This document shows, piece by piece, positions 1 to 64,000 of a stretch of DNA of 64,000 bases. Source of the stretch: Pseudobdellovibrionaceae bacterium (GTDB lineage Bacteria > Bdellovibrionota > Bdellovibrionia > Bdellovibrionales > Bdellovibrionaceae). Each line of letters begins with the position of its first letter. The first letter of the stretch is position 1. Both the position numbers and the translations under genes were made by a program. The notes below the pieces were generated by a model. It had not been told where the DNA came from. It did no database searches and worked only from the letters and a program-made list of their open reading frames with translations. Where the stretch lies: assembly GCA_019637955.1 (NCBI GenBank), contig JAHBUS010000004.1, forward strand, positions 62,001 through 126,000, written 5' to 3'.

Positions 1-2658
1 GACCCGACGCTCTTGTTCGCCAACGCGGGCATGAACCAATTCAAAAATTTGTTCTTGGGTCTCGAGCAGCGCGACTACAAACGCGCGGTCAGCGTGCAAA
101 AGTGCGTGCGCGCCGGCGGCAAGCACAACGATCTCGAGAACGTCGGCTTCACCGCGCGCCACCACACCTTTTTTGAAATGCTCGGCAACTTTTCGTTCGG
201 CGATTACTTCAAAAAAGACGCCATCCATTTCGCGTGGGAACTCTTGACCAAAGATTTGGGCATCCCGAAAGACAAACTCTACGTCACCGTTTTTGAAACC
301 GACGATGAAGCCGCCGACATCTGGCACAAGCAAGAGGGCGTTCCCAAGGACCGCATCTTCCGCTTGGGTGAGAAAGACAATTTCTGGCGCATGGGCGACA
401 CGGGTCCTTGCGGCCCCTGCACCGAGATCTTCTATGACCATGGCCCCAAAGCCGGCCGCATCTCCGATCCTTTCGAAGGCATCAAGGCGGGCGAAGACCG
501 CTACGTTGAGATCTGGAACCTGGTCTTCATGCAATTCTTCGAAAAAGCGCCGGGCGTGCTGGAGCCTCTCCCCAAACCTTCGGTCGACACCGGCTCGGGT
601 CTTGAGCGCGTGACCGCGGCCCTGCAAGGCAAGATGAACAACTACGACACCGATCTGTTCATGCCCATGATCGAAAAGGCCTGCGAACTCGGCGGCTGGA
701 AAATCGAAAAACTTTTGGATCTCGAAGACAAAGCGCGCGCGAACCGCGAGCTGGCCACCATCGACGGTCACAGCGTGGCGCAGGTGCGCGACGACCTCGC
801 GGCGTTGCGGGTCTTGGCCGACCACACCCGCTCAGGGTCGTTCTTGATCGCCGACGGCGCTCTGCCCTCGAACGAAGGCCGCGGCTACGTTCTTCGCCGC
901 ATCTTGCGCCGGGCGATCCGCTACGGCCGCAAAATTTCCGAGAAGCACTCCTTCCTGCCCGTGCTCGCGCAAGTTTTGATCGACAACATGGGACAGGTGT
1001 ACCCCGAGCTCAAGGCGCGCAAAGAGGCGATTCTCACCACGCTTAAAGACGAAGAGTCGCGCTTCTTGCAGACGTTGGATCAAGGCACGCAAATTCTCGA
1101 AGACGAAATCAAACGTCTCGGCTCACAAAACAAAAAACAGATCTCGGGCGAATTCCTCTTCAAACTTTACGACACCTTTGGCTTCCCCTCGGACTTGACT
1201 CAGTTGATGGCGGCCGAAAAAGGCTTCACGGTCGACGAAGCTGGGTTCGAAACGCACATGAACTCGGCCCGCGAAAAGGCCAAGGCGTCTTGGAAGGGTA
1301 AAGCCGCCAATAGCGACGAGGGTCACTTGATCGCGCTCGCGCAAAAAGTTTTAGATCAACACAAAGCCACCGTGTTCTCGGGCTATGACGGCACCATCGC
1401 CGATGGCGAGATCGTCGCGCTCTCGAACGGTTCGGCGGACGCCGCGACTCTTGGCGCGGGCCAAACCGGCGTGGTCATCACCAAGTCGACGCCTTTCTAC
1501 GGCGAAGGCGGCGGCCAGGTTGGCGACCAGGGCGAGCTTAAAACGGTTAGCGGCACCGCACGCATTTTAAACACCACCAAGGTGAACGGCATTCACATGC
1601 ACCACATCGAAGTCTTGACCGGTTCGATCAAGGCCCATGAAAAAGCCCACCTGTCGGTGAGCAGCTCCGACCGCCGCCGCACGGCCAGCAACCACTCGGC
1701 GACGCACCTCTTGCACGCGGCTTTGCGCCTGGTGCTGGGAACGCACGTCACCCAGGCCGGCTCGCTGGTGGATGCCGAGAAGCTGCGCTTTGACTTCACC
1801 CACAGCAAGTCGCTCACGGCGGACGAGATTGCCAAGATCGAACAGCTCGTGAATGACGAGATTTCGAAAGCCACCGTCGTTCAGGCCACGACGATGAAAC
1901 ACAAAGAGGCCATCGCCGCGGGCGCGCTTGCGCTCTTCGGCGAAAAGTACGGCGATGACGTTCGCGTCTTGAAAATGGGCGATTTTTCGACCGAGCTTTG
2001 CGGCGGCACGCATGTCACCAACACCGCGCAGATTCGCATGTTCAAAATTGTCTCCGAGACCGGCGTCAGCGCCGGTGTTCGCCGCATCGAGGCCCTCACG
2101 GGTGATGGCGCTTTCGCTTACCTGATGAAGCACACGCAAGAAAACATGCGCGCACGCACGGCTGCGGGCATCAACGAGTCGTGGACCAGCTTCCTCGAGA
2201 GCAAAGCCGACGTCGCGGGCTGGATCGAAAATGCGAAAAACGAGATCAAGTCTCTCGAAAAAGAGATCCGCAAGGCCCAGAGCGGCTCGATCAGCGTCGA
2301 TGCTCTCTTGCAGCAGGCGAAGAACTTCACCGCCAAGGGCGGCAGCGCGCAGCTCGTGATGGCCGACCTCGCGGTTGAAGACCGTGACGTGCTGGCGCAG
2401 GTCACCGATCAGCTCAAGAACAAGATCTCGAGCGGCGTGATCGTCGTCGTGGGTCAGGGTTCGGGCTCGCACCCGGTGATCGTGTCGGTGACCAAGAATC
2501 TCAATCCCGAGATCTCGGCCGGCAATATCCTCAAAGAGGTCGCCGCCGCGATGGGTGGCAAGGGCGGCGGACGCCCAGATTTCGCTCAAGGCGCCGCTCC
2601 CGACCGCACCAAAATCAAAGAGGCCTTCGCAAAAGCCTCTTCATTGCTCGGAACCTAA
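1..2658 (+). CDS. alaS: Alanyl-tRNA synthetase, 5' end cut by window
   Basis: Charges tRNA-Ala with alanine in the cytoplasm. The reading frame is open from base 1 (DPTLLFANAGMNQF), which in known AlaRS lies about 30 residues from the N-terminus, so the true start is outside the window. An internal TTG at 13 is not the start. The class II catalytic core is recognisable (ENVGFTARHHTFFEML, GPCGPCTEIF, VDTGSGLERV). The editing domain has HSATH (H at visible residues 565 and 569) and CGGTH (667-671), the zinc-binding set used to hydrolyse Ser- and Gly-tRNA-Ala. The C-terminus has the glycine-rich DHHA1 signature GGKGGGRPD. Otherwise intact; it converges on the lipoprotein gene at 2744. Confidence 0.98.
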   Translation, partial: DPTLLFANAGMNQFKNLFLGLEQRDYKRAVSVQKCVRAGGKHNDLENVGFTARHHTFFEMLGNFSFGDYFKKDAIHFAWELLTKDLGIPKDKLYVTVFETDDEAADIWHKQEGVPKDRIFRLGEKDNFWRMGDTGPCGPCTEIFYDHGPKAGRISDPFEGIKAGEDRYVEIWNLVFMQFFEKAPGVLEPLPKPSVDTGSGLERVTAALQGKMNNYDTDLFMPMIEKACELGGWKIEKLLDLEDKARANRELATIDGHSVAQVRDDLAALRVLADHTRSGSFLIADGALPSNEGRGYVLRRILRRAIRYGRKISEKHSFLPVLAQVLIDNMGQVYPELKARKEAILTTLKDEESRFLQTLDQGTQILEDEIKRLGSQNKKQISGEFLFKLYDTFGFPSDLTQLMAAEKGFTVDEAGFETHMNSAREKAKASWKGKAANSDEGHLIALAQKVLDQHKATVFSGYDGTIADGEIVALSNGSADAATLGAGQTGVVITKSTPFYGEGGGQVGDQGELKTVSGTARILNTTKVNGIHMHHIEVLTGSIKAHEKAHLSVSSSDRRRTASNHSATHLLHAALRLVLGTHVTQAGSLVDAEKLRFDFTHSKSLTADEIAKIEQLVNDEISKATVVQATTMKHKEAIAAGALALFGEKYGDDVRVLKMGDFSTELCGGTHVTNTAQIRMFKIVSETGVSAGVRRIEALTGDGAFAYLMKHTQENMRARTAAGINESWTSFLESKADVAGWIENAKNEIKSLEKEIRKAQSGSISVDALLQQAKNFTAKGGSAQLVMADLAVEDRDVLAQVTDQLKNKISSGVIVVVGQGSGSHPVIVSVTKNLNPEISAGNILKEVAAAMGGKGGGRPDFAQGAAPDRTKIKEAFAKASSLLGT

Positions 2659-2695
2659 AAGGGGCCTGCGGGGGTCGCCCGCGACCGTCTTCTTA

Positions 2696-2753
2696 TAATG
2701 CGGTTAGTTGCAGAAAGGTGCCTGGCACCTTTTTGTAATGCGGTTAGTTGCAG
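2696..2753. repeat. Direct repeat flanking the palindrome
   Basis: TAATGCGGTTAGTTGCAG occurs identically at 2696-2713 and 2736-2753, one copy on each side of the palindrome at 2714-2732. The right copy contains the last codons and stop of the minus-strand lipoprotein; the left copy is non-coding. This looks like duplication of a gene tail around a terminator. Confidence 0.9.
2714..2734 (+). terminator. Palindromic terminator after alaS
   Basis: AAAGGTGCC-T-GGCACCTTT is a perfect 9-bp inverted repeat (usable as an 8-bp stem with a 3-base loop) followed by more T, making a T5 run to 2734. It sits 55 bases after the alaS stop and 9 bases past the end of the converging lipoprotein gene. The arms begin AAA and end TTT, so it may work in both directions, but the T-run favours the plus strand. 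Confidence 0.7.
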
Positions 2754-3280
2754 GCGCGTTGATCGGCGTTTTGAAGAAGACGCGAGACGAAGGCCTGCAG
2801 CTCCTGCGATTTCACTCCGCAGAGGTCCACGGGCACGTCGCAGCCGTTGGTTTTTTCGCCCAAGCGAACTTCCACCGATCCATCAACCAGAACGGCGTAA
2901 GGATAGCGGTAGCTCATCGTGCACTGCTTGCTTAAAAACTGCTCGGACGGAATCACGGGCTCACAGATCTCGGCTTGTCCCATCAAAGTTTGAATCTCGC
3001 CGCGCTCGGCCTCGCTCAAACACAAGTCTTGTCCGCGATCGGCGCCAAAGTTCAGCGAAACGGCGATCCGACCCGTCGAAATATCGAGGTCCATGGTTTT
3101 TCCGTGTTCATAGTCCCAGAGTTGCACGACCGGAAAGTCGGCGGCCGATGTCTTGTTGAACTCGGTCGGCGTCAGGGCTTCAGAATTTGAGTCGGCTTGA
3201 TCAATCTTGGACTGCGAGCAGTTCTGAAAAAACAGAATCAGCGACAGGCTTCCAAAAATGGCGATCCACTTCTTTTTCAT
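2744..3280 (-). CDS. Predicted lipoprotein, unknown function
   Basis: 178 residues. The start ATG at 3280 is preceded by GGGGAG at a usual distance, and the residues read upstream of it in the same frame do not look like a signal peptide. Residues 1-20 are a lipoprotein signal (KKK, then a hydrophobic stretch) ending LFFQNC with C21 as the lipidation site. The mature part has several cysteines that could form disulfides and no domain I recognise. It is most likely anchored in the outer or inner membrane facing the periplasm. It converges with alaS; the next gene upstream on the same strand has its own terminator, so this is probably a single-gene unit. Confidence 0.8.
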   Translation of the reverse strand: MKKKWIAIFGSLSLILFFQNCSQSKIDQADSNSEALTPTEFNKTSAADFPVVQLWDYEHGKTMDLDISTGRIAVSLNFGADRGQDLCLSEAERGEIQTLMGQAEICEPVIPSEQFLSKQCTMSYRYPYAVLVDGSVEVRLGEKTNGCDVPVDLCGVKSQELQAFVSRLLQNADQRACN

Positions 3281-3405
3281 CAGAAGCTCCCCTCTTAACT
3301 TCTTATCGGTCAGGCCCGACAAAAGATGAGGGTTCGTCCCATCTTGAGACGCTTTCACCGCCACGTCCGAATCGGTGACCGTCAGCGCTCCGAGAAGGAC
3401 CTCAA

Positions 3406-3440
3406 AACGAAAAAACCCACACCGGTCATGATGTGGGTTT
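3406..3440 (-). terminator. Terminator of the 3481-3903 gene
   Basis: The arms AAACCCACA (3413-3421) and TGTGGGTTT (3432-3440) form a 9-bp stem. Read on the minus strand it is followed by a T-rich tract, and it lies 40 bases beyond the stop of the minus-strand gene at 3481. Confidence 0.8.
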
Positions 3441-3480
3441 GATCTTGGACTCAAAACTCCGGCGGCAGGCCGCCATGAGA

Positions 3481-3903
3481 TTAGTAGATGTCTTCGGGAA
3501 GTTCTTTTTCTGCGCGGCATTTACCGAGGTGGTCGTTCGCATCGATGATCGAGCTGCGTTGATTCATCGTCATGCCGACGATGCGGTCCGAACCTTTGCG
3601 GTACGTGGGGTAAAGCGTGTAGGTGGTGTCCGCGGCTGAAGGCTCACCAGCGGGCTTGAAAACGCAGCGGCGGCTGTTGCAGACGGGATCGCCCAACAAA
3701 ACACCGCTGAACGACAAACGGCCATCCAAAACGCGCAGACCTTCGTCATCGCGAGAAACCGCGATGGTTCCGACCACTTCAATCGACTCGCCGGCGGCCC
3801 AACGGCAGCTGGTGATGGTGGTGCGAGGTGTGGGCTCCGCAGTTTCGGCTTGAGCGAAAGGGGCTAAAGCCAACAAGGCCAGAGCGAGAAGAGTTTTTGT
3901 CAT
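3481..3903 (-). CDS. Small secreted protein, unknown function
   Basis: 140 residues. The start at 3903 has AAGGAG 8 bases upstream. Residues 1-19 are a signal peptide ending in A-Q-A before E20, so the protein should reach the periplasm or outside. The mature part is short, polar and carries several cysteines (TSCRWAAGE, DPVCNSRRC, GKCRAEKE). It has no recognisable domain. It has its own terminator downstream and about 180 bases of non-coding DNA upstream, so it is probably monocistronic. Confidence 0.75.
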   Translation of the reverse strand: MTKTLLALALLALAPFAQAETAEPTPRTTITSCRWAAGESIEVVGTIAVSRDDEGLRVLDGRLSFSGVLLGDPVCNSRRCVFKPAGEPSAADTTYTLYPTYRKGSDRIVGMTMNQRSSIIDANDHLGKCRAEKELPEDIY

Positions 3904-4007
3904 GGAGATGCTCCTTCAAAAGTTCATTTGATGAGCCGCAACCTAAGCCAAAGTTCGGGACAGTCTCAAGGTCAAAATTGTCTTAAATTCTTGGCGCCTT
4001 CCGCCTT

Positions 4008-4042
4008 TAAAAACAAAGGGCCATCTCTCTTCAGAGTGGCCC
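4008..4042 (-). terminator. Terminator of the PA14-like lipoprotein gene
   Basis: GGGCCA (4018-4023) pairs with TGGCCC (4037-4042), and the stem extends inward through AGAG/CTCT with one bulge. On the minus strand it is followed by TTTGTTTTT. It lies 45 bases past the stop at 4088. Confidence 0.75.
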
Positions 4043-4087
4043 CCAGAGCAGACTTAACGGCCTCCCTGCCGCAATGTGACAGACCTT

Positions 4088-5263
4088 TTACCGTGAGGTC
4101 GTGAAGGTCACGGGCTCACTCATTGTGCGGCCCAAATCCCCGGCGATACTGACCGCCTGAACACGGTACTGCGTGTTCGGCGTGAGGCCACTGACGCGAA
4201 CCGAGTTGTTCGTGCGAAGCACCAGGTCCGATTCCGTCAGGCGCTGTTCGCCCGTTGAGACCGTGGTGATCAAAACCTGCGACGTGGCGGGAGCATCCGT
4301 CTTCCAGCTCACGTAAACGTCTTTGGATAAGATCTCGTCGACCCGAAACGCGGTGATCTCGGGGCCCTTGGCGTCTTGGCAAGGATTGTACTCATCGCCG
4401 TCGGGTTTCAAATAAAAGTTGTCGGCATGAACCGGCGCCCAGCCCCGCGCCAAGAGGTCTTTGTACGCTTGGCGTTCAGCCGAGCCCGCATCGGGATCGT
4501 GAAAGAGATTGTTCCCCTGTTGCCCGCAGCGTGCATCGCGGCCGACCACATCGCTCGCCGATGTTTTCCACATCAAAATATTGGCGATGTGGTAACGGGG
4601 ACCTTGATAATAAACGACCTCGATCGGCAGCACGGTATCGCGGGTCATGTGCACGAGCGTGTTGGTGCAGCCCATCTGCGTCGGGTGATCGCCATCGTTG
4701 TTGATCAGCGTTTTCCACTCGTTGTTGATCAGGGCTTTGAGAATGACGCCATCATCCGACAGCACGCCCAGTTCATAGTCCCCTTCGGGATCCTCGGGCC
4801 GAAGGCGCAGCACGGTCTCAAACTTCATCCCAAAATATTCGATGAGCTTGTTACCGGCATCATCGTTGACGACGTTGCTGGTCTGACTCGAAAAGCCTTC
4901 GGAGAACATCCGTGTCGGCACGAACATGTCATTGAAAAATAAGGTCTGCGACGACTTGGTCGCGCGGTCCACATAGGCCTGCGCCGAGAAGAGCCGCTCC
5001 GCACCCGGGCTCTGATAATAGAGCGAGGCCTTCACGCCCTTTTGCGGATCCGCGCCCTCTTCGCCGCCGAAGGGGTCGCAGACCGTCTTGTGCAGCGGAT
5101 TTTTATTCACGTTAAAAGCCGAAACGCCGACGCCTTCTTTGATCAGCGACTCGCCGGTCAGATCGTTGGTCTCAAGGCCCCGGGTGCAACCCGCAAGGGA
5201 CGTCAGCATCAGAACCGAAAACAGAATTCCATCTCTCATCGACCAGGCTTGGGTGTTTTTCAT
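4088..5263 (-). CDS. Lipoprotein with PA14-like and fibronectin type III-like domains
   Basis: 391 residues. A signal peptide with lipobox LAGC (C26) predicts a lipid-anchored protein. Residues about 75-245 resemble a PA14/fibro-slime module (EGDYELGVLSDDGVILKAL, then PIEVVYYQGPRYHI), a beta-barrel fold often linked to carbohydrate binding. Residues about 300-391 look like one fibronectin type III domain ending in the usual N-T-Q-Y-R-V-Q-A strand. A role in surface adhesion is inferred. The start is uncertain: ATG 5263 has only AGGAT close to it, and an in-frame ATG at 5239 would also leave a good signal peptide (lipobox C18). Confidence 0.7.
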   Translation of the reverse strand: MKNTQAWSMRDGILFSVLMLTSLAGCTRGLETNDLTGESLIKEGVGVSAFNVNKNPLHKTVCDPFGGEEGADPQKGVKASLYYQSPGAERLFSAQAYVDRATKSSQTLFFNDMFVPTRMFSEGFSSQTSNVVNDDAGNKLIEYFGMKFETVLRLRPEDPEGDYELGVLSDDGVILKALINNEWKTLINNDGDHPTQMGCTNTLVHMTRDTVLPIEVVYYQGPRYHIANILMWKTSASDVVGRDARCGQQGNNLFHDPDAGSAERQAYKDLLARGWAPVHADNFYLKPDGDEYNPCQDAKGPEITAFRVDEILSKDVYVSWKTDAPATSQVLITTVSTGEQRLTESDLVLRTNNSVRVSGLTPNTQYRVQAVSIAGDLGRTMSEPVTFTTSR

Positions 5264-5399
5264 ATCCTGATCTTAGAAGCGGGTTTTGGCACCCGCTACA
5301 AAATCTCACCCGGCGAATCACCCTGTGACGGGAGAGACGCGCCAGTCCTGGATTCTCAAAGTTAATGTCGAACATGTCGACGTCCACCTGAACGCCAAA

Positions 5400-5431
5400 A
5401 AAACAAAAACCCGAGCTTTCGGCTCGGGTTT
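5400..5431 (-). terminator. Terminator of the rplM-rpsI unit
   Basis: AAACCCGAGC (5407-5416) and GCTCGGGTTT (5422-5431) form a 10-bp stem with a 5-base loop. On the minus strand it is followed by T5GT7. It lies 30 bases past the rpsI stop. Confidence 0.9.
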
Positions 5432-5461
5432 CTGATTCCAAATCGCCATCGCGATTCGATA

Positions 5462-5857
5462 TTAACGTTTCGAGTATTGGTAGCGACGACGAGCGCCTGC
5501 GCGACCGTACTTCTTACGCTCAACTTCACGAGGATCGCGAGTGAGGAAGCCGGCTTTTTTCAAAGCGGGGCGCAGAGCGGGGTCGAAAGCCGTCAGCGCA
5601 CGGGCGATGCCGAGACGGATCGCACCGGTTTGACCGTTTTCGCCACCACCAGCAACGGTGATGTAAGCGTCGAATTTATCAACCATGTTGGTGACGTCGA
5701 AGGGCTGAGCCACAACCATTTTCGATTGCATACGCTTGAGGTACTCTTCGGCCTTGATGCCGTTGATTTCCATGTTGCCTTTACCGGGCTTCATGAACAC
5801 ACGTGCCGAGCTCGTTTTGCGACGTCCAGTTGCGTAGAACACTTTTTCAGCTGCCAT
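5462..5857 (-). CDS. rpsI: 30S ribosomal protein S9
   Basis: 131 residues, normal for bacterial uS9. It starts [15 protein letters not shown] and ends with the basic tail [14 protein letters not shown], which in known ribosomes reaches the P-site tRNA. It follows rplM by 8 bases in the standard rplM-rpsI order, and a strong terminator follows. Cytoplasmic, part of the small subunit head. Confidence 0.98.
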
Positions 5858-5865
5858 AGATCACC

Positions 5866-6309
5866 TTATTTTTTCTTCGAGGGAAGAGTGTAAGCTTGAG
5901 GTTTTTGAGCCGCGTGATCGTGCTCTGCACCTTTGAACAATTTCATTTTCTTCATCAAGTCGCGCGACAGTTTGTTGGTCGGGAGCATTCCACGAACAGC
6001 TTCGTGGATGATGAAAGTCGAGTCTTCAGTTTGCATTTGAGCAGCTGTCTTCTCTTTCAACGATCCGAAGAAACGCGAGTGGCGGAAGTAAGTTTTGGTG
6101 TTCAATTTGTCACCAGTGAGTTGCATTTTGTCGGTGTTGATCACGACAACGAAATCACCAGCATCCGTGTGAGGAGTGAACGTCGGTTTGTGTTTACCAC
6201 GCAGCAAAGTTGCCAGGGTTGTCGCCAAGCGACCGACACGTTGATCAGCGGCATCGACGATCCACCAATTACGTTCAGCTTCCTCTTTTTTAGCCATCCA
6301 AGTTTTCAT
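5866..6309 (-). CDS. rplM: 50S ribosomal protein L13
   Basis: 147 residues. The start was chosen at ATG 6309 (MKTWMAKKEEAERNWWIVDA), because this matches the family N-terminus and GGAG lies just upstream; the frame stays open further upstream but that part is not L13-like. Core motifs include RGKHKPTFTPHTDAGDFVVV and the MLPTNKLSRDLMKKMKLF region. It is an early-assembly protein of the large subunit. It is co-directional with truA (44-base gap) and probably co-transcribed with rpsI. Confidence 0.97.
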   Translation of the reverse strand: MKTWMAKKEEAERNWWIVDAADQRVGRLATTLATLLRGKHKPTFTPHTDAGDFVVVINTDKMQLTGDKLNTKTYFRHSRFFGSLKEKTAAQMQTEDSTFIIHEAVRGMLPTNKLSRDLMKKMKLFKGAEHDHAAQKPQAYTLPSKKK

Positions 6310-6353
6310 CGGAACTCCAGTACCCAGTACATATATAAAAGCGAACGCCCGTT

Positions 6354-7145
6354 TTAGAGTTTTCGGCACTGACTGTCAAGTGCCTTGGGATAATACACCC
6401 GCCTCAAAAACAGGCCCTGTGCGGGCGCGGCAGGCCCGGATTTTTGCCGGTCGCGATATTCAATCATTTCTTTAATCTTTTCAACGGGTTGGCCTTTTTG
6501 GACCAACTCCACCTGGGTGCCGACCATGTTGCGGACCATCTGTTTCATGAATCCGCTGCCGGTCACCTCAAACTCCAAAAGCCCCGGCCGGCGCCAGCTC
6601 CAGCGGGCCACGTGGATGGTCCGAACCGTGTGTTTGACCTCGGTTCCGACCGATTTGAAGCTGGCAAAGTCCTGCTCCCCCACCAGGTGCGCGGCCAAGG
6701 CATTGAGCTTGTCGATATCGAGATCGCGGCGGATCCACCAGGAGTAACGCGCGAGCAGCGCGGGCGGCCGGTGGTGATTCCAGATCCAGTACTTGTATGT
6801 CTTCTTGTAAGCCGAGATCGTCGAGTGAAATTGACGGGGCGCGAGCCACACCGCTTTGGGTGAAATGCTGTCAGGCAAGTGGCCGCGAAGAGCCCAGCAG
6901 AGATCCTTCGGAATTTTGCGGTCCTCGGGAATGTCGAAGTGGCAAACCTGTCCGACGGCGTGAACACCCGCATCGGTACGGCCCGAAGCCGAGAGATCGA
7001 TCGGCGTGCGAAAGATTTGTTCGAGGGCTTTTTCGAGAGTTTCTTGAAGGCTGGGCTTTTCGGGCGCGTGCTTGTGCGCCATCTGCTTCTGCCAACCGCA
7101 GAAGTCCGTCCCGTCGTATGATACCAGCATTCGAATTCGTGCCAT
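6354..7145 (-). CDS. truA: tRNA pseudouridine synthase A
   Basis: 263 residues, typical size. Converts uridines 38-40 of the tRNA anticodon arm to pseudouridine. The catalytic aspartate is D58 in SASGRTDAGVHAVGQ; the N-terminal YDGTDFCGWQKQ and the conserved TGSGFMKQMVRNMVG motif are present. No Shine-Dalgarno sequence precedes ATG 7145. Instead a promoter-like pair ends 8 bases upstream. It is followed by rplM and rpsI on the same strand, so the three may form a translation operon. Confidence 0.97.
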   Translation of the reverse strand: MARIRMLVSYDGTDFCGWQKQMAHKHAPEKPSLQETLEKALEQIFRTPIDLSASGRTDAGVHAVGQVCHFDIPEDRKIPKDLCWALRGHLPDSISPKAVWLAPRQFHSTISAYKKTYKYWIWNHHRPPALLARYSWWIRRDLDIDKLNALAAHLVGEQDFASFKSVGTEVKHTVRTIHVARWSWRRPGLLEFEVTGSGFMKQMVRNMVGTQVELVQKGQPVEKIKEMIEYRDRQKSGPAAPAQGLFLRRVYYPKALDSQCRKL

Positions 7146-7153
7146 GAAGGCGG

Positions 7154-7182
7154 AATTTGAAGAACAATCGAGTGTTCGTCAA
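7154..7182 (-). promoter_or_regulatory. Candidate leaderless promoter of truA
   Basis: On the minus strand: TTGACG (7177-7182), 17 bases, CAAATT (7154-7159), then 8 bases to the truA ATG. The -35 box is strong and the -10 box weak. No Shine-Dalgarno sequence is present. Confidence 0.45.
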
Positions 7183-7202
7183 GATCCGAAGGGCACCGAG
7201 AA

Positions 7203-7233
7203 AAAAACAAAGGCGCAGCCCAATGCCGCGCCT
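7203..7233 (-). terminator. Minus-strand terminator in the 7146-7577 gap
   Basis: AGGCGC (7211-7216) pairs with GCGCCT (7228-7233) around an 11-base loop. On the minus strand it is followed by TTTG and T7. It ends a transcript entering from higher coordinates, either the 7578-9931 genes or a short transcript covering 7252-7347. Confidence 0.7.
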
Positions 7234-7251
7234 CTTTTAAGCTGAAGGTAT

Positions 7252-7347
7252 TTATTGGACCACAGCCGCGTTAGCGCGGGGGGCCTCGCTCCGCCTCACA
7301 AGCCAATTCCAGCAAAGTGCAGAACCTTCGGTATACTTCCACCACAC
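7252..7347 (-). CDS. Possible 31-residue tryptophan-rich peptide
   Basis: GTG at 7347 opens a 31-codon frame ending TAA at 7252. The peptide begins VWWKYTEGSALCWNWL and has four tryptophans (two adjacent) and several arginines. AGGAGG lies only 2 bases before the GTG, closer than usual, so either the peptide is poorly translated or the true start differs. A minus-strand terminator follows 18 bases later. I do not recognise the peptide. A regulatory leader peptide, a small membrane-active peptide or a non-coding RNA are all possible. Confidence 0.3.
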   Translation of the reverse strand: MWWKYTEGSALCWNWLVRRSEAPRANAAVVQ

Positions 7348-7577
7348 GTCCTCCTCGAAGTTTTGTCACTCGCTACTCCTGGCCAGGGTCTCTTCAGAGA
7401 CGAACGAACATGACAGGGTACTTTTCGGACGAAGGTCTAGTTTCTAAAGCCCCCGGACGTCGATTTTTTCGGTTCTTAAAACGGGGCGCGCGAACCCACC
7501 GGAATCTTGGGGGATTCTCATCGCGATAAAATGCGGTGACCAAGGATTGCTCAGCCCGCGCGTGGCGGGGCTTCGAT
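7348..7577. other. Non-coding stretch with small hairpins
   Basis: Part of the only gene-free gap over 300 bases (7146-7577). It holds a short perfect hairpin GTCTC-TTCA-GAGAC at 7388-7401, a palindrome CCTGGCCAGG next to it, and GAATC/GATTC around 7502-7517. I found no convincing ORF, tRNA, SRP RNA, RNase P or tmRNA signature. It may be the leader or body of a short minus-strand transcript ending at 7203-7233. Confidence 0.4.
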
Positions 7578-8447
7578 TTAGTAGTCCATGGTCACGCCGA
7601 GCGTGACCATTTGGTTGGAGAAATCGAGGTTTTGATCGAGGCCCTGCATCGCACGGGCTTCGAGCGTGAGCCACATGTCGGCGATGCCGTACTCGCGGTC
7701 CATGGTAAACGCGCTTTGCGGGTCCAATCTTGAGATCGAGACGTGGATGCCGCCGCCCCCGCCCACCGCGAAGGTGCCGGCGAATTTCACGGGCGAGTCG
7801 TCATCGCGCTTCTCGGCCAACCCGTAATAGGTGCCGCCGCCATTGACGAACGGAACCACCCATTGGCGGCGCACGTACTCAAACCGGTAAATCGCAAACG
7901 CGGTCATGGGGATGATGAAAATCGTGTACTTCTCTTCGGCCGGAGGTCCGCTCTCGAGCGTGCCGTTCCCGGTCGCGGTCGCGAACCCACCGCCGAGCTG
8001 CACGCCCAACGAGCCAAAGCTCTGAAACGGCATCCACTCGTACTCACCTTGCAGTGCGAACAGATTGGCGCTGCCGTACATCGACTTGTAGGTCAGACCG
8101 TTGGCCCGCCCCTGAATGATCGGCGGGGTCATCGCCCCCACGCGAAAGCTCATCGCTTGCGATTTGGGTTTTAAAGACGTGCGGTACTGGTACGACCCGT
8201 CTTTATTGATGCGCATGAGGCCCTTGGCCGCGCCCGGATGCGGAACCTTCATCACTCCGCCCTGCACCGGGCCCGGAGGGCGGCGGTACTGGTCTTTGCG
8301 GGCCGCATCCTCTTCGGGCCCCAGATCCACCCCGTAAGTCGATGACTGTTCGGCCTCTTGAGCGGGCGCGCGTTTGGTTTTGACCTCTTGCGCGTGGGCG
8401 GCGAATGAGAGCGCGATCAACGCGCTCATGAGAATTTGAGTCTTCAT
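7578..8447 (-). CDS. Predicted outer-membrane beta-barrel protein
   Basis: 289 residues from ATG 8447, where a clean signal peptide begins (MKTQILMSALIALSFAAHAQ, cut near residue 19). After a polar, proline-rich segment (about residues 30-80) the protein alternates short hydrophobic and aromatic strands with glycines and ends in an aromatic residue (GVTMDY), as barrel proteins do. The start codon overlaps the stop of the upstream CFI-box-CTERM gene in ATGA, so the two are translationally coupled and probably act together. Function is unknown; anchoring or export of the partner is a guess. Confidence 0.7.
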   Translation of the reverse strand: MKTQILMSALIALSFAAHAQEVKTKRAPAQEAEQSSTYGVDLGPEEDAARKDQYRRPPGPVQGGVMKVPHPGAAKGLMRINKDGSYQYRTSLKPKSQAMSFRVGAMTPPIIQGRANGLTYKSMYGSANLFALQGEYEWMPFQSFGSLGVQLGGGFATATGNGTLESGPPAEEKYTIFIIPMTAFAIYRFEYVRRQWVVPFVNGGGTYYGLAEKRDDDSPVKFAGTFAVGGGGGIHVSISRLDPQSAFTMDREYGIADMWLTLEARAMQGLDQNLDFSNQMVTLGVTMDY

Positions 8448-9931
8448 ACGGCCACCCGGCCCGTGCGCAGCCAACGAAGCGCCAGCACAAAAACCGCGCC
8501 GCTCATCGCGATGAGCGCGAGCAGACCCGCGAGGCCAAAATTCAAGGCGGTTTCGGCCGCGATCACCACGGGTTTGAGCGAACCGCGAACCACCATTTTG
8601 AGGGTTTCATCGTGCGCGATGGTGCGTGCGATGGAGGGAGACACTTTGTAGTAAAGTCGAACGAACTGGCGGCCCCCCTCCCAAGACAAGAGAAAGTGAT
8701 TTCGGAACCGCCGCAAAATCTCGACATCGCCCTCATCTCCCGAGCCGTAAGCGGCCGTCGCGATGAAGCACTCTTTGCCATCGAGAATCCCGTACACTTT
8801 TTCGGGAGTGGCGGCCTGAGTGTCGCCCAAGCTCGCCAGATCGCTCATCGCGATCTGGTTGTTCACGTAATCGGGATCCGAAAACAAAGAGACGTTCCCG
8901 GCTTGGTCGACGTTCGCGGCCAAAAACGCGTACGTCGTTCCGTTGGTCAGGCCCGTCACGCGGCCGCGGTCCAATTTGCCCTCGACGATTTTGATATCGG
9001 TCGAAGGCGAGGCCGTGGTGATCGTGCCGTGCCCCCCACCTTGCGCGTAGTAAAGCCGGACCGCCGCGTATTTCATCCCGCTGGCATCCGCCGTGGTCGG
9101 TGTCGCCGTGCCCGTCAAATCGCCCGCGGCGTACTGAATCGCGTTCGAGTTGTAAACGAAGACCTTTTCATCGCCCGGATAAACCGTGAAATCGCAGTAA
9201 CCTTCGTAAGCCGCGGCCACGCCCGATCCGCACCCGAACGTCATCGGGTCCGAACCCGCGACGTACCGAAACGCGATTTGAAACTTGATCCCCGCCTCGA
9301 TCGGACCCGCGGTGTTGTTCGCACAGTCTTTGTCAAAGCCGACGGTGAACACCTGATTGGCGAACGATTTTTTGCAGTCGGCCGCGCCGCCCGGAACGTT
9401 CGCGCAGATATTCCCCCACTTGAAAGTGGCTTGAATGTCTTGATTCGCGCCGCCCGCCGTGTACGACGTCGTCGCCGAGGGTTGGACCACCGTTGTGCCG
9501 ATCCAACCTTTGATCGGTGTGGTGCACCCATTGGTGGGGTAAGAAGCCGCTTGGTCCGAACGGATCGTGACCGAGAAATTCAAATCCGGGTGAATCTGCA
9601 CGGTGTTGCAGGCCAGTCCATCCGGAAAATTCGTCAAGTCGTTGCTGAAGCCCTTGATCGGCAACGAAGCAAAATTCGAACAGGTGTTGCAGGTCGAGGT
9701 CGGACTCGCGCTTTGGCAGTCCAAAGCCGTGCGTCCCGCGTAGATGTTGACCGTTTTCGAATCGGGCTGCTCGGTCGTGTAGAAGTAATTCGAGAAATTG
9801 ACGAGCGTGGTTCCGGTGGTCGTCGTTTGCGCGAAGACCGGGCTCGCGGTCAAGATCCCCAGCAAAAGGGGGCTGCCGACCACGAGCGAACGGCCAAGAC
9901 GAATCCAAAAATTCGGATGTTTGTGCTGCAT
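8444..9931 (-). CDS. CFI-box-CTERM surface protein
   Basis: 495 residues with a signal peptide ending near A34-Q35. The middle is rich in Ser/Thr/Gly with paired cysteines (SCNTCSNF-like, GAADCKKS); residues about 245-350 look like a fibronectin type III-type domain. The C-terminus carries the complete CFI box: C388-F-I-A-T-A-A-Y-G-S, then LRRFRN, a YY..SP..A motif, and a final hydrophobic helix (about 465-487) followed by R-x2-R. This C-terminal module is known as CFI-box-CTERM and is thought to be a sorting signal. The protein is probably exported, processed and surface-attached. It lies 21 bases downstream of asd and is coupled to the barrel gene downstream. Confidence 0.8.
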   Translation of the reverse strand: MQHKHPNFWIRLGRSLVVGSPLLLGILTASPVFAQTTTTGTTLVNFSNYFYTTEQPDSKTVNIYAGRTALDCQSASPTSTCNTCSNFASLPIKGFSNDLTNFPDGLACNTVQIHPDLNFSVTIRSDQAASYPTNGCTTPIKGWIGTTVVQPSATTSYTAGGANQDIQATFKWGNICANVPGGAADCKKSFANQVFTVGFDKDCANNTAGPIEAGIKFQIAFRYVAGSDPMTFGCGSGVAAAYEGYCDFTVYPGDEKVFVYNSNAIQYAAGDLTGTATPTTADASGMKYAAVRLYYAQGGGHGTITTASPSTDIKIVEGKLDRGRVTGLTNGTTYAFLAANVDQAGNVSLFSDPDYVNNQIAMSDLASLGDTQAATPEKVYGILDGKECFIATAAYGSGDEGDVEILRRFRNHFLLSWEGGRQFVRLYYKVSPSIARTIAHDETLKMVVRGSLKPVVIAAETALNFGLAGLLALIAMSGAVFVLALRWLRTGRVAV

Positions 9932-9952
9932 CCTAAAATTGCAGCACGGGCC

Positions 9953-10972
9953 TTAGCGAATGTCAAAAATTCGATCGGCGATTTGAATCCCATTCAGGGC
10001 CGCGCCCTTGCGGATGTTATCCGCCACAATCCACATGAGCCAGGTCTGCGGATCATCAAGATCCTGGTGCAAACGGCCCACGTACACGGGATCTTGACCC
10101 GAGGCGGTCCGCTGCATCGGATAAACCGAGCCTTTCGGGTCGTCTTGGATCACGAGGCCCTCGGCGCTTTTCCACACTTCGAGGATCTCTTCGCGCGATG
10201 CTTTCGATTTGAGGCGCACCCAGGCGACTTCGGCGTGCGCGTTGAGCACCGGCACGCGCACGGTGAACGCCGACACCGAGATGTCGGGAGCGCGCATGAT
10301 TTTGCGGGTCTCCTTCATCACCTTCATCTCTTCGCTGCTGAAACCGAGGTCGTTGAACGAACCGATTTGCGGGATGCAGTTAAAAACGATGGGATGCGGA
10401 AAATTCTGCGCCTTCGGATGGGGATCGGTTTTGTAGCCGGTCACTTGATTCAAAAGCTCATCGTGCGCGGGCTGTCCGGCGCCGCTCACCGCTTGGTAGC
10501 TGGCGACATGCACGCGCTCGATGCCGAATTTTTTGTGCAAAGGATTGAGAGCGACCACGAGTTGGATCGTCGAACAATTGGGGTTGGCGATGATGCGCGG
10601 CTTTTTTTCGCCGTCGAGCAGGTCGCCATTCACTTCGGGAACCACGAGCGACACATTTTCGTCCATGCGAAACGCCGCCGAGTTGTCGACCGCCCATGCG
10701 CCCGACTTCACGGCTTGCGGAGCCCACTCTTTCGAGATGTCATCGCCGCTCGAGAAGAAAACGAGGTCCAAACCGTCAAAGCACCCCGGCTTCAACACCT
10801 GAATGGGGTAGGCTTTTCCTTGGAGCGTGATCGACTTTCCGAGCGAATTCTCGCTCGCGAAAGGTCGTAGCTCCGCCACGGGAAATTGACGCTGCTCGAG
10901 CGTCGCCATGAAGGATTGGCCGACCATGCCGGTCGCTCCCACCACACCCACTTTGAGTTTTTGATTCGCCAT
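9953..10972 (-). CDS. asd: Aspartate-semialdehyde dehydrogenase
   Basis: 339 residues from ATG 10972, chosen because AGAGGA lies upstream and the protein then begins MANQKLKVGVVGATGMVG. It reduces aspartyl phosphate to aspartate semialdehyde with NADPH, the branch point to lysine/diaminopimelate, threonine and methionine. The nucleotide loop GATGMVG is at 12-18, the catalytic cysteine is C133 in IANPNCSTIQL, and the substrate motif SYQAVSGAG follows. Full length. It lies 63 bases after pssA on the same strand, a grouping of envelope lipid and cell-wall precursor genes. Confidence 0.96.
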   Translation of the reverse strand: MANQKLKVGVVGATGMVGQSFMATLEQRQFPVAELRPFASENSLGKSITLQGKAYPIQVLKPGCFDGLDLVFFSSGDDISKEWAPQAVKSGAWAVDNSAAFRMDENVSLVVPEVNGDLLDGEKKPRIIANPNCSTIQLVVALNPLHKKFGIERVHVASYQAVSGAGQPAHDELLNQVTGYKTDPHPKAQNFPHPIVFNCIPQIGSFNDLGFSSEEMKVMKETRKIMRAPDISVSAFTVRVPVLNAHAEVAWVRLKSKASREEILEVWKSAEGLVIQDDPKGSVYPMQRTASGQDPVYVGRLHQDLDDPQTWLMWIVADNIRKGAALNGIQIADRIFDIR

Positions 10973-11035
10973 TTTGAGTTCCTCTTCCGGCCCGCGAGGG
11001 GCCACAAGCGGCATCCTCTGCTGGCCAGATTGTGT

Positions 11036-11896
11036 TTAAGTCTTCAATGTCTTCGAATCGGAGGGCGGCACATCGTCGTCCTCTTCTTCAATTAAATCTG
11101 GATCCTGCGCGTTGTGCGCCGGCAGGTAGACACTCGGGCGGATGCGGTTCTTTCCGAGACGCAAAACGCCAAAAACCGCGCCCAGTGTCGCGTATGTCAT
11201 GAACAGAACGAAGAGATTCACTTCGGGTCGGTAGGCCACAACCGCAATGACGATCACGCCGGCCACGAGGTAGCGAAACGGCAAACGCTCTTTCAAATCC
11301 AAATCTTTAAAGCTGCGGTAGCGGAAGGTTGACACCATCACGACCGCCAACAAAAAGGTCATCGCCAAAATGCCGAGATTGCCCGAAGACTCCATATCGA
11401 GATCGCGCAGCGCCAGAACCGACGACGCCACGATCCCCGCGGCCATGGGAATCGGAAGTCCTTGAAAGTACGCTTTTTCGACGACGCCCGCCTGAACGTT
11501 GAAACGCGCCAAGCGCAAAGCCCCGCAAGCCAAGAAGAAAAAGCACGCCAACCAGCCCAGGCGGCCGAACGGCTCGAGCGCCCACAAGAACAGAAGAACC
11601 GCCGGGGCCATGCCGAAACTCACGAGATCGCAAAGCGAGTCGTACTCGGCACCGAATTTTGAAGTCGAGCGTGTCAAACGCGCGAGACGTCCATCCATCA
11701 AGTCAAAGATGGCCGCCGCGACAATCGCGTAAGCCGACAGAACGAAATCGCCTTTGATGGCGTGGATGATCGCGAAAAATCCGAAGAAGATGTTCCCGGT
11801 CGTGACCAGATTCGGAAGAAGGTAGATGTGCATGGCGAGCCGTCTTTTGGGCTCACCGTCGTAGCTGTTGTTATCCGAACCGTTTTGCAAAGCCAT
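11036..11896 (-). CDS. pssA: CDP-diacylglycerol-serine O-phosphatidyltransferase
   Basis: 286 residues. Makes phosphatidylserine, precursor of phosphatidylethanolamine, at the inner membrane. The CDP-alcohol phosphatidyltransferase motif is perfect: D65-x2-D68-G-x2-A-R-x8-G-x3-D86-x3-D90. Several membrane helices follow, and the tail is acidic (EEEDDDVPP). ATG 11896 is 17 bases after the upstream lipid-kinase-like gene; the longer frame overlaps that gene and is unlikely. The CDP-alcohol transferase family is certain, serine specificity is by overall resemblance. Confidence 0.9.
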   Translation of the reverse strand: MALQNGSDNNSYDGEPKRRLAMHIYLLPNLVTTGNIFFGFFAIIHAIKGDFVLSAYAIVAAAIFDLMDGRLARLTRSTSKFGAEYDSLCDLVSFGMAPAVLLFLWALEPFGRLGWLACFFFLACGALRLARFNVQAGVVEKAYFQGLPIPMAAGIVASSVLALRDLDMESSGNLGILAMTFLLAVVMVSTFRYRSFKDLDLKERLPFRYLVAGVIVIAVVAYRPEVNLFVLFMTYATLGAVFGVLRLGKNRIRPSVYLPAHNAQDPDLIEEEDDDVPPSDSKTLKT

Positions 11897-11913
11897 CAAA
11901 TCCCGCCAATGAG

Positions 11914-12576
11914 TTAAACCGCTCCGAACAGGGCGAACAGAAGCCATAAGAATGTGGCACTGATCAAAGGAAGGGTCAAATTGTCATCAAGCTTCCCGAT
12001 CGGAATCAACTCGGCCAGAGCGCCAATCAAGCCACCGAGAAGGCTCACGATCAAAATGCGATCCATGAGAATTCCGCGCGTGTAGAGAAAGCCCGCGGTC
12101 AGCGCCGCGCAGATCAGGAAAGCGGCCAGGGTGCCTTGCACGCTCTTGTGACCGAAGATCTTGTCTTTGCCGTAGCGGATGCCGAAGTAGCTCGCGAACG
12201 GGTCCGCAAAGGCCAAGAACAAAAGTGTCAACATGGCGATATTAAAAGGAAAAAGGACGACGGTCAGAAGCACGCCCGTCAGCAGGAACGTGGTGCCGGC
12301 CAGGCCGTGCAGCTCACTGTCGCGCATGAGGGGCTTAAAGAGGTGCATCAAAAAATCGTTCAGGGCCGTGGAGCGCTGGCGCATGAAATCCACGGGAACA
12401 AAAGCCAACCAAGCCGTGACGATCAAAATCAAAGACAGTTTGTGCGGAGCGTACGCGTAAACGGCGGCCAAAGCCGACACGCCCGCCATGTGCCAAATTT
12501 TACGGGCCCAATGAATTTCCGAACGCTTCTTCAGCTCAACCATTGCGAATCCAGGCTCAGTCAGAGTTTTAGACAT
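11914..12576 (-). CDS. Diacylglycerol/polyprenol kinase family membrane protein
   Basis: 220 residues, nearly all membrane helices. It resembles the CTP-dependent dolichol/diacylglycerol kinase family and its cytidylyltransferase-like relatives: DPFASYFGIRYGKDKIFGHK followed by S-V-Q-G-T, and E-L-I-P-I-x3-D-D-N-L-T near the end. It probably phosphorylates a lipid alcohol such as diacylglycerol or a prenol, which fits pssA 17 bases downstream. No Shine-Dalgarno sequence precedes ATG 12576; a promoter-like pair ends 9 bases upstream. An internal ATG at 12543 is an alternative start. Confidence 0.8.
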   Translation of the reverse strand: MSKTLTEPGFAMVELKKRSEIHWARKIWHMAGVSALAAVYAYAPHKLSLILIVTAWLAFVPVDFMRQRSTALNDFLMHLFKPLMRDSELHGLAGTTFLLTGVLLTVVLFPFNIAMLTLLFLAFADPFASYFGIRYGKDKIFGHKSVQGTLAAFLICAALTAGFLYTRGILMDRILIVSLLGGLIGALAELIPIGKLDDNLTLPLISATFLWLLFALFGAV

Positions 12577-12585
12577 AGGGACGAG

Positions 12586-12614
12586 AACCTAAAGGACGAA
12601 AAACGCTCTGACAA
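12586..12614 (-). promoter_or_regulatory. Candidate leaderless promoter of the lipid-kinase gene
   Basis: Minus strand: TTGTCA (12609-12614), 17 bases, TAGGTT (12586-12591), 9 bases to the ATG. Its -35 box overlaps that of the plus-strand candidate at 12608-12636. Confidence 0.45.
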
Positions 12615-12636
12615 GCTCGACTTCCAAGGATAGCCT
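12608..12636 (+). promoter_or_regulatory. Candidate promoter for the 12809 gene
   Basis: CTGACA (12608-12613), 17 bases, TAGCCT (12631-12636). This predicts a leader of about 165 bases containing a small hairpin, CCGAG-GTC-CTCGG (12776-12788). Confidence 0.35.
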
Positions 12637-12808
12637 AAGCTCTCGAAAAGACGAGGATTTTCTATGATACAAGGGGTCACCGATCACGGCTTTGACAGGC
12701 GATTTCCGGGGCGGCTCCAAAAAGCCTCTGAGAGACCTAAAAACACCAGTCTTTTCAGCCCCTTAGAGACCCCCTCCGAGGTCCTCGGATTGCACCTTGA
12801 ATCGGGTG

Positions 12809-13615
12809 ATGACGTGTCTCTTGCGCGCCCTTCTTTTGAGCTGCCTGGTTTTCATGCTCCCCTGGAGCGCGGGGGCCACCGTGCCGCAAGGCTACGTTCA
12901 AGATGTGCGCAAAGAGCGTGAAGAGCGCTTTTACGAAATCTTCCTTTTCGCCCAGCCCCCACCCGTCGAGAAAAGCCTGCACGACAAGATTTTCAACGAG
13001 GAGCTTTCGCGCGAGTTCCGCGGCCGCTACCGCGATAAGTTTGGAACGGTGGATACCGATGCCATCGCTTATCAACGCACCGACTTTGAACGGCTGGATG
13101 CTTACCGCTCAACGACCGCCGCCGAAGCCAAAAACAACGAACGCCGCAGCTTCGCCGATTACATCATGAAGCGCCTCGTGGAAACCCATGTGGACAACTA
13201 CGTGAAGTCGGAACCGACGATGCGTCCGATCTATGAGGCCAAAGAGAAGCTCAAGAAAATGGAAGTGCGCGTAAACAAAGAGACCAAGCTCGAAGCGCGC
13301 TATTCATTGGCGGGAAACATCTTGGATCTTCTTCTCGAGAATCCCTATTGCGACGCCCGTCTGTCGATCGAGATGGATTCGGGCACGGTGGGCCCGGCCC
13401 CCGTCAAAGAGCAGATTTTGATTGTGTCCCGTCCGCTCAGCTCCACGTGGCGCGCCGAGAACCGCTGGTTTGATCGCGATGGCCGCGTGTACGGCGAATT
13501 CATCAAATCGCACACCTCAAGATTTTCGACCACCTACGGCGTCAACGCCGCGTTCAAAGATGGCGAGAATGAGCGTGACTCCCGTCTGGCGTTCGGTCTC
13601 GGTTACTCCTTTTAA
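12809..13615 (+). CDS. Secreted protein, probably envelope-associated
   Basis: 268 residues from ATG 12809, which gives a good signal peptide (MTCLLRALLLSCLVFMLPWSAGA). An in-frame TTG at 12797 or GTG at 12806 is possible; none has a strong Shine-Dalgarno. The mature N-terminal half is highly charged and helical (QDVRKEREERFYEIF, EAKEKLKKMEVRVNKE). The last third looks like beta strands and ends in an aromatic (LAFGLGYSF), so a coiled coil followed by a small barrel or sheet is plausible. No family recognised. Confidence 0.65.
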   Translation: MTCLLRALLLSCLVFMLPWSAGATVPQGYVQDVRKEREERFYEIFLFAQPPPVEKSLHDKIFNEELSREFRGRYRDKFGTVDTDAIAYQRTDFERLDAYRSTTAAEAKNNERRSFADYIMKRLVETHVDNYVKSEPTMRPIYEAKEKLKKMEVRVNKETKLEARYSLAGNILDLLLENPYCDARLSIEMDSGTVGPAPVKEQILIVSRPLSSTWRAENRWFDRDGRVYGEFIKSHTSRFSTTYGVNAAFKDGENERDSRLAFGLGYSF

Positions 13616-13731
13616 GCCAGAACACCATCGGCCTCTGGACTAGTGACAAAACGAATAACAAGTTTCGAACAGCGACTTTCCCTCGAACGACAATCTCGAG
13701 TACATGTCACGCCTTCACAAAGGAGAATCCC

Positions 13732-14088
13732 ATGATCCGAATTCTGACGACTCTTGCTTCAACCTTGCTCCTCTCGTCGAGCGTTTTTGCCGCCAAGGGC
13801 GCCGTTTACTGCAAAGTGGGCGGACAGGCCGTCAATGCGGTCGTCGAAGACGAGAGTTCGCCTTGCGCGGCGGACTTGTGGCACGGCGACGCTTGCTACA
13901 CTGGTGACCGCCAAGCCGTGATCGATCTGATCAATGACGGCAAAATCGTCTTGAGCGATGAGGAGTGGATCTCGGATGCGCACTTCAAAGGCCGCAGCGA
14001 AATCGCCTACAAGGTGAACGACGGCCCGAATGAAGAGGTTTGGAGCGAAACTTTGGTTCGCTGCCCGGCCGATTTCTTCAAGAAGTAA
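13732..14088 (+). CDS. Small secreted cysteine protein
   Basis: 118 residues with AAGGAG upstream of ATG 13732. The signal peptide ends VFA-A near residue 20. The mature 98 residues have four cysteines (YCKVGG, SSPCAAD, DACYTGD, VRCPAD), enough for two disulfides. No domain is recognisable; the size and cysteine pairing suggest a compact periplasmic or extracellular protein. Two hairpins follow. Confidence 0.75.
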   Translation: MIRILTTLASTLLLSSSVFAAKGAVYCKVGGQAVNAVVEDESSPCAADLWHGDACYTGDRQAVIDLINDGKIVLSDEEWISDAHFKGRSEIAYKVNDGPNEEVWSETLVRCPADFFKK

Positions 14089-14097
14089 GATCTTCCC

Positions 14098-14152
14098 GGT
14101 GTTTCGCTTCATGAAACACCGTCATGAGTCCACAAAGAATTTTTGTGGACTC
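14098..14152 (+). terminator. Tandem hairpins after the small cysteine protein
   Basis: Hairpin 1: GGTGTTTC-N7-GAAACACC (14098-14120). Hairpin 2: GAGTCCACAAA-N5-TTTGTGGACTC (14126-14152). Neither has a clear T-run after it, so termination is plausible but unproven. Hairpin 2 overlaps the -35-like box of the next gene. Confidence 0.45.
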
Positions 14153-14174
14153 CGCCGGTCTCCCGCCATTAGCT
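14146..14174 (+). promoter_or_regulatory. Weak candidate leaderless promoter of the 14182 gene
   Basis: TGGACT (14146-14151), 17 bases, TTAGCT (14169-14174), 7 bases to ATG. Weakest member of the promoter set described in the findings. Confidence 0.25.
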
Positions 14175-14181
14175 TGGCGGC

Positions 14182-14865
14182 ATGAAAACAATCATCGCCC
14201 TTCTGACCCTGATCTCTTCGGTTTCTTTCGCCCAACAGCCCCTGCGCCCCGACTCGGCCACGCCTGGAGCCGCGAGCGCACGCCATGTCGGCCGCAGCGA
14301 ACAAAACCGCGCCGATAAAAAGTTTCAAGTCACCGCGCAGATCGTCGGCCTAGGCCCCTCGATCATTTCAAGCTCGGGCCTTCAGGGTTCGATGTTTCTC
14401 GACCCCAATTCGCAAATCATGATCGAGGCCACCAGCGGTTCGGGCCGGCCGCTCCTGAACGGGCTTTTCGGCAGCGACTATGAATACCGCGCGAGCTCCT
14501 TCGGCGTTCACTACAAACGTTTCGTGGCGAACTCGTTCTACTGGCGCGGCGGTGTGGATTACCGCACCTCTTCGGTGGATTACAAATACACCAGCTGGGT
14601 GGGAAATCCCGATTCAACTTATAAGTTCTCAGGCAACTCGGTCGCTTTGAACTTTCAAATCGGAAATCAATGGCAGTTTGACGGCTTCACGCTCGGCTGC
14701 GACTGGGTTGGCTACAGCATGCCCATCGCCTCCAATGTCACGAGCGAAGAGGTCAACTCCACCGATGAGGCTTACTACCGCCGCCGCATGAAAGACGATC
14801 AGGATGACTTCCTGAAAAACGGACACTTCAACTTGGTCCGTTTTTATCTTGGCGCTTCATTTTAA
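14182..14865 (+). CDS. Predicted outer-membrane beta-barrel protein
   Basis: 227 residues. The signal peptide is MKTIIALLTLISSVSFA (1-17). The remainder is made of alternating aromatic strands (YEYRASSFGVHYKRF, FYWRGGVDYRTSSVDY, WQFDGFTLGCDWVGY) and ends in FYLGASF with a terminal phenylalanine, the usual outer-membrane insertion signal. It is sized for an 8-stranded barrel. Its stop codon is immediately followed, with no base between, by the stop codon of the minus-strand gene at 14866. Confidence 0.75.
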   Translation: MKTIIALLTLISSVSFAQQPLRPDSATPGAASARHVGRSEQNRADKKFQVTAQIVGLGPSIISSSGLQGSMFLDPNSQIMIEATSGSGRPLLNGLFGSDYEYRASSFGVHYKRFVANSFYWRGGVDYRTSSVDYKYTSWVGNPDSTYKFSGNSVALNFQIGNQWQFDGFTLGCDWVGYSMPIASNVTSEEVNSTDEAYYRRRMKDDQDDFLKNGHFNLVRFYLGASF

Positions 14866-15387
14866 TCAGTCGGACGAGGACGCGCTGGAGCCCGGCCTCG
14901 GGCGCACGCTTGCCGGAGCCCGGCGGGTGACTTCGAGTTTCTTGGTGATTTTCTGACCTTTGGGATCCTCGAGTTCGACCTTGATGGTGTTGGCGCCTTC
15001 GCGCAGCTCAATGAAGTCGGTCGAGTACTCGGTGCCCGCGTCGAAGACGGCCGCGGTGAAACCGTTGGTCTCATTGGTGATGGACGACGCCTTCATTCCT
15101 TTGAGCAAACCCTTTAAGCGCAAGTGCGTGCCGAAGACCTCTTGAGCGAAGTCTTTTCCCGTCGCGTTCCACTCGATCAGAACCGGGCGGCTCAGGCGGC
15201 CCGTTTTTGACGGCGCTTCGTCTTCGCCCGAAAGAACCGAGGCGATGCCGCGCGTGTTTTTTTCGCCCGCCTTGACGCCGGGGGCAGCCATCGGCGCGAA
15301 CCATGACCACAGCGTCGGACCCAACAAAAGCAGGACGAGAGCCGCGAGAGTTTTGAATGTTCTTTGATCCCAGATATTCGCCGACAT
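14866..15387 (-). CDS. Membrane-anchored Ig-like protein near exbBD
   Basis: 173 residues. One hydrophobic helix near the N-terminus (about 12-32) anchors a periplasmic part. Residues about 75-150 match a bacterial Ig-like strand pattern (IELREGANTIKVELEDPKGQ, then KLEVTRRAP). The tail is Pro/Arg/Ser rich. It occupies the position where tonB often lies after exbB-exbD, but I see no TonB C-terminal domain or long proline-rich spacer. A terminator lies between exbD and this gene, so it may be independently transcribed. Confidence 0.65.
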   Translation of the reverse strand: MSANIWDQRTFKTLAALVLLLLGPTLWSWFAPMAAPGVKAGEKNTRGIASVLSGEDEAPSKTGRLSRPVLIEWNATGKDFAQEVFGTHLRLKGLLKGMKASSITNETNGFTAAVFDAGTEYSTDFIELREGANTIKVELEDPKGQKITKKLEVTRRAPASVRPRPGSSASSSD

Positions 15388-15422
15388 GCACTGTTACATT
15401 CGGCAAATTTTTGACGGCCCTT

Positions 15423-15458
15423 GACCGGACTTGGGACAAGAAAGGATCGAGTCCGGTC
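15423..15458. repeat. Inverted repeat upstream of the 15387 gene
   Basis: GACCGGACT (15423-15431) and AGTCCGGTC (15450-15458), perfect 9-base arms with an 18-base spacer, 36 bases before the start of the minus-strand gene. Operator or leader hairpin; undecided. Confidence 0.5.
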
Positions 15459-15463
15459 GAGGA

Positions 15464-15494
15464 AAAAAGAAGGGGGCCCTTGATGGGTCCCCCT
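15464..15494 (-). terminator. Terminator after exbD
   Basis: AGGGGG...CCCCCT arms (15471-15494) with one bulge. On the minus strand it is followed by CTTCTTTTTT. It lies 45 bases past the exbD stop. Confidence 0.75.
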
Positions 15495-15539
15495 AAAAAG
15501 TGACTGTCTTTGAGACGGCGGTGTTTTCGCCCGCGAAAA

Positions 15540-15947
15540 CTATTGAGCTTTTTCGATGCTGATCGCGAATTTTTTGACGCCCGAGCCTTTGACGAGGTCG
15601 ATCACGCGCACGACCTTGCCGTACTCAACGCCTTGATCGGCGGCGATAATCGCCTGGATCTCGGGATTGTTCATCGCCAGCTCCTGGGCTTTGGCCTTGA
15701 TCGCATCTTCGTCGGCCTTGGTGCCGTTGAGGACAATCTCGCCCGCCTTCGTGATCGAGATCGACAACTGGCTCGGTGTCGACGCCTCACCCGAGGCCGC
15801 TTTCGGCAGATTGACGTTGATCGAAGGCTTCATGAACATCGGTGCGGTCACCATGAAAATGATCAAAACCACGAGAACGATGTCGACCAAAGGGACGACG
15901 TTGATATCGGAGATCGCCTCGTCATCGAACGAGAGTTTGCCCCCCAT
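15540..15947 (-). CDS. exbD: ExbD/TolR-family biopolymer transport protein
   Basis: 135 residues. One membrane helix (about 20-40) containing the essential aspartate D22 in VPLVDIVLVVLIIF, followed by a periplasmic domain of normal size. With ExbB it forms a proton-driven motor that energises outer-membrane transport or envelope constriction. It starts 3 bases after the exbB stop. ExbD versus TolR cannot be decided from sequence alone; no pal, tolA or tolB is in view, so exbD is used as the general name. Confidence 0.93.
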   Translation of the reverse strand: MGGKLSFDDEAISDINVVPLVDIVLVVLIIFMVTAPMFMKPSINVNLPKAASGEASTPSQLSISITKAGEIVLNGTKADEDAIKAKAQELAMNNPEIQAIIAADQGVEYGKVVRVIDLVKGSGVKKFAISIEKAQ

Positions 15948-15950
15948 GAC

Positions 15951-16580
15951 TTAGGCTCCTTTTTTCTTCGCGTACGCGAGGGACAGTTCTTTGACTGATT
16001 CCAAGCTCTGCAAAATGCCCTTCACTTGACGCTGGAAGTAGTTGTAGGCCACGACCGCGGGGATCGCCACGAACAGACCGGCCGCCGTCGCAACGAGCGC
16101 GAGCGAGATGCCCGCCATCACCGTCTGTTGGCCCGCATCGCTCGACTGCGCCAAATCCTGAAACGCCTTCATGATCCCCAAGACGGTTCCGAGCAGCCCA
16201 ATGTAAGGCGCATTCGAACCGATGGTTGCCAAGAAGCCGAGCGAACGCTCGAGCTCGGGACGCTCCGACAGGGAGAACGTGTTGAAAACTTCTTCGAGGC
16301 CTTTTTCGCCGCTTTCTTTGATATGGCGGAGAGCGAATTTGGCCGCGCGGCCTTCGATGGTCGAATCGTCTTTGGCGATGTCCTCGACCTCATCGAGGTT
16401 GTGGGACTGCAAAGCCGACTTCACGCGCTCGCGGACTTTGCGGCTGTCGGAAGCGACTTTTCGCAGCGAAAAGAAGCGCTCCAGAATCAAACCGATGCTG
16501 ACGATGCTCAGCAAAACCAAAAGAAGCAGGATGGCTTGGTCGGCGATCTGCGCAATCGCGAAAACTCGTTCACTTAACAT
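15951..16580 (-). CDS. exbB: ExbB/TolQ-family proton channel
   Basis: 209 residues with three membrane helices: one near the N-terminus (about 14-32) and a C-terminal pair. The conserved core is ATIGSNAPYIGLLGTVLGIM, then AGISLALVATAAGLFVAIPAV with the channel threonine region. GGAGAG precedes ATG 16580. It is the stator subunit partnered with ExbD downstream. The gene starts divergently from the sulfatase-like lipoprotein gene at 16643. Confidence 0.94.
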   Translation of the reverse strand: MLSERVFAIAQIADQAILLLLVLLSIVSIGLILERFFSLRKVASDSRKVRERVKSALQSHNLDEVEDIAKDDSTIEGRAAKFALRHIKESGEKGLEEVFNTFSLSERPELERSLGFLATIGSNAPYIGLLGTVLGIMKAFQDLAQSSDAGQQTVMAGISLALVATAAGLFVAIPAVVAYNYFQRQVKGILQSLESVKELSLAYAKKKGA

Positions 16581-16642
16581 TGCTCTCTCCCTTTTTTCTC
16601 ACCATGATCGAACACGGAGGCTCCGCCGGAGCGGGCATTAAG

Positions 16643-18172
16643 ATGATCAGTGTACGTTCGTTCCCAATCAGGGGTCAAATCTATCGCGCATTCAAATTTG
16701 GGCTGCTGCTGGTCATGCCGCTCATGGCCGGTTGTTACAGCAAACCCCAAACTTTGCCGTCGGTTCTCATCCTGGCCGTCGAGAACTATGGTCCAGAAAC
16801 CTCGCTGTGTTCTTGGGAGTCGAACCCGCAGGTCCAGTCGGCGCTGCGTTTATTTTGCAACGAAGCGGTCGAGATCAAGTCTTTGCAGGCCTCGCACCGC
16901 GATTCGGTTCCCGCACTCGCCTCCATCCTGCACGGCGCTTCGACCGCCGATCTGAAAATCGACAACAATCAGCAGTTTGTTTCGGCGGACTTTGAAAGCT
17001 ATGCCGAAAAGTTTCACGCCATCGGCGCGCGCACGGCCTTTTTTGCCTCATCACCGCTCTTCATGCGCCGCACGGGACTGGCTCAAGGCTTTGATCAGTT
17101 CGAAGAGACGCACAAGATCGAGCAGCTCCGATGGGGCCGCACCCCCGAACAGGTGGTTCAGAGCTTTCTCAAGTGGAAGTCCGAACTCAGCGCGCGCACG
17201 CCCTTCTACGCCGTGCTCACCTTCTCGGATCTCAACTTTCCTTGGATCCGAACCACGAGCCTTTCGGGTCAAGAGCGCTCGCGCAATCTCGAAAGCCAAG
17301 CCGAAGCGATCGAAGAGGCCTGGATCTCGCTGTTTCAAAAACTCAGTTCCGATACGGACTGGAACAACACGTGGATTTTGGTCGTCGGCACCCAAGGCGT
17401 GGCTTCAAGCCTCAACCCGCATCAGGTCTACGGCGCGGTCCGCGTGCCGCCGCCGATGAAATGGGCTTACGATGCCGGTCAAGAGCTGAACGCGGTTCAG
17501 CTCTCCAAGCACTTTCACGAGCAGGTGCTGGGCACACCCACACCGCGCACGCCCGACCCCATCCCGGTCGATGCCGACGATCTTGATCCGCGCCCGCGCG
17601 AAGATTTTTGGATCAAGCTGAGCGCCTCGGCCGAACGCGAAAAAAAACTGCTCGCCTTGACCGCGCAAAAACCTGGTACCGCTTGGTGGGCCCTTTTCGA
17701 AGAACTCGAGCAAGGCAAGTCGCGTGAGTTCAACCGCTTGGTGGAACGCGAAAAACTCGACATTGACAGCACCGCGTATTGGGACCGCATTCTGTTGAAA
17801 CGCAAAGACCAAACGCTTCAAGACACGTGCATCCGCATGATCGACTTGAAAATCTTCGAGGGCGGCGGCGCGCGCACCTGCGAATCGCCAACGCTGCTCG
17901 GACTTCAAGAGTGGTTCCGCGCGCTCGAAGACTCGGCGAGCGATTCTAAAATCAAAGAAGCCCGCCAAAAAACCTTGCGGGCCTGGCACGAGATCCGTTC
18001 GGTCCGTCAGATCCACCTGCTCAACCGAGCCCTGGGAGGCGTTCTCGATCTCCCCCTGGGCGTGGGCCGCGAAATCCTGCGCACCGAAATGGCCCTACGT
18101 CTTCCCGAGGCGCAAATGCAAAAAGCCTGGCTCGACAAAGTCGAACCAGGCTTCAATGAATCCACAGATTAA
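16643..18172 (+). CDS. Lipoprotein with sulfatase/alkaline-phosphatase-like fold
   Basis: 509 residues from ATG 16643. The frame is open to 16580, but this start yields a lipoprotein signal with lipobox LMAGC (C31). Residues about 37-100 follow the sulfatase pattern: PSVLILAVENYGPE in place of the metal-binding N-terminal strand, then SVPALASILHG where sulfatases have x-P-S-x-x-S-L-L-T-G. A later TWILVVGTQGVASSL resembles the second half of the fold. The usual Asp-Asp metal pair and the C/S-x-P-x-R formylglycine motif are absent, so catalytic activity is doubtful. Possibly an envelope hydrolase remnant or binding protein. Confidence 0.6.
   Translation: MISVRSFPIRGQIYRAFKFGLLLVMPLMAGCYSKPQTLPSVLILAVENYGPETSLCSWESNPQVQSALRLFCNEAVEIKSLQASHRDSVPALASILHGASTADLKIDNNQQFVSADFESYAEKFHAIGARTAFFASSPLFMRRTGLAQGFDQFEETHKIEQLRWGRTPEQVVQSFLKWKSELSARTPFYAVLTFSDLNFPWIRTTSLSGQERSRNLESQAEAIEEAWISLFQKLSSDTDWNNTWILVVGTQGVASSLNPHQVYGAVRVPPPMKWAYDAGQELNAVQLSKHFHEQVLGTPTPRTPDPIPVDADDLDPRPREDFWIKLSASAEREKKLLALTAQKPGTAWWALFEELEQGKSREFNRLVEREKLDIDSTAYWDRILLKRKDQTLQDTCIRMIDLKIFEGGGARTCESPTLLGLQEWFRALEDSASDSKIKEARQKTLRAWHEIRSVRQIHLLNRALGGVLDLPLGVGREILRTEMALRLPEAQMQKAWLDKVEPGFNESTD
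18119..18153 (-). terminator. Minus-strand terminator inside the end of the opposite gene
   Basis: AAGCCTGG (18123-18130) pairs with CCAGGCTT (18146-18153) and an inner TCGAC/GTCGA stem. On the minus strand it is followed by T5. It should end the transcript of 18192-18704, yet it lies wholly within the last codons of the plus-strand gene. Confidence 0.7.
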
Positions 18173-18191
18173 CAGGGTGGCGAAACAACCG

Positions 18192-18704
18192 TTAGCGCGT
18201 CGCGGAGGCCGGCGTGGGACGAGCAGATTGCGAGTCCGCCAGTTGAGTGTCGCCGCCGCCATCGGCCGAGCGTCCACGGTACTGGAAGGAATAGAACTGA
18301 CCACCGGTCGCTTCGCCGGCGATCTGGATGTGACCACGGCCCGCGGCACGCACTTGATACGTGCCCTTGCCCGGAACCTTCAAAGAGATGTTATTGCCGC
18401 TCGCGCAGAGCTGAATCCCGACCAGGCGCGAATCGTCCACGCGGCCCATCAGGTTGTCGCTATGATTGGCCAGAGTTAAGAGGGTGCGTCCAATTCCAAA
18501 CCCGACGCCACCAAATTCCCAGGTCCCGAAGACGCGGTTGGTGCCGCCAATTCGATCCACGAAATTTTTGATCGCCGGAACGTCGTCGATCTGACTCACC
18601 TTCGTCACGCATTGGGCCTTAGCGAAGGATGTCGATCCGATGGCCATCACGATCATGATCGCGATTTGGAAGATTCTCGTCTCAAAGCGGGAAAATTGTT
18701 TCAC
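18192..18704 (-). CDS. Secreted protein, unknown function
   Basis: 170 residues starting at GTG 18704, with AGGGGG upstream supporting this start. The signal peptide ends AKA-Q near residue 30. The mature part has two cysteines and a beta-rich core (FGTWEFGGVGFGIGRTLLTL, KGTYQVRAAGRGHIQI), with a low-complexity Ser/Pro/Ala tail. No family recognised. It converges with the sulfatase-like gene (19-base gap). Confidence 0.7.
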   Translation of the reverse strand: MKQFSRFETRIFQIAIMIVMAIGSTSFAKAQCVTKVSQIDDVPAIKNFVDRIGGTNRVFGTWEFGGVGFGIGRTLLTLANHSDNLMGRVDDSRLVGIQLCASGNNISLKVPGKGTYQVRAAGRGHIQIAGEATGGQFYSFQYRGRSADGGGDTQLADSQSARPTPASATR

Positions 18705-18815
18705 GTTGCCCCCTGTACCAGAAGAAGGAGCAAGATCCGAACCAAGCCTTCATTCGAACTCGGAGAGGATGGCCCAAAGGATTCGATTAAATTCTGGCAG
18801 GTGGCTACAAACTGA

Positions 18816-19481
18816 TCAAGATTCGGGGTTGGTCAGGCCGCACCAAAAAGCGAGATCCGATTGTGACTCAATCAGAGACTGCGCCAGGGCTTCGAACGAA
18901 GGGTTCTCGCTCCAACGGGGCCAGGCGCTCTCGAAGCTCTGGGCGAGAAACAGGAGTTGATCGCCCGCCAGCATGCGTGCGGACCCGGTTTGAACGTTTG
19001 TTTGCTGCGTGAGCCCCAGGCCCGCCATCGCGAGCGGCGGCAATGCGGGGTCAAAGACCGAGAGGTCCGAGCCCACCGCGAGAGGCGCCACGCGGCCCTT
19101 GCGGATCAAATAGAGATTCGGTTGCCCCACTTGCGCCCACGAGATCAGCTGACCTTGGCGCTGAATCACCAGCGCCTCGATGAGCAGCCGCGCCTGCTTG
19201 AGGTTTTCTTGTTTGTAGATGAACTGCGAGGTGACCTGCAGCGCCGACTTGAGTTTGCTACCCGCTTCGGCGTTCGGCGCGTCTTTTGACACGATCGACG
19301 TGGCATCGGTGCCTTCGGTTTGCTCGACCTGCTCCAGAATCAAACGCGCGGCCTTTTCGGCCTCGCCTTGGGTGGTCCACGATGTCGCCAAAATCAGAAG
19401 CTGGCTTTCGGGGCGGCTCAAGATATAGGGCCGCGGACGAAAGATTTGGCCCGGATTGTAGGAGCGGCTTTCAAGATCCAT
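18816..19481 (-). CDS. Degenerate PP2C-like protein, last gene of FHA operon
   Basis: 221 residues, no signal or membrane helix. Residues about 110-185 follow the order of a PP2C-type phosphatase core: W-A-Q-V-G-Q-P-N-L-Y-L-I-R-K-G in place of the vGdSr..l.r.G strand pair, then LAGLGL-like and L-A-G-D-Q-L-L-F-L-A-Q-S where active enzymes have GD.lll.sDG. The metal-binding aspartates are replaced, so it is probably not an active phosphatase. The start is 3 bases after the stop of the double-FHA gene. FHA proteins are commonly paired with PP2C phosphatases, which supports this reading; it remains an inference. Confidence 0.5.
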   Translation of the reverse strand: MDLESRSYNPGQIFRPRPYILSRPESQLLILATSWTTQGEAEKAARLILEQVEQTEGTDATSIVSKDAPNAEAGSKLKSALQVTSQFIYKQENLKQARLLIEALVIQRQGQLISWAQVGQPNLYLIRKGRVAPLAVGSDLSVFDPALPPLAMAGLGLTQQTNVQTGSARMLAGDQLLFLAQSFESAWPRWSENPSFEALAQSLIESQSDLAFWCGLTNPES

Positions 19482-19484
19482 GCG

Positions 19485-21437
19485 TTAAAGCGCCCCATAT
19501 TTTTTGAGCTTCATTTTGGCTTTTTCGTAATAGTCCTCGCCCGGAAGGCTCTGATCCAAGATCTTGCGCCATTTGTTTTTCGCGGTCTCGACTTCGCCGA
19601 CGCTCTCTTCGAGAATGCCCTCTTGGTAGAAGGTCATCATCTGTTTGCGCAGCTCGGTCATCATCGCTTGGTGACGGCCTTTGAGCACTTCGTTGTCGGG
19701 ATTGATCTTAATCCCCTCACGCAGAATCTCGATGGCTTTTTTAAGCGCGCCCGAACGGTACGCGACTTCGGCGTTCTTCTCGGCCTCGGCCTGCTGCGAT
19801 TCGATGCCCGCCTCGAGCGAGGCGATCTTGCGGCGTGAAATGCCGTTCAGATTGCCCGGGTCGGGCAATCCGGTTTTCAAGACTTTCTTGTACGCCGCGA
19901 TCGCGGGAATCGGCAGGCCTTGCTTTTCGACCTTCACCGCCCGCTCATAAACCGCCCGGTGCGCCGCCACTTTGGCTTCGTACTCTTTTTGGTTGGCGAT
20001 CTTCATGTTGCGTTCGGTGGTGATGCGCTCGACTTCGTTTCTCAGCGAAACGATCGAGGGGTGTTCGGGATTGAACTCCATGATCGAGGCCAAACAGCCC
20101 TCGAGCCAGGCCGAATCCGAATTCTCATTCAAAGCGGCCCGGCACTCGGCCACTTGCTTTTGGATCTTTTCTTCGGTGGCCGCGCGCTGGCGTTCGGCCG
20201 CCTCGTTCTTTTCACGCTCGGCAAGAATCGCGAGACCTTGGTTGGCCGTCTCTTCGATCTGTTTCGAATCTTCGTAATAAGGAATGATCTGGTGCAATTT
20301 GATCACTTCTTGGCGCGCGAGTTCGTAACGACCTTGGGCGATCAACGACTGCGCGGTCAAGTAAAGCTGCTTGACGACCTGCTGCTTGTCCGGCGGCAGT
20401 TTGTCGAACGGTGTCTGAATCTTGGTGATCGCATGTTTGCTTTCGTCTTCCTGACCGAACACGCCGTACATCACGGCGAGGAAGATCACGCAGATCATCG
20501 CCAGACGAGCGGGCGTGAGGCCGGGGATGTGCTTGCCGAAAAGCTTCATTCCGGGTTTGAGCATCGCCGGTCCCGAGATGGGCATCCCGTTGGCGTCAAA
20601 GCCCGCAAAGCCTTGCGCGGGCGAGGCGCCCATATTGGGTCCCGCTCCGAACGAGTCGCTATACGCCCCACCGGCGCCGACGTTCTCTTCGTTGTAATTC
20701 ATCGGCACCAGGAGCGCCGGATCGACCTCTTGCAAACGCTGCTCAAAGCCCGCATCGCGCAGCTCGAAGTGCAGGGACCAATCGGCCACCGAGATCACAT
20801 CGCTCGATTGCAGCTGCGTCCAATCTTCAACCGCCAAGGGGCGGCCATTGTGAAGGGTGACGTTGATGCTACCGAGATCGCGCACGTAGTACGCATCGTC
20901 TTGCTTCTGAACTTCGAATTGCTTGCGGCTAATGCGCGGATTGTCGATATAGATCGAGCATGTCGTGTCGCGCCCGCCGATCCAAGCTTGCCCTTCGAGT
21001 TTGAAATTCTGAACCGCGCGGCCTTGGTGGTCGACCAGTCGCAGGTAGGCGTTCGAAGGCAGATAACCGATATGGGTCTTGTCCTCTTCGGACCCGGTGC
21101 TGGCGTCGGGGAGGTCTTGATTGTGGGCGATCTGGCCGCCTTCGTCTTCGTTCTCGAAAACGAATTCGTAAGGCGGAACCGCGAAGGTCGTGCCGTCGCG
21201 AAGCGCGAAGATCGATTGCCGTTCGCCATTCTTGTAGAGCTCGCCGTAGCGCGAAAGCACCTCGACGATCCACTGGCCTTCGGCGTAGCGGATGCGGAAA
21301 TGCTGCCGGGAAATCCCGCGCTCCGGAGCGAGCACGACGTCGCAAGTCTCACCGCGCCCCACGAGAAGCTCGTGCGACTCGGCCAGATCGTGCTGAACCG
21401 TAAACTGTCCATTGAGGAAGACCTTTAACCGTGCCAT
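19485..21437 (-). CDS. Membrane protein with two FHA domains and a TPR/coiled-coil tail
   Basis: 650 residues. FHA domain 1 spans about 20-95 (GR at 28-29, SRQH at 44-47); FHA domain 2 about 130-225 (GGR at 154-156, SRKQF from 170, then LGSINVTLHNG). FHA domains bind phosphothreonine. A Gly/Pro-rich linker leads to one membrane helix (about 310-328). The rest is helical with TPR-like repeats (QSLIAQGRYELARQEVIKLH, KAIEILREGIKINPDNEVL) and charged coiled-coil stretches. The N-terminal FHA part should be cytoplasmic and the helical tail periplasmic. It starts 2 bases after the preceding FHA gene. Confidence 0.88.
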   Translation of the reverse strand: MARLKVFLNGQFTVQHDLAESHELLVGRGETCDVVLAPERGISRQHFRIRYAEGQWIVEVLSRYGELYKNGERQSIFALRDGTTFAVPPYEFVFENEDEGGQIAHNQDLPDASTGSEEDKTHIGYLPSNAYLRLVDHQGRAVQNFKLEGQAWIGGRDTTCSIYIDNPRISRKQFEVQKQDDAYYVRDLGSINVTLHNGRPLAVEDWTQLQSSDVISVADWSLHFELRDAGFEQRLQEVDPALLVPMNYNEENVGAGGAYSDSFGAGPNMGASPAQGFAGFDANGMPISGPAMLKPGMKLFGKHIPGLTPARLAMICVIFLAVMYGVFGQEDESKHAITKIQTPFDKLPPDKQQVVKQLYLTAQSLIAQGRYELARQEVIKLHQIIPYYEDSKQIEETANQGLAILAEREKNEAAERQRAATEEKIQKQVAECRAALNENSDSAWLEGCLASIMEFNPEHPSIVSLRNEVERITTERNMKIANQKEYEAKVAAHRAVYERAVKVEKQGLPIPAIAAYKKVLKTGLPDPGNLNGISRRKIASLEAGIESQQAEAEKNAEVAYRSGALKKAIEILREGIKINPDNEVLKGRHQAMMTELRKQMMTFYQEGILEESVGEVETAKNKWRKILDQSLPGEDYYEKAKMKLKKYGAL

Positions 21438-21439
21438 GA

Positions 21440-22603
21440 CTAGTACTTCCCTCTTAATTTAATCTCACACTCGTTGTGGTACTGCAAAGCCTCGCGTCGG
21501 ATGGGATCTCGCTCGTCCTTCTTCATTTTGATGACGGTCGAGTAGTATCCCATGCACAGGCGGTAGTTGCGCACGCCGTAGTACCGTTTTCCTTGAATCA
21601 TATTGAACTGAATCTGCTCGTCGAACTTGCGCTTGGCGAGCGTGTAGTATTTGCGGGCCAGCTCGTGATTGGGGTAGAACGAGAGCGCCGCCTGGAATTC
21701 TTCCATCGCGCGCACGTACTGCCCCTGGCGGTAGTCGCGGAAGCCGCGCAGGTACTGCTCTTGCGAGAGACGGTACTGAATCGTGTCCTGCCCCTTTTTT
21801 TCGATCTCTTTCATCGCCTTGTCGTATTCGCTTTGCGATTCGGTGATCGCCACTTCGGTCGAAACCACATCGCGCAGTTTCACCTCACGGCGCTTGCGGA
21901 TCTGATCCTGCGAGAACAGGTAAGCCCCGCCCAAGACGATCACACCCACGATGGCGTAGAGCTTGAAGCGGCCGCCGCCTGCCGACGGGGGACGGTAAGT
22001 CGAACCGCCAGCGCCAACGGAACGCGCGCCCGCCGGAGCTTGCTGGTTCCAGGCGCCAACGCCGCCGCCCTGCTGGGGCATCCCCACCGCCTGCGACTGC
22101 GGTTGGGTCATCGCGTTCGACGTGAAAGATGCCGGTGCCTGAGCGTTCACGCCCGGAACCGGCGGAAAGCTCGCCTGCGCCGGAGCCGTGGCGACCGGCG
22201 CATTTTGCAAAGAGCCCATGGGTTTGAGCGCACCGACGGTGGCTTGCGGAACCACGCTTAAGTTTGCTTTCGCTTCGGCCGGACGCTCGAAATTGACTTT
22301 GAGTTCGGTTTCGCCAAAACGGATCGTGCCGCCGGGTCGGATGGACTTCTCGTTGACCACTTCGCCGTCGACGGAAATCGGGTTCTTCTGACTCAAATTG
22401 CGGACGATGACTTGATTCATCGACACGATCAATTCGATGTGCTGACGGCTGATTTTCACGTCTTGCGCAAAAATCAGATCGTTCTCGGGGCCTCGGCCCA
22501 ACGAGATCTGTGCCTTTTCGAAATCGTGGGATTGGCCCGCGTTCGGCCCCTTCACGACTTCGATCGACACGTTCAACACTTTCAGAAGAGGGGCTGCACT
22601 CAC
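21440..22603 (-). CDS. FHA-domain membrane protein with TPR-like tail
   Basis: 387 residues. One FHA domain at about 10-110 (SLGRGPEND at 34-42, SRQH at 52-55, SQKNP loop). Residues about 120-210 are a low-complexity Pro/Gln/Ala/Gly linker. One membrane helix at about 214-232 is followed by a helical tail with TPR-like spacing (LRGFRDYRQGQYVRAMEEFQ, LSFYPNHELARKYYTLAK). The layout matches the larger FHA protein downstream, suggesting that they form a common complex. GTG 22603 overlaps the upstream stop in GTGA, so translation is coupled. Confidence 0.88.
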   Translation of the reverse strand: MSAAPLLKVLNVSIEVVKGPNAGQSHDFEKAQISLGRGPENDLIFAQDVKISRQHIELIVSMNQVIVRNLSQKNPISVDGEVVNEKSIRPGGTIRFGETELKVNFERPAEAKANLSVVPQATVGALKPMGSLQNAPVATAPAQASFPPVPGVNAQAPASFTSNAMTQPQSQAVGMPQQGGGVGAWNQQAPAGARSVGAGGSTYRPPSAGGGRFKLYAIVGVIVLGGAYLFSQDQIRKRREVKLRDVVSTEVAITESQSEYDKAMKEIEKKGQDTIQYRLSQEQYLRGFRDYRQGQYVRAMEEFQAALSFYPNHELARKYYTLAKRKFDEQIQFNMIQGKRYYGVRNYRLCMGYYSTVIKMKKDERDPIRREALQYHNECEIKLRGKY

Positions 22604-24270
22604 GCCGCGCCCCCTTCAGCCGACGCCGCCGGCATGATCGTGATGAGATAATATTCGATGTCGCCGCCGGAACTCGCGAGCGCCTGGCAGCTCAGGGTGA
22701 ACAAATGACCCGACAACTCGAGATTGTCAGAATTGATCTTGTTCATGTTCATCTCGGCCTGATTCATCAGGTGAGTGAAGTTCTGTTGCATGGCCGGATC
22801 CGGAATCTCCGAAACTTTTGCACCCACGACCTTCTCCGAGGTGATCCCGGTCAAGCCCTCGAACGCGTTGTTCAAGCGCACCACTTGGTGGTCGCGGGCG
22901 ATCAGGATGCAGGGGTAGCCGATGAGCTGCATGAGATTGAAAATTTCCTGGTCGCGCGCGCCTTTGCCCGTGACCGACATGTCGGGAGACGACCCGGCCG
23001 CCGCACGCGCCAGCAGGCTGTTGACGTTGGTCATCAGGTTCTGCATGACCGGCAAGTTGAACTGAATCGACGCTTGGTCACGGCCCTCGCGCAGCGCCAA
23101 GTCCAGCTCGTTGTTCAAGAGTTTGAACGGATGTTCGATCAGTTTATAGAGGAAGAAGAACAAAATCCCGCCGATGATGAACGCCAGGAACAGCATCTGG
23201 ACGAACAGGCTGAACGCGCGTCCGTCGTCGAAGGCGAGGCTGCCGGGATTGTAAATCACGATGGCATGGGCTTTGGCGGTGTTCTGTTGAAGTTCGGGAT
23301 CAAAGACAAGCACCGGCACCGCCGCGGCGATCTGTCCGGTCACGAGTTCATCCGAAAATTCTTTGGGCTGCCCGCGCACCTTGCGCACAAAGCCGGTTTC
23401 ACGCGGCGCCGAGCCCGTGCGCTCGGGAGGAGCCACGATCAGGCCGTCTTTCGAAACGATATAAACGTCCTCGATCCCCTCTTCGCGCAAAACCATATCG
23501 GTGCTGAAGCTCGAAAGGTCGTTGGAGCGGATGATGCGTTCATTGGCCGAGGCCAGTGAGCGGGCGACGGTCAAAGCCCGGCGCAGCGACTCGTTCTGGA
23601 TGCTCTCGGAGGTGATTTGCTTCATCGGAATGACCGAGAGCAGCGTCACCAAAACGATGTAAATCCCGATGAAACCGAGGATCACCTGCTTGAAGTCGAA
23701 GACCTTCGGCAAGTTGTACACGCCCGGAAGCGCGACGTTCTCGACGAAGTCTTGCGACTTCTCGATCACGCTTTGAACGTGGCCCTGAATGTTTTTCGGC
23801 GGCGGAGGCGGCGGTGGGCCGTCCTGCTCCATGATGTTCATCATCGGCGCATCGAACGCATTTTGCGCGGAGGCCCCCGGCATTGCCGGCACTTGCGCGC
23901 CACCTGGATGCGGCACCATGGCTCCGCCCGCCCGCACGGGAACTTGGGCTCCGGCACGAGGCAAGGCCAAAACACGGCTTCCGCCGTAAGGGACGATCTC
24001 AAAAAGAACGTTGTGAATGCTGATCTTGTCGCCCGCTTTGGCCAGGGCGCCCTTGATGCGCACGCCGTTCAAGAACGTTCCGTTCGACGACTGCAAGTCG
24101 TTGAGCAGAATCTTGTCGGCCGCGACCATGATCTCGACGTGCTCTTTCGATACGCCGGGCACCGCGAGCTGCAAGTCGCTGGTCGCGGCTCGGCCCACTC
24201 GGTTGGCGCCGACTTTGAGAGGCACGATCTGTCCGGCCAGAGGGCCGTTCAGGAACTTAAGACCCCACAT
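22600..24270 (-). CDS. FHA - Cache-like sensor - PAS membrane protein
   Basis: 556 residues. A canonical FHA domain fills residues 1-95 (VGRAATSD, SKEH at 41-44, SSNGTFLNG at 61-69). A Pro/Gly linker with a PPPPPPPK run (about 152-159) follows. Two membrane helices (about 196-214 and 353-376) flank an extracytoplasmic region of about 140 residues resembling a single-Cache sensor (EDVYIVSKDGLIVAPP). A HAMP-like segment and a PAS-like domain (about 430-550; VRLNNAFEGLTGITSEKVVG) end the protein. There is no kinase, cyclase or methyl-acceptor output, so output is probably by protein contact. It overlaps its upstream neighbour by 14 bases. Confidence 0.85.
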   Translation of the reverse strand: MWGLKFLNGPLAGQIVPLKVGANRVGRAATSDLQLAVPGVSKEHVEIMVAADKILLNDLQSSNGTFLNGVRIKGALAKAGDKISIHNVLFEIVPYGGSRVLALPRAGAQVPVRAGGAMVPHPGGAQVPAMPGASAQNAFDAPMMNIMEQDGPPPPPPPKNIQGHVQSVIEKSQDFVENVALPGVYNLPKVFDFKQVILGFIGIYIVLVTLLSVIPMKQITSESIQNESLRRALTVARSLASANERIIRSNDLSSFSTDMVLREEGIEDVYIVSKDGLIVAPPERTGSAPRETGFVRKVRGQPKEFSDELVTGQIAAAVPVLVFDPELQQNTAKAHAIVIYNPGSLAFDDGRAFSLFVQMLFLAFIIGGILFFFLYKLIEHPFKLLNNELDLALREGRDQASIQFNLPVMQNLMTNVNSLLARAAAGSSPDMSVTGKGARDQEIFNLMQLIGYPCILIARDHQVVRLNNAFEGLTGITSEKVVGAKVSEIPDPAMQQNFTHLMNQAEMNMNKINSDNLELSGHLFTLSCQALASSGGDIEYYLITIMPAASAEGGAA

Positions 24271-24604
24271 TGAGCTGGTCTCCTACGCGCAGGCCGAGAC
24301 TTTTGATCCGGCCGCTTTTCATTTCGATCACCGACGTCGCGCCCCACTGGGGCCAAACCACTTTTCCGGGCCGGACGTCTTCGACCAGGGATTTCACTCT
24401 CATTTTCGAGTCCAAAAACACGCAGTCGATCGGGTACGCCATGAAAAAGGTGTGCACGCTGTTACAAGCGTGAATCCACATCCCTTGCTCCTCGGCGAGG
24501 CCTTTGGTTCCGAGCAGACCCTTGAGCCTTGACATGAACGAGGCCGCGACCGTCAGGTCGCTGAGCAAGACTCGATCCTCAGGCTGGCGAGTGAGCTGAG
24601 CCAT
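24257..24604 (-). CDS. DUF192-family protein
   Basis: 115 residues from ATG 24604, which overlaps the tadC stop by one base (TGATG) and has GGAGGG 8 bases upstream; a GTG at 24607 is an alternative. The family signature is clear: SRLKGLLGTKGL, W-I-H-A-C-N-S-V-H-T-F-F-M, PIDCVFLD and the closing DQL. DUF192 proteins are small beta proteins of unsettled function, often found near secretion or pilus genes. Many family members are exported, but no signal peptide is seen here. Confidence 0.85.
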   Translation of the reverse strand: MAQLTRQPEDRVLLSDLTVAASFMSRLKGLLGTKGLAEEQGMWIHACNSVHTFFMAYPIDCVFLDSKMRVKSLVEDVRPGKVVWPQWGATSVIEMKSGRIKSLGLRVGDQLNVGS

Positions 24605-25509
24605 CACTGGAACCCTCCGCTCACCATGTTCACGGCCACGGGCCCGAAGACCACCAAGAAAACCGCCGGAACGATGAAGAAGATAATCGGAAACAGCATC
24701 AACTGCGAGGCGCGCGCACCGGCCTTCTCGGCGCGCACGAAGCGCTCGAGACGGATTTGCACCGATTGGTCTTTTAAGACCTGCGAGATCGAAGCGCCGG
24801 TCGCGTCGGCATCGACCAAAACCGCCACGAAGCTGGTGATTTCCATCAGATCGGAACGGTTCGCCAGTCCGCGAAGCGCGGTCGAGCGCGAGGCGCCGAG
24901 TTTGATGTCTTTGAGCACGATCGCGAGTTCTTCGCCGAGCGTGCTGCCTTCGGCCTTGTCGACGATCCGCTGGATCGCCGAGATGAAGTCAAGACCGGCT
25001 TCAGTCGAGAGCGCGAGCAGATCCGCGAAGAACGGCAGATCGGCACGCATGCGCACCTCACGCGAATCCTTTTCGCGGCGGGCGTAAAACTCGGGGAACA
25101 TCCAACCAGCCGGAATGAAAAGAATAAACAAAATCGGGTGCAGGCCCGCTTCCAACGCGAAGTTCATGACGCCCAAAAATCCGGGAAATGCGATCCCCCA
25201 AAAAATTTGCAGTCCGATAAATTCATCGACATTGAGCTGGCGAGAAAGCCCGGCGGTCAAAATCAGGCGTTCGATTTTTTTACGGTGCTTCTTGTTTTTA
25301 ATCCGCAAAGCGTGTTGGAGCGTAAACTGGTGCACGAGCGGACGCGACCAGTTGATCAGCGCCGACTTCGATTTCTCGGGTTCGTTTCCGCTCGCCCAAG
25401 ACAGCAGCTCTTTGTCGGTATTGTTCGTCAGCAAAATGGAAACGAACGAATACACGGCGTAAGCTCCGAGGAGCAGCCCCGATATCAGCAGTAATTCTGC
25501 GCTTCCCAT
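24604..25509 (-). CDS. tadC: TadC-like type II secretion F-domain protein
   Basis: 301 residues from ATG 25509 (GGAGACGAA upstream; the frame opens earlier but without signal or start support). It is an inner-membrane platform protein of Tad/Flp pilus type: an N-terminal helix, a basic segment, a helix pair around 105-150, then the F domain with D-L-P-F-F-A-D-L-L-A-L-S-x-E-A-G-L-D and two C-terminal helices. It is the first gene of the six-gene operon down to 18816. No TadA ATPase, TadB, secretin or pilin is in the window, so these must lie elsewhere or this is a specialised, pilin-less branch. Confidence 0.85.
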   Translation of the reverse strand: MGSAELLLISGLLLGAYAVYSFVSILLTNNTDKELLSWASGNEPEKSKSALINWSRPLVHQFTLQHALRIKNKKHRKKIERLILTAGLSRQLNVDEFIGLQIFWGIAFPGFLGVMNFALEAGLHPILFILFIPAGWMFPEFYARREKDSREVRMRADLPFFADLLALSTEAGLDFISAIQRIVDKAEGSTLGEELAIVLKDIKLGASRSTALRGLANRSDLMEITSFVAVLVDADATGASISQVLKDQSVQIRLERFVRAEKAGARASQLMLFPIIFFIVPAVFLVVFGPVAVNMVSGGFQ

Positions 25510-25538
25510 TTCGTCTCCAATCGCGGTATTCGTTGACC

Positions 25539-26153
25539 ATGCACATTCAACAGTTCGTGCTTGCCAGCGAGTCGCCACGTCGAAAAAATCTTTTGGAAGA
25601 AGCCGGATTTCAGATCACGGTCTTCCCTGTTAAAGTATCGGAAAGTCTCGAGAAAAACCTGACGGTTCAGGAGCAAATTCGGTCCATTTCACGGCGAAAA
25701 TTCGCGGCCGCCCATGCGGCTTGGAACCAGACCAAGGGCGGGCCCGCGCTTTTGCTCACGGCGGACACGATGGTCGTTCATAACGGGCAAGCCCTCGGAA
25801 AACCTGAAGATTTTTCGGACGCGGTGGAGACTCTCTTACGCCTATCGGGAGAAGCGCACCAAGTAATGACCGCGGTCACACTTGGACTCTCGTCCAGTTC
25901 CGAAAGTTTCGACGAGGTGGTCGTGACCGACGTCGTCTTCAATCCCATTTTGAGACAGGCCGCCGAAGAGTATGTTCGCACCGGCGAGCCGATGGACAAG
26001 GCCGGCAGTTACGGCATTCAAGGTCTGGGCGGAAAATTTGTGCAGAAGGTGGTGGGTCCTTTTGACAACGTCGTCGGACTTCCCGTGTCGACCGTCGCGA
26101 AAATCTGCGCCGAGCAAGGTTGGCAGCTTCCCCGTCTTCCCGACAGACGCTAG
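25539..26153 (+). CDS. maf: Maf-family nucleotide pyrophosphatase
   Basis: 204 residues from ATG 25539. Hydrolyses non-canonical or excess nucleoside triphosphates (dTTP, UTP or modified forms depending on subgroup) in the cytoplasm. Motifs: L-A-S-E-S-P-R-R-K-x-L-L at the N-terminus, TADTMVV, and GSYGIQGLGG near the end. The start lies only 29 bases from the divergent tadC start, so promoters must overlap. yggS follows after 10 bases. No clear Shine-Dalgarno. Confidence 0.93.
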   Translation: MHIQQFVLASESPRRKNLLEEAGFQITVFPVKVSESLEKNLTVQEQIRSISRRKFAAAHAAWNQTKGGPALLLTADTMVVHNGQALGKPEDFSDAVETLLRLSGEAHQVMTAVTLGLSSSSESFDEVVVTDVVFNPILRQAAEEYVRTGEPMDKAGSYGIQGLGGKFVQKVVGPFDNVVGLPVSTVAKICAEQGWQLPRLPDRR

Positions 26154-26163
26154 ACTTGTTCGC

Positions 26164-26805
26164 ATGAGCGCGCTCGCTTCCATTCAAAATGAACTTCCGA
26201 AAGACTGCCGCATCTTAGCGGTTTCGAAACTGCAACCGGTCTCGAAAATCCGCGCCCTGCTCGAGCAAGGTCAGCGAGCGTTCGGCGAAAACTACGTTCA
26301 GGAGGCCCGTCAGAAACAAACGGAACTCGCCGAAGCCGCTCTGGAATGGCATTTCATCGGCAGCCTGCAAAAAAACAAAGCCAAGGACGTCGTCGGCCGT
26401 TTCGACCTGATTCATTCGGTGGACTCCCTCTCACTGGCCGAAGCGTTGGACCGCCGCCACGACGGCACCAGCGCCCCGCAAAGAATTCTGATTCAACTCA
26501 ACCTCGCCGGCGAAGAGAGCAAGGGCGGCTTCTCCCGCAACGAGTTTGAAACGGCATTCGAGGCCTTGATCAAACTTCGGCGGCTCGAGGTCGCGGGCCT
26601 TATGACCATGCCGCCGCTCTTCGAAAATCCCGAGGAGGCGCGTCCCTATTTTAAAAAATTGCGCGAGCTCCGCGACGATTTCGCACGCTCGCATCCCGCT
26701 TTGAAAGAACTCTCGATGGGGACAAGCTCCGACTACCGCGTCGCCGCCGATGAAGGTGCCACGTGGGTGCGCTTGGGCACAGTTCTCTTCGGTGAACGCC
26801 CCTAA
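26164..26805 (+). CDS. yggS: YggS/PLPBP pyridoxal-phosphate homeostasis protein
   Basis: 213 residues from ATG 26164; the longer open frame runs through maf and is spurious. It binds PLP on K22 (RILAVSKLQP) and has the usual GENYVQEA, WHFIGSLQKNK and G-T-S-S-D-Y-R-V-A-A-x-E-G-A-T-W-V-R-L-G phosphate-binding segment. It is thought to buffer PLP and influence amino-acid metabolism. Together with proC and divIVA nearby this recalls the yggS-to-divIVA gene order of Gram-positive division clusters. Confidence 0.95.
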   Translation: MSALASIQNELPKDCRILAVSKLQPVSKIRALLEQGQRAFGENYVQEARQKQTELAEAALEWHFIGSLQKNKAKDVVGRFDLIHSVDSLSLAEALDRRHDGTSAPQRILIQLNLAGEESKGGFSRNEFETAFEALIKLRRLEVAGLMTMPPLFENPEEARPYFKKLRELRDDFARSHPALKELSMGTSSDYRVAADEGATWVRLGTVLFGERP

Positions 26806-27068
26806 TTTTTGCGCAAACAGGTTTCGACGACGCTTTCGATGGTGGCCGCCTCGCTCATCGTGCGCACGGCGCCATGATCGGGGTTTTCGTGATCGATGGC
26901 CAACGAAAGCCGTTGTTTCGGGCAAATCATCAAACAAGGAGTGAGGTCCACACGCCACTCCGACTTCGGATCTGCCTTATCCAGAGCGGCTTTCAGACCG
27001 GTCAAGAAGGGGCCTTTTTCCAAACCACTCTCTCGCAAACACGATTTGCACACATCCACTTTCGCCAT
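26802..27068 (-). CDS. Small thioredoxin-like [2Fe-2S] ferredoxin-type protein
   Basis: 88 residues. Cysteines C7-x2-C10 and C45-x3-C49 in a short alpha/beta protein match the DUF1636-type or thioredoxin-like ferredoxin pattern (VCKSCLRES, LTPCLMICPKQRLSLAID). It probably carries one iron-sulfur cluster or binds metal. A fifth cysteine, C84, is near the end. Its last 4 bases overlap the end of yggS on the other strand. Its own start has no clear Shine-Dalgarno. Confidence 0.75.
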   Translation of the reverse strand: MAKVDVCKSCLRESGLEKGPFLTGLKAALDKADPKSEWRVDLTPCLMICPKQRLSLAIDHENPDHGAVRTMSEAATIESVVETCLRKN

Positions 27069-27109
27069 GACCCGAGTCTAAACTTCATCCGTTCATTGCG
27101 CAATTTCGC

Positions 27110-27138
27110 TTGTCGCTCATCAGACCAAGACCTATCCT
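27110..27138 (+). promoter_or_regulatory. Candidate leaderless promoter of proC
   Basis: TTGTCG (27110-27115), 17 bases, TATCCT (27133-27138), 9 bases to ATG 27148. No Shine-Dalgarno sequence. Confidence 0.5.
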
Positions 27139-27147
27139 AAAGCCAAC

Positions 27148-27966
27148 ATGATGAAGCACTACAAAGTCGGATTCCTTGGTGTCGGCAACATGGCTCAGGC
27201 CATTATCAAGGGACTTGTTGAATCGAAAGTTGTCGCTCCCGACCATATTTACGCCGCCAATCGATCGCCCGGAAAACTGCAAAAAGCCACGGAACTCTGG
27301 GGTTTGCAGCCGCTCGCCACGAACGAAGAGGTGATCGACAAATGCGAAATCGTCGTTTTAGCGATGAAACCCCAAGACTTGTCGTCGGCCATTGATCCGC
27401 TCGTGGGTCTTTTCAATGAGGGCCAGATCGTGATCAGCCTCGCGGCGGGAGTTCAGCTGCGCCAGTTGCAGCGCAAACTTCCACAATGCCGGATCGCCCG
27501 CGTGATGCCCAATACGCCTTCGGTGATTAGCCAGGGCGTGATCGGCTATCTCACGGGAGCCAACTCCGAAGCTCTCGACACCGTCGTCGAAGATTTGTTC
27601 ACCCCGCTGGGCTACACGCTCAAAGTTCAAGACGAAGAGCAGCTTGAAGCTCTCACCGTCAGCTGTTCCAGCGGAACGGGATTTGTTTTCGAAATGATGA
27701 TGTACTTTCAAGACTGGATTGAAGAGCGCGGTTTCGATCCCGCAACGGCCCGCCAAATGGTGGTGCAGACCTTTTTGGGAGCGGCCAAGCTCGCCTCGCT
27801 CAATGCCGAACAGCATCTCGAAGACCTGCAGCACAAGGTCACCTCCAAAAAGGGCGTGACGGCGGCTGGACTTGAGTCCATGCGCGAGTTCGAAATCGAG
27901 CGCGCGCTCCGCTATAGCTTCGAAAAAGCGGCTTTGAGGAACCAGGAACTTGCGAAACAGGGCTAG
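27148..27966 (+). CDS. proC: Pyrroline-5-carboxylate reductase
   Basis: 272 residues. Last step of proline synthesis, NAD(P)H-dependent, cytoplasmic. N-terminal Rossmann motif GFLGVGNMAQAI, the RVMPNTPSVISQGV motif, and the helical dimer domain ending in the T-S-K-K-G-V-T-A-A-G-L signature are all present. The start could be ATG 27148 or the adjacent ATG 27151. divIVA follows on the same strand after 54 bases. Confidence 0.96.
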   Translation: MMKHYKVGFLGVGNMAQAIIKGLVESKVVAPDHIYAANRSPGKLQKATELWGLQPLATNEEVIDKCEIVVLAMKPQDLSSAIDPLVGLFNEGQIVISLAAGVQLRQLQRKLPQCRIARVMPNTPSVISQGVIGYLTGANSEALDTVVEDLFTPLGYTLKVQDEEQLEALTVSCSSGTGFVFEMMMYFQDWIEERGFDPATARQMVVQTFLGAAKLASLNAEQHLEDLQHKVTSKKGVTAAGLESMREFEIERALRYSFEKAALRNQELAKQG

Positions 27967-27979
27967 TCGCCCCTATCCT
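27950..27979 (+). promoter_or_regulatory. Candidate promoter of divIVA
   Basis: TTGCGA (27950-27955), 18 bases, TATCCT (27974-27979), giving a leader of about 35 bases with a normal Shine-Dalgarno (GGAGGAAG) before ATG 28021. Confidence 0.4.
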
Positions 27980-28020
27980 TAAATCCTAAGCCGATTTCTA
28001 TAGCTTCATGGAGGAAGCCG

Positions 28021-28575
28021 ATGAAAATGACTCCGATCGATGTCAGCCACAAGACTTTCAATAAAAAAATGTTTGGACTCGATGAAATGGAAGTCATGGA
28101 GTTCTTGCAAGTCGTCGCCAGCCACATGGAAGAAATGATCCATGAACGCAACGTGCTTCGCGAAGCCCTTCGCGAAAAAGACCTGCGCATCGCCGAATTC
28201 CGCGAGCGCGACCAGGTTCTGCAGTCGACCATCACCACCGCGGGCACCATGGCCGAAAAAATCCGCAGCGATGCCGACCGCGAGGCGAAGCTGATCTTGG
28301 CCGATGCCCAGCAAAAGGCCGAAATCGTCACTCGCGACTCTCGCGACTCTTTGAAACGCATCTACCAAGAGATCTCGGATCTGAAGCGCGTGCGCATGCA
28401 ATTCGAGTCGAATCTGCGCGCCTTGGCTCAGGCTCACTTGAGTTTGCTCGAGCAGGGCGAGAAGTACATGCCCAATATCGGTTTGGGCGGTATGAGCTTT
28501 GAAAACGGGTCGAGTGCGAGCAACGGGACAGCCTCTCGCACGTCGGACATCTCGCCCCTGTCGAGCCATCCCTAA
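28021..28575 (+). CDS. divIVA: DivIVA-domain polar/division protein
   Basis: 184 residues with GGAGGAAG before ATG 28021. The N-terminal membrane-binding module has the family pattern MTPIDVSHKTFNKKMFGLDE-x-EVMEFL. Residues about 30-145 are a long coiled coil with A-x3-E/R heptads (AEKIRSDADREAKLILADAQ). A short Gly/Ser tail follows. DivIVA proteins mark curved membrane and poles and recruit partners; in Bdellovibrio the homologue is known to affect cell shape. Presence in a Gram-negative cell is a lineage marker. A strong terminator follows. Confidence 0.93.
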   Translation: MKMTPIDVSHKTFNKKMFGLDEMEVMEFLQVVASHMEEMIHERNVLREALREKDLRIAEFRERDQVLQSTITTAGTMAEKIRSDADREAKLILADAQQKAEIVTRDSRDSLKRIYQEISDLKRVRMQFESNLRALAQAHLSLLEQGEKYMPNIGLGGMSFENGSSASNGTASRTSDISPLSSHP

Positions 28576-28597
28576 CCTTTTCGTTTTTAAGTCGTTT

Positions 28598-28634
28598 AAA
28601 ACCGTAAAGACCCAAAAGGCTTTACGGTTTTTTT
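28598..28634 (+). terminator. Terminator of divIVA
   Basis: AAAACCGTAAAG (28598-28609) and CTTTACGGTTTT (28620-28631), a 12-bp stem followed by T, making T7. Confidence 0.92.
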
Positions 28635-28676
28635 ATGCCCAGCAAGGGTAACCTGGTTTTAGAAACGAGGTGACCG

Positions 28677-29054
28677 ATGCGATACAGTCTGGGTGACAGC
28701 GTGGCCGAAGGCGGGTTCCGCCTGTTTGAAAAAATCCATGAGCCCATTTTTCTCATTCACAAAAAAGGCCGGATCGTGCGCATGAACGAAGCCGGCCGTA
28801 AATTTCTGACTCTCACGAAACTGTCGCAGGCCGAACATGGTCTCTGCGCGCTGTTTCAAGGCGAGCTGGAGCGCTTGCGCACGCTTCCCTTCGTCCGTCG
28901 ATGCCTTCCTGGGTCGAACCTGATGTTGATCGGCACTAGCTACGAGTCTTCGGACTACGCGCTCGTCGAAATCAAACGGAGCAAGAGCCGATCGTCGCGC
29001 AAGTTGACTGAGGCCAAAGAACGTTGGACCTCGAAGCTGTCGATCACCGAATAA
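28677..29054 (+). CDS. Short PAS-like protein
   Basis: 125 residues with GAGGTG before ATG 28677. Residues about 18-60 fit the start of a PAS domain (LFEKIHEPIFLIHKKGRIVR, then M-N-E-A-G-R-K-F-L), followed by a shortened remainder and a basic Ser/Arg/Lys tail. No output domain. It could be a small ligand or redox sensor acting by protein contact, or a truncated regulator. It is a single-gene unit between two terminators. Confidence 0.65.
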   Translation: MRYSLGDSVAEGGFRLFEKIHEPIFLIHKKGRIVRMNEAGRKFLTLTKLSQAEHGLCALFQGELERLRTLPFVRRCLPGSNLMLIGTSYESSDYALVEIKRSKSRSSRKLTEAKERWTSKLSITE

Positions 29055-29085
29055 AAAGGCCCGGGGTTTTCCCGGGCCTTTTTTG
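29053..29085. terminator. Bidirectional terminator between converging genes
   Basis: AAAAAGGCCCGGG and CCCGGGCCTTTTTT arms around a short loop, with T-runs in both directions. It separates the PAS-like gene (ends 29054) and the minus-strand gene (ends 29087). Confidence 0.93.
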
Positions 29086-29086
29086 C

Positions 29087-30385
29087 TCATTGAACCGTAC
29101 CTGGGACCGCGTCCACCGATTGCGTCTGTTGCACCAAGAGATGGATCAAGCTTTCCAACGCCGGGTCTCGCAGCGGCTGAGACATGAACACTTCACGCAC
29201 ACGTCTCATGATGGGCTCGGCGAACCGTCCCAACGATCCGGGCTTAAACATGTCGCGCTCGCTCGCGATGCGGCCCAGGATCCGCTCCTCATCGCTCTGA
29301 AGCAAAATCTCGATCCGACCAACAAAGCTTCGCACGAGCCGCTCGGGCGCCGGGGTCATCGTCAGCGGCAAAATGTCTTCGACCTCCTCGGCGGGGAGCA
29401 CGTACAGCAAGCGCAAACCGGGAACTTTCAAATATCCGTGCTCCCAGGTGTTGATCATCGCGATGGCCTCGTCGCGGAAGAGTCCCGACTCGGTGAGGGC
29501 GTCGATCAGCATCCCTCGCGCCTGCTCACCCCGAACCGCGCCGTAGAACTTGACGGCGGGCGAACCGGGACTGTGGTCCCTCATCGCCGCGTTCATCGCG
29601 TTTGAAACGGTCTCGAAGCCCTGATCCGCCAACTTCTTGAGCGGCAAAACTTGGCCGTGCCCCGACTCGTCCACGTGGACAAGAAACGCGGCCTGCGGGC
29701 GGCGGTGCGGGGCGACCTTCAGCTCGAGGTGACTGCCCACCGAACCGATTTCGATCGCCGGCTGAAACTGTCCAATCCCGCGATAGAAGATGAACTTCTC
29801 ATGCTCCGCACCCGAACGGAGAGCGTTGCTCTCCACCGCGCGGGCGTGAATGTAGATATTCTTCGGATCCACGTACGGAAACGGACCGGTTTTCTGATTC
29901 AAGATGTCGACGTCAAACGTGGTATCGCCGTTGCTCAGCTTCTGCACGCTTTCGGTCGTCGGCGACGTGCGCACGGGACCAGGGAAGGTCTGAGTCACCA
30001 CGCCTTGCGGAAACTTCACGTTGACCGAAACTGACTGCGCGCGGTCCGCGTAAAAGTAAATCACCGGCGTCTCCATCTTTTGCGTCACGGGATTGTGATC
30101 AAAAAATTCGGGCTGAAAGAAACACGCTTTGCCTCGGCACGGGCGCTCGCGCGGCGGCTCGAACGGTGGGCGCGGCATTCCGGGTGGGGGCATCTCTTGG
30201 CGGAGCTGGCCGAACTCGTGAACAAACAACGGAAGAACCTCGTCTTCATGGATCATTCCGTTCTGGGTCACGCCGTTCGAACCCACCAGGGACGTGAACG
30301 TCCCCCATTCATGGGCCTCCAACTTCGCAAAACTCGGCAGAGAACTTAATGTGAACAGGGCAAATAGGATCGATTGTGGCCTCAT
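29087..30385 (-). CDS. Secreted 'EWGTFT' family protein, unknown function
   Basis: 432 residues with AAAGGAG before ATG 30385 and a signal peptide ending SFA near residue 20. The mature N-terminus has AHEWGTFTSLVGSNG, a motif I recall from large secreted proteins of unknown function in other bacteria. A proline/arginine-rich patch (about 65-85) and a beta-rich middle follow. The last 150 residues are helical. The gene is divergent from a LysR regulator 91 bases away, which suggests that it is inducible. Confidence 0.7.
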   Translation of the reverse strand: MRPQSILFALFTLSSLPSFAKLEAHEWGTFTSLVGSNGVTQNGMIHEDEVLPLFVHEFGQLRQEMPPPGMPRPPFEPPRERPCRGKACFFQPEFFDHNPVTQKMETPVIYFYADRAQSVSVNVKFPQGVVTQTFPGPVRTSPTTESVQKLSNGDTTFDVDILNQKTGPFPYVDPKNIYIHARAVESNALRSGAEHEKFIFYRGIGQFQPAIEIGSVGSHLELKVAPHRRPQAAFLVHVDESGHGQVLPLKKLADQGFETVSNAMNAAMRDHSPGSPAVKFYGAVRGEQARGMLIDALTESGLFRDEAIAMINTWEHGYLKVPGLRLLYVLPAEEVEDILPLTMTPAPERLVRSFVGRIEILLQSDEERILGRIASERDMFKPGSLGRFAEPIMRRVREVFMSQPLRDPALESLIHLLVQQTQSVDAVPGTVQ

Positions 30386-30419
30386 CTCTGGGCTCCTTTC
30401 TGGTTGGCGCTAGAAATAG

Positions 30420-30456
30420 CGTTCTGTTTAATAAAATAAAATTGAATAAAAGAACG
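30420..30456. promoter_or_regulatory. Inverted repeat in the LysR divergent gap
   Basis: CGTTCT (30420-30425) and AGAACG (30451-30456) flank a 25-base A/T-only-like spacer between the start of the secreted-protein gene and lysR. The AT-rich gap stands out from its GC-rich surroundings. Candidate regulator site and overlapping promoters. Confidence 0.45.
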
Positions 30457-30476
30457 GTTATGTTAACTAGCGGTTT

Positions 30477-31361
30477 ATGAATTTTCGACGCCTGGAATAC
30501 TTTCTGACCGTTGCCGAGACCGGCTCTTTACGCCAAGCCAGCGAAATCCTGCGCATCAGCCCGCCCGCGCTCTCCAAAGCGATGCGGCTGCTGGAATCCG
30601 AACTCGAAACCAAAATTTGGATCAACGACGGCCGCCGTCTCATCCTGACCGATGCCGGAAAGGCGCTGCTCAAGAAAGCGCCGCTGCTGATCGAAAACTT
30701 CAAGGCGCTCAAATCCGACCTGCTCACGGGCAGCGTGGGGCCCAAACCGATTCGCATCGGCACCTTCGAAGTGTTCTCGACTTACTTTCTCACCTTCTTG
30801 GACACGCTTGCTTGGGACAACCATTCCCTCGAGCTGCATGAGCTGCTGCCGGGCGAAGTCGAAAAATACATCGAACAGGGCGATCTCGACATCGGCATCA
30901 CCTACATGCCGGTGCCGAATCCGAATCTCGATTTTCTCAAAGTCAAAGCGATCGAGATGGGGGTCTACACCAAGAAGGGCCGCTTCGAGGGCGTCACGCA
31001 AGACCAACTCCCCTTCGTGATCCCGGTGGCGCCGCTACAGGGAACCCCCACAAAGATGAAGGGTCTCGATGGCTGGCCCGAGGACGCGTTCAACCGCAAA
31101 GTCCTGCACCGGGTGACGCTGCTCGAATCCGCGCTTGAACTGTGCCGTCAGGGCCGCGTGGCCGGCTACTTCCCGTCGTTTGTGGTGTGCGAGCACAACA
31201 AACGCGTGAGCCCCGAGTACCGTCTCGAGCGCCGGCGCGCGGGAGCCCAGCTCACGGGATGCAAGCTGCGCGAAGCCGATGTTTTTATCGTAAAGAGAAA
31301 ATCGTATGAAGAAACGGACGTGATCAAACAGATCGCGCGCGCGATCCGGCAGATTTGCTAA
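30477..31361 (+). CDS. LysR-family transcriptional regulator
   Basis: 294 residues. The N-terminal winged helix-turn-helix is typical (MNFRRLEYFLTVAETGSLRQ, then A-S-E-I-L-R-I-S-P-P-A-L-S-K). A two-lobed co-inducer domain follows (RIGTFEVFSTYFLTFLDTLA onward). It probably controls the divergent secreted-protein gene and itself. No Shine-Dalgarno sequence is evident; TTGAAT and TAACTA-like boxes lie close to the start but match poorly. The stop codon lies inside a tandem repeat shared with the converging gene. Confidence 0.93.
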   Translation: MNFRRLEYFLTVAETGSLRQASEILRISPPALSKAMRLLESELETKIWINDGRRLILTDAGKALLKKAPLLIENFKALKSDLLTGSVGPKPIRIGTFEVFSTYFLTFLDTLAWDNHSLELHELLPGEVEKYIEQGDLDIGITYMPVPNPNLDFLKVKAIEMGVYTKKGRFEGVTQDQLPFVIPVAPLQGTPTKMKGLDGWPEDAFNRKVLHRVTLLESALELCRQGRVAGYFPSFVVCEHNKRVSPEYRLERRRAGAQLTGCKLREADVFIVKRKSYEETDVIKQIARAIRQIC

Positions 31362-31408
31362 CGCATCTGGCGCGCTTTTGCCGGCCTAACGCGTCTGGCG
31401 CGCTTCTG
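31359..31408. repeat. Tandem repeat at a convergent gene junction
   Basis: TAACGC(A/G)TCTGGCGCGCTT(T/C)TG occurs at 31359-31380 and 31387-31408, 20 of 22 bases identical, 28-base period. Copy 1 carries the lysR stop codon; copy 2 holds the last codons of the minus-strand rhodanese-like gene. Confidence 0.85.
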
Positions 31409-31745
31409 TCATGAGCTCATCCCAGGAGCGGTCAACGGCGTGCACATTCATAAAGCCCTGCCGCTCGACTTCGTGGGCCCAGGCCTGAAGCGACGCTCCC
31501 GACTTGGACGCCAGCACCACCGGCACCGAGATGGGAAGTCCTTTTTCGGCGATCAAGGCTTTGACGTCGACGGGCGCCTGCGTGAAGTCAACCGTGAACG
31601 CCCACTTCTCCAGGTGATGACGGTCCGTACTGAGAGCGTAGAGCGCCGAGGCGTCGACGCCATCGTGCAAAAACAAGAACGGAATGCGGTTCTGCACCAA
31701 ATTGTCGAATTGAAAAAACGAAATCGCCGTCAAATCGTAGCTCAT
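31386..31745 (-). CDS. Rhodanese-like domain lacking the catalytic cysteine
   Basis: 119 residues. The C-terminal half fits the rhodanese layout: VPVVLASKSGAS in the active-site loop position, then WAHEVERQGFMNVHAV and a closing W-D-E-L helix. Active rhodaneses have cysteine at the start of that loop; here it is alanine/serine, so sulfur transfer is not expected. The start ATG overlaps the MFS stop in ATGA, so the protein is made together with the exporter and may be a regulatory or binding partner. Confidence 0.55.
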   Translation of the reverse strand: MSYDLTAISFFQFDNLVQNRIPFLFLHDGVDASALYALSTDRHHLEKWAFTVDFTQAPVDVKALIAEKGLPISVPVVLASKSGASLQAWAHEVERQGFMNVHAVDRSWDELMTEARQTR

Positions 31746-32965
31746 GCGGCTCCCGTCCCCTTCGCCGAATCCGGAATCTTCGCCCCCAAGCGGAGGACCG
31801 CGAGCAGACTGATCAACGAAAAGAGAGCCGACACCAGAAATGGCGACACCATGTGGACCGAACCGTACATCAAACCGCCTAGCGAAGGCCCGATAATCCG
31901 GCCGAGCGACGCCGTGCCTTGCGTGGTGCCCATCGCCTCCCCTTGCTTGTCAGCGGGCGTGAGCAAACTGATGGTGCCCAGGAGCGACGGGTTCGAAAAA
32001 CTATGACCGAAGCTCAAGAACACCATCGCGAGGGCGAGCGTCCACACATGCCATGACAAGGCCACGGTCAAAAAGCTCATCGCCATCAAGGCCAGCCCCA
32101 AACGCATGAGCACGCGCTCGCCCACTTTCGGCAGCAAACGGCGCACGAGAAACCCTTGGTTGAACGCCGACATCACGCCGATGAATGCGAAACCGAAACT
32201 CACTTCGACCAAGCCCCAACCAAAACGGTCGGCGGCAAACAAAATCAAAGTCGCTTCCATCGTCGACATGGCGAGCGAATTCAGAAAGAAGCTGCCCACG
32301 AGCGGACCGACGACCGGCATGCGCAAGTAGCGACCCAGACGTTCAAAACGATGGCGGGTTTCGGCCGCGGGCGCCGCCGCGGTCTTGGTCTCCTGCAATT
32401 TCCAGTAAGCAAAAAGAAATGTCGCAAAACAAAGCACCGCGATTCCGCCCGAGGCGAATCGCATCGCCAAAATCTGATTGTCGAAGAGGTGCTGTCCCCA
32501 AAGCGTGAGCGATCCACCGATGGCGGGTCCCACCACAAAACCCAGACCAAAGGCCGCGCCGATCAACGCCATGCCTTTGGAGCGTTCATTCGGTGGAGTG
32601 ACATCCGAAATCGCCGCCGACGCCGTCGAGAGGCTGGCACCAAAAAAGCCCGCCAAAGCGCGGGCCACAAACAAGCCCTCGACCGACCCAGCCCAGGCGA
32701 ACAAAACATAACTGAGCGTTTCGCCCAAAAGGCAGTACACCAGAATGGGCCGGCGACCGTAGCGGTCGCTCAAACGGCCCCAAAAAGGCGCGAACAGAAA
32801 CTGCATCAGCGAATAGACCGACATCAACATCCCGACTTGCAGCGCGCTCGCGCCATACTCTCGACTGAGGACGGGCAAGATCGGGATCAAAACGCCGAAG
32901 CCAACCAGGTAGAGAAACACGGTCAAGAACAGGATGCTGAGTTGGGATTTTCTTGGCGAAGTCAT
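31742..32965 (-). CDS. MFS transporter, TetA-like exporter
   Basis: 407 residues, 12 predicted membrane helices. The motif A loop is G-R-L-S-D-R-Y-G-R-R-P-I-L and antiporter motif C is GLGFVVGPAIGG, as in drug/H+ antiporters of the TetA type. Substrate unknown. No Shine-Dalgarno sequence; a promoter-like pair ends 8 bases before ATG 32965 and overlaps the promoter of the divergent outer-membrane protein gene. Confidence 0.9.
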   Translation of the reverse strand: MTSPRKSQLSILFLTVFLYLVGFGVLIPILPVLSREYGASALQVGMLMSVYSLMQFLFAPFWGRLSDRYGRRPILVYCLLGETLSYVLFAWAGSVEGLFVARALAGFFGASLSTASAAISDVTPPNERSKGMALIGAAFGLGFVVGPAIGGSLTLWGQHLFDNQILAMRFASGGIAVLCFATFLFAYWKLQETKTAAAPAAETRHRFERLGRYLRMPVVGPLVGSFFLNSLAMSTMEATLILFAADRFGWGLVEVSFGFAFIGVMSAFNQGFLVRRLLPKVGERVLMRLGLALMAMSFLTVALSWHVWTLALAMVFLSFGHSFSNPSLLGTISLLTPADKQGEAMGTTQGTASLGRIIGPSLGGLMYGSVHMVSPFLVSALFSLISLLAVLRLGAKIPDSAKGTGAA

Positions 32966-33002
32966 CGGGGCCAGGAATAATAGGTTTTGATGAAAATGTC
33001 AG
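32953..33002. promoter_or_regulatory. Overlapping divergent promoters, MFS versus outer-membrane protein
   Basis: Plus: TTGGCG (32953-32958), 17 bases, AATAAT (32976-32981), 8 bases to ATG 32990. Minus: CTGACA (32997-33002), 17 bases, TATTCC (32974-32979), 8 bases to ATG 32965. The two -10 boxes occupy the same bases, so both promoters cannot be used at once. Each promoter extends into the other gene. Confidence 0.5.
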
Positions 33003-34108
33003 CCCTTTCAGTCTTGTTGCTTCTCTTTTGCGGTCCCGCTTGGGCGGCGCCGGCCGGTGGCTCCGAATTCAAATCGTTCCGCACGCGCGAAATCGATTTT
33101 TACGGGCAAACCCGCTACTACCAGGCTCAGGGCAATTTCACCAAAGGTGGCAATTCGTACGACTCGCTGACTTCGGGATACGGCTACGAGATTTTCAACT
33201 TTGACGTGGGCGCGCGCGCGGTTCTGCACTCCAAATGGGCCGCCTTCGCCCAAGCGACGATGGCGAACGCCACCTCAAAGTCGCCGACGAACACCCGCAC
33301 CAACAGCAACCTCTCCGAAGCTCAAGCGGGCCTGGACTTCTTGCTGAACGAAGGCACCATCACGCTCATTCCCGAATTCAGCATCAGCTTTCCTTTTGAA
33401 GACAATTCGGTGACCAAAGATGTCGTCGCGCTCAGTGACGGCGTGATGACCGTTAATGGCCGCGCCATCGCCCTCATGCGCACCCGCGTGATCAACTTGG
33501 GCGCTTACCTCGGCTACACCTACCGCGAAAAAGGACTCTCATCGCTGCTGCCCTACGGAATACTCGGCGAGTTTCCGCTCGGCTCCTTCACGTTGGGCGC
33601 GGACTTGCGTGGCTACGCCTCGCTCAGCTCCGACAGCACCAGCGACACCGAGATCACCCGCGATTTTTATCAATGCCGCACCAATGGTTGCGCGAAGCGG
33701 TATTATGCGATGAACCCCTCGCTCTTGGAGTCCTCCGCTTACTTCAAATGGGCGGTCTCGCGCACTTGGGACGTCTCGGCGGGATTCACGATGGCCATCA
33801 CGGGCCAAAGCACCGCCACCGGCTACGGGGCTTTCGCGAATATCGGCTACCGCTGGGGACTTCCGGCCGCACCCACGCCGATGGAAGATTCCGAAACGCT
33901 TCCGGCGGGCCGCGCCCGCGTGGTGAATCCCGGCTTCCAAGAAGAGACCAATGATGGTGTGGATCAGAACCTCTTCAAAGCTCCCACACCTCCGCCGTCT
34001 CCTGATGCACAGAGAAAAAAACGTCAGAGGCAGATTCAGGACGACCTGAACAAAACAGAGATGCAAATCGAGTTAAAATCGAATAGAAAAAAGCGTTCGA
34101 GACCTTAG
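32990..34108 (+). CDS. Predicted outer-membrane beta-barrel protein with basic tail
   Basis: 372 residues from ATG 32990. The signal peptide is cut after AWA (about residue 19). About 270 residues of alternating strands follow (DFYGQTRYYQAQGNF, FNFDVGARAVLHSKWAAFAQ), as in a 12-14-stranded barrel; one disulfide may link YQCRTNGCAKRY. The final 70 residues are not barrel: a proline-rich spacer and a strongly basic, charged helix (KKRQRQIQDDLNK and RKKRSRP). That tail would sit in the periplasm, perhaps against peptidoglycan. A short helper region before ATG also resembles AGGA. Confidence 0.7.
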   Translation: MKMSALSVLLLLFCGPAWAAPAGGSEFKSFRTREIDFYGQTRYYQAQGNFTKGGNSYDSLTSGYGYEIFNFDVGARAVLHSKWAAFAQATMANATSKSPTNTRTNSNLSEAQAGLDFLLNEGTITLIPEFSISFPFEDNSVTKDVVALSDGVMTVNGRAIALMRTRVINLGAYLGYTYREKGLSSLLPYGILGEFPLGSFTLGADLRGYASLSSDSTSDTEITRDFYQCRTNGCAKRYYAMNPSLLESSAYFKWAVSRTWDVSAGFTMAITGQSTATGYGAFANIGYRWGLPAAPTPMEDSETLPAGRARVVNPGFQEETNDGVDQNLFKAPTPPPSPDAQRKKRQRQIQDDLNKTEMQIELKSNRKKRSRP

Positions 34109-34143
34109 GGTTTCAATGACTTAACTTCATCCGCGAGACATTT

Positions 34144-36822
34144 ATGACGCAGCTCTCAGATCGCTACACGCCTCAAGAGGTCGAAGACCGTATTTACCAA
34201 TGGTGGGAACAGGCTGGCTACTTCAAAGCCCAAGACCAGTCCACCAAACCCCCGTTCGCCATCATCTTGCCGCCGCCGAACGTGACGGGCTTTTTGCACT
34301 TGGGCCACGCCCTTGATCACACCATTCAAGATTGCATGATCCGCTGGAAACGCATGAACGGCTTCAATGCCCTTTGGCTTCCCGGTTCGGATCACGCCGG
34401 CATCGCCACGCAGTCGGTGGTGGAGCGCGAACTCAAAAAAGAAGGCGTCACGCGCACCGAACTTGGCCGCGAAAAATTCCTCGAAAAGGTTTGGGACTGG
34501 AAAAAACAATACGGCGATCGCATCTACCGCCAAATGCGCCGCTTGGGCGATTCGTGCGACTGGGACCGCGCAGTCTTCACGCTCGATGAAGGCCCCTCAA
34601 AAGCCGTTCGCCGCGTGTTCACCACGCTGTACAAAAAAAATTGGATCTACCGCGGCCAACGCCTCGTGAATTGGTCGGGCCCGCTCGAGACCGCGATTTC
34701 GGACCTCGAAGTTGAGTATAAACAAATCAAAGGCTCGATCTGGCACATCAAGTACCAGGTTGAAGGCACGAGCGATTTTCTCGTCGTCGCCACCACCCGT
34801 CCCGAGACTTTGCTCGGCGACTCGGCGGTTTGCGTTCACCCTGAAGATGAGCGCTACGCCAAATACATCGGAAAAAATGTGATCCTGCCCCTGCTCGGAC
34901 GCAAAATTCCGATCATCGCCGACACTTACGTTGACCGCGAGTTCGGCTCGGGCGTCGTCAAGATCACGCCCGCGCACGACTTCAACGATTACAAAATCGG
35001 CAAGACGCACAACCTGCCGTTCATCAACATCCTCACCAAACGCGCAGAGATGAACGAGAACGCAGGTCCCTACAAAGGACTCAAAGTTCAAGAGGCGCGC
35101 AAACGCGTGCTTGAAGACCTCAAAGCCCAGAATCTTCTCGAAAAAGAAGAGCCCCACACGTTGAACGTGGGTCACTGTTCGCGCTCCGGCGCGGTCGTCG
35201 AACCCTTCTTGTCCGAGCAGTGGTTCGTCAAAACCGAACACCTCTCGGTCCCTGCTCGCCGCGTGGTGGAATCGGGCACGACCCAAATCGAACCCGAATC
35301 GTGGACCAAAGTTTACCTGCACTGGATGAACATCATCGAAGACTGGTGCATCTCGCGCCAACTCTGGTGGGGACACCGCATTCCGGCTTGGTATTGCGAC
35401 AAGTGCTCGCACATCACCGTGGCCGAAACCGATCCTTCAAAATGCGAAAGCTGCGGCAGCACCTCGATCCGTCAAGACGAAGACGTTCTCGACACCTGGT
35501 TCAGTTCAGCCCTGTGGCCCTTCAGCACGCTGGGCTGGCCGCAAGAAACCGAGAAGCTCAAAACCTTCTACCCGACCAGCGTGCTCGTCACGGGTCATGA
35601 TATTTTGTTCTTCTGGGTCGCCCGCATGATGATGATGGGTCTTGAGTTCATGCGCGACGTTCCCTTCCGCAAAGTGTATCTGCACGGCATCGTACGCGAC
35701 TCGCAAGGCCGCAAGATGTCCAAGTCACTCGGCAACTCGGTGGACCCCGTCGACATGATCGAAAAGTACGGCGCCGACGCGCTTCGCTTCTCGTTCTTGG
35801 CGCACATTCACTCGGGCAAAGACTTCAAGTTCAGCGAGCAGCGCACCGAAGGCTACCGCAATTTCATGAACAAAATTTGGAATGCGACCCGCTTCTCGCT
35901 GACCAATCTGCAAGATTTCAAAGTTCCCACTGAGGGCACCGCGGCCATGCCCGACAAGGCCCAGCTCACGGCGTTTGATCAATGGATCATCACCAAACTC
36001 GGCCGCACGGAAAAAACGGTCGAAGAGGCGCTCGAGCAAGACCGCTTCTCCGACGCCGCGACGGCCTTGTACTCTTTTGTCTGGTATGAGTTCTGCGATT
36101 GGTACATCGAGTTCATCAAACCCGTGATGAATGGCCCAGGCGGAAGCGAAAAACAAAACACGCAGCTCGTGCTCGCGCAGGTCTTGAACCGCGTGATGCG
36201 CCTCTTGCACCCCTTTGTTCCGTTCATCTCGGAAGAGCTCTACCAAAAGCTCCCGATCAAGGGCGAAGCCTGCATCGTCGATAAATACCCGAACACCCGA
36301 AACGACCGCGAGCTGCTCGCGCTCGGCTCCGACACCGCCGCTTACGAAGTCGAGATTCTCAAAGAGGTCATCTCGGCGATTCGCAACGTGCGTGGTGAGA
36401 ACCGCATCAGCCCGGCGATCAAGATCAATGTGCGCGTAAGCCCCTCGGACGCCAAAGCCCAAAAGGTTCTGCTCGAGAACCGCAATGCGATCGTGACCAT
36501 GGGTCGGCTCGAAAACTTGGACATCAGCGCCGAAGGCTCGCTGTCAAAATGCGCGGTGGTTCCCGTGGCCGTCGACGGCTCGCAGATGCAGGTCATCATC
36601 CCCCTCGAGGGATTGGTCGACATCGACGAAGAGATCAAACGCATCCAAAAATCGGTGGAGAAGTTGAACAAGGACATCGCCGGTTTGTCAGGACGCCTTT
36701 CGAACGAGAATTTCGTGAAGAATGCGGCCGAGGATGTGGTTGAAGCCGACCGCAAAATGCTTGAGCAAAACAAAGCTCAATTGAGTTCGCTGCAAGACGC
36801 CCTCAAGCGTTTGCAGTCTTAG
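34144..36822 (+). CDS. valS: Valyl-tRNA synthetase
   Basis: 892 residues, full length. The class I HIGH motif is HLGH at 52-55 (PPPNVTGFLHLGHAL) and KMSKS is at 524-528. The editing (CP1) domain contains T-T-R-P-E-T-L-L-G-D. A zinc-finger-like segment C-D-K-C...C-E-S-C lies near 420-440. The C-terminal coiled-coil arm (about 820-892) that binds tRNA is present. There is no strong Shine-Dalgarno before ATG 34144. It stands alone, ended by a hairpin that overlaps the stop region. Confidence 0.97.
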   Translation: MTQLSDRYTPQEVEDRIYQWWEQAGYFKAQDQSTKPPFAIILPPPNVTGFLHLGHALDHTIQDCMIRWKRMNGFNALWLPGSDHAGIATQSVVERELKKEGVTRTELGREKFLEKVWDWKKQYGDRIYRQMRRLGDSCDWDRAVFTLDEGPSKAVRRVFTTLYKKNWIYRGQRLVNWSGPLETAISDLEVEYKQIKGSIWHIKYQVEGTSDFLVVATTRPETLLGDSAVCVHPEDERYAKYIGKNVILPLLGRKIPIIADTYVDREFGSGVVKITPAHDFNDYKIGKTHNLPFINILTKRAEMNENAGPYKGLKVQEARKRVLEDLKAQNLLEKEEPHTLNVGHCSRSGAVVEPFLSEQWFVKTEHLSVPARRVVESGTTQIEPESWTKVYLHWMNIIEDWCISRQLWWGHRIPAWYCDKCSHITVAETDPSKCESCGSTSIRQDEDVLDTWFSSALWPFSTLGWPQETEKLKTFYPTSVLVTGHDILFFWVARMMMMGLEFMRDVPFRKVYLHGIVRDSQGRKMSKSLGNSVDPVDMIEKYGADALRFSFLAHIHSGKDFKFSEQRTEGYRNFMNKIWNATRFSLTNLQDFKVPTEGTAAMPDKAQLTAFDQWIITKLGRTEKTVEEALEQDRFSDAATALYSFVWYEFCDWYIEFIKPVMNGPGGSEKQNTQLVLAQVLNRVMRLLHPFVPFISEELYQKLPIKGEACIVDKYPNTRNDRELLALGSDTAAYEVEILKEVISAIRNVRGENRISPAIKINVRVSPSDAKAQKVLLENRNAIVTMGRLENLDISAEGSLSKCAVVPVAVDGSQMQVIIPLEGLVDIDEEIKRIQKSVEKLNKDIAGLSGRLSNENFVKNAAEDVVEADRKMLEQNKAQLSSLQDALKRLQS

Positions 36823-36844
36823 AAGTCGCCTCGAGGCGACTTCT
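36821..36844. terminator. Hairpin between valS and the converging lipoprotein gene
   Basis: AGAAGTCGCC-TCGA-GGCGACTTCT is a perfect 10-bp stem with a 4-base loop, directly after the valS stop. The T-run is poor on both strands (CATCTT on plus), so efficiency is uncertain. Confidence 0.6.
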
Positions 36845-36848
36845 CATC

Positions 36849-37487
36849 TTAAAACGTCAGGCCGGATTTCAAGCACACGCTGCGGAATTCGGCGCTATTG
36901 AGCATTCCGTTTTCAACCGCGGTGATCCCCGCGTTTCCGTCTTCGGCGTTTTCCGCGACGTTCTTACCGTAGTTGAACCATTGGTTGAACCCGGCGCTGT
37001 CGGGTTCGCGTTGGTACAGGGCGCGGTAAGACACGGTCAGATAAGTCCGAGCCGCATTGAAGCTCTCATCTTGGGTCGCCGGGTAACGGTAGGGATTGCG
37101 GCCACTGCGCATGATTCCCGACGCGATACTTCGGCACGTGCCGCCCGCCGCTTCCATCGAATCCAGCTCGCCGTCCGAGATGTTGGTCGCCCAATAGTAG
37201 CGAGTCACGTGACGGATAAATTCGCGCATCCCCCAAGTTCCGTTCCAACCGGGAGGGCGGACGTTTCCGCTCGGCGTGCTGGCCGTGGCTCCAGGAAGGG
37301 ATCCCATGCCCGAAGGACCAAAGGTGATCGTGGGCCCAACAACGGGGGTTTCCGGAGGGGCGATCGAGGAGCTCTTCTCGGCTTTGTTATCGAGAGAAAT
37401 CTCTTCCCATTCAGACGGCGCGGCACAGCCCACATTGAGCACCCCCACCGCGATCATCATCAAAAGAAAGATTGTTTTCACCGACAC
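36849..37487 (-). CDS. Lipoprotein with DUF4214-like segment
   Basis: 212 residues from GTG 37487 (a GTG at 37481 is also possible; GGGGG lies upstream). The lipobox is LNVGC (C21). After a Pro/Gly/Ser linker (about 40-80), the C-terminal part fits the DUF4214 pattern: YRALYQREPDSAGFNQWFNY, then A-V-E-N-G-M-L-N-S-A-E-F-R. DUF4214 segments occur in surface and S-layer-type proteins. Two conserved cysteines could pair. Confidence 0.75.
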   Translation of the reverse strand: MSVKTIFLLMMIAVGVLNVGCAAPSEWEEISLDNKAEKSSSIAPPETPVVGPTITFGPSGMGSLPGATASTPSGNVRPPGWNGTWGMREFIRHVTRYYWATNISDGELDSMEAAGGTCRSIASGIMRSGRNPYRYPATQDESFNAARTYLTVSYRALYQREPDSAGFNQWFNYGKNVAENAEDGNAGITAVENGMLNSAEFRSVCLKSGLTF

Positions 37488-37582
37488 ATGTCCCCCGTCT
37501 CAGAGTGAAGAATTGCAATGACCGTTCCACGCTTCGGCTTGAGACGAATCAAGATCACCAGCCACACCTCGCATTTGACAGC

Positions 37583-37607
37583 TGACCAGCTGGACTTCGC
37601 CTGGTCA
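37583..37607. promoter_or_regulatory. Inverted repeat between divergent envelope genes
   Basis: TGACCAG (37583-37589) and CTGGTCA (37601-37607), 7-base arms with an 11-base spacer, in the 230-base gap between the DUF4214-like and DUF1302-like genes. Possible operator. The rest of the gap shows no ORF. Confidence 0.35.
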
Positions 37608-37717
37608 TCTTTTGGACGTCGCCCAGAGAATCGACTAAGGTCCTAAATCCTTCGTGAAATCGCCTCTTTAAGTAAGATTTGGGGTCCAAAAACAAGCCGG
37701 ATTGCTAGGATGATTGA

Positions 37718-38998
37718 ATGCTCCGTAAGACCGCCCTTCTGCTGCTGATTCATTTTGGAGCACCAACGCTCGCATTGGCGATCGAGCGCGCGAACTACTC
37801 CGCCTCCCTCGATTTGCAATCGGCCCAGCACACCTCAAAGCCCCAAGATTCGGCGTCGCAAAAAGCGGTGTTTCAATTCGAGCAGTTCGTTGGTTTCAAT
37901 AAACGTTGGAGCGGCGTCTTTGGCGTGCACGGTTTTTACGAAGGACAATACAAAAACCATCCCGATGACTACCCCAAACCTCTGCGCGATCAAGACACCC
38001 AAGATTTTCGGTTGCACGACACCTTTCTCGAATACCGAACCCGTGATTGGTCCACCAAGATCGGAAACCAACAGGTCGTCTGGGGTGAGAGCTTTGGAAC
38101 TTCGTACCTTGATTTGGTGAATCCCAAAGATCTGCGCGAAGGCCAGTCACTCAACTTCTCGAAAATCCGTCTTCCCAACTTCATGCTCAATGTGAAGTAC
38201 TCGAGCCGCAAAGACTCCTTGCAGATGATTTTAATTCCACGCCCCCTTTACAACATCATGGCGCTGCCGGGTTCGGATTTCTCCTCGCTGCTCCAAGAAA
38301 CGACGGCGTTCAAAGACACGCAGATCACGCGCGAAAAAGAGGGCAAGCCGGGCAATCTCGAGTACGGGTTGCGCTACAGTCAAAACTTTAAAAAGGTCGA
38401 TCTTTCGTACATCTTCTTCAGCTACTTTGACCGCTACCCCAATTACCGCCCGGGCGCGGCCACGGCGCCGCCCGACCTTTTGGTCTTGGACGAGCATCAT
38501 GCCCGGATCACCTCTTACGGTTTGGCCTTCGCGGCCGACCTCGATGGATACCTGGTTCGCGGTGAAGGCATTTTCACGAATGGCCGCCGGTTTCACACCA
38601 AAGACGGCGAGACGTTCGGACTTCAAACCACGGACGAGACGGCCTACACCGTGTCGGTGGATCTCCCCACCTGGTCCTCATTGAACGTCTCGCTGCAAAT
38701 CGCCGAAAGCCGATTTTTGACAGCCGCTCCCTATTTCCAGCGTCAGCAATTGCAACAATTCGGCGGCGCACGCCTGCTTTGGAGCTTTGAAAATGGCTCC
38801 AACCTCCAGATGGTTTGGACACCTTCACTCACCGACAAAGGCTCCAGACTCCAAGGCGAATACATGTACCCGCTCGGCTCGCGCTTCGAATTGCAGATGG
38901 GGGCCGAAAGCTATGAAGGCGCCAGCGAGAGTGACTTCGGGCGCTTGCGACGCGCGAGCCGCGTGTATCTTCTGCTGAAGAGCTTCTTCCGCGGCTGA
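37718..38998 (+). CDS. DUF1302-like outer-membrane protein
   Basis: 426 residues with a signal peptide ending ALA near 21. Barrel-type strands fill the rest. The region RDWSTKIGNQQVVWGESFG, followed by D-L-V-N-P-K-D-L-R-E, matches the hallmark of DUF1302-family outer-membrane proteins (W-G-E-S...N-P-x-D). In other genomes this family sits with a LolA-like protein and FtsX/LolD-like ABC genes; here those genes converge on it (39026-41626). The start has AGGA 7 bases upstream. The C-terminus is SFFRG rather than an aromatic. Confidence 0.75.
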   Translation: MLRKTALLLLIHFGAPTLALAIERANYSASLDLQSAQHTSKPQDSASQKAVFQFEQFVGFNKRWSGVFGVHGFYEGQYKNHPDDYPKPLRDQDTQDFRLHDTFLEYRTRDWSTKIGNQQVVWGESFGTSYLDLVNPKDLREGQSLNFSKIRLPNFMLNVKYSSRKDSLQMILIPRPLYNIMALPGSDFSSLLQETTAFKDTQITREKEGKPGNLEYGLRYSQNFKKVDLSYIFFSYFDRYPNYRPGAATAPPDLLVLDEHHARITSYGLAFAADLDGYLVRGEGIFTNGRRFHTKDGETFGLQTTDETAYTVSVDLPTWSSLNVSLQIAESRFLTAAPYFQRQQLQQFGGARLLWSFENGSNLQMVWTPSLTDKGSRLQGEYMYPLGSRFELQMGAESYEGASESDFGRLRRASRVYLLLKSFFRG

Positions 38999-39025
38999 TC
39001 CGTCGGCGGAGCTTCCCGTCGAGAA

Positions 39026-40240
39026 TTAAATATTTCGTTTGAGGGCTTCGACGATTTTCATGCGCGAAGCACGAACCGCCGGGACCACTGAAGCCACGAC
39101 CGCCATCGCCGACGTCAGTAAAATCCCGTCGCGAAACGAGGTGAATAAAGGCGCGATCTCGATCGCCACCGGGGCCGACGCTCCAGGGACCTGCACCATG
39201 ATTTGCATCGAGTTGATCGTCGTGGTCACCGTGAGGCCCAGCAGACAGCCCAGGGCGCCGCCCATCAGACCCAAGATCAAACCTTCCATCATAAACTGAA
39301 ACACCAAATCCCGGCGCGTGTCCCCGAGCGCGCGCACGGTCCCGATCTCTCCCGTGCGTTCCGAAATCGCCATGCCGACCGTGTTGGCGATACTGAGCAG
39401 CACCAGCAGCATGATCACGACTTCGACCATCAGATTTTGAACCTTATAGTAGTCGACGACCTGCTGGTAGAACGTCGCCAATTCCGTCCATGTCTTTGCG
39501 ACCAGATGTTCGGGTAGCAGGGCCTGAATCTGATTTCGAATTTCGTTCGTCTTTGCGGTCTCGTCCAAGCGAACGACGACACGCTCAACGGCATCGGTCG
39601 TCAAAAGGCGCTGCGCGGTCGGGAGCGAAATGAAGAATGTCGAGTTGTCGACCTCGGTGACCTTGGTCTGAAACACGCCGACCAGCTCGGAATCGATCGC
39701 ATTGACCGATCCATCAACGGTGTATCCCATGAGCGTGAGCGAATCGCCGACCTTGGCGCCCAGCTGCTGGTTCAATCCCGAACCGACGATCACCTCGAAT
39801 TTTGATCCCGGCGTCAGCGGGCGCCCGTCGATGATGAGCAGGCTCTCGTTCATGGGTTTTTCTTGATCCGGCGAAAAGCCGATGCCCCGGGCGCTCAAGG
39901 AGCCGTCGGGACTGCTGATCAGTCCGTAAAAAGAGAGACGGCCCGAGACGTTCTTGACGCCCGGAACGGCTTTGACCTTTTCGATCAGCGACGCCTCGGG
40001 TTCGATGAGCTTGGTGACAAGCCGGTCTTTGGGAGACCCCTCCCAAAATTTTTGACTGGCAAACTGAAGGTGGCCGTACTGCGTGTTGATCGCGGCTTCT
40101 TCGACTTTGATGATCAGGCAATGCGCCAAGCCGCGCGAAATCACGATGGCCGTCAGGCCGCAGGCGATCATGCTGAGATTGAGCAGCGTGCGACGGCGGT
40201 TGCGCATGATATTTCGAAAAGCCAATCGCAATTTGATCAC
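39026..40240 (-). CDS. FtsX/LolE-like ABC transporter permease
   Basis: 404 residues with four membrane helices: one near the N-terminus (after the basic MRNRRRTLLNL) and three in the C-terminal part (VEVVIMLLVLLSIANTVGMA, then L-G-L-M-G-G-A-L-G-C-L-L-G, then the last before VVPAVRASRM). The large periplasmic domain between them is MacB/LolE-like. GTG 40240 overlaps the ATPase stop (GTGA). With the ATPase and LolA-like protein it probably moves a lipoprotein or lipid from inner to outer membrane. Confidence 0.88.
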   Translation of the reverse strand: MIKLRLAFRNIMRNRRRTLLNLSMIACGLTAIVISRGLAHCLIIKVEEAAINTQYGHLQFASQKFWEGSPKDRLVTKLIEPEASLIEKVKAVPGVKNVSGRLSFYGLISSPDGSLSARGIGFSPDQEKPMNESLLIIDGRPLTPGSKFEVIVGSGLNQQLGAKVGDSLTLMGYTVDGSVNAIDSELVGVFQTKVTEVDNSTFFISLPTAQRLLTTDAVERVVVRLDETAKTNEIRNQIQALLPEHLVAKTWTELATFYQQVVDYYKVQNLMVEVVIMLLVLLSIANTVGMAISERTGEIGTVRALGDTRRDLVFQFMMEGLILGLMGGALGCLLGLTVTTTINSMQIMVQVPGASAPVAIEIAPLFTSFRDGILLTSAMAVVASVVPAVRASRMKIVEALKRNI

Positions 40241-40920
40241 GGGGCGATCCGCCCATCTGAAATGTGAACCGTGCGTCGTGTGCGCGCCATCACTAGCGGA
40301 TCGTGCGTGGCGATAATCAACGTCAGACCCATGGACCGATTCAGCTCGGCCAGCAGATCTAAAATCTCCCCGGCGGTGGTCTTATCTAAATTGGCGGTCG
40401 GTTCGTCGGCGATGATCAACTCGGGTTCATGCACAAGCGCGCGCGCGATCGCGACGCGCTGGCGCTGGCCACCGCTGAGCTGATCGGGGCGATGAGCGGC
40501 CACGTGCGACAGCCCGACACGTTTCAACGCCGCGAGCGCGCGTTCACGACGTTCACTCGCGGTCATCTTGATCTTGAGAAGTGGATACTCGACATTTTCA
40601 ACCGCCGAGAGCACCGGCAGCAAATTGAAGGTCTGAAAAATAAAACCCAGCTGCGTCCGGCGAAACTCCGCCAACTCATCGTCGGTCATATGGCTGACGT
40701 TGCGGCCCCCGATCGAAATTTCGCCCTTCGTGGGCGTGTCCAGGCAACCGATCAGATTCAGCAGAGTTGTTTTTCCGCTCCCCGAGCTTCCGGCGAGCGC
40801 GACAAAGTCCGAACGTTCGAGCGAAAGCGTGATGCCTTTGAGCGCGGTCACCAAGGTCTCTCCGAGGTGGTAGGTCTTTTCAACCTCGACGGCGCGGATA
40901 AAGGGCTCGCCGTTACTCAC
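40237..40920 (-). CDS. LolD/MacB-type ABC ATPase
   Basis: 227 residues from GTG 40920, chosen because AAGGAG lies 7 bases upstream; an adjacent TTG at 40923 is less likely. Walker A is GSSGSGKTT, the Q-loop FIFQTFNLLP, the signature LSGGQRQRVAIARAL, and Walker B LIIADEPTANLD, all intact. It is of the LolD/MacB/FtsE branch that powers mechanotransmission permeases. The gene overlaps the LolA-like gene by 8 bases and the permease gene by 4. Confidence 0.93.
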   Translation of the reverse strand: MSNGEPFIRAVEVEKTYHLGETLVTALKGITLSLERSDFVALAGSSGSGKTTLLNLIGCLDTPTKGEISIGGRNVSHMTDDELAEFRRTQLGFIFQTFNLLPVLSAVENVEYPLLKIKMTASERRERALAALKRVGLSHVAAHRPDQLSGGQRQRVAIARALVHEPELIIADEPTANLDKTTAGEILDLLAELNRSMGLTLIIATHDPLVMARTRRTVHISDGRIAP

Positions 40921-41626
40921 CAAAAGACTCCTTGCGGAACATCGAATCCGGGAGCTCGGCGCGTTTGTGCTGAGAGTAGCTCAAGATCGACTGACGTTCG
41001 GGATCGATCGCGTCTTCGATCAACATTTTAGTCACGCGTTTACGACCGAAGATGTCCTTGATCGCCGAGTACTGGCCGCGCTTGAGCGGCTTTCCGCTCA
41101 CGGCGTAAAAGGTGACCTTCATCGGCAAGAAAGTTTTTTCGTGAACCCAGTAATCCAATTTTGAGTAGGTGATGTCGGGCCGCTTCGCGGTCAACAGGAG
41201 CTTGAAGGCGGGCTGTCCCTTCAGGGTTTCTTTTCCGACCAATTTGGCGTCGTAGTCCCCGGCGAAATCGGCACGCGCCAAATCCCCATTCGAAACTTCG
41301 CCCGTCAGCTTCTGCTGCATGCTTACGCGCGCCGGACGCTTGGTGTCGGGCGTGTAAAACCAAAGATCGTTTCCGACCATCAAGTACTTTCGTCCAGTCT
41401 GACGCTCCGGAAAGATCGTCTCGACGAGGCTCGCCTGTTTTCCTTTGATCGAAATGCGGTAACGGGTTTCGCGGACCTCTTCTTTTTTGACGTAGTCATT
41501 CACGGTCGCAACCAGCGTGATGTTCCCGCCAGGAATACGGCCTTCATCGGCCTTTTGCACGATTTCATCCGCCGTTGGCGCCGCGGCCCAAACAGAAACC
41601 GAAAGAAGAAGGGAGAGAAAAATCAT
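40913..41626 (-). CDS. LolA-like outer-membrane lipoprotein-sorting protein
   Basis: 237 residues from ATG 41626, with GAGGTG just upstream; a GTG at 41632 opens the same frame. The signal peptide ends VWA-A near residue 16. The protein then follows the LolA/LolB-like half-barrel family usually annotated as outer membrane lipoprotein-sorting protein (SLVETIFPERQTGRKYLMVG, DLWFYTPDTKRPARVS, the LDYWVHEKTFLPMKVTFY strand set). It should carry a hydrophobic cargo across the periplasm. First gene of the three-gene cassette. Confidence 0.87.
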   Translation of the reverse strand: MIFLSLLLSVSVWAAAPTADEIVQKADEGRIPGGNITLVATVNDYVKKEEVRETRYRISIKGKQASLVETIFPERQTGRKYLMVGNDLWFYTPDTKRPARVSMQQKLTGEVSNGDLARADFAGDYDAKLVGKETLKGQPAFKLLLTAKRPDITYSKLDYWVHEKTFLPMKVTFYAVSGKPLKRGQYSAIKDIFGRKRVTKMLIEDAIDPERQSILSYSQHKRAELPDSMFRKESFGE

Positions 41627-41671
41627 GAACACCTCAAGCGTTCATTTTCGATGAGCGCCTGGGTGAAGGCA

Positions 41672-41709
41672 AGAGAACCCCTCAAGCTGCACCAAGGGAG
41701 GGGTCTCTC
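41672..41709 (-). terminator. Hairpin after the 3D-domain gene
   Basis: GAGA-ACCCCTC and GAGGGGT-TCTC-like arms (41673-41683 with 41698-41709) form a long stem 14 bases past the minus-strand stop at 41723. No T-run follows, so it may be an attenuator or processing site rather than a strong terminator. Confidence 0.4.
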
Positions 41710-41722
41710 AAACAAAACGATG

Positions 41723-42520
41723 TTAGAAACGGTCGTGTTCGAGTTCTCGCAAAAGGTCGTCGATGCCGATTTCGTCCGACGACGGCAACGTGGCCACGGG
41801 TCTCGCGGGCAACGCCGGAAACGCGCGGTTGCGACGGACCTGCTGAGCTTTGGGACCGGTCACGCGCATGTACTCGAAGCGGTTGGTTTGATCGCGCAGT
41901 CCGACTTTCACGAACGGATTGGATTGATTGCGCCAGCTAAAAAATCCCGAAAAGAAATCGAAACGGCCTTTGCCGGTGATGCCGCGACCTTGATCGCGCA
42001 CGATGAAATAACCGTCGTGAACTTTGCCGTTCGGAAGAAGCATGCCGTTCACTTTCGGCACGTAGATCACGTCGCCCGGCTTGTAGACGTTCAAGTCGGC
42101 CGCGAGCGTGAAAAACGGATCCAAGCACGAGCTGTTCACGCCGTAACCGAACCGGCAGCCGTTTTCTTCGATCCGGAAATACCGGTCCTGTCCCGCGACG
42201 CGGCCCAAGATGTTGAATGAGAGCGTGCGTTTATTTTGAATGATCGCGCAAGAACCCTGCTCGCCGCAAACGGCGAGCGTGCGGGGGCAAACCTTCATGA
42301 TATTGACTCCGCCGGCGCCCACGAGCGGCCGGCGCTCGCTGGTTTGGCAGCGGGAGTTGTCCTCATCCATCAGGGCGAAGTAGTAAACGGTGGGAATCAA
42401 TTGACCGTGCTCGGCGATCTCGGAGTTTGAAGGACCCGTGCGGATGCTCGTGATCTGCGCGAAAGCGCCGACGTGAGTGAGCAGCAGAAGGAGGATCGCG
42501 GTCAAAGAAAGTCCGTTCAT
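41723..42520 (-). CDS. Secreted 3D-domain protein
   Basis: 265 residues with a signal peptide ending AFA-Q (about 21). Residues about 150-200 fit the 3D (Asp-Asp-Asp) double-psi barrel found in MltA-type lytic transglycosylases: VYKPGDVIYVPKVNGM, HDGYFIVRDQGRGITGKG, then RFDFFSG. A peptidoglycan-cleaving or glycan-binding role is inferred. The MltA N-terminal domain is absent. Several cysteines (SRCQTSE, KVCPRTLAVCG, GSCAII, NGCRFGYG, SSCLDP) could form disulfides. No Shine-Dalgarno is clear. Confidence 0.8.
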   Translation of the reverse strand: MNGLSLTAILLLLLTHVGAFAQITSIRTGPSNSEIAEHGQLIPTVYYFALMDEDNSRCQTSERRPLVGAGGVNIMKVCPRTLAVCGEQGSCAIIQNKRTLSFNILGRVAGQDRYFRIEENGCRFGYGVNSSCLDPFFTLAADLNVYKPGDVIYVPKVNGMLLPNGKVHDGYFIVRDQGRGITGKGRFDFFSGFFSWRNQSNPFVKVGLRDQTNRFEYMRVTGPKAQQVRRNRAFPALPARPVATLPSSDEIGIDDLLRELEHDRF

Positions 42521-42592
42521 GGCCCAAGCCTTTCGTTCGAGAGAGGCTGGAGATTAAACGAAGGTGCCGCCGGACTCGAGACTTGAGAAAAA

Positions 42593-42608
42593 GGGTGAAA
42601 TTTCACCC
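42593..42608. promoter_or_regulatory. Perfect 16-base palindrome
   Basis: GGGTGAAATTTCACCC, about 75 bases upstream of the 3D-domain gene start. It is fully symmetric with no loop, so more like a dimeric regulator site than a terminator. Confidence 0.4.
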
Positions 42609-42711
42609 GCCCTCGCCGTGAATTGTCACCTTGCCGCGAAGACCGCGAAAGCACGCCCAAAATCTTGAGACACGCTCCCGCAGCGATCAATGTTTGGACA
42701 GACGTCGGACC

Positions 42712-43455
42712 CTATTTTACGCAGGAGCAGGCCTCACGGGCCTTGAGATTCACGCAGCGAAAGATTGAATCGCCTTTGACGACTTCGATCTCGGCCAGCG
42801 TCCCGTCAATGTTGACGAAGTCGATGCGCTCGTTCCCCGAGAACTGAACGACGCCCGCGCGCTCTTTGAAAAACACGTCACCCTCGCGGAGCATTTGGTT
42901 CAAAGTTTCATCGCTGGGATTCAGTGATTTTTCGGGATCCAGCTCAAGGGGAATCGGTAAACCTTCACGGTCGACCGCATAGTAATGAAGCTCACGGGTC
43001 GTGCGGCCCTCGTCGTTTTCGGTGACTTCCAGACGAAGACGTCGCTCGCGGCCTTCGCGGTTGCGCAGGTGCCAGCTCATCCAACGGTCTTCAATGCGCA
43101 CCGGTTGTCCCCAGTCGGATTGCAATTGCCCCAGCAAAGTGTCGATGCTGACTTTCGCCGCGGCCGTGGGTTCGGGGCTCTTGATGCCGAAGCACTCGTC
43201 GAGATCATCCAGGATTTGCGTGAACGACTTTTCGGCCTCGGTCGGCGGGGCCGCCGCGGGCTCGGCGGTTGAAACGGGGTCGCCCATGCTCTCGGGCCCC
43301 GCTCCCGTCTCGGTCGACGTTTCTGAGGGAGACTCCGCTTTTTCTTCGGCCCCTCCGACCCTCCCGGAGAACAGGCCCGCGCCCCAAAGAAGAAGCGCCA
43401 GAAGGCCGATTGAGAAAAGGACCAAGAAGCCCAAGGTCCGGTTTTGCCGAGTCAT
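42712..43455 (-). CDS. Membrane-anchored protein, unknown function
   Basis: 247 residues from ATG 43455. One N-terminal helix (about 8-28) is followed by a low-complexity Ser/Glu/Ala/Pro segment (about 35-80) and a periplasmic domain of about 160 residues with strands and paired cysteines near the end (FRCVNLKAREACSCVK). No family recognised. There is no Shine-Dalgarno: a promoter-like pair ends 6 bases before the ATG. Confidence 0.65.
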   Translation of the reverse strand: MTRQNRTLGFLVLFSIGLLALLLWGAGLFSGRVGGAEEKAESPSETSTETGAGPESMGDPVSTAEPAAAPPTEAEKSFTQILDDLDECFGIKSPEPTAAAKVSIDTLLGQLQSDWGQPVRIEDRWMSWHLRNREGRERRLRLEVTENDEGRTTRELHYYAVDREGLPIPLELDPEKSLNPSDETLNQMLREGDVFFKERAGVVQFSGNERIDFVNIDGTLAEIEVVKGDSIFRCVNLKAREACSCVK

Positions 43456-43461
43456 GGAGCG

Positions 43462-43490
43462 AGCATAGCCCCCCTGAAGTCTGCCGACAA
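43462..43490 (-). promoter_or_regulatory. Candidate leaderless promoter of the 43455 gene
   Basis: Minus strand: TTGTCG (43485-43490), 17 bases, TATGCT (43462-43467), 6 bases to ATG. Confidence 0.5.
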
Positions 43491-43531
43491 TCACTCTTGC
43501 ATTGCGGGGCCGTCTCTGGTGATAAGGAGGT

Positions 43532-44575
43532 ATGGGTTTGGTTCAAGCTTTTCCGCTCATTCCATGTCAAAGCCCCGTTTGGGCGCCGGACCGCCATTCG
43601 CAAACGATCTGGGGCGACCTTCTCCCCTCGCCCACCCTGAAGCAGCCCGGCTCCAAGTGGGTGCTGCTGCTTCCGGATCAGGATCAACTGGTGCTGCGGG
43701 TGCACGAAAATAGCGCATCTGAATGGGTGGTGGTGCTCTTCCACGGACTGACGGGGTCGGCGAACTCCAAGTACATGCAACGTGTCGCGCACGAGGTGCT
43801 CGCCTCAAACCAGGCCTCCGTTGTCTTGATGAATCACCGCAATTGCGGCGAGGGCACCGGGCTCGCCCGACGACCCTACCACAGCGGACGCTCGGACGAT
43901 TTGGGCTTCGTCATCAACGAAACCCGCCGCCGCTTTCCCGGCAAAAAAATTCTGGCCGCCGGCTTTTCGATGAGCGCCAACGCGCTTCTTTTGCTGATGA
44001 GCCGCGTGCTCCCCCCGGCGGGAATTTTCACGCCCGACGAGTTCGAAGCCCGCCGCCAAGAACTGGGCGTCGACCTCCCGGATGCCGCGATCACCGTGAA
44101 CGCTCCCATCCACCTCGAAAACTCGGCCCGTCAACTCTCGCGCTCGCTCAACCGCATCTACGAGATGACCTTCATGACCAACTTGCACTTCTTGCTGAGG
44201 CGCCTCGAACGCGAGGGGCGCGTGCCCGTCACCAAAGGTGTGCACCCGCTCATGAAGGTCTCGGCTTTCGACGATCTTTTCACGGCTCCCCAAGGCGGCT
44301 TTTCTTCGGGACTCGATTATTACACGACCTGCAGTGCGCGCACGCATCTGCACAAGATCGACCGCCCGACAGCGTGCTTGACCGCCGCGAACGATCCGTT
44401 CATCGATTATCGCGAGTACTTGCGCGCGACCGTCTCGCCGCTCGTGCGTCTACATATCGAGCGCGAAGGCGGCCACCTCGGCTATCTCCACAAAGAAAAA
44501 ACCCCGCTCGGCAGCCATCGCTGGCTCGACTACGGGGTTCTCGAAATCAGCCGGACGTTGATGTCCGGCAACTGA
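43532..44575 (+). CDS. YheT-family alpha/beta hydrolase
   Basis: 347 residues if ATG 43532 is used. The strong AAGGAGG at 43524-43530 is only 1 base from this ATG but 7 bases from an in-frame TTG at 43538, so the real start may be that TTG. The nucleophile elbow is G-F-S-M-S-A-N; the oxyanion region FHGLTGSANS and the late histidine in EGGHLGYL are as in the YheT/ABHD1-3 family of carboxylesterases or lipases. Cytoplasmic or peripheral; substrate unknown. Confidence 0.88.
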   Translation: MGLVQAFPLIPCQSPVWAPDRHSQTIWGDLLPSPTLKQPGSKWVLLLPDQDQLVLRVHENSASEWVVVLFHGLTGSANSKYMQRVAHEVLASNQASVVLMNHRNCGEGTGLARRPYHSGRSDDLGFVINETRRRFPGKKILAAGFSMSANALLLLMSRVLPPAGIFTPDEFEARRQELGVDLPDAAITVNAPIHLENSARQLSRSLNRIYEMTFMTNLHFLLRRLEREGRVPVTKGVHPLMKVSAFDDLFTAPQGGFSSGLDYYTTCSARTHLHKIDRPTACLTAANDPFIDYREYLRATVSPLVRLHIEREGGHLGYLHKEKTPLGSHRWLDYGVLEISRTLMSGN

Positions 44576-44588
44576 TTCTGGATGCGAC

Positions 44589-45557
44589 TTACTTCAAGAG
44601 ACCGATTTCACGCAGGCGCTGCATGAGAAACTCATGCGCGGTGATGTCGGCGTACTTCGCGCCTTCACCTTTGCACGAAGGGATGCACGAGAGTACCGCT
44701 TCGGGATTCGGGTGGATGAAGAACGGCATCGAGTAACGGCTCGACGACGACGCCTCGGGTGAGTTGACGACTTGGTGAGTGGTCGAAGGGATCACCTCGT
44801 TGGTCGCGCGCGCGAGCATGTCGCCGGCGTCCACGATCAGCGTGTTGGGTTCGCTCTCGATATCGAGCCAAGTTCCATCGCGGTCTTTGAGCTGCAAGCC
44901 CGACGCGGTCGCGGCCGGCAAAATCGTGATCAAGTTGATGTCTTCGTGAGGGGCCGCGCGCAGGCAGCGGGGATCCGCGTCTTTCGGAATCGGCGGGTAG
45001 TGCAGCAAGCGCAAAACCGAGTTTCCGTCTTCGATCATGTTGTCGAAGTAAAAGTTCGGAACGTCGAGAGGGAAAGTGAGCGCTTGCAACATCGCTTTAC
45101 CGGCTTGCTCGAGCTTGAAGTACAGATTCGAGAACGTCGATTGAAATTCAGGAAGCTCCGACGGCCAGACGTTGTTGGGGTAGTATTTTTTCAAAGGGTG
45201 GCCGTCCGCGACCTCGCGGCCGACATGCCAGAACTCTTTGAGATCCATCACCGGAGAGTCTTTGGCGTGCTCGGTGCCGAAGGGCGTGTAACCGCGTTGA
45301 CCGCCATGAACGCCGGCGTATTTCATTTTCGTTTCTGTGGGCAGCGCGTAGAAACGCGCGAGCACGTCGTAAGCTTGATTGAGCAAAGCCGCGTCCACAT
45401 CGTGATCTTTCAGGATGATGAAACCGTAGTCTTTGATTCCGCGGAACAGATTTTCGATGAAGCGAAGTTGATCGGTCTTCGATCCTTCGGTGTAAGAGCG
45501 CAAGCTCAGTGTCGGCACTTTTCGCAAGGTCGATGAACGTTCGGTTTGCAGGTCCAT
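44589..45557 (-). CDS. Isopenicillin-N-synthase-like 2OG-Fe(II) oxygenase
   Basis: 322 residues from ATG 45557, preceded by AGGGGG; the frame is open upstream but not family-like. The N-terminal DIOX_N pattern is present (KDYGFIILKDHDVD). Iron ligands are H and D in APHEDINLITIL and the later H in P-S-T-T-H-Q-V-V; R-Y-S-M-P-F-F follows as the 2-oxoglutarate-binding R-x-S motif. It oxidises an unknown small molecule in the cytoplasm. Confidence 0.9.
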   Translation of the reverse strand: MDLQTERSSTLRKVPTLSLRSYTEGSKTDQLRFIENLFRGIKDYGFIILKDHDVDAALLNQAYDVLARFYALPTETKMKYAGVHGGQRGYTPFGTEHAKDSPVMDLKEFWHVGREVADGHPLKKYYPNNVWPSELPEFQSTFSNLYFKLEQAGKAMLQALTFPLDVPNFYFDNMIEDGNSVLRLLHYPPIPKDADPRCLRAAPHEDINLITILPAATASGLQLKDRDGTWLDIESEPNTLIVDAGDMLARATNEVIPSTTHQVVNSPEASSSSRYSMPFFIHPNPEAVLSCIPSCKGEGAKYADITAHEFLMQRLREIGLLK

Positions 45558-45661
45558 TAGGTCCCCCTCTTTGTCTCGAGAAAAACCACACCTTGCCGCG
45601 GACTGCAAAAGCAAATTGTCATGCAAAAATTGCATGGTGTAAAAAGAGCCCCATTCCCCTC

Positions 45662-46405
45662 TTAGCCGCGTTTGATTTCGAGGATGCGGATCTTCGAATC
45701 GGTGACGAATTCGAAGTGCACATCTCCGTTTAAAAAGCGAACCGCGTGGGTTTTGCGGTATTTCGATTCTCTTTGGCTCTCATAACCCCGGTAAACCAAG
45801 GGCCTGGGATCGAGCGCGAGGGTGCCTTCCACAAGCTGACGCAGCTCATCAAATGAGGTCGGGGCGAAGCCCTGAAGCGACGGCTTTTGCAGATCCACGG
45901 ACCAGTTTTGAAGGTCCCGGAGGCGCTCCTCTCCCCACTCGATTTCGATGTCGGTTCGCGGAACTGAACCGGTCCACCCGGTGCGCGCCTCGGGTTGCGA
46001 TTCGATGTCAGGAAGATAAGGTTTTAGATCCAAAACCGGCGTGCCGTCGACCATATCCACGCCCGCCAAAATGACGGCGCCGTTTTCAACTTTGTGAATT
46101 TTAACGAGCGAAAGTCCAATCGGATTGGGCCGGTGCGGAGAACGGGTGGCAAAAACGCCGATCGACTCACCCTGCAGACGCGGCGGATGCACTTTGGCGT
46201 GGTAGCGGGCGTTGTCGTTTTTATGGAAAACAAAAATCACCCAGGCGTGAGAAAATCCGGCCAGGCCTTCGAGCGCCTCTTCGGGTTGCCATTTGCGGTT
46301 GATTCTCAGACGGGCGAGCGAATGTTCGACGAGCCCCGGCTGCCGGGGGGTCCCGAACTTATCGGGATAGCAAGATTCCAAATGGCCGATGGGCTCAAAA
46401 TGCAT
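45662..46405 (-). CDS. trmO: tRNA t6A37 N6-methyltransferase (TsaA/TrmO family)
   Basis: 247 residues. The N-terminal TsaA beta-barrel holds the hallmark FATRSPHRPNPIGLSLVKI and the start FEPIGHLESCYPDKFGTPRQ. A C-terminal domain of about 85 residues follows, as in the longer TrmO form. It methylates N6-threonylcarbamoyladenosine at position 37 of some threonine tRNAs using SAM. The ATG is only 1 base from a 10-bp hairpin and has no Shine-Dalgarno, so translation may be restrained. Confidence 0.92.
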   Translation of the reverse strand: MHFEPIGHLESCYPDKFGTPRQPGLVEHSLARLRINRKWQPEEALEGLAGFSHAWVIFVFHKNDNARYHAKVHPPRLQGESIGVFATRSPHRPNPIGLSLVKIHKVENGAVILAGVDMVDGTPVLDLKPYLPDIESQPEARTGWTGSVPRTDIEIEWGEERLRDLQNWSVDLQKPSLQGFAPTSFDELRQLVEGTLALDPRPLVYRGYESQRESKYRKTHAVRFLNGDVHFEFVTDSKIRILEIKRG

Positions 46406-46406
46406 A

Positions 46407-46432
46407 GGGGCCTCGTGTACTCGAGGCCCCTA
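46407..46432 (-). terminator. Hairpin abutting the trmO start codon
   Basis: AGGGGCCTCG (46407-46416) and CGAGGCCCCT (46423-46432), 10-bp stem, lies between the crp/fnr-type gene (ends 46453) and trmO. No real T-run. It could terminate the upstream gene or occlude trmO translation. Confidence 0.5.
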
Positions 46433-46452
46433 TAAAGATCAATCTCTATGCT

Positions 46453-47241
46453 CTACTGATCCAAACCCGGGATCGAAGGACCGCGGAAAACCGGCTGGGG
46501 TTCCGCGCCCTGTCCCGCTTTTTGGACAAGAGCTTCGCGATTTTTGATCACGATTTCTTTACCGCGAACGTCGAGAACGCCCTCGTCTTTAAGTTCGGTC
46601 AGATGGCGAGACAGCGATTCGTTGATCGTGCCCGCGAGCTGCGCGAGTTCATGACGGGTGAGGCGCAAATTGAGCGACGTTCCGTTTGCCGTGGGCGTGC
46701 CGAATTTATCCGACAACGCCAGCAACTGGTGCGCGATCCGCTCCTGAACCGACGCCAGATAATGAGTCTGGTTTTGCGATTCGTTGATTTCGAGATCTTT
46801 AACCAATTGGTTCAACATCATGCGAACCAACGGGTTCGTGCTCGACATCATCTGCTGCACGGTCTCGCGCGGGAACACGTGAATTTCGCTCGCCTTCAGC
46901 GTTTTCGCGAAATAGTCGTAAGTTCCGCCTTTGACCAGAGCCTTGAAGCCGAACAGCTCACCGGGCGACACCACTTTATTGATGTACTCGGGAGACGACA
47001 ACCGGCCGCGCGCGTGCGTTTGCTTGGCAACCATTTTCACGGCGCCGCTCTTCAAGAGGTACAAGCCCCGAGGCGTCTCACCTTCACGGAAAATCATTTC
47101 ATTCTCACGCAAAGTTAAAATCTCACTCGGAACGCCCCAAAGAGACTGGCCGCCACCGCCGCCGCTTGCTTGCGCGGGGTTTTGGCTGGGCGACAGGGTC
47201 ATGAAATCCTGTTCGTGACTGCTGGGAAGTGAATATGCCAT
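46453..47241 (-). CDS. Crp/Fnr-family transcriptional regulator
   Basis: 262 residues with AAAGGAG before ATG 47241. A 33-residue N-terminal extension ends in a glycine run. A cyclic-nucleotide-binding-type beta barrel follows (EMIFREGETPRGLYLLKSG, SPGELFGFKALV), then a dimer helix, and a winged helix with LTRHELAQLAGTINESLSRH. No FNR-type cysteine cluster is seen. The effector is unknown. It is divergent from the BMP/nuclease operon, which it might regulate. Confidence 0.93.
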   Translation of the reverse strand: MAYSLPSSHEQDFMTLSPSQNPAQASGGGGGQSLWGVPSEILTLRENEMIFREGETPRGLYLLKSGAVKMVAKQTHARGRLSSPEYINKVVSPGELFGFKALVKGGTYDYFAKTLKASEIHVFPRETVQQMMSSTNPLVRMMLNQLVKDLEINESQNQTHYLASVQERIAHQLLALSDKFGTPTANGTSLNLRLTRHELAQLAGTINESLSRHLTELKDEGVLDVRGKEIVIKNREALVQKAGQGAEPQPVFRGPSIPGLDQ

Positions 47242-47395
47242 AAGAACTCCTTTCTAAAGTTTACCCTTCCTTAAACTTAAAACTACTCCTCCCTTGTAAC
47301 CTGACAAAGACAATTAAATCGAAGCCTCGAATTGCTTTAAACGAATCATGCTCGAGCTCGCTTGTAAGCCGCCGAAATTCTTTGAAATTCGCGTG

Positions 47396-47424
47396 TTGAC
47401 TTCATTTCGACGCGCTCCTATCTT
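47396..47424 (+). promoter_or_regulatory. Candidate leaderless promoter of the nucleoside uptake operon
   Basis: TTGACT (47396-47401), 17 bases, TATCTT (47419-47424), 6 bases to ATG 47431. No Shine-Dalgarno. The best promoter match in the window together with that at 63573-63601. Confidence 0.6.
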
Positions 47425-47430
47425 GCGCGC

Positions 47431-48435
47431 ATGAAAAATAAAATTGGACCTCTTCCTCGACCGATAATTTTTCTTAACACTGTCCTGCTCGTCGCTTTTT
47501 CCTTGCCTGCTTTCGCCTTCAAAGTCGGACTCGTTCTCGACAAAGGCGGCAAAGATGACAAAAGCTTCAACTCCGCCGCGTACCAAGGTGCTCTGAAAGC
47601 GCAAAAAGAACTCGGGATCGAACTCAAGTACGTCGAAGCCACCGACAACAATCTTCTCGAAAACATGCACCGCTCGTTCGCGAAAAAAGATTTCGACCTC
47701 ATCATCGGGGTCGGCTTCGCGCAGGCCGATGCGGTTAAAAAAGTCGCCGCGCAAGACCTCAGCGAAAAATTCGCGATCGTCGACGGCGAGATCAACGCTC
47801 CCAACGTCAAGTCGTTGATGTTCGAAGAGCACGAAGGCTCGTTCGTCGTGGGCGTTCTCGCCGCGATGGCGTCGAAAACCGGCAGCGTCGGCTTTATCGG
47901 CGGCATGGACATTCCGCTGATCCGCCGTTTTGAAATGGGCTACCGCGCGGGCGTCTTGCACCAGAACCCCAAAGCCAAGATCGTCACCAACTACATCGGC
48001 ATCACGGGCGAAGCCTGGAACAACCCCGCGAAAGCCAAAGAACTCGCGCTCTCGCAATTCAACCAGGGCGCCGACGTGATCTTCGTGGCCGCCGGCGCTT
48101 CGGGTTCGGGCGTCTTCGATGCGACCGAAGAAAAGAAAAAACTCGCGATTGGCGTCGACTCGAATCAAAACTGGATGAAGCCCGGCTTCATCTTGACGAG
48201 CATGCTGAAGCGCGTGGACGTCGCGGTGTACGACACGATCAAAGCGGCGAAAGAGGGCAAGTTCACCGGCGGCGTCGAGCGCTTCGGGCTCAAATCGACC
48301 GGTATCGATTACGCGCTCGATGAGCACAATCAGAAACTGATCACTCCCGAGATGAAGAAACGCGCCGAAGAGATCAAATCGCAGATCATCACGGGCAAAA
48401 TCAAAGTTCCGGATTTCTACAAAACTAAAAAGTAA
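47431..48435 (+). CDS. BMP/PnrA-family substrate-binding protein
   Basis: 334 residues with a signal peptide cut near A29 (SLPAFA-F) and no lipobox cysteine, so it is a soluble periplasmic binder. The family motifs are VGLVLDKGGKDDKSFNSAAY, then F-V-V-G-V-L-A-A-M near the hinge, and GAGASGSGV-type loops. BMP-family proteins bind purine or other nucleosides. It heads an operon with the ABC ATPase, two permeases and a secreted nuclease, which supports nucleoside uptake. Confidence 0.92.
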   Translation: MKNKIGPLPRPIIFLNTVLLVAFSLPAFAFKVGLVLDKGGKDDKSFNSAAYQGALKAQKELGIELKYVEATDNNLLENMHRSFAKKDFDLIIGVGFAQADAVKKVAAQDLSEKFAIVDGEINAPNVKSLMFEEHEGSFVVGVLAAMASKTGSVGFIGGMDIPLIRRFEMGYRAGVLHQNPKAKIVTNYIGITGEAWNNPAKAKELALSQFNQGADVIFVAAGASGSGVFDATEEKKKLAIGVDSNQNWMKPGFILTSMLKRVDVAVYDTIKAAKEGKFTGGVERFGLKSTGIDYALDEHNQKLITPEMKKRAEEIKSQIITGKIKVPDFYKTKK

Positions 48436-48446
48436 AGAGAGCCGGC

Positions 48447-49964
48447 GTGGACACTCCCTTGCTTGAATTCAGCAACATCAGCAAGGCCTACGGGCAGGTT
48501 CACGCCAATCAGAATATCAATTTTCAAATTCACAAAGGGCAGATCCACGCCCTGATCGGCGAGAACGGCGCGGGCAAGTCGACGCTCATGAAGATTCTCT
48601 TCGGGCTCGAACATGCCGATAGCGGCGAGATCCGCCTGCGCGGCGAGCGTCTCGACGCCAAGAGCCCCATTGAGGCCAAGAAAAAGGGCCTCGGCATGGT
48701 TCAGCAGCACTTTCAGCTCGCGCCCGCTCTCACCGCCTTGGACCACGTCATTCTCGAGCAGCCCCACTCGTTTTTGGGTTCGTTTTTCGAAAAGCTCAAC
48801 CGCGATGAGTGGCGCCAGAAGCTCGAGAACCTCTCGGAGCAGTTCGCGATGCCGCTGCCGTGGGATCAGACCGTCGATCAGCTATCCGTGGGACTGCAGC
48901 AGCGTCTCGAGATTTTGAAGCTCCTCGCCTTCGATGCCGACATTCTGATCTTGGACGAACCCACCGCGGTGCTCACGCCCCAAGAGGTCGACGCGTTCCT
49001 GGAACGTCTGCGCTCGCTGCGAGACTCGGGCAAGACCATCATTCTCATCACGCACAAATTGCGTGAGGTGATCGCGGTCGCCGACTGGGTCACGGTTTTG
49101 CGCCAAGGCAAAGTCGCGGGCACCTTCGCCTATGAAGGCCAATCGCCGCACTCGCTCGCCAGTCTCATGGTGGGCAAAGCCTTCTCCCCGCAAGAGTTCG
49201 AGCGCAAGCACTCATCCAACGAGATTTTGGTGCGCGTGCAAAATCTGTCGTGCACCTCGCACGGCGTGCGCAAGCTCGATCGCGTGAACTTCGAGATCCG
49301 GTCGGGCCAAATCTTGGGTGTCGCGGGCGTTCACGGCAATGGCCAAACCGAGCTGATCAAAGCGCTCATCATGCCTAAAGAATCGGGCCTGCACTTCGAG
49401 GGCTCCATCAAGTACGGCGAAGATGATCTCTTACACCTCGCGAACAAAGACATCCGCAAACTCGAAGTCGGGCTGATTCCCGAAGACCGCCTTCAGCAGG
49501 CTGTCATTCCTGCGCTCAGCGCGAAAGAAAATTATCTCTTGGGCCGTCACGACTTTTTTAAAGGCCGTTGGATCCGCCGACACCGCCGCGACAAAGAGCT
49601 TGAAGAGTCGATGGAGGAGTTCGACGTGCGCCCGCGCAACGCCGATCTTCCGTTCGCGTCCTTCTCGGGCGGCAATCAGCAAAAGATCGTCGTGGCCCGC
49701 GAGGTGAATCGCGAACCCAATCTCTTGGTGGTGGCCGAGCCCACTCGCGGCGTCGATATCGGCGCGATCGAGGCCATCCACGCCTCGCTGATCGCCACGC
49801 GCGATGCGGGTGTCGGCGTTTTGCTGGTTTCGTCGGAACTCGAAGAACTTCTGCGTCTGTCGGACAGGATCATCGTCATGTCCAAGGGCCAGATAAAGGC
49901 CACCCTCCTCCGTGAAGAGTTCGATGTCGAACGCATTGGCTGCTTGATGGGAGGCGAAGCGTGA
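48447..49964 (+). CDS. Nucleoside-type ABC importer ATPase with two ATPase domains
   Basis: 505 residues from GTG 48447, 11 bases after the binding-protein gene. The first domain has Walker A GENGAGKSTL, signature LSVGLQQRLEIL and Walker B ILILDEPTAVL. The second has a divergent Walker A (GVHGNGQTELIKAL), signature FSGGNQQKIVVARE and VVAEPTRGVDIGA. This duplicated layout is that of sugar and nucleoside importers of the Rbs/Nup class. Confidence 0.95.
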   Translation: MDTPLLEFSNISKAYGQVHANQNINFQIHKGQIHALIGENGAGKSTLMKILFGLEHADSGEIRLRGERLDAKSPIEAKKKGLGMVQQHFQLAPALTALDHVILEQPHSFLGSFFEKLNRDEWRQKLENLSEQFAMPLPWDQTVDQLSVGLQQRLEILKLLAFDADILILDEPTAVLTPQEVDAFLERLRSLRDSGKTIILITHKLREVIAVADWVTVLRQGKVAGTFAYEGQSPHSLASLMVGKAFSPQEFERKHSSNEILVRVQNLSCTSHGVRKLDRVNFEIRSGQILGVAGVHGNGQTELIKALIMPKESGLHFEGSIKYGEDDLLHLANKDIRKLEVGLIPEDRLQQAVIPALSAKENYLLGRHDFFKGRWIRRHRRDKELEESMEEFDVRPRNADLPFASFSGGNQQKIVVAREVNREPNLLVVAEPTRGVDIGAIEAIHASLIATRDAGVGVLLVSSELEELLRLSDRIIVMSKGQIKATLLREEFDVERIGCLMGGEA

Positions 49965-50995
49965 AGCGCGCGCTGCTGGGCTTTGTCGTCGGTATGACCG
50001 TCTGCCTCTCGCTCACTTGGTTCGCGGGCGAGAATCCCTTTCACGTGCTGAGCGTTCTTTTCAAGAGCGCCTTCGGCTCTTGGGACGATCTGGCGTTGAC
50101 CTTGTTTTACACCACGTCGTTGATCTTCACCGGACTCTCGGTGAGCATCGCTTTTCACGCGGGGCTCTTCAATATCGGGGCCGAAGGACAGCTCAACATC
50201 GCGACCGTCGTCACGACCGGCGTGGGCCTGTTCTTTACTTTTTGGTTTCCTCCCACGCACGTCGCGGTCGCGCTGATCTACTCGGTGGCCTCGGTGCTCG
50301 CGGGTTTACTCGCGGGCGGGTTCTGGGGTTTTCTTCCGGGCTACTTCAAGGTGAAGCGCGATGCCCACGAGGTCATCTTGACGATGATGCTCAACTTCGT
50401 GGCCGCCGGTTTGGCGGCTTCGTTCGTCACCAACAACCAAAATCCCAACTCGCAAAATCCCGAGAGTTCGCCCGTGTCGCCTCTGATGAGCTGGCAACCC
50501 TGGGACCCGCTTCACAAATTGGCGCCCGACACGCCCTTCAACATTTCGTTTTTATTCGCGGTGGCCGCAGCTCTCATTTTAGGGGTCCTGTTGTACAAGA
50601 GCCGTTGGGGATTTGAGATCCGATCGACCGGTCTCAATGAAGAGGCCGCGCAGATGAACTCGATCCCCGCGCCCAAAGTGAAAATCCTGGCGATGTGCTT
50701 GGCGGGTCTTTTCGCCGGAGGCGTCGCGCTCAATGAGATTTTCGGGGCGCATATGAAGTACCGCTTGGGATTCTCGCCCGAGTACGGCTTCATCGGGATC
50801 GCGGTGGCTCTTTTGGCCCGCAACCACCCCTGGGCGATTCTGCTCTCGGCTTTCTTGTTCGGTGCCCTTCAAAAAGGGGCGGGGGATCTCGACCTAGAAA
50901 CCAACGCGATCACGCGCGACTTCGCTAAAGTCATGCAGGCCATCCTGATCCTGTCGGTCTCCTCGTTCTCGCTGTGGAAAGGAAAGAAGAAATGA
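49961..50995 (+). CDS. Nucleoside-type ABC importer permease 1
   Basis: 344 residues; GTG 49961 overlaps the ATPase stop (GTGA). A branched-chain/ribose-type permease with about 8-9 helices and the conserved FNIGAEGQLNIA motif near the start, then AHEVILTMMLNFVA. It forms a heterodimer with the next gene product in the inner membrane. Confidence 0.94.
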   Translation: MKRALLGFVVGMTVCLSLTWFAGENPFHVLSVLFKSAFGSWDDLALTLFYTTSLIFTGLSVSIAFHAGLFNIGAEGQLNIATVVTTGVGLFFTFWFPPTHVAVALIYSVASVLAGLLAGGFWGFLPGYFKVKRDAHEVILTMMLNFVAAGLAASFVTNNQNPNSQNPESSPVSPLMSWQPWDPLHKLAPDTPFNISFLFAVAAALILGVLLYKSRWGFEIRSTGLNEEAAQMNSIPAPKVKILAMCLAGLFAGGVALNEIFGAHMKYRLGFSPEYGFIGIAVALLARNHPWAILLSAFLFGALQKGAGDLDLETNAITRDFAKVMQAILILSVSSFSLWKGKKK

Positions 50996-51843
50996 TCGAA
51001 GAACTTCTGCTCTCCACGCTCCGCCTCTCGACGCCTTTGGTTTTTGCCGCGCTCGGAGGTTTGTTCAGCGAACGAAGCGGGGTGATCCAAATCGGGCTTG
51101 AAGGGATGATGCTCGTCGGCGCCCTGGCGGCGGCCAGCGCCACCACCTTTACCGGCTCACCCTGGACCGGCGTGCTCGCCGGCGCGAGCGTCGGCATGAT
51201 TTGGGCGCTGATCTACGCGTTCTTCGTCTTGAAAATCAAAGCGGATCAAATCATCTCGGCCACCGCGCTCAATCTTTTGGCCTTTGGCCTCTGCCCCTTT
51301 TTCACCAAAATCGTCTTCGACTCCACGGGCGCGACGCCTTCGATTCCGTTCGAGCAGCGCCTGGGCTCCGAGTTCATGTGGATGGCCTTCGCGCTCGTCA
51401 TCATCACCTCGCTCCTGCTTCGTTACACCCGCTTTGGCCTTTGGATTCAGTTCGCGGGCGAGTCGCCTTCGGCGCTTCAGTCCGCGGGCGTGTCGGTGGG
51501 ACTGGTGCGCTCCATCAGTCTGGCCTGCACCGGGGCGCTTGCGGGCCTTGGCGGCGCGAGCTTGTCGATTTCATTGGCCTCTTCGTATGCGCCCAACATG
51601 ACGGCGGGGCGCGGATTTATGGCGCTCGCGGCTTTGATCTTCGGTGCGTGGCGGCCTCTGCCGACGTTCGCGGCGTGCCTTTTGTTCGCGTTTGTTGACG
51701 CCGCTCAGATCCGTTTGCAAGGATCGGCGACGTTCATTCCGGTTCAAGTCGTTCAGATTTTGCCTTACTTGGTGACGATCGTCGCCTTGGTCGGATTTTT
51801 CGGGCACCAGCGCGTGCCTAAAGGATTGGGAAAACACGTATGA
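50992..51843 (+). CDS. Nucleoside-type ABC importer permease 2
   Basis: 283 residues from ATG 50992, overlapping the previous stop by 4 bases, with a GGAAAGAAGAA tract upstream. The family motif is SERSGVIQIGLEGMMLVGA; ISATALNLLAFG and GRGFMALAALIFGAWRP follow. Partner of the preceding permease. Confidence 0.94.
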   Translation: MIEELLLSTLRLSTPLVFAALGGLFSERSGVIQIGLEGMMLVGALAAASATTFTGSPWTGVLAGASVGMIWALIYAFFVLKIKADQIISATALNLLAFGLCPFFTKIVFDSTGATPSIPFEQRLGSEFMWMAFALVIITSLLLRYTRFGLWIQFAGESPSALQSAGVSVGLVRSISLACTGALAGLGGASLSISLASSYAPNMTAGRGFMALAALIFGAWRPLPTFAACLLFAFVDAAQIRLQGSATFIPVQVVQILPYLVTIVALVGFFGHQRVPKGLGKHV

Positions 51844-52979
51844 TGACATCAGCAAAACGTGCGGGTGTTCTTTTGGTTTTGAGCCTTTTGGCTTTCGTTC
51901 TCGTTCTGTCATTCTCGGCCGAATCTCTGGCTTGGGGCGGCCGCGGCCATCACACCATTTGCGACGCCGCCACCTTTTTGGTTCAAAAAAAAGGTCTGCA
52001 CGAGTATCTGACCAGCCGCCCCCAGATGATGGGCCACCTCTGCAACGTTCCCGACTTTTATTGGAAGAGTCTGGGCGGCGACGCCACGAAACTCGGCAGT
52101 CCCGCGCACTTTATCGATTCGGAACTGATCGGTCTCAAAATCAAAGACATCCCCACCGACTACAAAAAAATCATCGGCGAGTTTGAGGGAAAACCCAGCG
52201 CCGCGAAAGACGGCGCGACGGTGTTTTCGATTCCCACCGAGTTCGGTTCGGCTTGGTGGCGCGCCGATCAGTTTTTCCGCCGCGCCGTTTTGCTAGGGCC
52301 CTCTTGGAAAGAAGCCAAAATCCCTGCCGGCTTTAAAGAAGAGCAGGACGAGAATCTCCCTTACAACAAGGCCGCTTACGATTTCGTCGTGAACATCGGC
52401 TTGATGGGTCACTTCGTGGGCGACATGGGACAGCCGTTCCACGCCACGCTTGACTACGACGGCTACGGCGCGGGTCACGGCGGTATTCATGCTTTTTACG
52501 AGGATGCGGGCGTGGCTTCGCAGCCGTACAATTTAACTTCGAAAGTGGTCGAGGCCGCGCAGAAGTTGCAAAAATCCGCGAAGTCGAAGCTCTCGGTCGA
52601 AAAGCGCAAGGCCGAGTTCCTTCTTCCGGGCACCGTGGTCGAGCGCATGCGCAAGCTCACCGAATATTCGATCGCCGAGATTCCCTTGATCTACAAAATT
52701 GATCCCATCCTCAAGAAATCCGAATTCAAAAAAGAAAAAGGGATGGATTTGAAAACGGCCGCCGAGCGCAAGCCCGCCGAAACCGTGGCGAAGAAGTTCG
52801 AACCTTTGATCGTCGGTCAGATGGCCCGATCGGCCGCCCTCTTGGCGCAGCTCTGGGATGAGGCTTACGAACAGGTCGGCGAACCCAAGCTGGCCGCTTA
52901 CAAAAGCTACAAGTATCCGTTCACGCCTGATTTCGTGGCCCCGGATTACTACGAGATTCCGGCCGCTCCCAAAAAATAG
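51840..52979 (+). CDS. S1/P1-type zinc-dependent nuclease, secreted
   Basis: 379 residues; ATG 51840 overlaps the permease stop (ATGATG). The signal peptide ends SLA, so the mature enzyme begins W-G-G-R-G-H-H, which supplies the N-terminal tryptophan and histidine zinc ligands of the P1 family. Further ligands lie in SPAHFID, LMGHFVGDMGQPFHAT and the D-x2-G-x4-H-x3-H-type segment DYDGYGAGHGGIHAF. These enzymes cut single-stranded RNA/DNA and 3'-phosphates to nucleosides. Translational coupling to a nucleoside importer is the striking point. Confidence 0.9.
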   Translation: MMTSAKRAGVLLVLSLLAFVLVLSFSAESLAWGGRGHHTICDAATFLVQKKGLHEYLTSRPQMMGHLCNVPDFYWKSLGGDATKLGSPAHFIDSELIGLKIKDIPTDYKKIIGEFEGKPSAAKDGATVFSIPTEFGSAWWRADQFFRRAVLLGPSWKEAKIPAGFKEEQDENLPYNKAAYDFVVNIGLMGHFVGDMGQPFHATLDYDGYGAGHGGIHAFYEDAGVASQPYNLTSKVVEAAQKLQKSAKSKLSVEKRKAEFLLPGTVVERMRKLTEYSIAEIPLIYKIDPILKKSEFKKEKGMDLKTAAERKPAETVAKKFEPLIVGQMARSAALLAQLWDEAYEQVGEPKLAAYKSYKYPFTPDFVAPDYYEIPAAPKK

Positions 52980-52988
52980 TTTTGAGGC

Positions 52989-53981
52989 TTAGCGCGTTCC
53001 GGTCGGGATCTGAGATCCGGCCGGCGCGATCGGCGTGACCACCGGTTGCACGGGCGTCGCCACGGGCACCGGTGCGGGCGTCGCCGAACTCTGCGTTTTC
53101 GCCAGCAGCATCGGCAAAGCGAACGCCGCGAGCGGACCGATCATCGCGGCCCAAGGGCTCGGGTTGAAGTTCGGCGCGGGCGCGGGGGTCGTTCGTGAGA
53201 TCGCCGTCTGAACCGGGTCCGCTTGCGGCGCATCGGTGTGGTTGGTCACCGGCACATCCTGCGACGACGAGTTCGTCAGGATCGTGGGCGAATTTCCGCA
53301 GCCGGCCTGCTGTCCGTTCTTAAATTCACTCTTAAAGAAATTGAGCGCCGCCGGGCAAGAGCCGCCGGCGTTCGCCGCGAGCGACGGGTTGGCGATAAAC
53401 GACGCGAACACTTCGGCGAACTCTTCATTGCGAGGCTGACTGTTGCTGTTGCTGCAGGCGTAATTCGTCAGGCAGCACCGAGGCCTCACCCGCGATTTGT
53501 ACTGCGAGTACAATCGGGCGTTGTTTTTATTTCCGATCAAGTGGCCGAGCTCGTGCGCCATCAAGCCCACATTTCCCAAATGGGGATGACCGTTACGGCA
53601 AATTTCGATGACCGGAGGGGTTGTGGACTTCTGCCGCGACACGCTTCTGCGGTTGTTGAATTCAACGCGGGTTCCGCGGATCTGCGAGGTGCGGTCTCCC
53701 GACATCGCATTGATTTGCTGGACCGCTTTTCCCAGCGCGATGATCTCCTCGGATTTGCCGCCCGGGTAGGTGATGCCGTTCTCGGCCAGCACGCTGCGGG
53801 CCTGCGCTTCGCTCATGTTCGGGAGGCACGATCCTTCAGACGCGACGAGGTCGCCTTTAACGATCCCTCGTCTCTGTGCATGCAGACCGGGCGAGTAAGC
53901 GCCGAAAACCAGACTCAGGAGAACCGCGAAAATAACGACGCGGCGGCCGTTCGACGGCGCTTGCACAACTGGCTGATTCAT
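52989..53981 (-). CDS. Secreted HExxH metalloprotease-like protein
   Basis: 330 residues with GGAGGGGG before ATG 53981. A signal-anchor or signal peptide covers about 13-36. The zinc motif H143-E-L-G-H147 follows GLMA, and N-E-E-F-A-E-V-F-A-S-F (from 185) provides a likely third ligand at E190, as in gluzincins. Six or more cysteines (CCLTNYACS, GSCPAA, AGCGNS) suggest disulfides. A Pro/Thr/Ala-rich stretch and a hydrophobic segment (about 275-292) precede a low-complexity tail. Possibly surface-held. Confidence 0.75.
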   Translation of the reverse strand: MNQPVVQAPSNGRRVVIFAVLLSLVFGAYSPGLHAQRRGIVKGDLVASEGSCLPNMSEAQARSVLAENGITYPGGKSEEIIALGKAVQQINAMSGDRTSQIRGTRVEFNNRRSVSRQKSTTPPVIEICRNGHPHLGNVGLMAHELGHLIGNKNNARLYSQYKSRVRPRCCLTNYACSNSNSQPRNEEFAEVFASFIANPSLAANAGGSCPAALNFFKSEFKNGQQAGCGNSPTILTNSSSQDVPVTNHTDAPQADPVQTAISRTTPAPAPNFNPSPWAAMIGPLAAFALPMLLAKTQSSATPAPVPVATPVQPVVTPIAPAGSQIPTGTR

Positions 53982-54084
53982 TTGCAGTCCCCCTCCACCT
54001 ATTTTGCCCCGGCTCTCCGGTCTCTACCAGAGCAAACCCGAAGCCGGACCTCGAGGAACCGACGTAGGTCCTAAGAACCCGCGT

Positions 54085-54122
54085 CTCAAAATGAGAAACG
54101 CCGCTTTTCCAAGCGGCGTTTC
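54085..54122 (-). terminator. Terminator of the glycine-rich lipoprotein gene
   Basis: GAAACGCCGCTT and AAGCGGCGTTTC form a 12-bp stem (54095-54122) just past the stop at 54129. On the minus strand it is followed by CATTTT after the terminal TTTC. Confidence 0.85.
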
Positions 54123-54128
54123 CAGAAG

Positions 54129-55142
54129 TTATTGGGGACAAAGTCGAGGAGATTGTGGATTCAGTTCGAGGCATCGACCCTTGAGTCCGGGTGTCCCCGT
54201 GGGACCCGCACGCTTCGGGTCAGGTTTGTGAACGTAAACAGGACAAGCGTAATCCACACAATTCAGGTTTCCGATAATAAGAGGATTTCCCTCATCGCCT
54301 CCCTGGCCTCCGGCTCCACCGGCGAAATTCATTTGCACTTGAAACTCCGAAGAATCCACCACATCGAAGATCAGATCTCCGCTCGCGCCGCCACTCATTC
54401 CCGCAAAGCCCACGTCGCCGACGCCAACGCGCAGATCTTTGCCATCTGCGCCCTTCGCGCCGCGCCCACCTGCTTGACCTCGAAGGTCGGCAAAAAGCCG
54501 TCCCGAAACTTTTTGGGCCTGGATCGTGATGTTCCCGCCGGCAGCGCCCGCTTTTTGGTCGGCGGCAACTGTCACCAAACTGAAATTTTGAATCATGGCT
54601 TGCTGAAAAATAATTTCGTGGGCCGACAGAACCAATGAGCGGCCTTGAGTCGACAGCGTTGAACCCGTGACAAAAATGCGGCCCGACGTCTTGATCTCGA
54701 TGACTGTCGTTTCTGCCGCCAGAGCCTGATCACGTGCGAAGACATGATCCATGGGAATTTCAATGATCGAACCTCCCGCGACTCGGACCTTGGCGGCGCT
54801 CGTGACGAGGAGATCGCAACCCTCGATCCTCAAATCTTGATTTCGAGCGTCGATCTTCACTCCCTCGCGCTCGACTTGGGCGCGGTGACCACTGGCATTT
54901 TGCCAGCAGTACGCATACGGAACGCCGTCGATACCGCGGTAGCGGTAGTTGGCGTTCTTTTCGATCCAGCCGTCGTACTCGGGCGCGCTCTGAGCGTGAG
55001 CGGACACTGGCGACATGGTGTCTTCCGTTTTCTTGTCGTCAACCACTTCGACGCAGCCGGTAGTCATCACGGCGATGAGAAAAAGCAGACCCACGCTCAG
55101 TTGGGCAGCCAGTTCGGTTTTCGTTAACTTCTTTTGGTACAT
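54129..55142 (-). CDS. Lipoprotein with glycine-rich, collagen-like stretches
   Basis: 337 residues from ATG 55142 (AGGAGG 4 bases upstream; upstream in-frame residues rejected). The lipobox is MTTGC (C30). The middle is beta-helix-like, with repeated short strands (VKIDARNQDLRIEGCDLLVT, IEIKTSGRIFVTGSTLSTQG). From about residue 230 on there are glycine-rich runs (GQAGGRGAKGADG, GGAGGQGGDEG, GPTGTPGLKG) that resemble collagen-type or adhesin spacers. A surface adhesin or matrix protein is a reasonable guess. Confidence 0.75.
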   Translation of the reverse strand: MYQKKLTKTELAAQLSVGLLFLIAVMTTGCVEVVDDKKTEDTMSPVSAHAQSAPEYDGWIEKNANYRYRGIDGVPYAYCWQNASGHRAQVEREGVKIDARNQDLRIEGCDLLVTSAAKVRVAGGSIIEIPMDHVFARDQALAAETTVIEIKTSGRIFVTGSTLSTQGRSLVLSAHEIIFQQAMIQNFSLVTVAADQKAGAAGGNITIQAQKVSGRLFADLRGQAGGRGAKGADGKDLRVGVGDVGFAGMSGGASGDLIFDVVDSSEFQVQMNFAGGAGGQGGDEGNPLIIGNLNCVDYACPVYVHKPDPKRAGPTGTPGLKGRCLELNPQSPRLCPQ

Positions 55143-55350
55143 GGAACCTCCTGCGCCCGGGCTCTTCAAGAATGGGGCGGCCTGAGAAGGCAATGGTGGC
55201 TTTCGGTGTCCGGACCCCGGCTTTTGTGGCACTGGGCTTGCTCAGGTTGGCTGCGGAGCTGTCCGAGCCCCTTGTTTTTGCGGCCATGAACCCCGTGTTT
55301 CCGCAAGAAGAGGCGCTTTGGCTTAAGGTTCGACACTTGAGGAGACCCAC

Positions 55351-56418
55351 ATGAAACGCCCTTTGTTCACAGTTCTTCTGATGGCCGCGATGGTGACCGT
55401 CTCCGCCCAAGCTCACGCGGGCCGCGGGACGATCACCGTGGCCGCCGTGGGCGACATCATGATGGGAACCAATTACCCCGAAAACAACTTGCCGTCTGAG
55501 CAAGGCCGTTCGCTTTTTAAAAATATCACGCCCTACCTCGCGCAAACCGACATCCGCTTTGGCAATCTAGAAGGTCCCCTCTTCGACGGTGAGCTCGGCA
55601 TGGACGGCAAGACCGGCGGCGCGAACCGCTACCTGTTCCGCACGCCCACGGAGTTTGGCGCCCGCCTTCAGGAGGCCGGCTTCAACGTGATGAGCTTGGC
55701 CAACAACCATGCCCGCGATTTTGGCCGTGCGGGTCTGGATTCGACCAAGCAAACGCTGTCGCGATTGGGAATCCAATATTCGAGCAAAGAGGGCGAAGTC
55801 GCGCGGTTCAACGTGAACGGCTCGAACGTCGCGCTGATCGCGACCGACTACTACTCAGGAAACCGCAGCATCACGAACTCCAAGCGCACCATCGAAGAGA
55901 TTCGCGGCTTGAAAGCAAACCGGAACCTGGTGATCGTGTCGGCCCATTCGGGCGGCGAAGGCGCAGGCGCGGAGCGCGTGGTTCGCGGTCCTGAATTTTT
56001 CCTCGGGGAAAATCGCGGTGATGTCATCGGTTTCGCTCACGATGCGATCGATGCGGGCGCCGACCTGATCTTGATGCACGGACCTCACGTGCCGCGCGGA
56101 ATGGAAATCTACAAGGGCCGCTTGATCGTCTACAGCCTTGGTAACTTCGTGACCGAACGCGGGATCAGCGTCGCGGGCAACAATGGCCTCGCGCCTCTGG
56201 TGCGCGTGGAGATGGATGCCACCGGCCGCTTCGTGAGCGGTCACTTGGTGTCGTTCCAACAGATCCGCGGCCGCGGCGTCGTCGTTGACCCCTCGGTGCA
56301 AGCCCTGCGCTTGGTCGCGCAAGTGTCGGCAAGTGATTTTCCCGAAACCTCACCGGTCTTTGGCGCGGATGGCAGCATCGGTCCCCGTTCGGACTTGCGC
56401 GGAACGCTCCTGCGATAA
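55351..56418 (+). CDS. CapA-family metallophosphatase-like protein, secreted
   Basis: 355 residues with GAGGAG 7 bases before ATG 55351 and a signal peptide ending AHA. Family motifs: AAVGDIMMG, FGNLEGPL, MSLANNHARDFG, and LILMHGPHVPRGMEIYKG followed by YSLGNFV. The usual central H-x-G-x-E becomes AHSGGE here. CapA proteins of Bacillus take part in poly-gamma-glutamate capsule handling; the wider family is periplasmic or surface phosphoesterase-like with unknown substrates. No capB/capC genes are nearby, so capsule synthesis is not implied. Confidence 0.85.
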   Translation: MKRPLFTVLLMAAMVTVSAQAHAGRGTITVAAVGDIMMGTNYPENNLPSEQGRSLFKNITPYLAQTDIRFGNLEGPLFDGELGMDGKTGGANRYLFRTPTEFGARLQEAGFNVMSLANNHARDFGRAGLDSTKQTLSRLGIQYSSKEGEVARFNVNGSNVALIATDYYSGNRSITNSKRTIEEIRGLKANRNLVIVSAHSGGEGAGAERVVRGPEFFLGENRGDVIGFAHDAIDAGADLILMHGPHVPRGMEIYKGRLIVYSLGNFVTERGISVAGNNGLAPLVRVEMDATGRFVSGHLVSFQQIRGRGVVVDPSVQALRLVAQVSASDFPETSPVFGADGSIGPRSDLRGTLLR

Positions 56419-56545
56419 TTGGTCCCCATTTTGTAGTTCTTACTCCCGTGTACGGTGAAAGCGAATAGGAACGAATTCACTCCAGTTTGGAGCCGTTCGG
56501 TGTCGCTTTCGTCAAAAATTTAGACGTTTGAACATGGGAGCGAAA

Positions 56546-58315
56546 ATGAAAAATAAGACGAACCTGCTGACCAAAACGGCCGCTGGCCTTCTGCTGGGAA
56601 GCCTTCTCATGAGCTCTCTTCCGGCGAATGCCCAAGGGCTCTTCGACATCTTCCGCCGTGACCGCTCTCAGCCCCGCCCCCAACCTCAATACGATCTCCC
56701 ACAAGACACCGGGGAATACGGCACTTGGAAGCTGCGAAAGCCCTATTGGACTCAAGAAGATGAAATCGGCTATTCGAACTTTGTCTCGGCCATCGGGCGT
56801 TCGGGCTGTACGACCGTCGACTCTTGTATGCGTAGTCCTGCCAATCCTTTCCGTGAATCCGATCCGCCGACCGAAATGTACAAGTTTTGGTCTGACTGCG
56901 CCGACTGGCCCTATTTCTTGCGTTCTTACTACGCTTGGAAAAATGGCCTTCCGTTCGTCTTCTCGGGCGGCATGGTCGCGCTTCCCTTGACCGAAGCACA
57001 AAAGCAAACCATCGCGACGGGCGAAGCCACCGAACAAACGGATGTTCGCTACTCGTGGAATGGCAATCGTCCCACTCGGCGCACGCTCTTACCCGAGGCG
57101 CGCTCGGGCCAAGCCAATTTCTTCACCATGCATCGAATTATCCAAGACACCGTTCACACCGCCACCATGCGTATCGATCCCCGTACGGACTACGGTGATA
57201 TGTACACTCCCGCGGTTGCGCGCGGCTCGATCCGCCCCGGCACCGCCGTTTACGATCCCTCAGGTCACGTGGGCGTCGTCTATGACATCACCGCTGACGG
57301 ACAGGTCATGGTCTTCGACGCTTTGATCGACCGCAAATCGATTTCGCCCCGTCGTCCCTACTCGACCGACTTCTACAAGCGCTCGAAAATGGAACACGGT
57401 GGTTGGTTCCAAAATTTCCGTCCCGTGGTTGTTGAAGGTGCACGCCGTGATTACTTCTCGGGCGTGTACACCGGTGGCCAAATGCGCCTGCTGACAAACG
57501 CCGAAATTCCGGACTTCTCTCTCGAGATGTTTGGCAACATGGTGGGCGCTGATGGCAAGAACGCCTACGCTTTGGGCGGCGGTAAAACGACGACCATGTT
57601 CCAAGAGTTCTTGCGTCGCCGCATGTTCCAGGGCCAGTACAAAGTGGATGTCTTAAGCGAGTTCAAGATCCGCATGAAGGCCATCTGCGACGACTTCCAA
57701 TCGCGCGTGAGCCTGGTTCAAGACGGCACGATCAAAGGCATTGCCCGTCAGCCCCACGCGGACGTTCTGCCGAACACCATCTATGGTGGCGCCGGTGACT
57801 GGGACACGTACTCAACTCCGGGCGGCGATGTTCGACGACGCAACTCCGTGAACAGCGCGATCGCTTATGCGAAAGATCTCAAGGGCCAATTGGACCGACG
57901 CAACCCGGACTTTATCTACCGTGGTCAGAATTTCAAAGCGGACCTCGTGAAAAGCGCGAGCGAGACCCTGAAATCGTGTTCGATCACGTACAACAACTCG
58001 GCGGGCCGAGCGGTTCGCTTGGATCTCGAGAGCCTCTTGAATCGCATGCCCCGCATGTCGTTCGATCCTTGGCACTGTATCGAGCTCCGTTGGGGCGCTT
58101 CGTCTTCGCAGGAACTGGCGTCATGCGCGGACGTGAACGACTCCGTGAAAATGCGCTGGTACAATGCCCAGCAAACACTGCGCAATCACATGGCGCGCGA
58201 CACGAACCTGTTCACGGGTTACACGCTTGAGCAGCTTGAAGAAAAAGCGCCCACGCTCGGACCCGCGCAGGCCGAGAACAACAACTTGCTCCAGCGCCTG
58301 CAGAACGAGTTGTAA
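56546..58315 (+). CDS. Large secreted protein with NlpC/P60-like features
   Basis: 589 residues from ATG 56546; GGGAG lies 6 bases upstream, which favours it over the in-frame ATG at 56534. The signal peptide is cut near ANA-Q (about 30). A possible papain-like pair is C118 in WSDCADWPYFLR and H241 in PSGHVGVVYD, the order and spacing to an adjacent strand seen in NlpC/P60 and CHAP amidases. The remaining 340 residues have no family I recognise. A peptidoglycan or peptide-cleaving role is tentative. It is a single-gene unit with a strong terminator. Confidence 0.65.
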   Translation: MKNKTNLLTKTAAGLLLGSLLMSSLPANAQGLFDIFRRDRSQPRPQPQYDLPQDTGEYGTWKLRKPYWTQEDEIGYSNFVSAIGRSGCTTVDSCMRSPANPFRESDPPTEMYKFWSDCADWPYFLRSYYAWKNGLPFVFSGGMVALPLTEAQKQTIATGEATEQTDVRYSWNGNRPTRRTLLPEARSGQANFFTMHRIIQDTVHTATMRIDPRTDYGDMYTPAVARGSIRPGTAVYDPSGHVGVVYDITADGQVMVFDALIDRKSISPRRPYSTDFYKRSKMEHGGWFQNFRPVVVEGARRDYFSGVYTGGQMRLLTNAEIPDFSLEMFGNMVGADGKNAYALGGGKTTTMFQEFLRRRMFQGQYKVDVLSEFKIRMKAICDDFQSRVSLVQDGTIKGIARQPHADVLPNTIYGGAGDWDTYSTPGGDVRRRNSVNSAIAYAKDLKGQLDRRNPDFIYRGQNFKADLVKSASETLKSCSITYNNSAGRAVRLDLESLLNRMPRMSFDPWHCIELRWGASSSQELASCADVNDSVKMRWYNAQQTLRNHMARDTNLFTGYTLEQLEEKAPTLGPAQAENNNLLQRLQNEL

Positions 58316-58339
58316 GTCGAAATTGAAAACGAAAATGAG

Positions 58340-58371
58340 AACCCCGGCGGAGCGCCGGGGTTTTTCTTTTT
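58340..58371 (+). terminator. Terminator of the 56546-58315 gene
   Basis: AACCCCGGCG-GAG-CGCCGGGGTT, 10-bp stem, followed by TTTCTTTTT. Confidence 0.95.
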
Positions 58372-58379
58372 GAGGTCGC

Positions 58380-59630
58380 TTACTTTCCCATCTTCGACAA
58401 AAGATGAGATTTGGCGACTTGAAAGTCGCGCAGGATCTCCAGCCGCTTGAACTTCATTCCGTAGAGCTTCTCGGAAGCGCCGAGAACGTCGGGCGAATTT
58501 TTCACGCCGCGCATGTACTCCGACTGGGTCAATCGGTTGTAGCGCTCGGCGCGCTCCACGTTGTCTTCGGAGGCGTGGACTTGGTCGTGCAGCACCTTGA
58601 GCTCATCCATCTCGGTGTTCAGGTGATTGTCGATCTCTTGACGCTGAAACGACGCCCGAAGGCGCTGAGCCTCGGCTTCACGCGCGAGCGCGGCCGACTC
58701 CCTTGACGACTCCAGGCCTTCGGGAAGATGCATCGAGAGGCGCAAGCCCAGCACCGATTCTTTGCGGTCCTCGGCGTCGGGAAACTCCTCGACCCGTTCG
58801 GTGAACTGATTGTACGCCGCAAAGGCATCCAGCTTCGGCCACCAGACACGGCCCGCCTCTTTCGCGGAGAGACGCATTTGCTCGGCTTGAAGCTCGGATT
58901 CTTTGATCAAAAACTCGTGATCGGCATGGTCGTGTTTAAGCAAGGCCGTGAGATCATGATCGTGCGACCACGTCTCGCCGAGTTCAAATTTGGTCTCGAG
59001 CGGCAAGCCCAAGAGCAGCGCGAGCAAACGGGTCTCGCTCTTGAACTGCACTTCGGCCTGCGCCAGTTCTCGCTCGACATCCACCGCGCGCATTTCGAAT
59101 TCGAAACGGTCCGAGTCGGTGGCCACCCCATTTTTGATCCGGCGGAGCGCCGAATTCAGGCTGCTCTTATTGACCTGCAGGGTTTCTTTGAGCAGCTCGA
59201 TCTTGTCGCGCAAAAACAAGAGGTTCCAATAGACCGGCCTTGTCTTTTCGAGTTCCTCGGCCAGCGTCCGCTGAGAACCAAATGTCTTTTCGCGAGCCCT
59301 CAGTTGGCGAATCTCGCCGCGCAGACGGTCACGTCCCCCGTTAAAAAGATTGAGACGTGCCTCGATGCCGTACGCCGGCTGAGTCTTGTTCTCACCACGG
59401 CCCTTTTTAAAGTTTTCTTGCGCGACTTGAGCTTCGATCGAAGGCATGAACGAACGTGCAAAAAAGCCCTCGCGTTCCGCCGCCGCCTCGGCCTCGATCT
59501 TGGAGGCGTTCACTTTGGCACTGCGGGCCTCGAGCATGCTTTTCAGCTGATCGGAGCTGACAGGGACCGCTCCGACCGTGGCCGCCCAGAGAAAGGTGGC
59601 GGTCAAGGCGAAGCCAGTTGATCGATTCAT
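58380..59630 (-). CDS. TolC/CzcC-type outer-membrane efflux protein
   Basis: 416 residues from ATG 59630 (GGAGG 5-6 bases upstream; an upstream ATG at 59657 lacks such support). The signal peptide ends in the VGA-V region near residue 21. Long amphipathic helices alternate with short strands as in TolC duplicates (RKIKN, EMRAVDVERELAQAEVQF). A histidine/aspartate patch SHDHDLTALLKHDHADHE is unusual and fits metal handling. It is the last gene of the RND metal cluster. Confidence 0.85.
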   Translation of the reverse strand: MNRSTGFALTATFLWAATVGAVPVSSDQLKSMLEARSAKVNASKIEAEAAAEREGFFARSFMPSIEAQVAQENFKKGRGENKTQPAYGIEARLNLFNGGRDRLRGEIRQLRAREKTFGSQRTLAEELEKTRPVYWNLLFLRDKIELLKETLQVNKSSLNSALRRIKNGVATDSDRFEFEMRAVDVERELAQAEVQFKSETRLLALLLGLPLETKFELGETWSHDHDLTALLKHDHADHEFLIKESELQAEQMRLSAKEAGRVWWPKLDAFAAYNQFTERVEEFPDAEDRKESVLGLRLSMHLPEGLESSRESAALAREAEAQRLRASFQRQEIDNHLNTEMDELKVLHDQVHASEDNVERAERYNRLTQSEYMRGVKNSPDVLGASEKLYGMKFKRLEILRDFQVAKSHLLSKMGK

Positions 59631-59640
59631 GGATCCCTCC

Positions 59641-60051
59641 TCATTTCTTCGGTTCAAGGTTGAACGTCAGCTTATCGGCGTGGTCTTCGCCCTCGTGCTT
59701 GTAGGTCAAGACGAGGCTGTACCGGTGCGCGCCTTTCGCATCGAAAGACGCTTCGAAACGATCTTCTTTTGCGATCAGAGGTAGATTTTGCGCCGCCTTT
59801 GCTCGAGGCAGCTGGGTTTGCGCCTTGAGGTTGACGGTTTTGGGATCTTTGATCTTCAGATCTTTGTCGTAAACGTAGATTTTAAGATCGTTTTTTTTCA
59901 GGATCACTTCGATGTGAGCATCCTCGACGGATTTGATCATTCCACCGCGAGGGGCCTGCACCATCGCGGGAGCGTCGTGATCGTGCCCTTCGTGAGCGAA
60001 CACGGGCGAAAGAAACAACATCGAGCTCAAAAAAGCGGTCATCATTTTCAT
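59641..60051 (-). CDS. Small periplasmic metal-binding protein of the RND cluster
   Basis: 136 residues. ATG 60051 overlaps the RND stop (ATGA) with AGGAG upstream. The signal peptide ends VFA and the mature protein begins H-E-G-H-D-H-D, a metal-binding tag common at the N-terminus of CzcB/CusB-type adaptors. The remaining 110 residues are one beta-rich domain; there is no lipoyl hairpin or membrane-proximal domain, so it is far too short for an adaptor (normally 350-500). It may be a metal chaperone that replaces or assists the adaptor. Confidence 0.75.
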   Translation of the reverse strand: MKMMTAFLSSMLFLSPVFAHEGHDHDAPAMVQAPRGGMIKSVEDAHIEVILKKNDLKIYVYDKDLKIKDPKTVNLKAQTQLPRAKAAQNLPLIAKEDRFEASFDAKGAHRYSLVLTYKHEGEDHADKLTFNLEPKK

Positions 60052-63000
60052 AAAATCTCCTCATTGGGTTTTAAGTGGTCGGCCGCCGCTTGGCGGCCAA
60101 AACGTAAGAACAGTGTCGGCGTCACGATCAAGTCCAAGATGGTCGAACTCAAGAGCCCCCCCACGATCACCACGGCGACAGGGTGCAAGATTTCGCTTCC
60201 CGGTTGGCCTTTGGCGAGAACCAGCGGAATCAACGCAAGCGTCGTGACGAACGCGGTCATCAAAACCGGCACGAGCCGCTCTTGCGAACCGCGGATCACC
60301 ATCGCTTTGTCGAACTTCTCGCCTTCAAATTTGATCAGATGCAAGTAGTGCGAGATCATCATGATCCCGTTTCGCGAGGCGACTCCGCAAAGCGTGATAA
60401 AGCCGATCAGGCTCGCCACGGTGATTGAGCGGTCCGTGAGAAACAGCAAAATCAAGCCGCCGATAAACGCCAGCGGAATCGTGGCCATGATCTGACCGGC
60501 GATCATGTGAGAGCGGAAATGCCCGTACAAGATCACGTAGATCCCCAGGAGGGCGATCAAACCGAACATCAAGATGTTGCGGGTCGCGGCCTGCTGGCTT
60601 TCAAACTGACCCCCGTAGACGACGTAGAAACCTTCGGGCAGCGGCAATTTTTCGCGGACACGGCTTTGGATCTCCTCGACAACTCCGCCCAGATCGCGCC
60701 CGCTCACGTTGGCGCTGATCACGATCCGGCGCTGGCCGTTTTCACGGTTGATTTCGTTGGGCCCCGTCGTTTCGTACACGTCCGCCACCTGCTCGAGTCG
60801 CACCTTGTTGCCATCGGGCATGACCTTTAAGACGGTTTTTTGCATTTGCTCCAGCGAACCGCGCGAATTTTGATCGAACTGAAAGAAGACATCATAAAGA
60901 CGGGTGTCTTCAATCACCTGCGCGACGACTTCGCCGTTGAATGCGCTTTCAAGGAGCTTCGTCACCTCGCCCGGGCTCAGGCCGAAGACGGCCGCCTCTT
61001 CCCGGAGCACGTGAATCTTGAGCTGCGGCACGAGCGCTTGCTGTTCGACCCGAAGATCGACCAGGCCGGGAACGTCTTTGATGAGCAGTTGCAATTCGGC
61101 GGCCTTTTCACGCAGCATCTGCAAATCTGAACCGAAGATTTTGACCGCCAGCGCCGCGCTCACGCCCGAAAGCATATGGTCGAGCAAGTGCGAGATCGGT
61201 TGGCCGACGTTGACACCGACCCCCGGGATCTCTGCCTTGAGCTTGTCACGGACGTCGTTCAAAATCTCTTCGCGCGAACGCGAGGAGGGCTTGAAGTCGA
61301 TGTCGATCTCGCTGACGTTCACGCCCATGGCATGCTCGTCCATCTCTGCGCGCCCCGTTCGGCGGGACACCGATTTGAGTTCGGGGATGGACATCAAAAC
61401 GGTTTCGGCGCGGGCGCCGATCTCGTTCGACTCGGCGAGATTGATTCCCGGAGGGGCACTGACCCCCACCATCGCGGTTCCTTCATTGAACTTCGGCAAG
61501 AAGTCTCGGCCCATCAAGGGAACCAAAGCAAACGCCAAGACCAAAAGACCCACGGCGGATCCGAGCACCAACCCCGGACGGGGCAGAGCGCTTTCGAGCA
61601 TGCGGCGGTCCCATTTCTTGAGCCACAGAACAAACTTGGTGTCGGCGTGCGCGCCTTTCTTCTCGCTTAAGAAGTACGAGCAAAGCACAGGCGTCACCGT
61701 GAGCGAGACGAAGAGTGACGCCGTGAGCGCGGTCAAGTACGCGAGCGCTAGCGGCGCGAACAAGCGGCCCTCCAGACCCGAAAGATTGAACAGCGGCAAG
61801 AACACCAAGGCGATAATCACCGTGGCGAGCACGATCGAATTTCGCACCTCGCTCGAAGCCTCGTAAATCACCAGCAGACGCGAGCGCGGCTCAGCCAGCT
61901 GCGCGTTTTCACGCAGACGCCGAAAGACGTTCTCGACATCCACGATCGAATCGTCGACGAGCTCCCCGATCGCGATCGCCAAACCCCCGAGCGTCATCGT
62001 ATTGATGCCAAGTCCAAAGAGCTTGAAAATCAAGGCCGTGATCAAGAACGAGAGCGGAATCGCCGTGAGCGTGACGACCGACATGCGCAAGTTGGCCAGG
62101 AACAAGAACAGCACCGCAAAAACCAAGACCGTTCCCAACTGCAGTTTTCCCTGAATTCCGCGGATCGAAGTTTCGATGAAGTTCGATTGCTTGAAAACGT
62201 CGGGATTGACGATCAACCCCTTGGGAAATGACGGTTTCAAATCTTCGATCGCTTTTTCGATCGCGCGCGTAATTTCGACGGTGTCCGCGCCCGGCTGCTT
62301 TTGCACGGTCATCACCACCGCGGGACTGCCATTGAAGCTGCCATCCCCGCGCTTCAGGCGCGGCGCCTCGACGACCTCGGCAATGTCGCCGACAAGAACG
62401 GGCTTTCCAAAATGAAGGCCCACGAAGGTCTTCTTGATATCGTCGGCGGACTCGATCACGCCGATGTTGCGCACCAAGTACTCCTGCGAGTCTTTTTCGA
62501 GAAAACCACCGGTCGTGTTCTGACTGATTTGCGCCAGCTCATGGTCGATGCCTTCGACCGAAAGCTGATAACGGTTGAGTTTTTCGGCCGACACCAGAAT
62601 CTGGTACTGTTTCAAACCGCCGCCGATTGAAATGACCTGGGCAACGCCCGGGATCGTCATCAAACGCGGCCGCAAAATCCACTCGGCAAAATTGCGCAGC
62701 TCCATCGGAGCGATGGCGGCACCGCTTTCAGATGTCACCGCGATCTGTTGAATCTGGCCCATCAAAGACCCGATCGGTCCCATGATGGGCGCGATGTCCT
62801 TCGGGAGACGTTCTTTGGCGAGGTTGAGTTTTTCCTGCACCAACTGGCGGCTGCGGAAAATGTCGGTGCCCCATGCAAATTCAACGTAGATCACCGAAAG
62901 TCCGATCCCTGATTGCGAGCGGATCCTTTCCACGCCCGTGAGTCCATTCAAGTACGACTCGATCGGCAGGGTGACCCGCGTTTCGACCTCCTCGGGAGCC

Positions 63001-63167
63001 ATCCCGTGCGATTCGGTCATGATCGTGACCGTGGGTTTGGTGACATCCGGAAACACGTCCATGGGCAGCTCACGCACGGTGAGCGCGCCGAAAACAAGAA
63101 TGAAGGCGGCCAAAGAGACCACCAAAAGTCGATGGTTGAGTGCGAAGCGAATGATCGCGTTCAGCAA
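60048..63167 (-). CDS. Heavy-metal RND efflux pump, CusA/CzcA family
   Basis: 1039 residues, full length, 12 membrane helices in the usual 1+5+1+5 pattern. The start is TTG 63167, fixed by a perfect AGGAGG five bases upstream. The helix-4 region reads GGLAIAIGELVDDSIVDVEN (about 392-411), with two adjacent aspartates for proton relay in the HME family. Whether it exports Cu/Ag or Zn/Co/Ni cannot be settled here. It uses the outer-membrane protein at 58380; no CusB-like adaptor is encoded in the cluster. Confidence 0.93.
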   Translation of the reverse strand: MLNAIIRFALNHRLLVVSLAAFILVFGALTVRELPMDVFPDVTKPTVTIMTESHGMAPEEVETRVTLPIESYLNGLTGVERIRSQSGIGLSVIYVEFAWGTDIFRSRQLVQEKLNLAKERLPKDIAPIMGPIGSLMGQIQQIAVTSESGAAIAPMELRNFAEWILRPRLMTIPGVAQVISIGGGLKQYQILVSAEKLNRYQLSVEGIDHELAQISQNTTGGFLEKDSQEYLVRNIGVIESADDIKKTFVGLHFGKPVLVGDIAEVVEAPRLKRGDGSFNGSPAVVMTVQKQPGADTVEITRAIEKAIEDLKPSFPKGLIVNPDVFKQSNFIETSIRGIQGKLQLGTVLVFAVLFLFLANLRMSVVTLTAIPLSFLITALIFKLFGLGINTMTLGGLAIAIGELVDDSIVDVENVFRRLRENAQLAEPRSRLLVIYEASSEVRNSIVLATVIIALVFLPLFNLSGLEGRLFAPLALAYLTALTASLFVSLTVTPVLCSYFLSEKKGAHADTKFVLWLKKWDRRMLESALPRPGLVLGSAVGLLVLAFALVPLMGRDFLPKFNEGTAMVGVSAPPGINLAESNEIGARAETVLMSIPELKSVSRRTGRAEMDEHAMGVNVSEIDIDFKPSSRSREEILNDVRDKLKAEIPGVGVNVGQPISHLLDHMLSGVSAALAVKIFGSDLQMLREKAAELQLLIKDVPGLVDLRVEQQALVPQLKIHVLREEAAVFGLSPGEVTKLLESAFNGEVVAQVIEDTRLYDVFFQFDQNSRGSLEQMQKTVLKVMPDGNKVRLEQVADVYETTGPNEINRENGQRRIVISANVSGRDLGGVVEEIQSRVREKLPLPEGFYVVYGGQFESQQAATRNILMFGLIALLGIYVILYGHFRSHMIAGQIMATIPLAFIGGLILLFLTDRSITVASLIGFITLCGVASRNGIMMISHYLHLIKFEGEKFDKAMVIRGSQERLVPVLMTAFVTTLALIPLVLAKGQPGSEILHPVAVVIVGGLLSSTILDLIVTPTLFLRFGRQAAADHLKPNEEIL

Positions 63168-63231
63168 GCAAACCTCCTAAAGCTAAAGGGGTTCAAAAGT
63201 AAAAAAACGGAGAACGACGAAAGAAAAGAGC

Positions 63232-63564
63232 TTAGGCCCGAGGCGGCTGGAAGGGGCCTTCCAAATCCGGATCGGGTTTGGCTTTGGCGGGGGCCCGCGC
63301 GCTCAACGGAACCGAAAGATCGGGTTGATTGACGGGCGTCCACTCACGGAAGAGAAACACGTGTTGGAGGTGGCAGCAGCTCGCGTGCTTCTGCGAGCAG
63401 GGCTCCGAAGCGTGGTGGCCCGGATCATCGGCGCCTTCATGCTCGTGCGCGCTCAAGCCAGGACTTTGTTGATGGCAAGGATCCGCCGCCACCGTGATGG
63501 TCGGCAGCGTGAAAGCAATCAACAGGGCCATGGCCAAAAAAAAGAAACTGAGCGGACGGATCAT
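63232..63564 (-). CDS. Small His/Cys-rich exported protein (CopL-like)
   Basis: 110 residues. An N-terminal hydrophobic segment (about 5-26) is followed by DPCHQQSPGLSAHEHEGA, D-P-G-H-H, and C-S-Q-K-H-A-S-C-C-H, a dense set of metal-binding residues. This resembles the small metal-responsive CopL/DUF2946-type proteins placed before copper or RND genes. It is the first gene of the cluster and lies 64 bases before the RND start. No Shine-Dalgarno; its promoter-like pair ends 8 bases before the ATG. Confidence 0.65.
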   Translation of the reverse strand: MIRPLSFFFLAMALLIAFTLPTITVAADPCHQQSPGLSAHEHEGADDPGHHASEPCSQKHASCCHLQHVFLFREWTPVNQPDLSVPLSARAPAKAKPDPDLEGPFQPPRA

Positions 63565-63572
63565 CTCTCAGC

Positions 63573-63601
63573 ATTGAACAGAAAGCGCCTGGGGCTGTCA
63601 A
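63573..63601 (-). promoter_or_regulatory. Candidate leaderless promoter of the metal cluster
   Basis: Minus strand: TTGACA (63596-63601, full consensus), 17 bases, TTCAAT (63573-63578), 8 bases to ATG 63564. Confidence 0.6.
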
Positions 63602-63757
63602 TGAACCCTCCCCCCATGGGAGGCTTCAGGGACCTTGGAACTGTCGCTTTCATCACACAGTTATGAAGGGTCTAACCACTTATTTTCACTTTGTTTCCCG
63701 ACAAATACCGCCGCGAGTCTCTTTTCATTTTCAACTCCGCCCTCACCCCTGCCTTTT

Positions 63758-63786
63758 TTGACGGCATCTGAGGCCCGGTGTTACAT
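63758..63786 (+). promoter_or_regulatory. Candidate leaderless promoter of the 63795 gene
   Basis: TTGACG (63758-63763), 17 bases, TTACAT (63781-63786), 8 bases to ATG 63795. No Shine-Dalgarno. Confidence 0.45.
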
Positions 63787-63794
63787 CGCGTCCG

Positions 63795-64000
63795 ATGATC
63801 CACTCCACCCTCACTCTATTGGCAGTTCTTCTCGGTTTTTCAAGCCTGGCCTCGGCTCAGGAGTACCCCCGTATCAAGCAACGCTACATGGGGATCATGG
63901 AAGTCCGTGAGTTCGATCAATTCAAAACCGTGCAAAATTTGGAGCCCTTCCGCCGCCGCACTCTTGATATCACCGAAGTCGAGATGGAGCTCGAAGTGCT
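63795..64000 (+). CDS. Secreted protein, 3' end cut by window
   Basis: 68 complete codons are visible before the window ends, with no stop. The ATG at 63795 begins a clean signal peptide (MIHSTLTLLAVLLGFSSLAS, cut after A-S-A). The mature part starts QEYPRIKQRYMG and then is charged. Too short to assign. The gap 63565-63794 holds only divergent promoter-like boxes. Confidence 0.65.
   Translation, partial: MIHSTLTLLAVLLGFSSLASAQEYPRIKQRYMGIMEVREFDQFKTVQNLEPFRRRTLDITEVEMELEV

Follow-up and report, generated by a model that had tools for sequence, protein, structure and literature searches.

In Bdellovibrio bacteriovorus, the six genes bd0470–bd0475 form an operon headed by tadC (Duncan 2019 PMC6561027; Abulude 2025 PMC12034629). 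Transposon mutants of tadC (bd0470) fail in attachment, killing and rounding of prey, and those of bd0474 attach to prey yet neither kill nor round it; a two-hybrid test shows binding between Bd0474 and Bd0075, an interaction between Bd0473 and Bd0475 is predicted, and Bd0475 figures as a hypothetical protein (PMC6561027, PMC12034629). The published Tad operon of this species, bd0109–bd0119, encodes TadA, TadB, RcpA and RcpC, flp pilin mutants show normal attachment, and TadV has been reported missing from Bdellovibrio genomes. The Kil system of Myxococcus xanthus is also a Tad-like machine needed for prey killing; it is spread over two clusters and is rich in FHA proteins, with both platform genes in one cluster and an ATPase, KilF, that carries an N-terminal FHA domain (Seef 2021 PMC8460266).

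The window analysed here (the whole 64-kb stretch of DNA) contains a counterpart of each of bd0470–bd0475, arranged as in that operon, in a bacterium of a different genus of the same family (30–64% protein identity to the copies in the relative genome G036, with 64% for tadC). Three of the G036 proteins measure 387, 674 and 228 aa, against 386, 674 and 228 aa in the published operon. The operon and its role in predation are already known from B. bacteriovorus, since bd0470–bd0475 has been published with its predation phenotypes; what is new is that the last gene encodes a predicted phosphatase relative that has lost its catalytic metal sites.

Table 1. Genes of the operon in transcription order, with window coordinates.
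Gene	Product	Length (aa)	Coordinates	Strand	Evidence	B. bacteriovorus counterpart
1	TadC, Tad inner-membrane platform protein	301	24604..25509	-	PF00482 T2SSF, E 3.8e-17	Bd0470
2	DUF192 protein	116	24257..24607	-	PF02643, E 6e-20; second position conserved	
3	FHA protein with PAS-like C-terminus	556	22600..24270	-	PF00498, E 1.4e-13; PAS_4 sub-threshold	
4	FHA – TM – TPR-like tail	387	21440..22603	-	PF00498, E 1.6e-9; weak TPR_2, E 5e-4	Bd0473
5	Double FHA – TM – TPR-like tail	650	19485..21437	-	PF00498, E 7.7e-25, two stretches; weak TPR_2, E 5e-6	Bd0474
6	Predicted PP2C-fold protein without metal-binding aspartates	221	18816..19481	-	Profile, structure, motif loss	Bd0475

All six open reading frames lie on the minus strand between 18816 and 25509 and form one tight operon (Table 1). 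The tight packing described by a first-pass annotation of this DNA was borne out: from the tadC start, an ATG at 25509, the successive intergenic gaps are -4, -14, -4, +2 and +3 bases. The three FHA products are membrane proteins, as that annotation had also proposed, with FHA matches in Pfam for all of them and transmembrane segments by hydropathy at residues 196–214 and 355–373 of gene 3, 213–231 of gene 4 and 310–328 of gene 5. Its claim of periplasmic TPR-like tails on two FHA proteins stands in part, weak TPR_2 matches being present in genes 4 and 5 and the periplasmic siting being a prediction. Whole-genome searches agreed with it in placing every match to a TadA-type ATPase, to TadB, to a secretin and to a Ser/Thr kinase outside the window.

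The six-gene order is kept in relatives from several families of the order, with maf divergent upstream of the block and ExbB/ExbD downstream. Chance cannot account for this arrangement, since it is found again throughout the order and in the majority of the loci sampled from other lineages of the phylum. In the window, the operon has downstream of it a pair of ExbB and ExbD genes and a divergent gene for a lipoprotein-like product (15540–18172); these genes are kept beside it throughout the sampled order and not outside it.

Among 60 genomes of the order, strong matches to TadC and to TadB were each found in 59 and a match to gene 5 in 57, nearly all genomes encoding one TadC and one TadB. 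The two genes were adjacent in none of the 60 and were separated by at least 155 kb when on the same contig. One genome listed as 100% complete (G040, L129) has a Tad cluster of the type described below, with no TadC or gene 5 seen, through either gene loss or an assembly gap.

In the genome of the window there are six T2SSF domains. Two PilC/GspF-type proteins account for four of them, and the other two belong to the window TadC and to a TadB encoded on another contig, C13, so that this TadC and this TadB are the only single-domain T2SSF proteins of the genome. The Tad/Flp platform pair is therefore present and split between the window and C13. Beside tadB on C13, and preceding it, are genes for a prepilin peptidase (PF01478; L056:2384-3004), which heads the cluster, two single-TM pseudopilin-like proteins, RcpC/CpaB, a secretin and the TadA/CpaF ATPase, the latter as a 750-aa fusion of a ParA/TadZ-like domain to TadA (L056:7069-9321); no TadC was found in this cluster. 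The prepilin peptidase sets the cluster apart from Bdellovibrio, where it is reported missing, and none was seen in the Tad cluster of G036.

Outside the order, 38 loci were testable, one of them being G062, for which L119 and L120 were used, in addition to 37 others. DUF192 and three FHA genes follow tadC in 35 of these, and in 14 of the 38 the six-gene block is directly followed by a Tad operon, i.e. by at least three of RcpC/CpaB, secretin, TadZ-TadA and TadB on the same strand within ~20 kb. A Tad operon is thus joined to the block at the level of the phylum, but not among the closest relatives of the window, the two halves always being apart in the order. Such direct linkage was one of the two observations that the first-pass annotation had named as refuting its own reading. 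Most simply, a single ancestral cluster would have existed and been split later, both in the order to which the window belongs and in certain lineages outside it.

The operon accordingly has these parts in this order, is paired one to one with a remote TadB/TadA cluster, and occurs undivided from it in other lineages. Given one TadC and one TadB per genome, the block joined to a Tad operon elsewhere in the phylum, and the published predation phenotypes of bd0470 and bd0474, the operon probably supplies one half, the inner-membrane platform and its regulation, of a single pilus machine of Tad/Kil-like type, the genes for the other half lying at a distant site of this genome. The first-pass annotation had instead taken TadC to be isolated and the complex to be possibly distinct from standard Tad; TadC is not isolated, as TadB, TadA, secretin, RcpC and prepilin peptidase are encoded on C13 of the same genome and a Tad operon comes directly after the six genes in other lineages. 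A stand-alone assembly platform, in which TadC would serve gliding or secretion and work without TadA and TadB, could account for the constant distance of tadC from tadB and tadA in the order, for the conserved ExbB/ExbD pair downstream, and for the abolition of attachment by loss of tadC and not of flp. However, each genome has just a single TadB and a single TadC, and lineages outside the order have this block directly joined to the Tad operon; we regard such a platform as very improbable and rejected it on the linkage data. Since tadC mutants fail in attachment while bd0474 and flp mutants attach, tadC may nevertheless do more than assemble the Flp pilus. The Tad cluster of G040, with no TadC seen, likewise speaks against a single machine.

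The features shared with Kil are a Tad core in two clusters and several FHA proteins. Unlike in M. xanthus, TadB and TadC fall in separate clusters here, and the domain joined to the ATPase is ParA/TadZ-like, the N-terminus giving a CbiA/ParA match and no FHA match. Because this ATPase lacks an N-terminal FHA domain, the predicted machine is classed from its proteins as Tad and Kil-like, not as a Myxococcus-type Kil.

The Arg and Ser residues that contact phosphothreonine are 94–100% conserved in all four FHA domains of the operon, inside and outside the order. In gene 3, R27, S41 and N63 are conserved; R37 and S52 of gene 4, and R28, S43, R156 and S170 of gene 5, reach 100% in the order. The Asn element is found at 100% in gene 3, 84–94% in gene 4 and 91–100% in the second FHA domain of gene 5, and is absent from the first. 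The earlier count of four FHA domains, all with binding motifs, consequently holds for Arg and Ser in every domain but not for Asn in the first domain of gene 5; a general lack of binding residues, its second stated refutation, is not what the alignments show. These residues make the domains putative phosphothreonine binders, and we infer from them a phospho-control of the pilus. A Ser/Thr kinase scored above the Pfam cut-off in 59 of the 60 genomes of the order; in the window's genome, C7 encodes the one such kinase and C9, outside the window, the one PP2C that passes the cut-off, the six-gene operon having no kinase gene. The missing kinase gene and the missing Asn in the first FHA domain of gene 5 count against the phospho-control. 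The combination of an FHA protein and a PP2C-type protein at an envelope machine resembles the threonine-phosphorylation pathway of T6SS (PpkA-PppA-Fha), from which the locus differs in lacking a kinase in the operon, in having a phosphatase relative without catalytic residues, and in the machine being a Tad pilus.

In T3SS there are FHA folds that do not bind phosphopeptides. The main rival to phosphothreonine binding is that the FHA folds of the operon, like those of YscD-type ring proteins in T3SS, are structural scaffolds of an envelope machine and have nothing to do with phosphorylation. This role is suggested because genes 3, 4 and 5 all also match PF16697, the Yop-YscD cytoplasmic domain, and it would fit a phosphatase relative (gene 6) that lacks catalytic residues in this order. 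The contact Arg and Ser, conserved as they are in all four domains, speak against it, as do the syntenic gene 6 copies elsewhere that score as PP2C, and we consider a purely structural role somewhat improbable.

Gene 6 has no Pfam match, and a phmmer search of the PDB with its single sequence gave no match. A 12-member profile of the family, however, matched the PP2C tPphA in the PDB (E 4.9e-4), and the best matches of its AlphaFold model were PP2C proteins with both Foldseek (E 7e-8) and VIA-align (Z 13.7), the solved PppA being among the structural matches. The model itself is of low confidence (pLDDT 55, pTM 0.59) because its input comprised only three sequences. The profile did not match the genome's own PP2C significantly (hhalign probability 0.9%), so that the case for the fold rests on the PDB profile, the model matches and the syntenic PP2C homologues. 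The window protein and nearly all sampled members of the order have other residues in place of the metal-binding aspartates of the DG, GDSR and SDG motifs, for which reason gene 6 is not classed as a phosphatase. In the syntenic copies outside the order, the DG aspartate is nearly always kept and those of SDG and DN often, the GDSR aspartate being lost there too, and two of four copies exceed the PF13672 cut-off. Gene 6 is thus predicted from profile and model to have a PP2C fold that lacks the metal-binding aspartates in the order; of the "PP2C-like remnant" first described, the fold stands, but this is a conserved gene and no debris.

Most likely, the TadC platform and its FHA/pseudophosphatase module couple the assembly of the predation pilus to Ser/Thr phosphorylation, the phospho-control being what we infer here. 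On the TadA motor, TadC would pair with the TadB encoded at a distance, and the FHA proteins would sit in the inner membrane with their FHA domains in the cytoplasm and their TPR tails in the periplasm. The FHA domains may bind phosphothreonine marks, by which a contact or envelope signal would gate pilus assembly, and gene 6, with a PP2C fold and no catalytic metal sites, may bind or shield a phosphoprotein rather than dephosphorylate it. That the predation pilus of the order is gated by a phosphothreonine circuit, in which the conserved pseudophosphatase, related to the PP2C found in this position in other lineages, has turned into a phosphoprotein adaptor for the FHA-TadC platform, is a tentative proposal that we rate as rather unlikely. 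The phosphorylation-responsive platform on a Tad protein proposed at first pass stands in part, as a platform gene joined to an FHA module of the phosphopeptide-binding type and serving a pilus/predation complex. The locus bears on how contact with prey is signalled to the Tad-type machine that predatory bacteria then deploy. The conserved FHA residues and the difference between PP2C and pseudophosphatase copies provide concrete residues for testing phospho-control in B. bacteriovorus, where the little-studied Bd0475 offers a handle on it.

Several further arrangements of Tad-related genes were observed. On C13, the gene directly after tadB (L056:10226-11884) has a 552-aa product in which RHS repeats and DUF6531 are present. 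The window's genome has a second T2SSE-type ATPase beside a second secretin on C7 (373353-374818), a contig from which a T2SSF protein is absent. The TadZ-like and TadA domains form a single protein in relatives as well, and in G062 TadB is additionally fused to TadZ-TadA in a frame of 919 aa (L120:2619-5375). In G077, a second pair of TadC-like and TadA-like proteins is encoded on the opposite strand near a complete Tad locus (L122:15223-17850).
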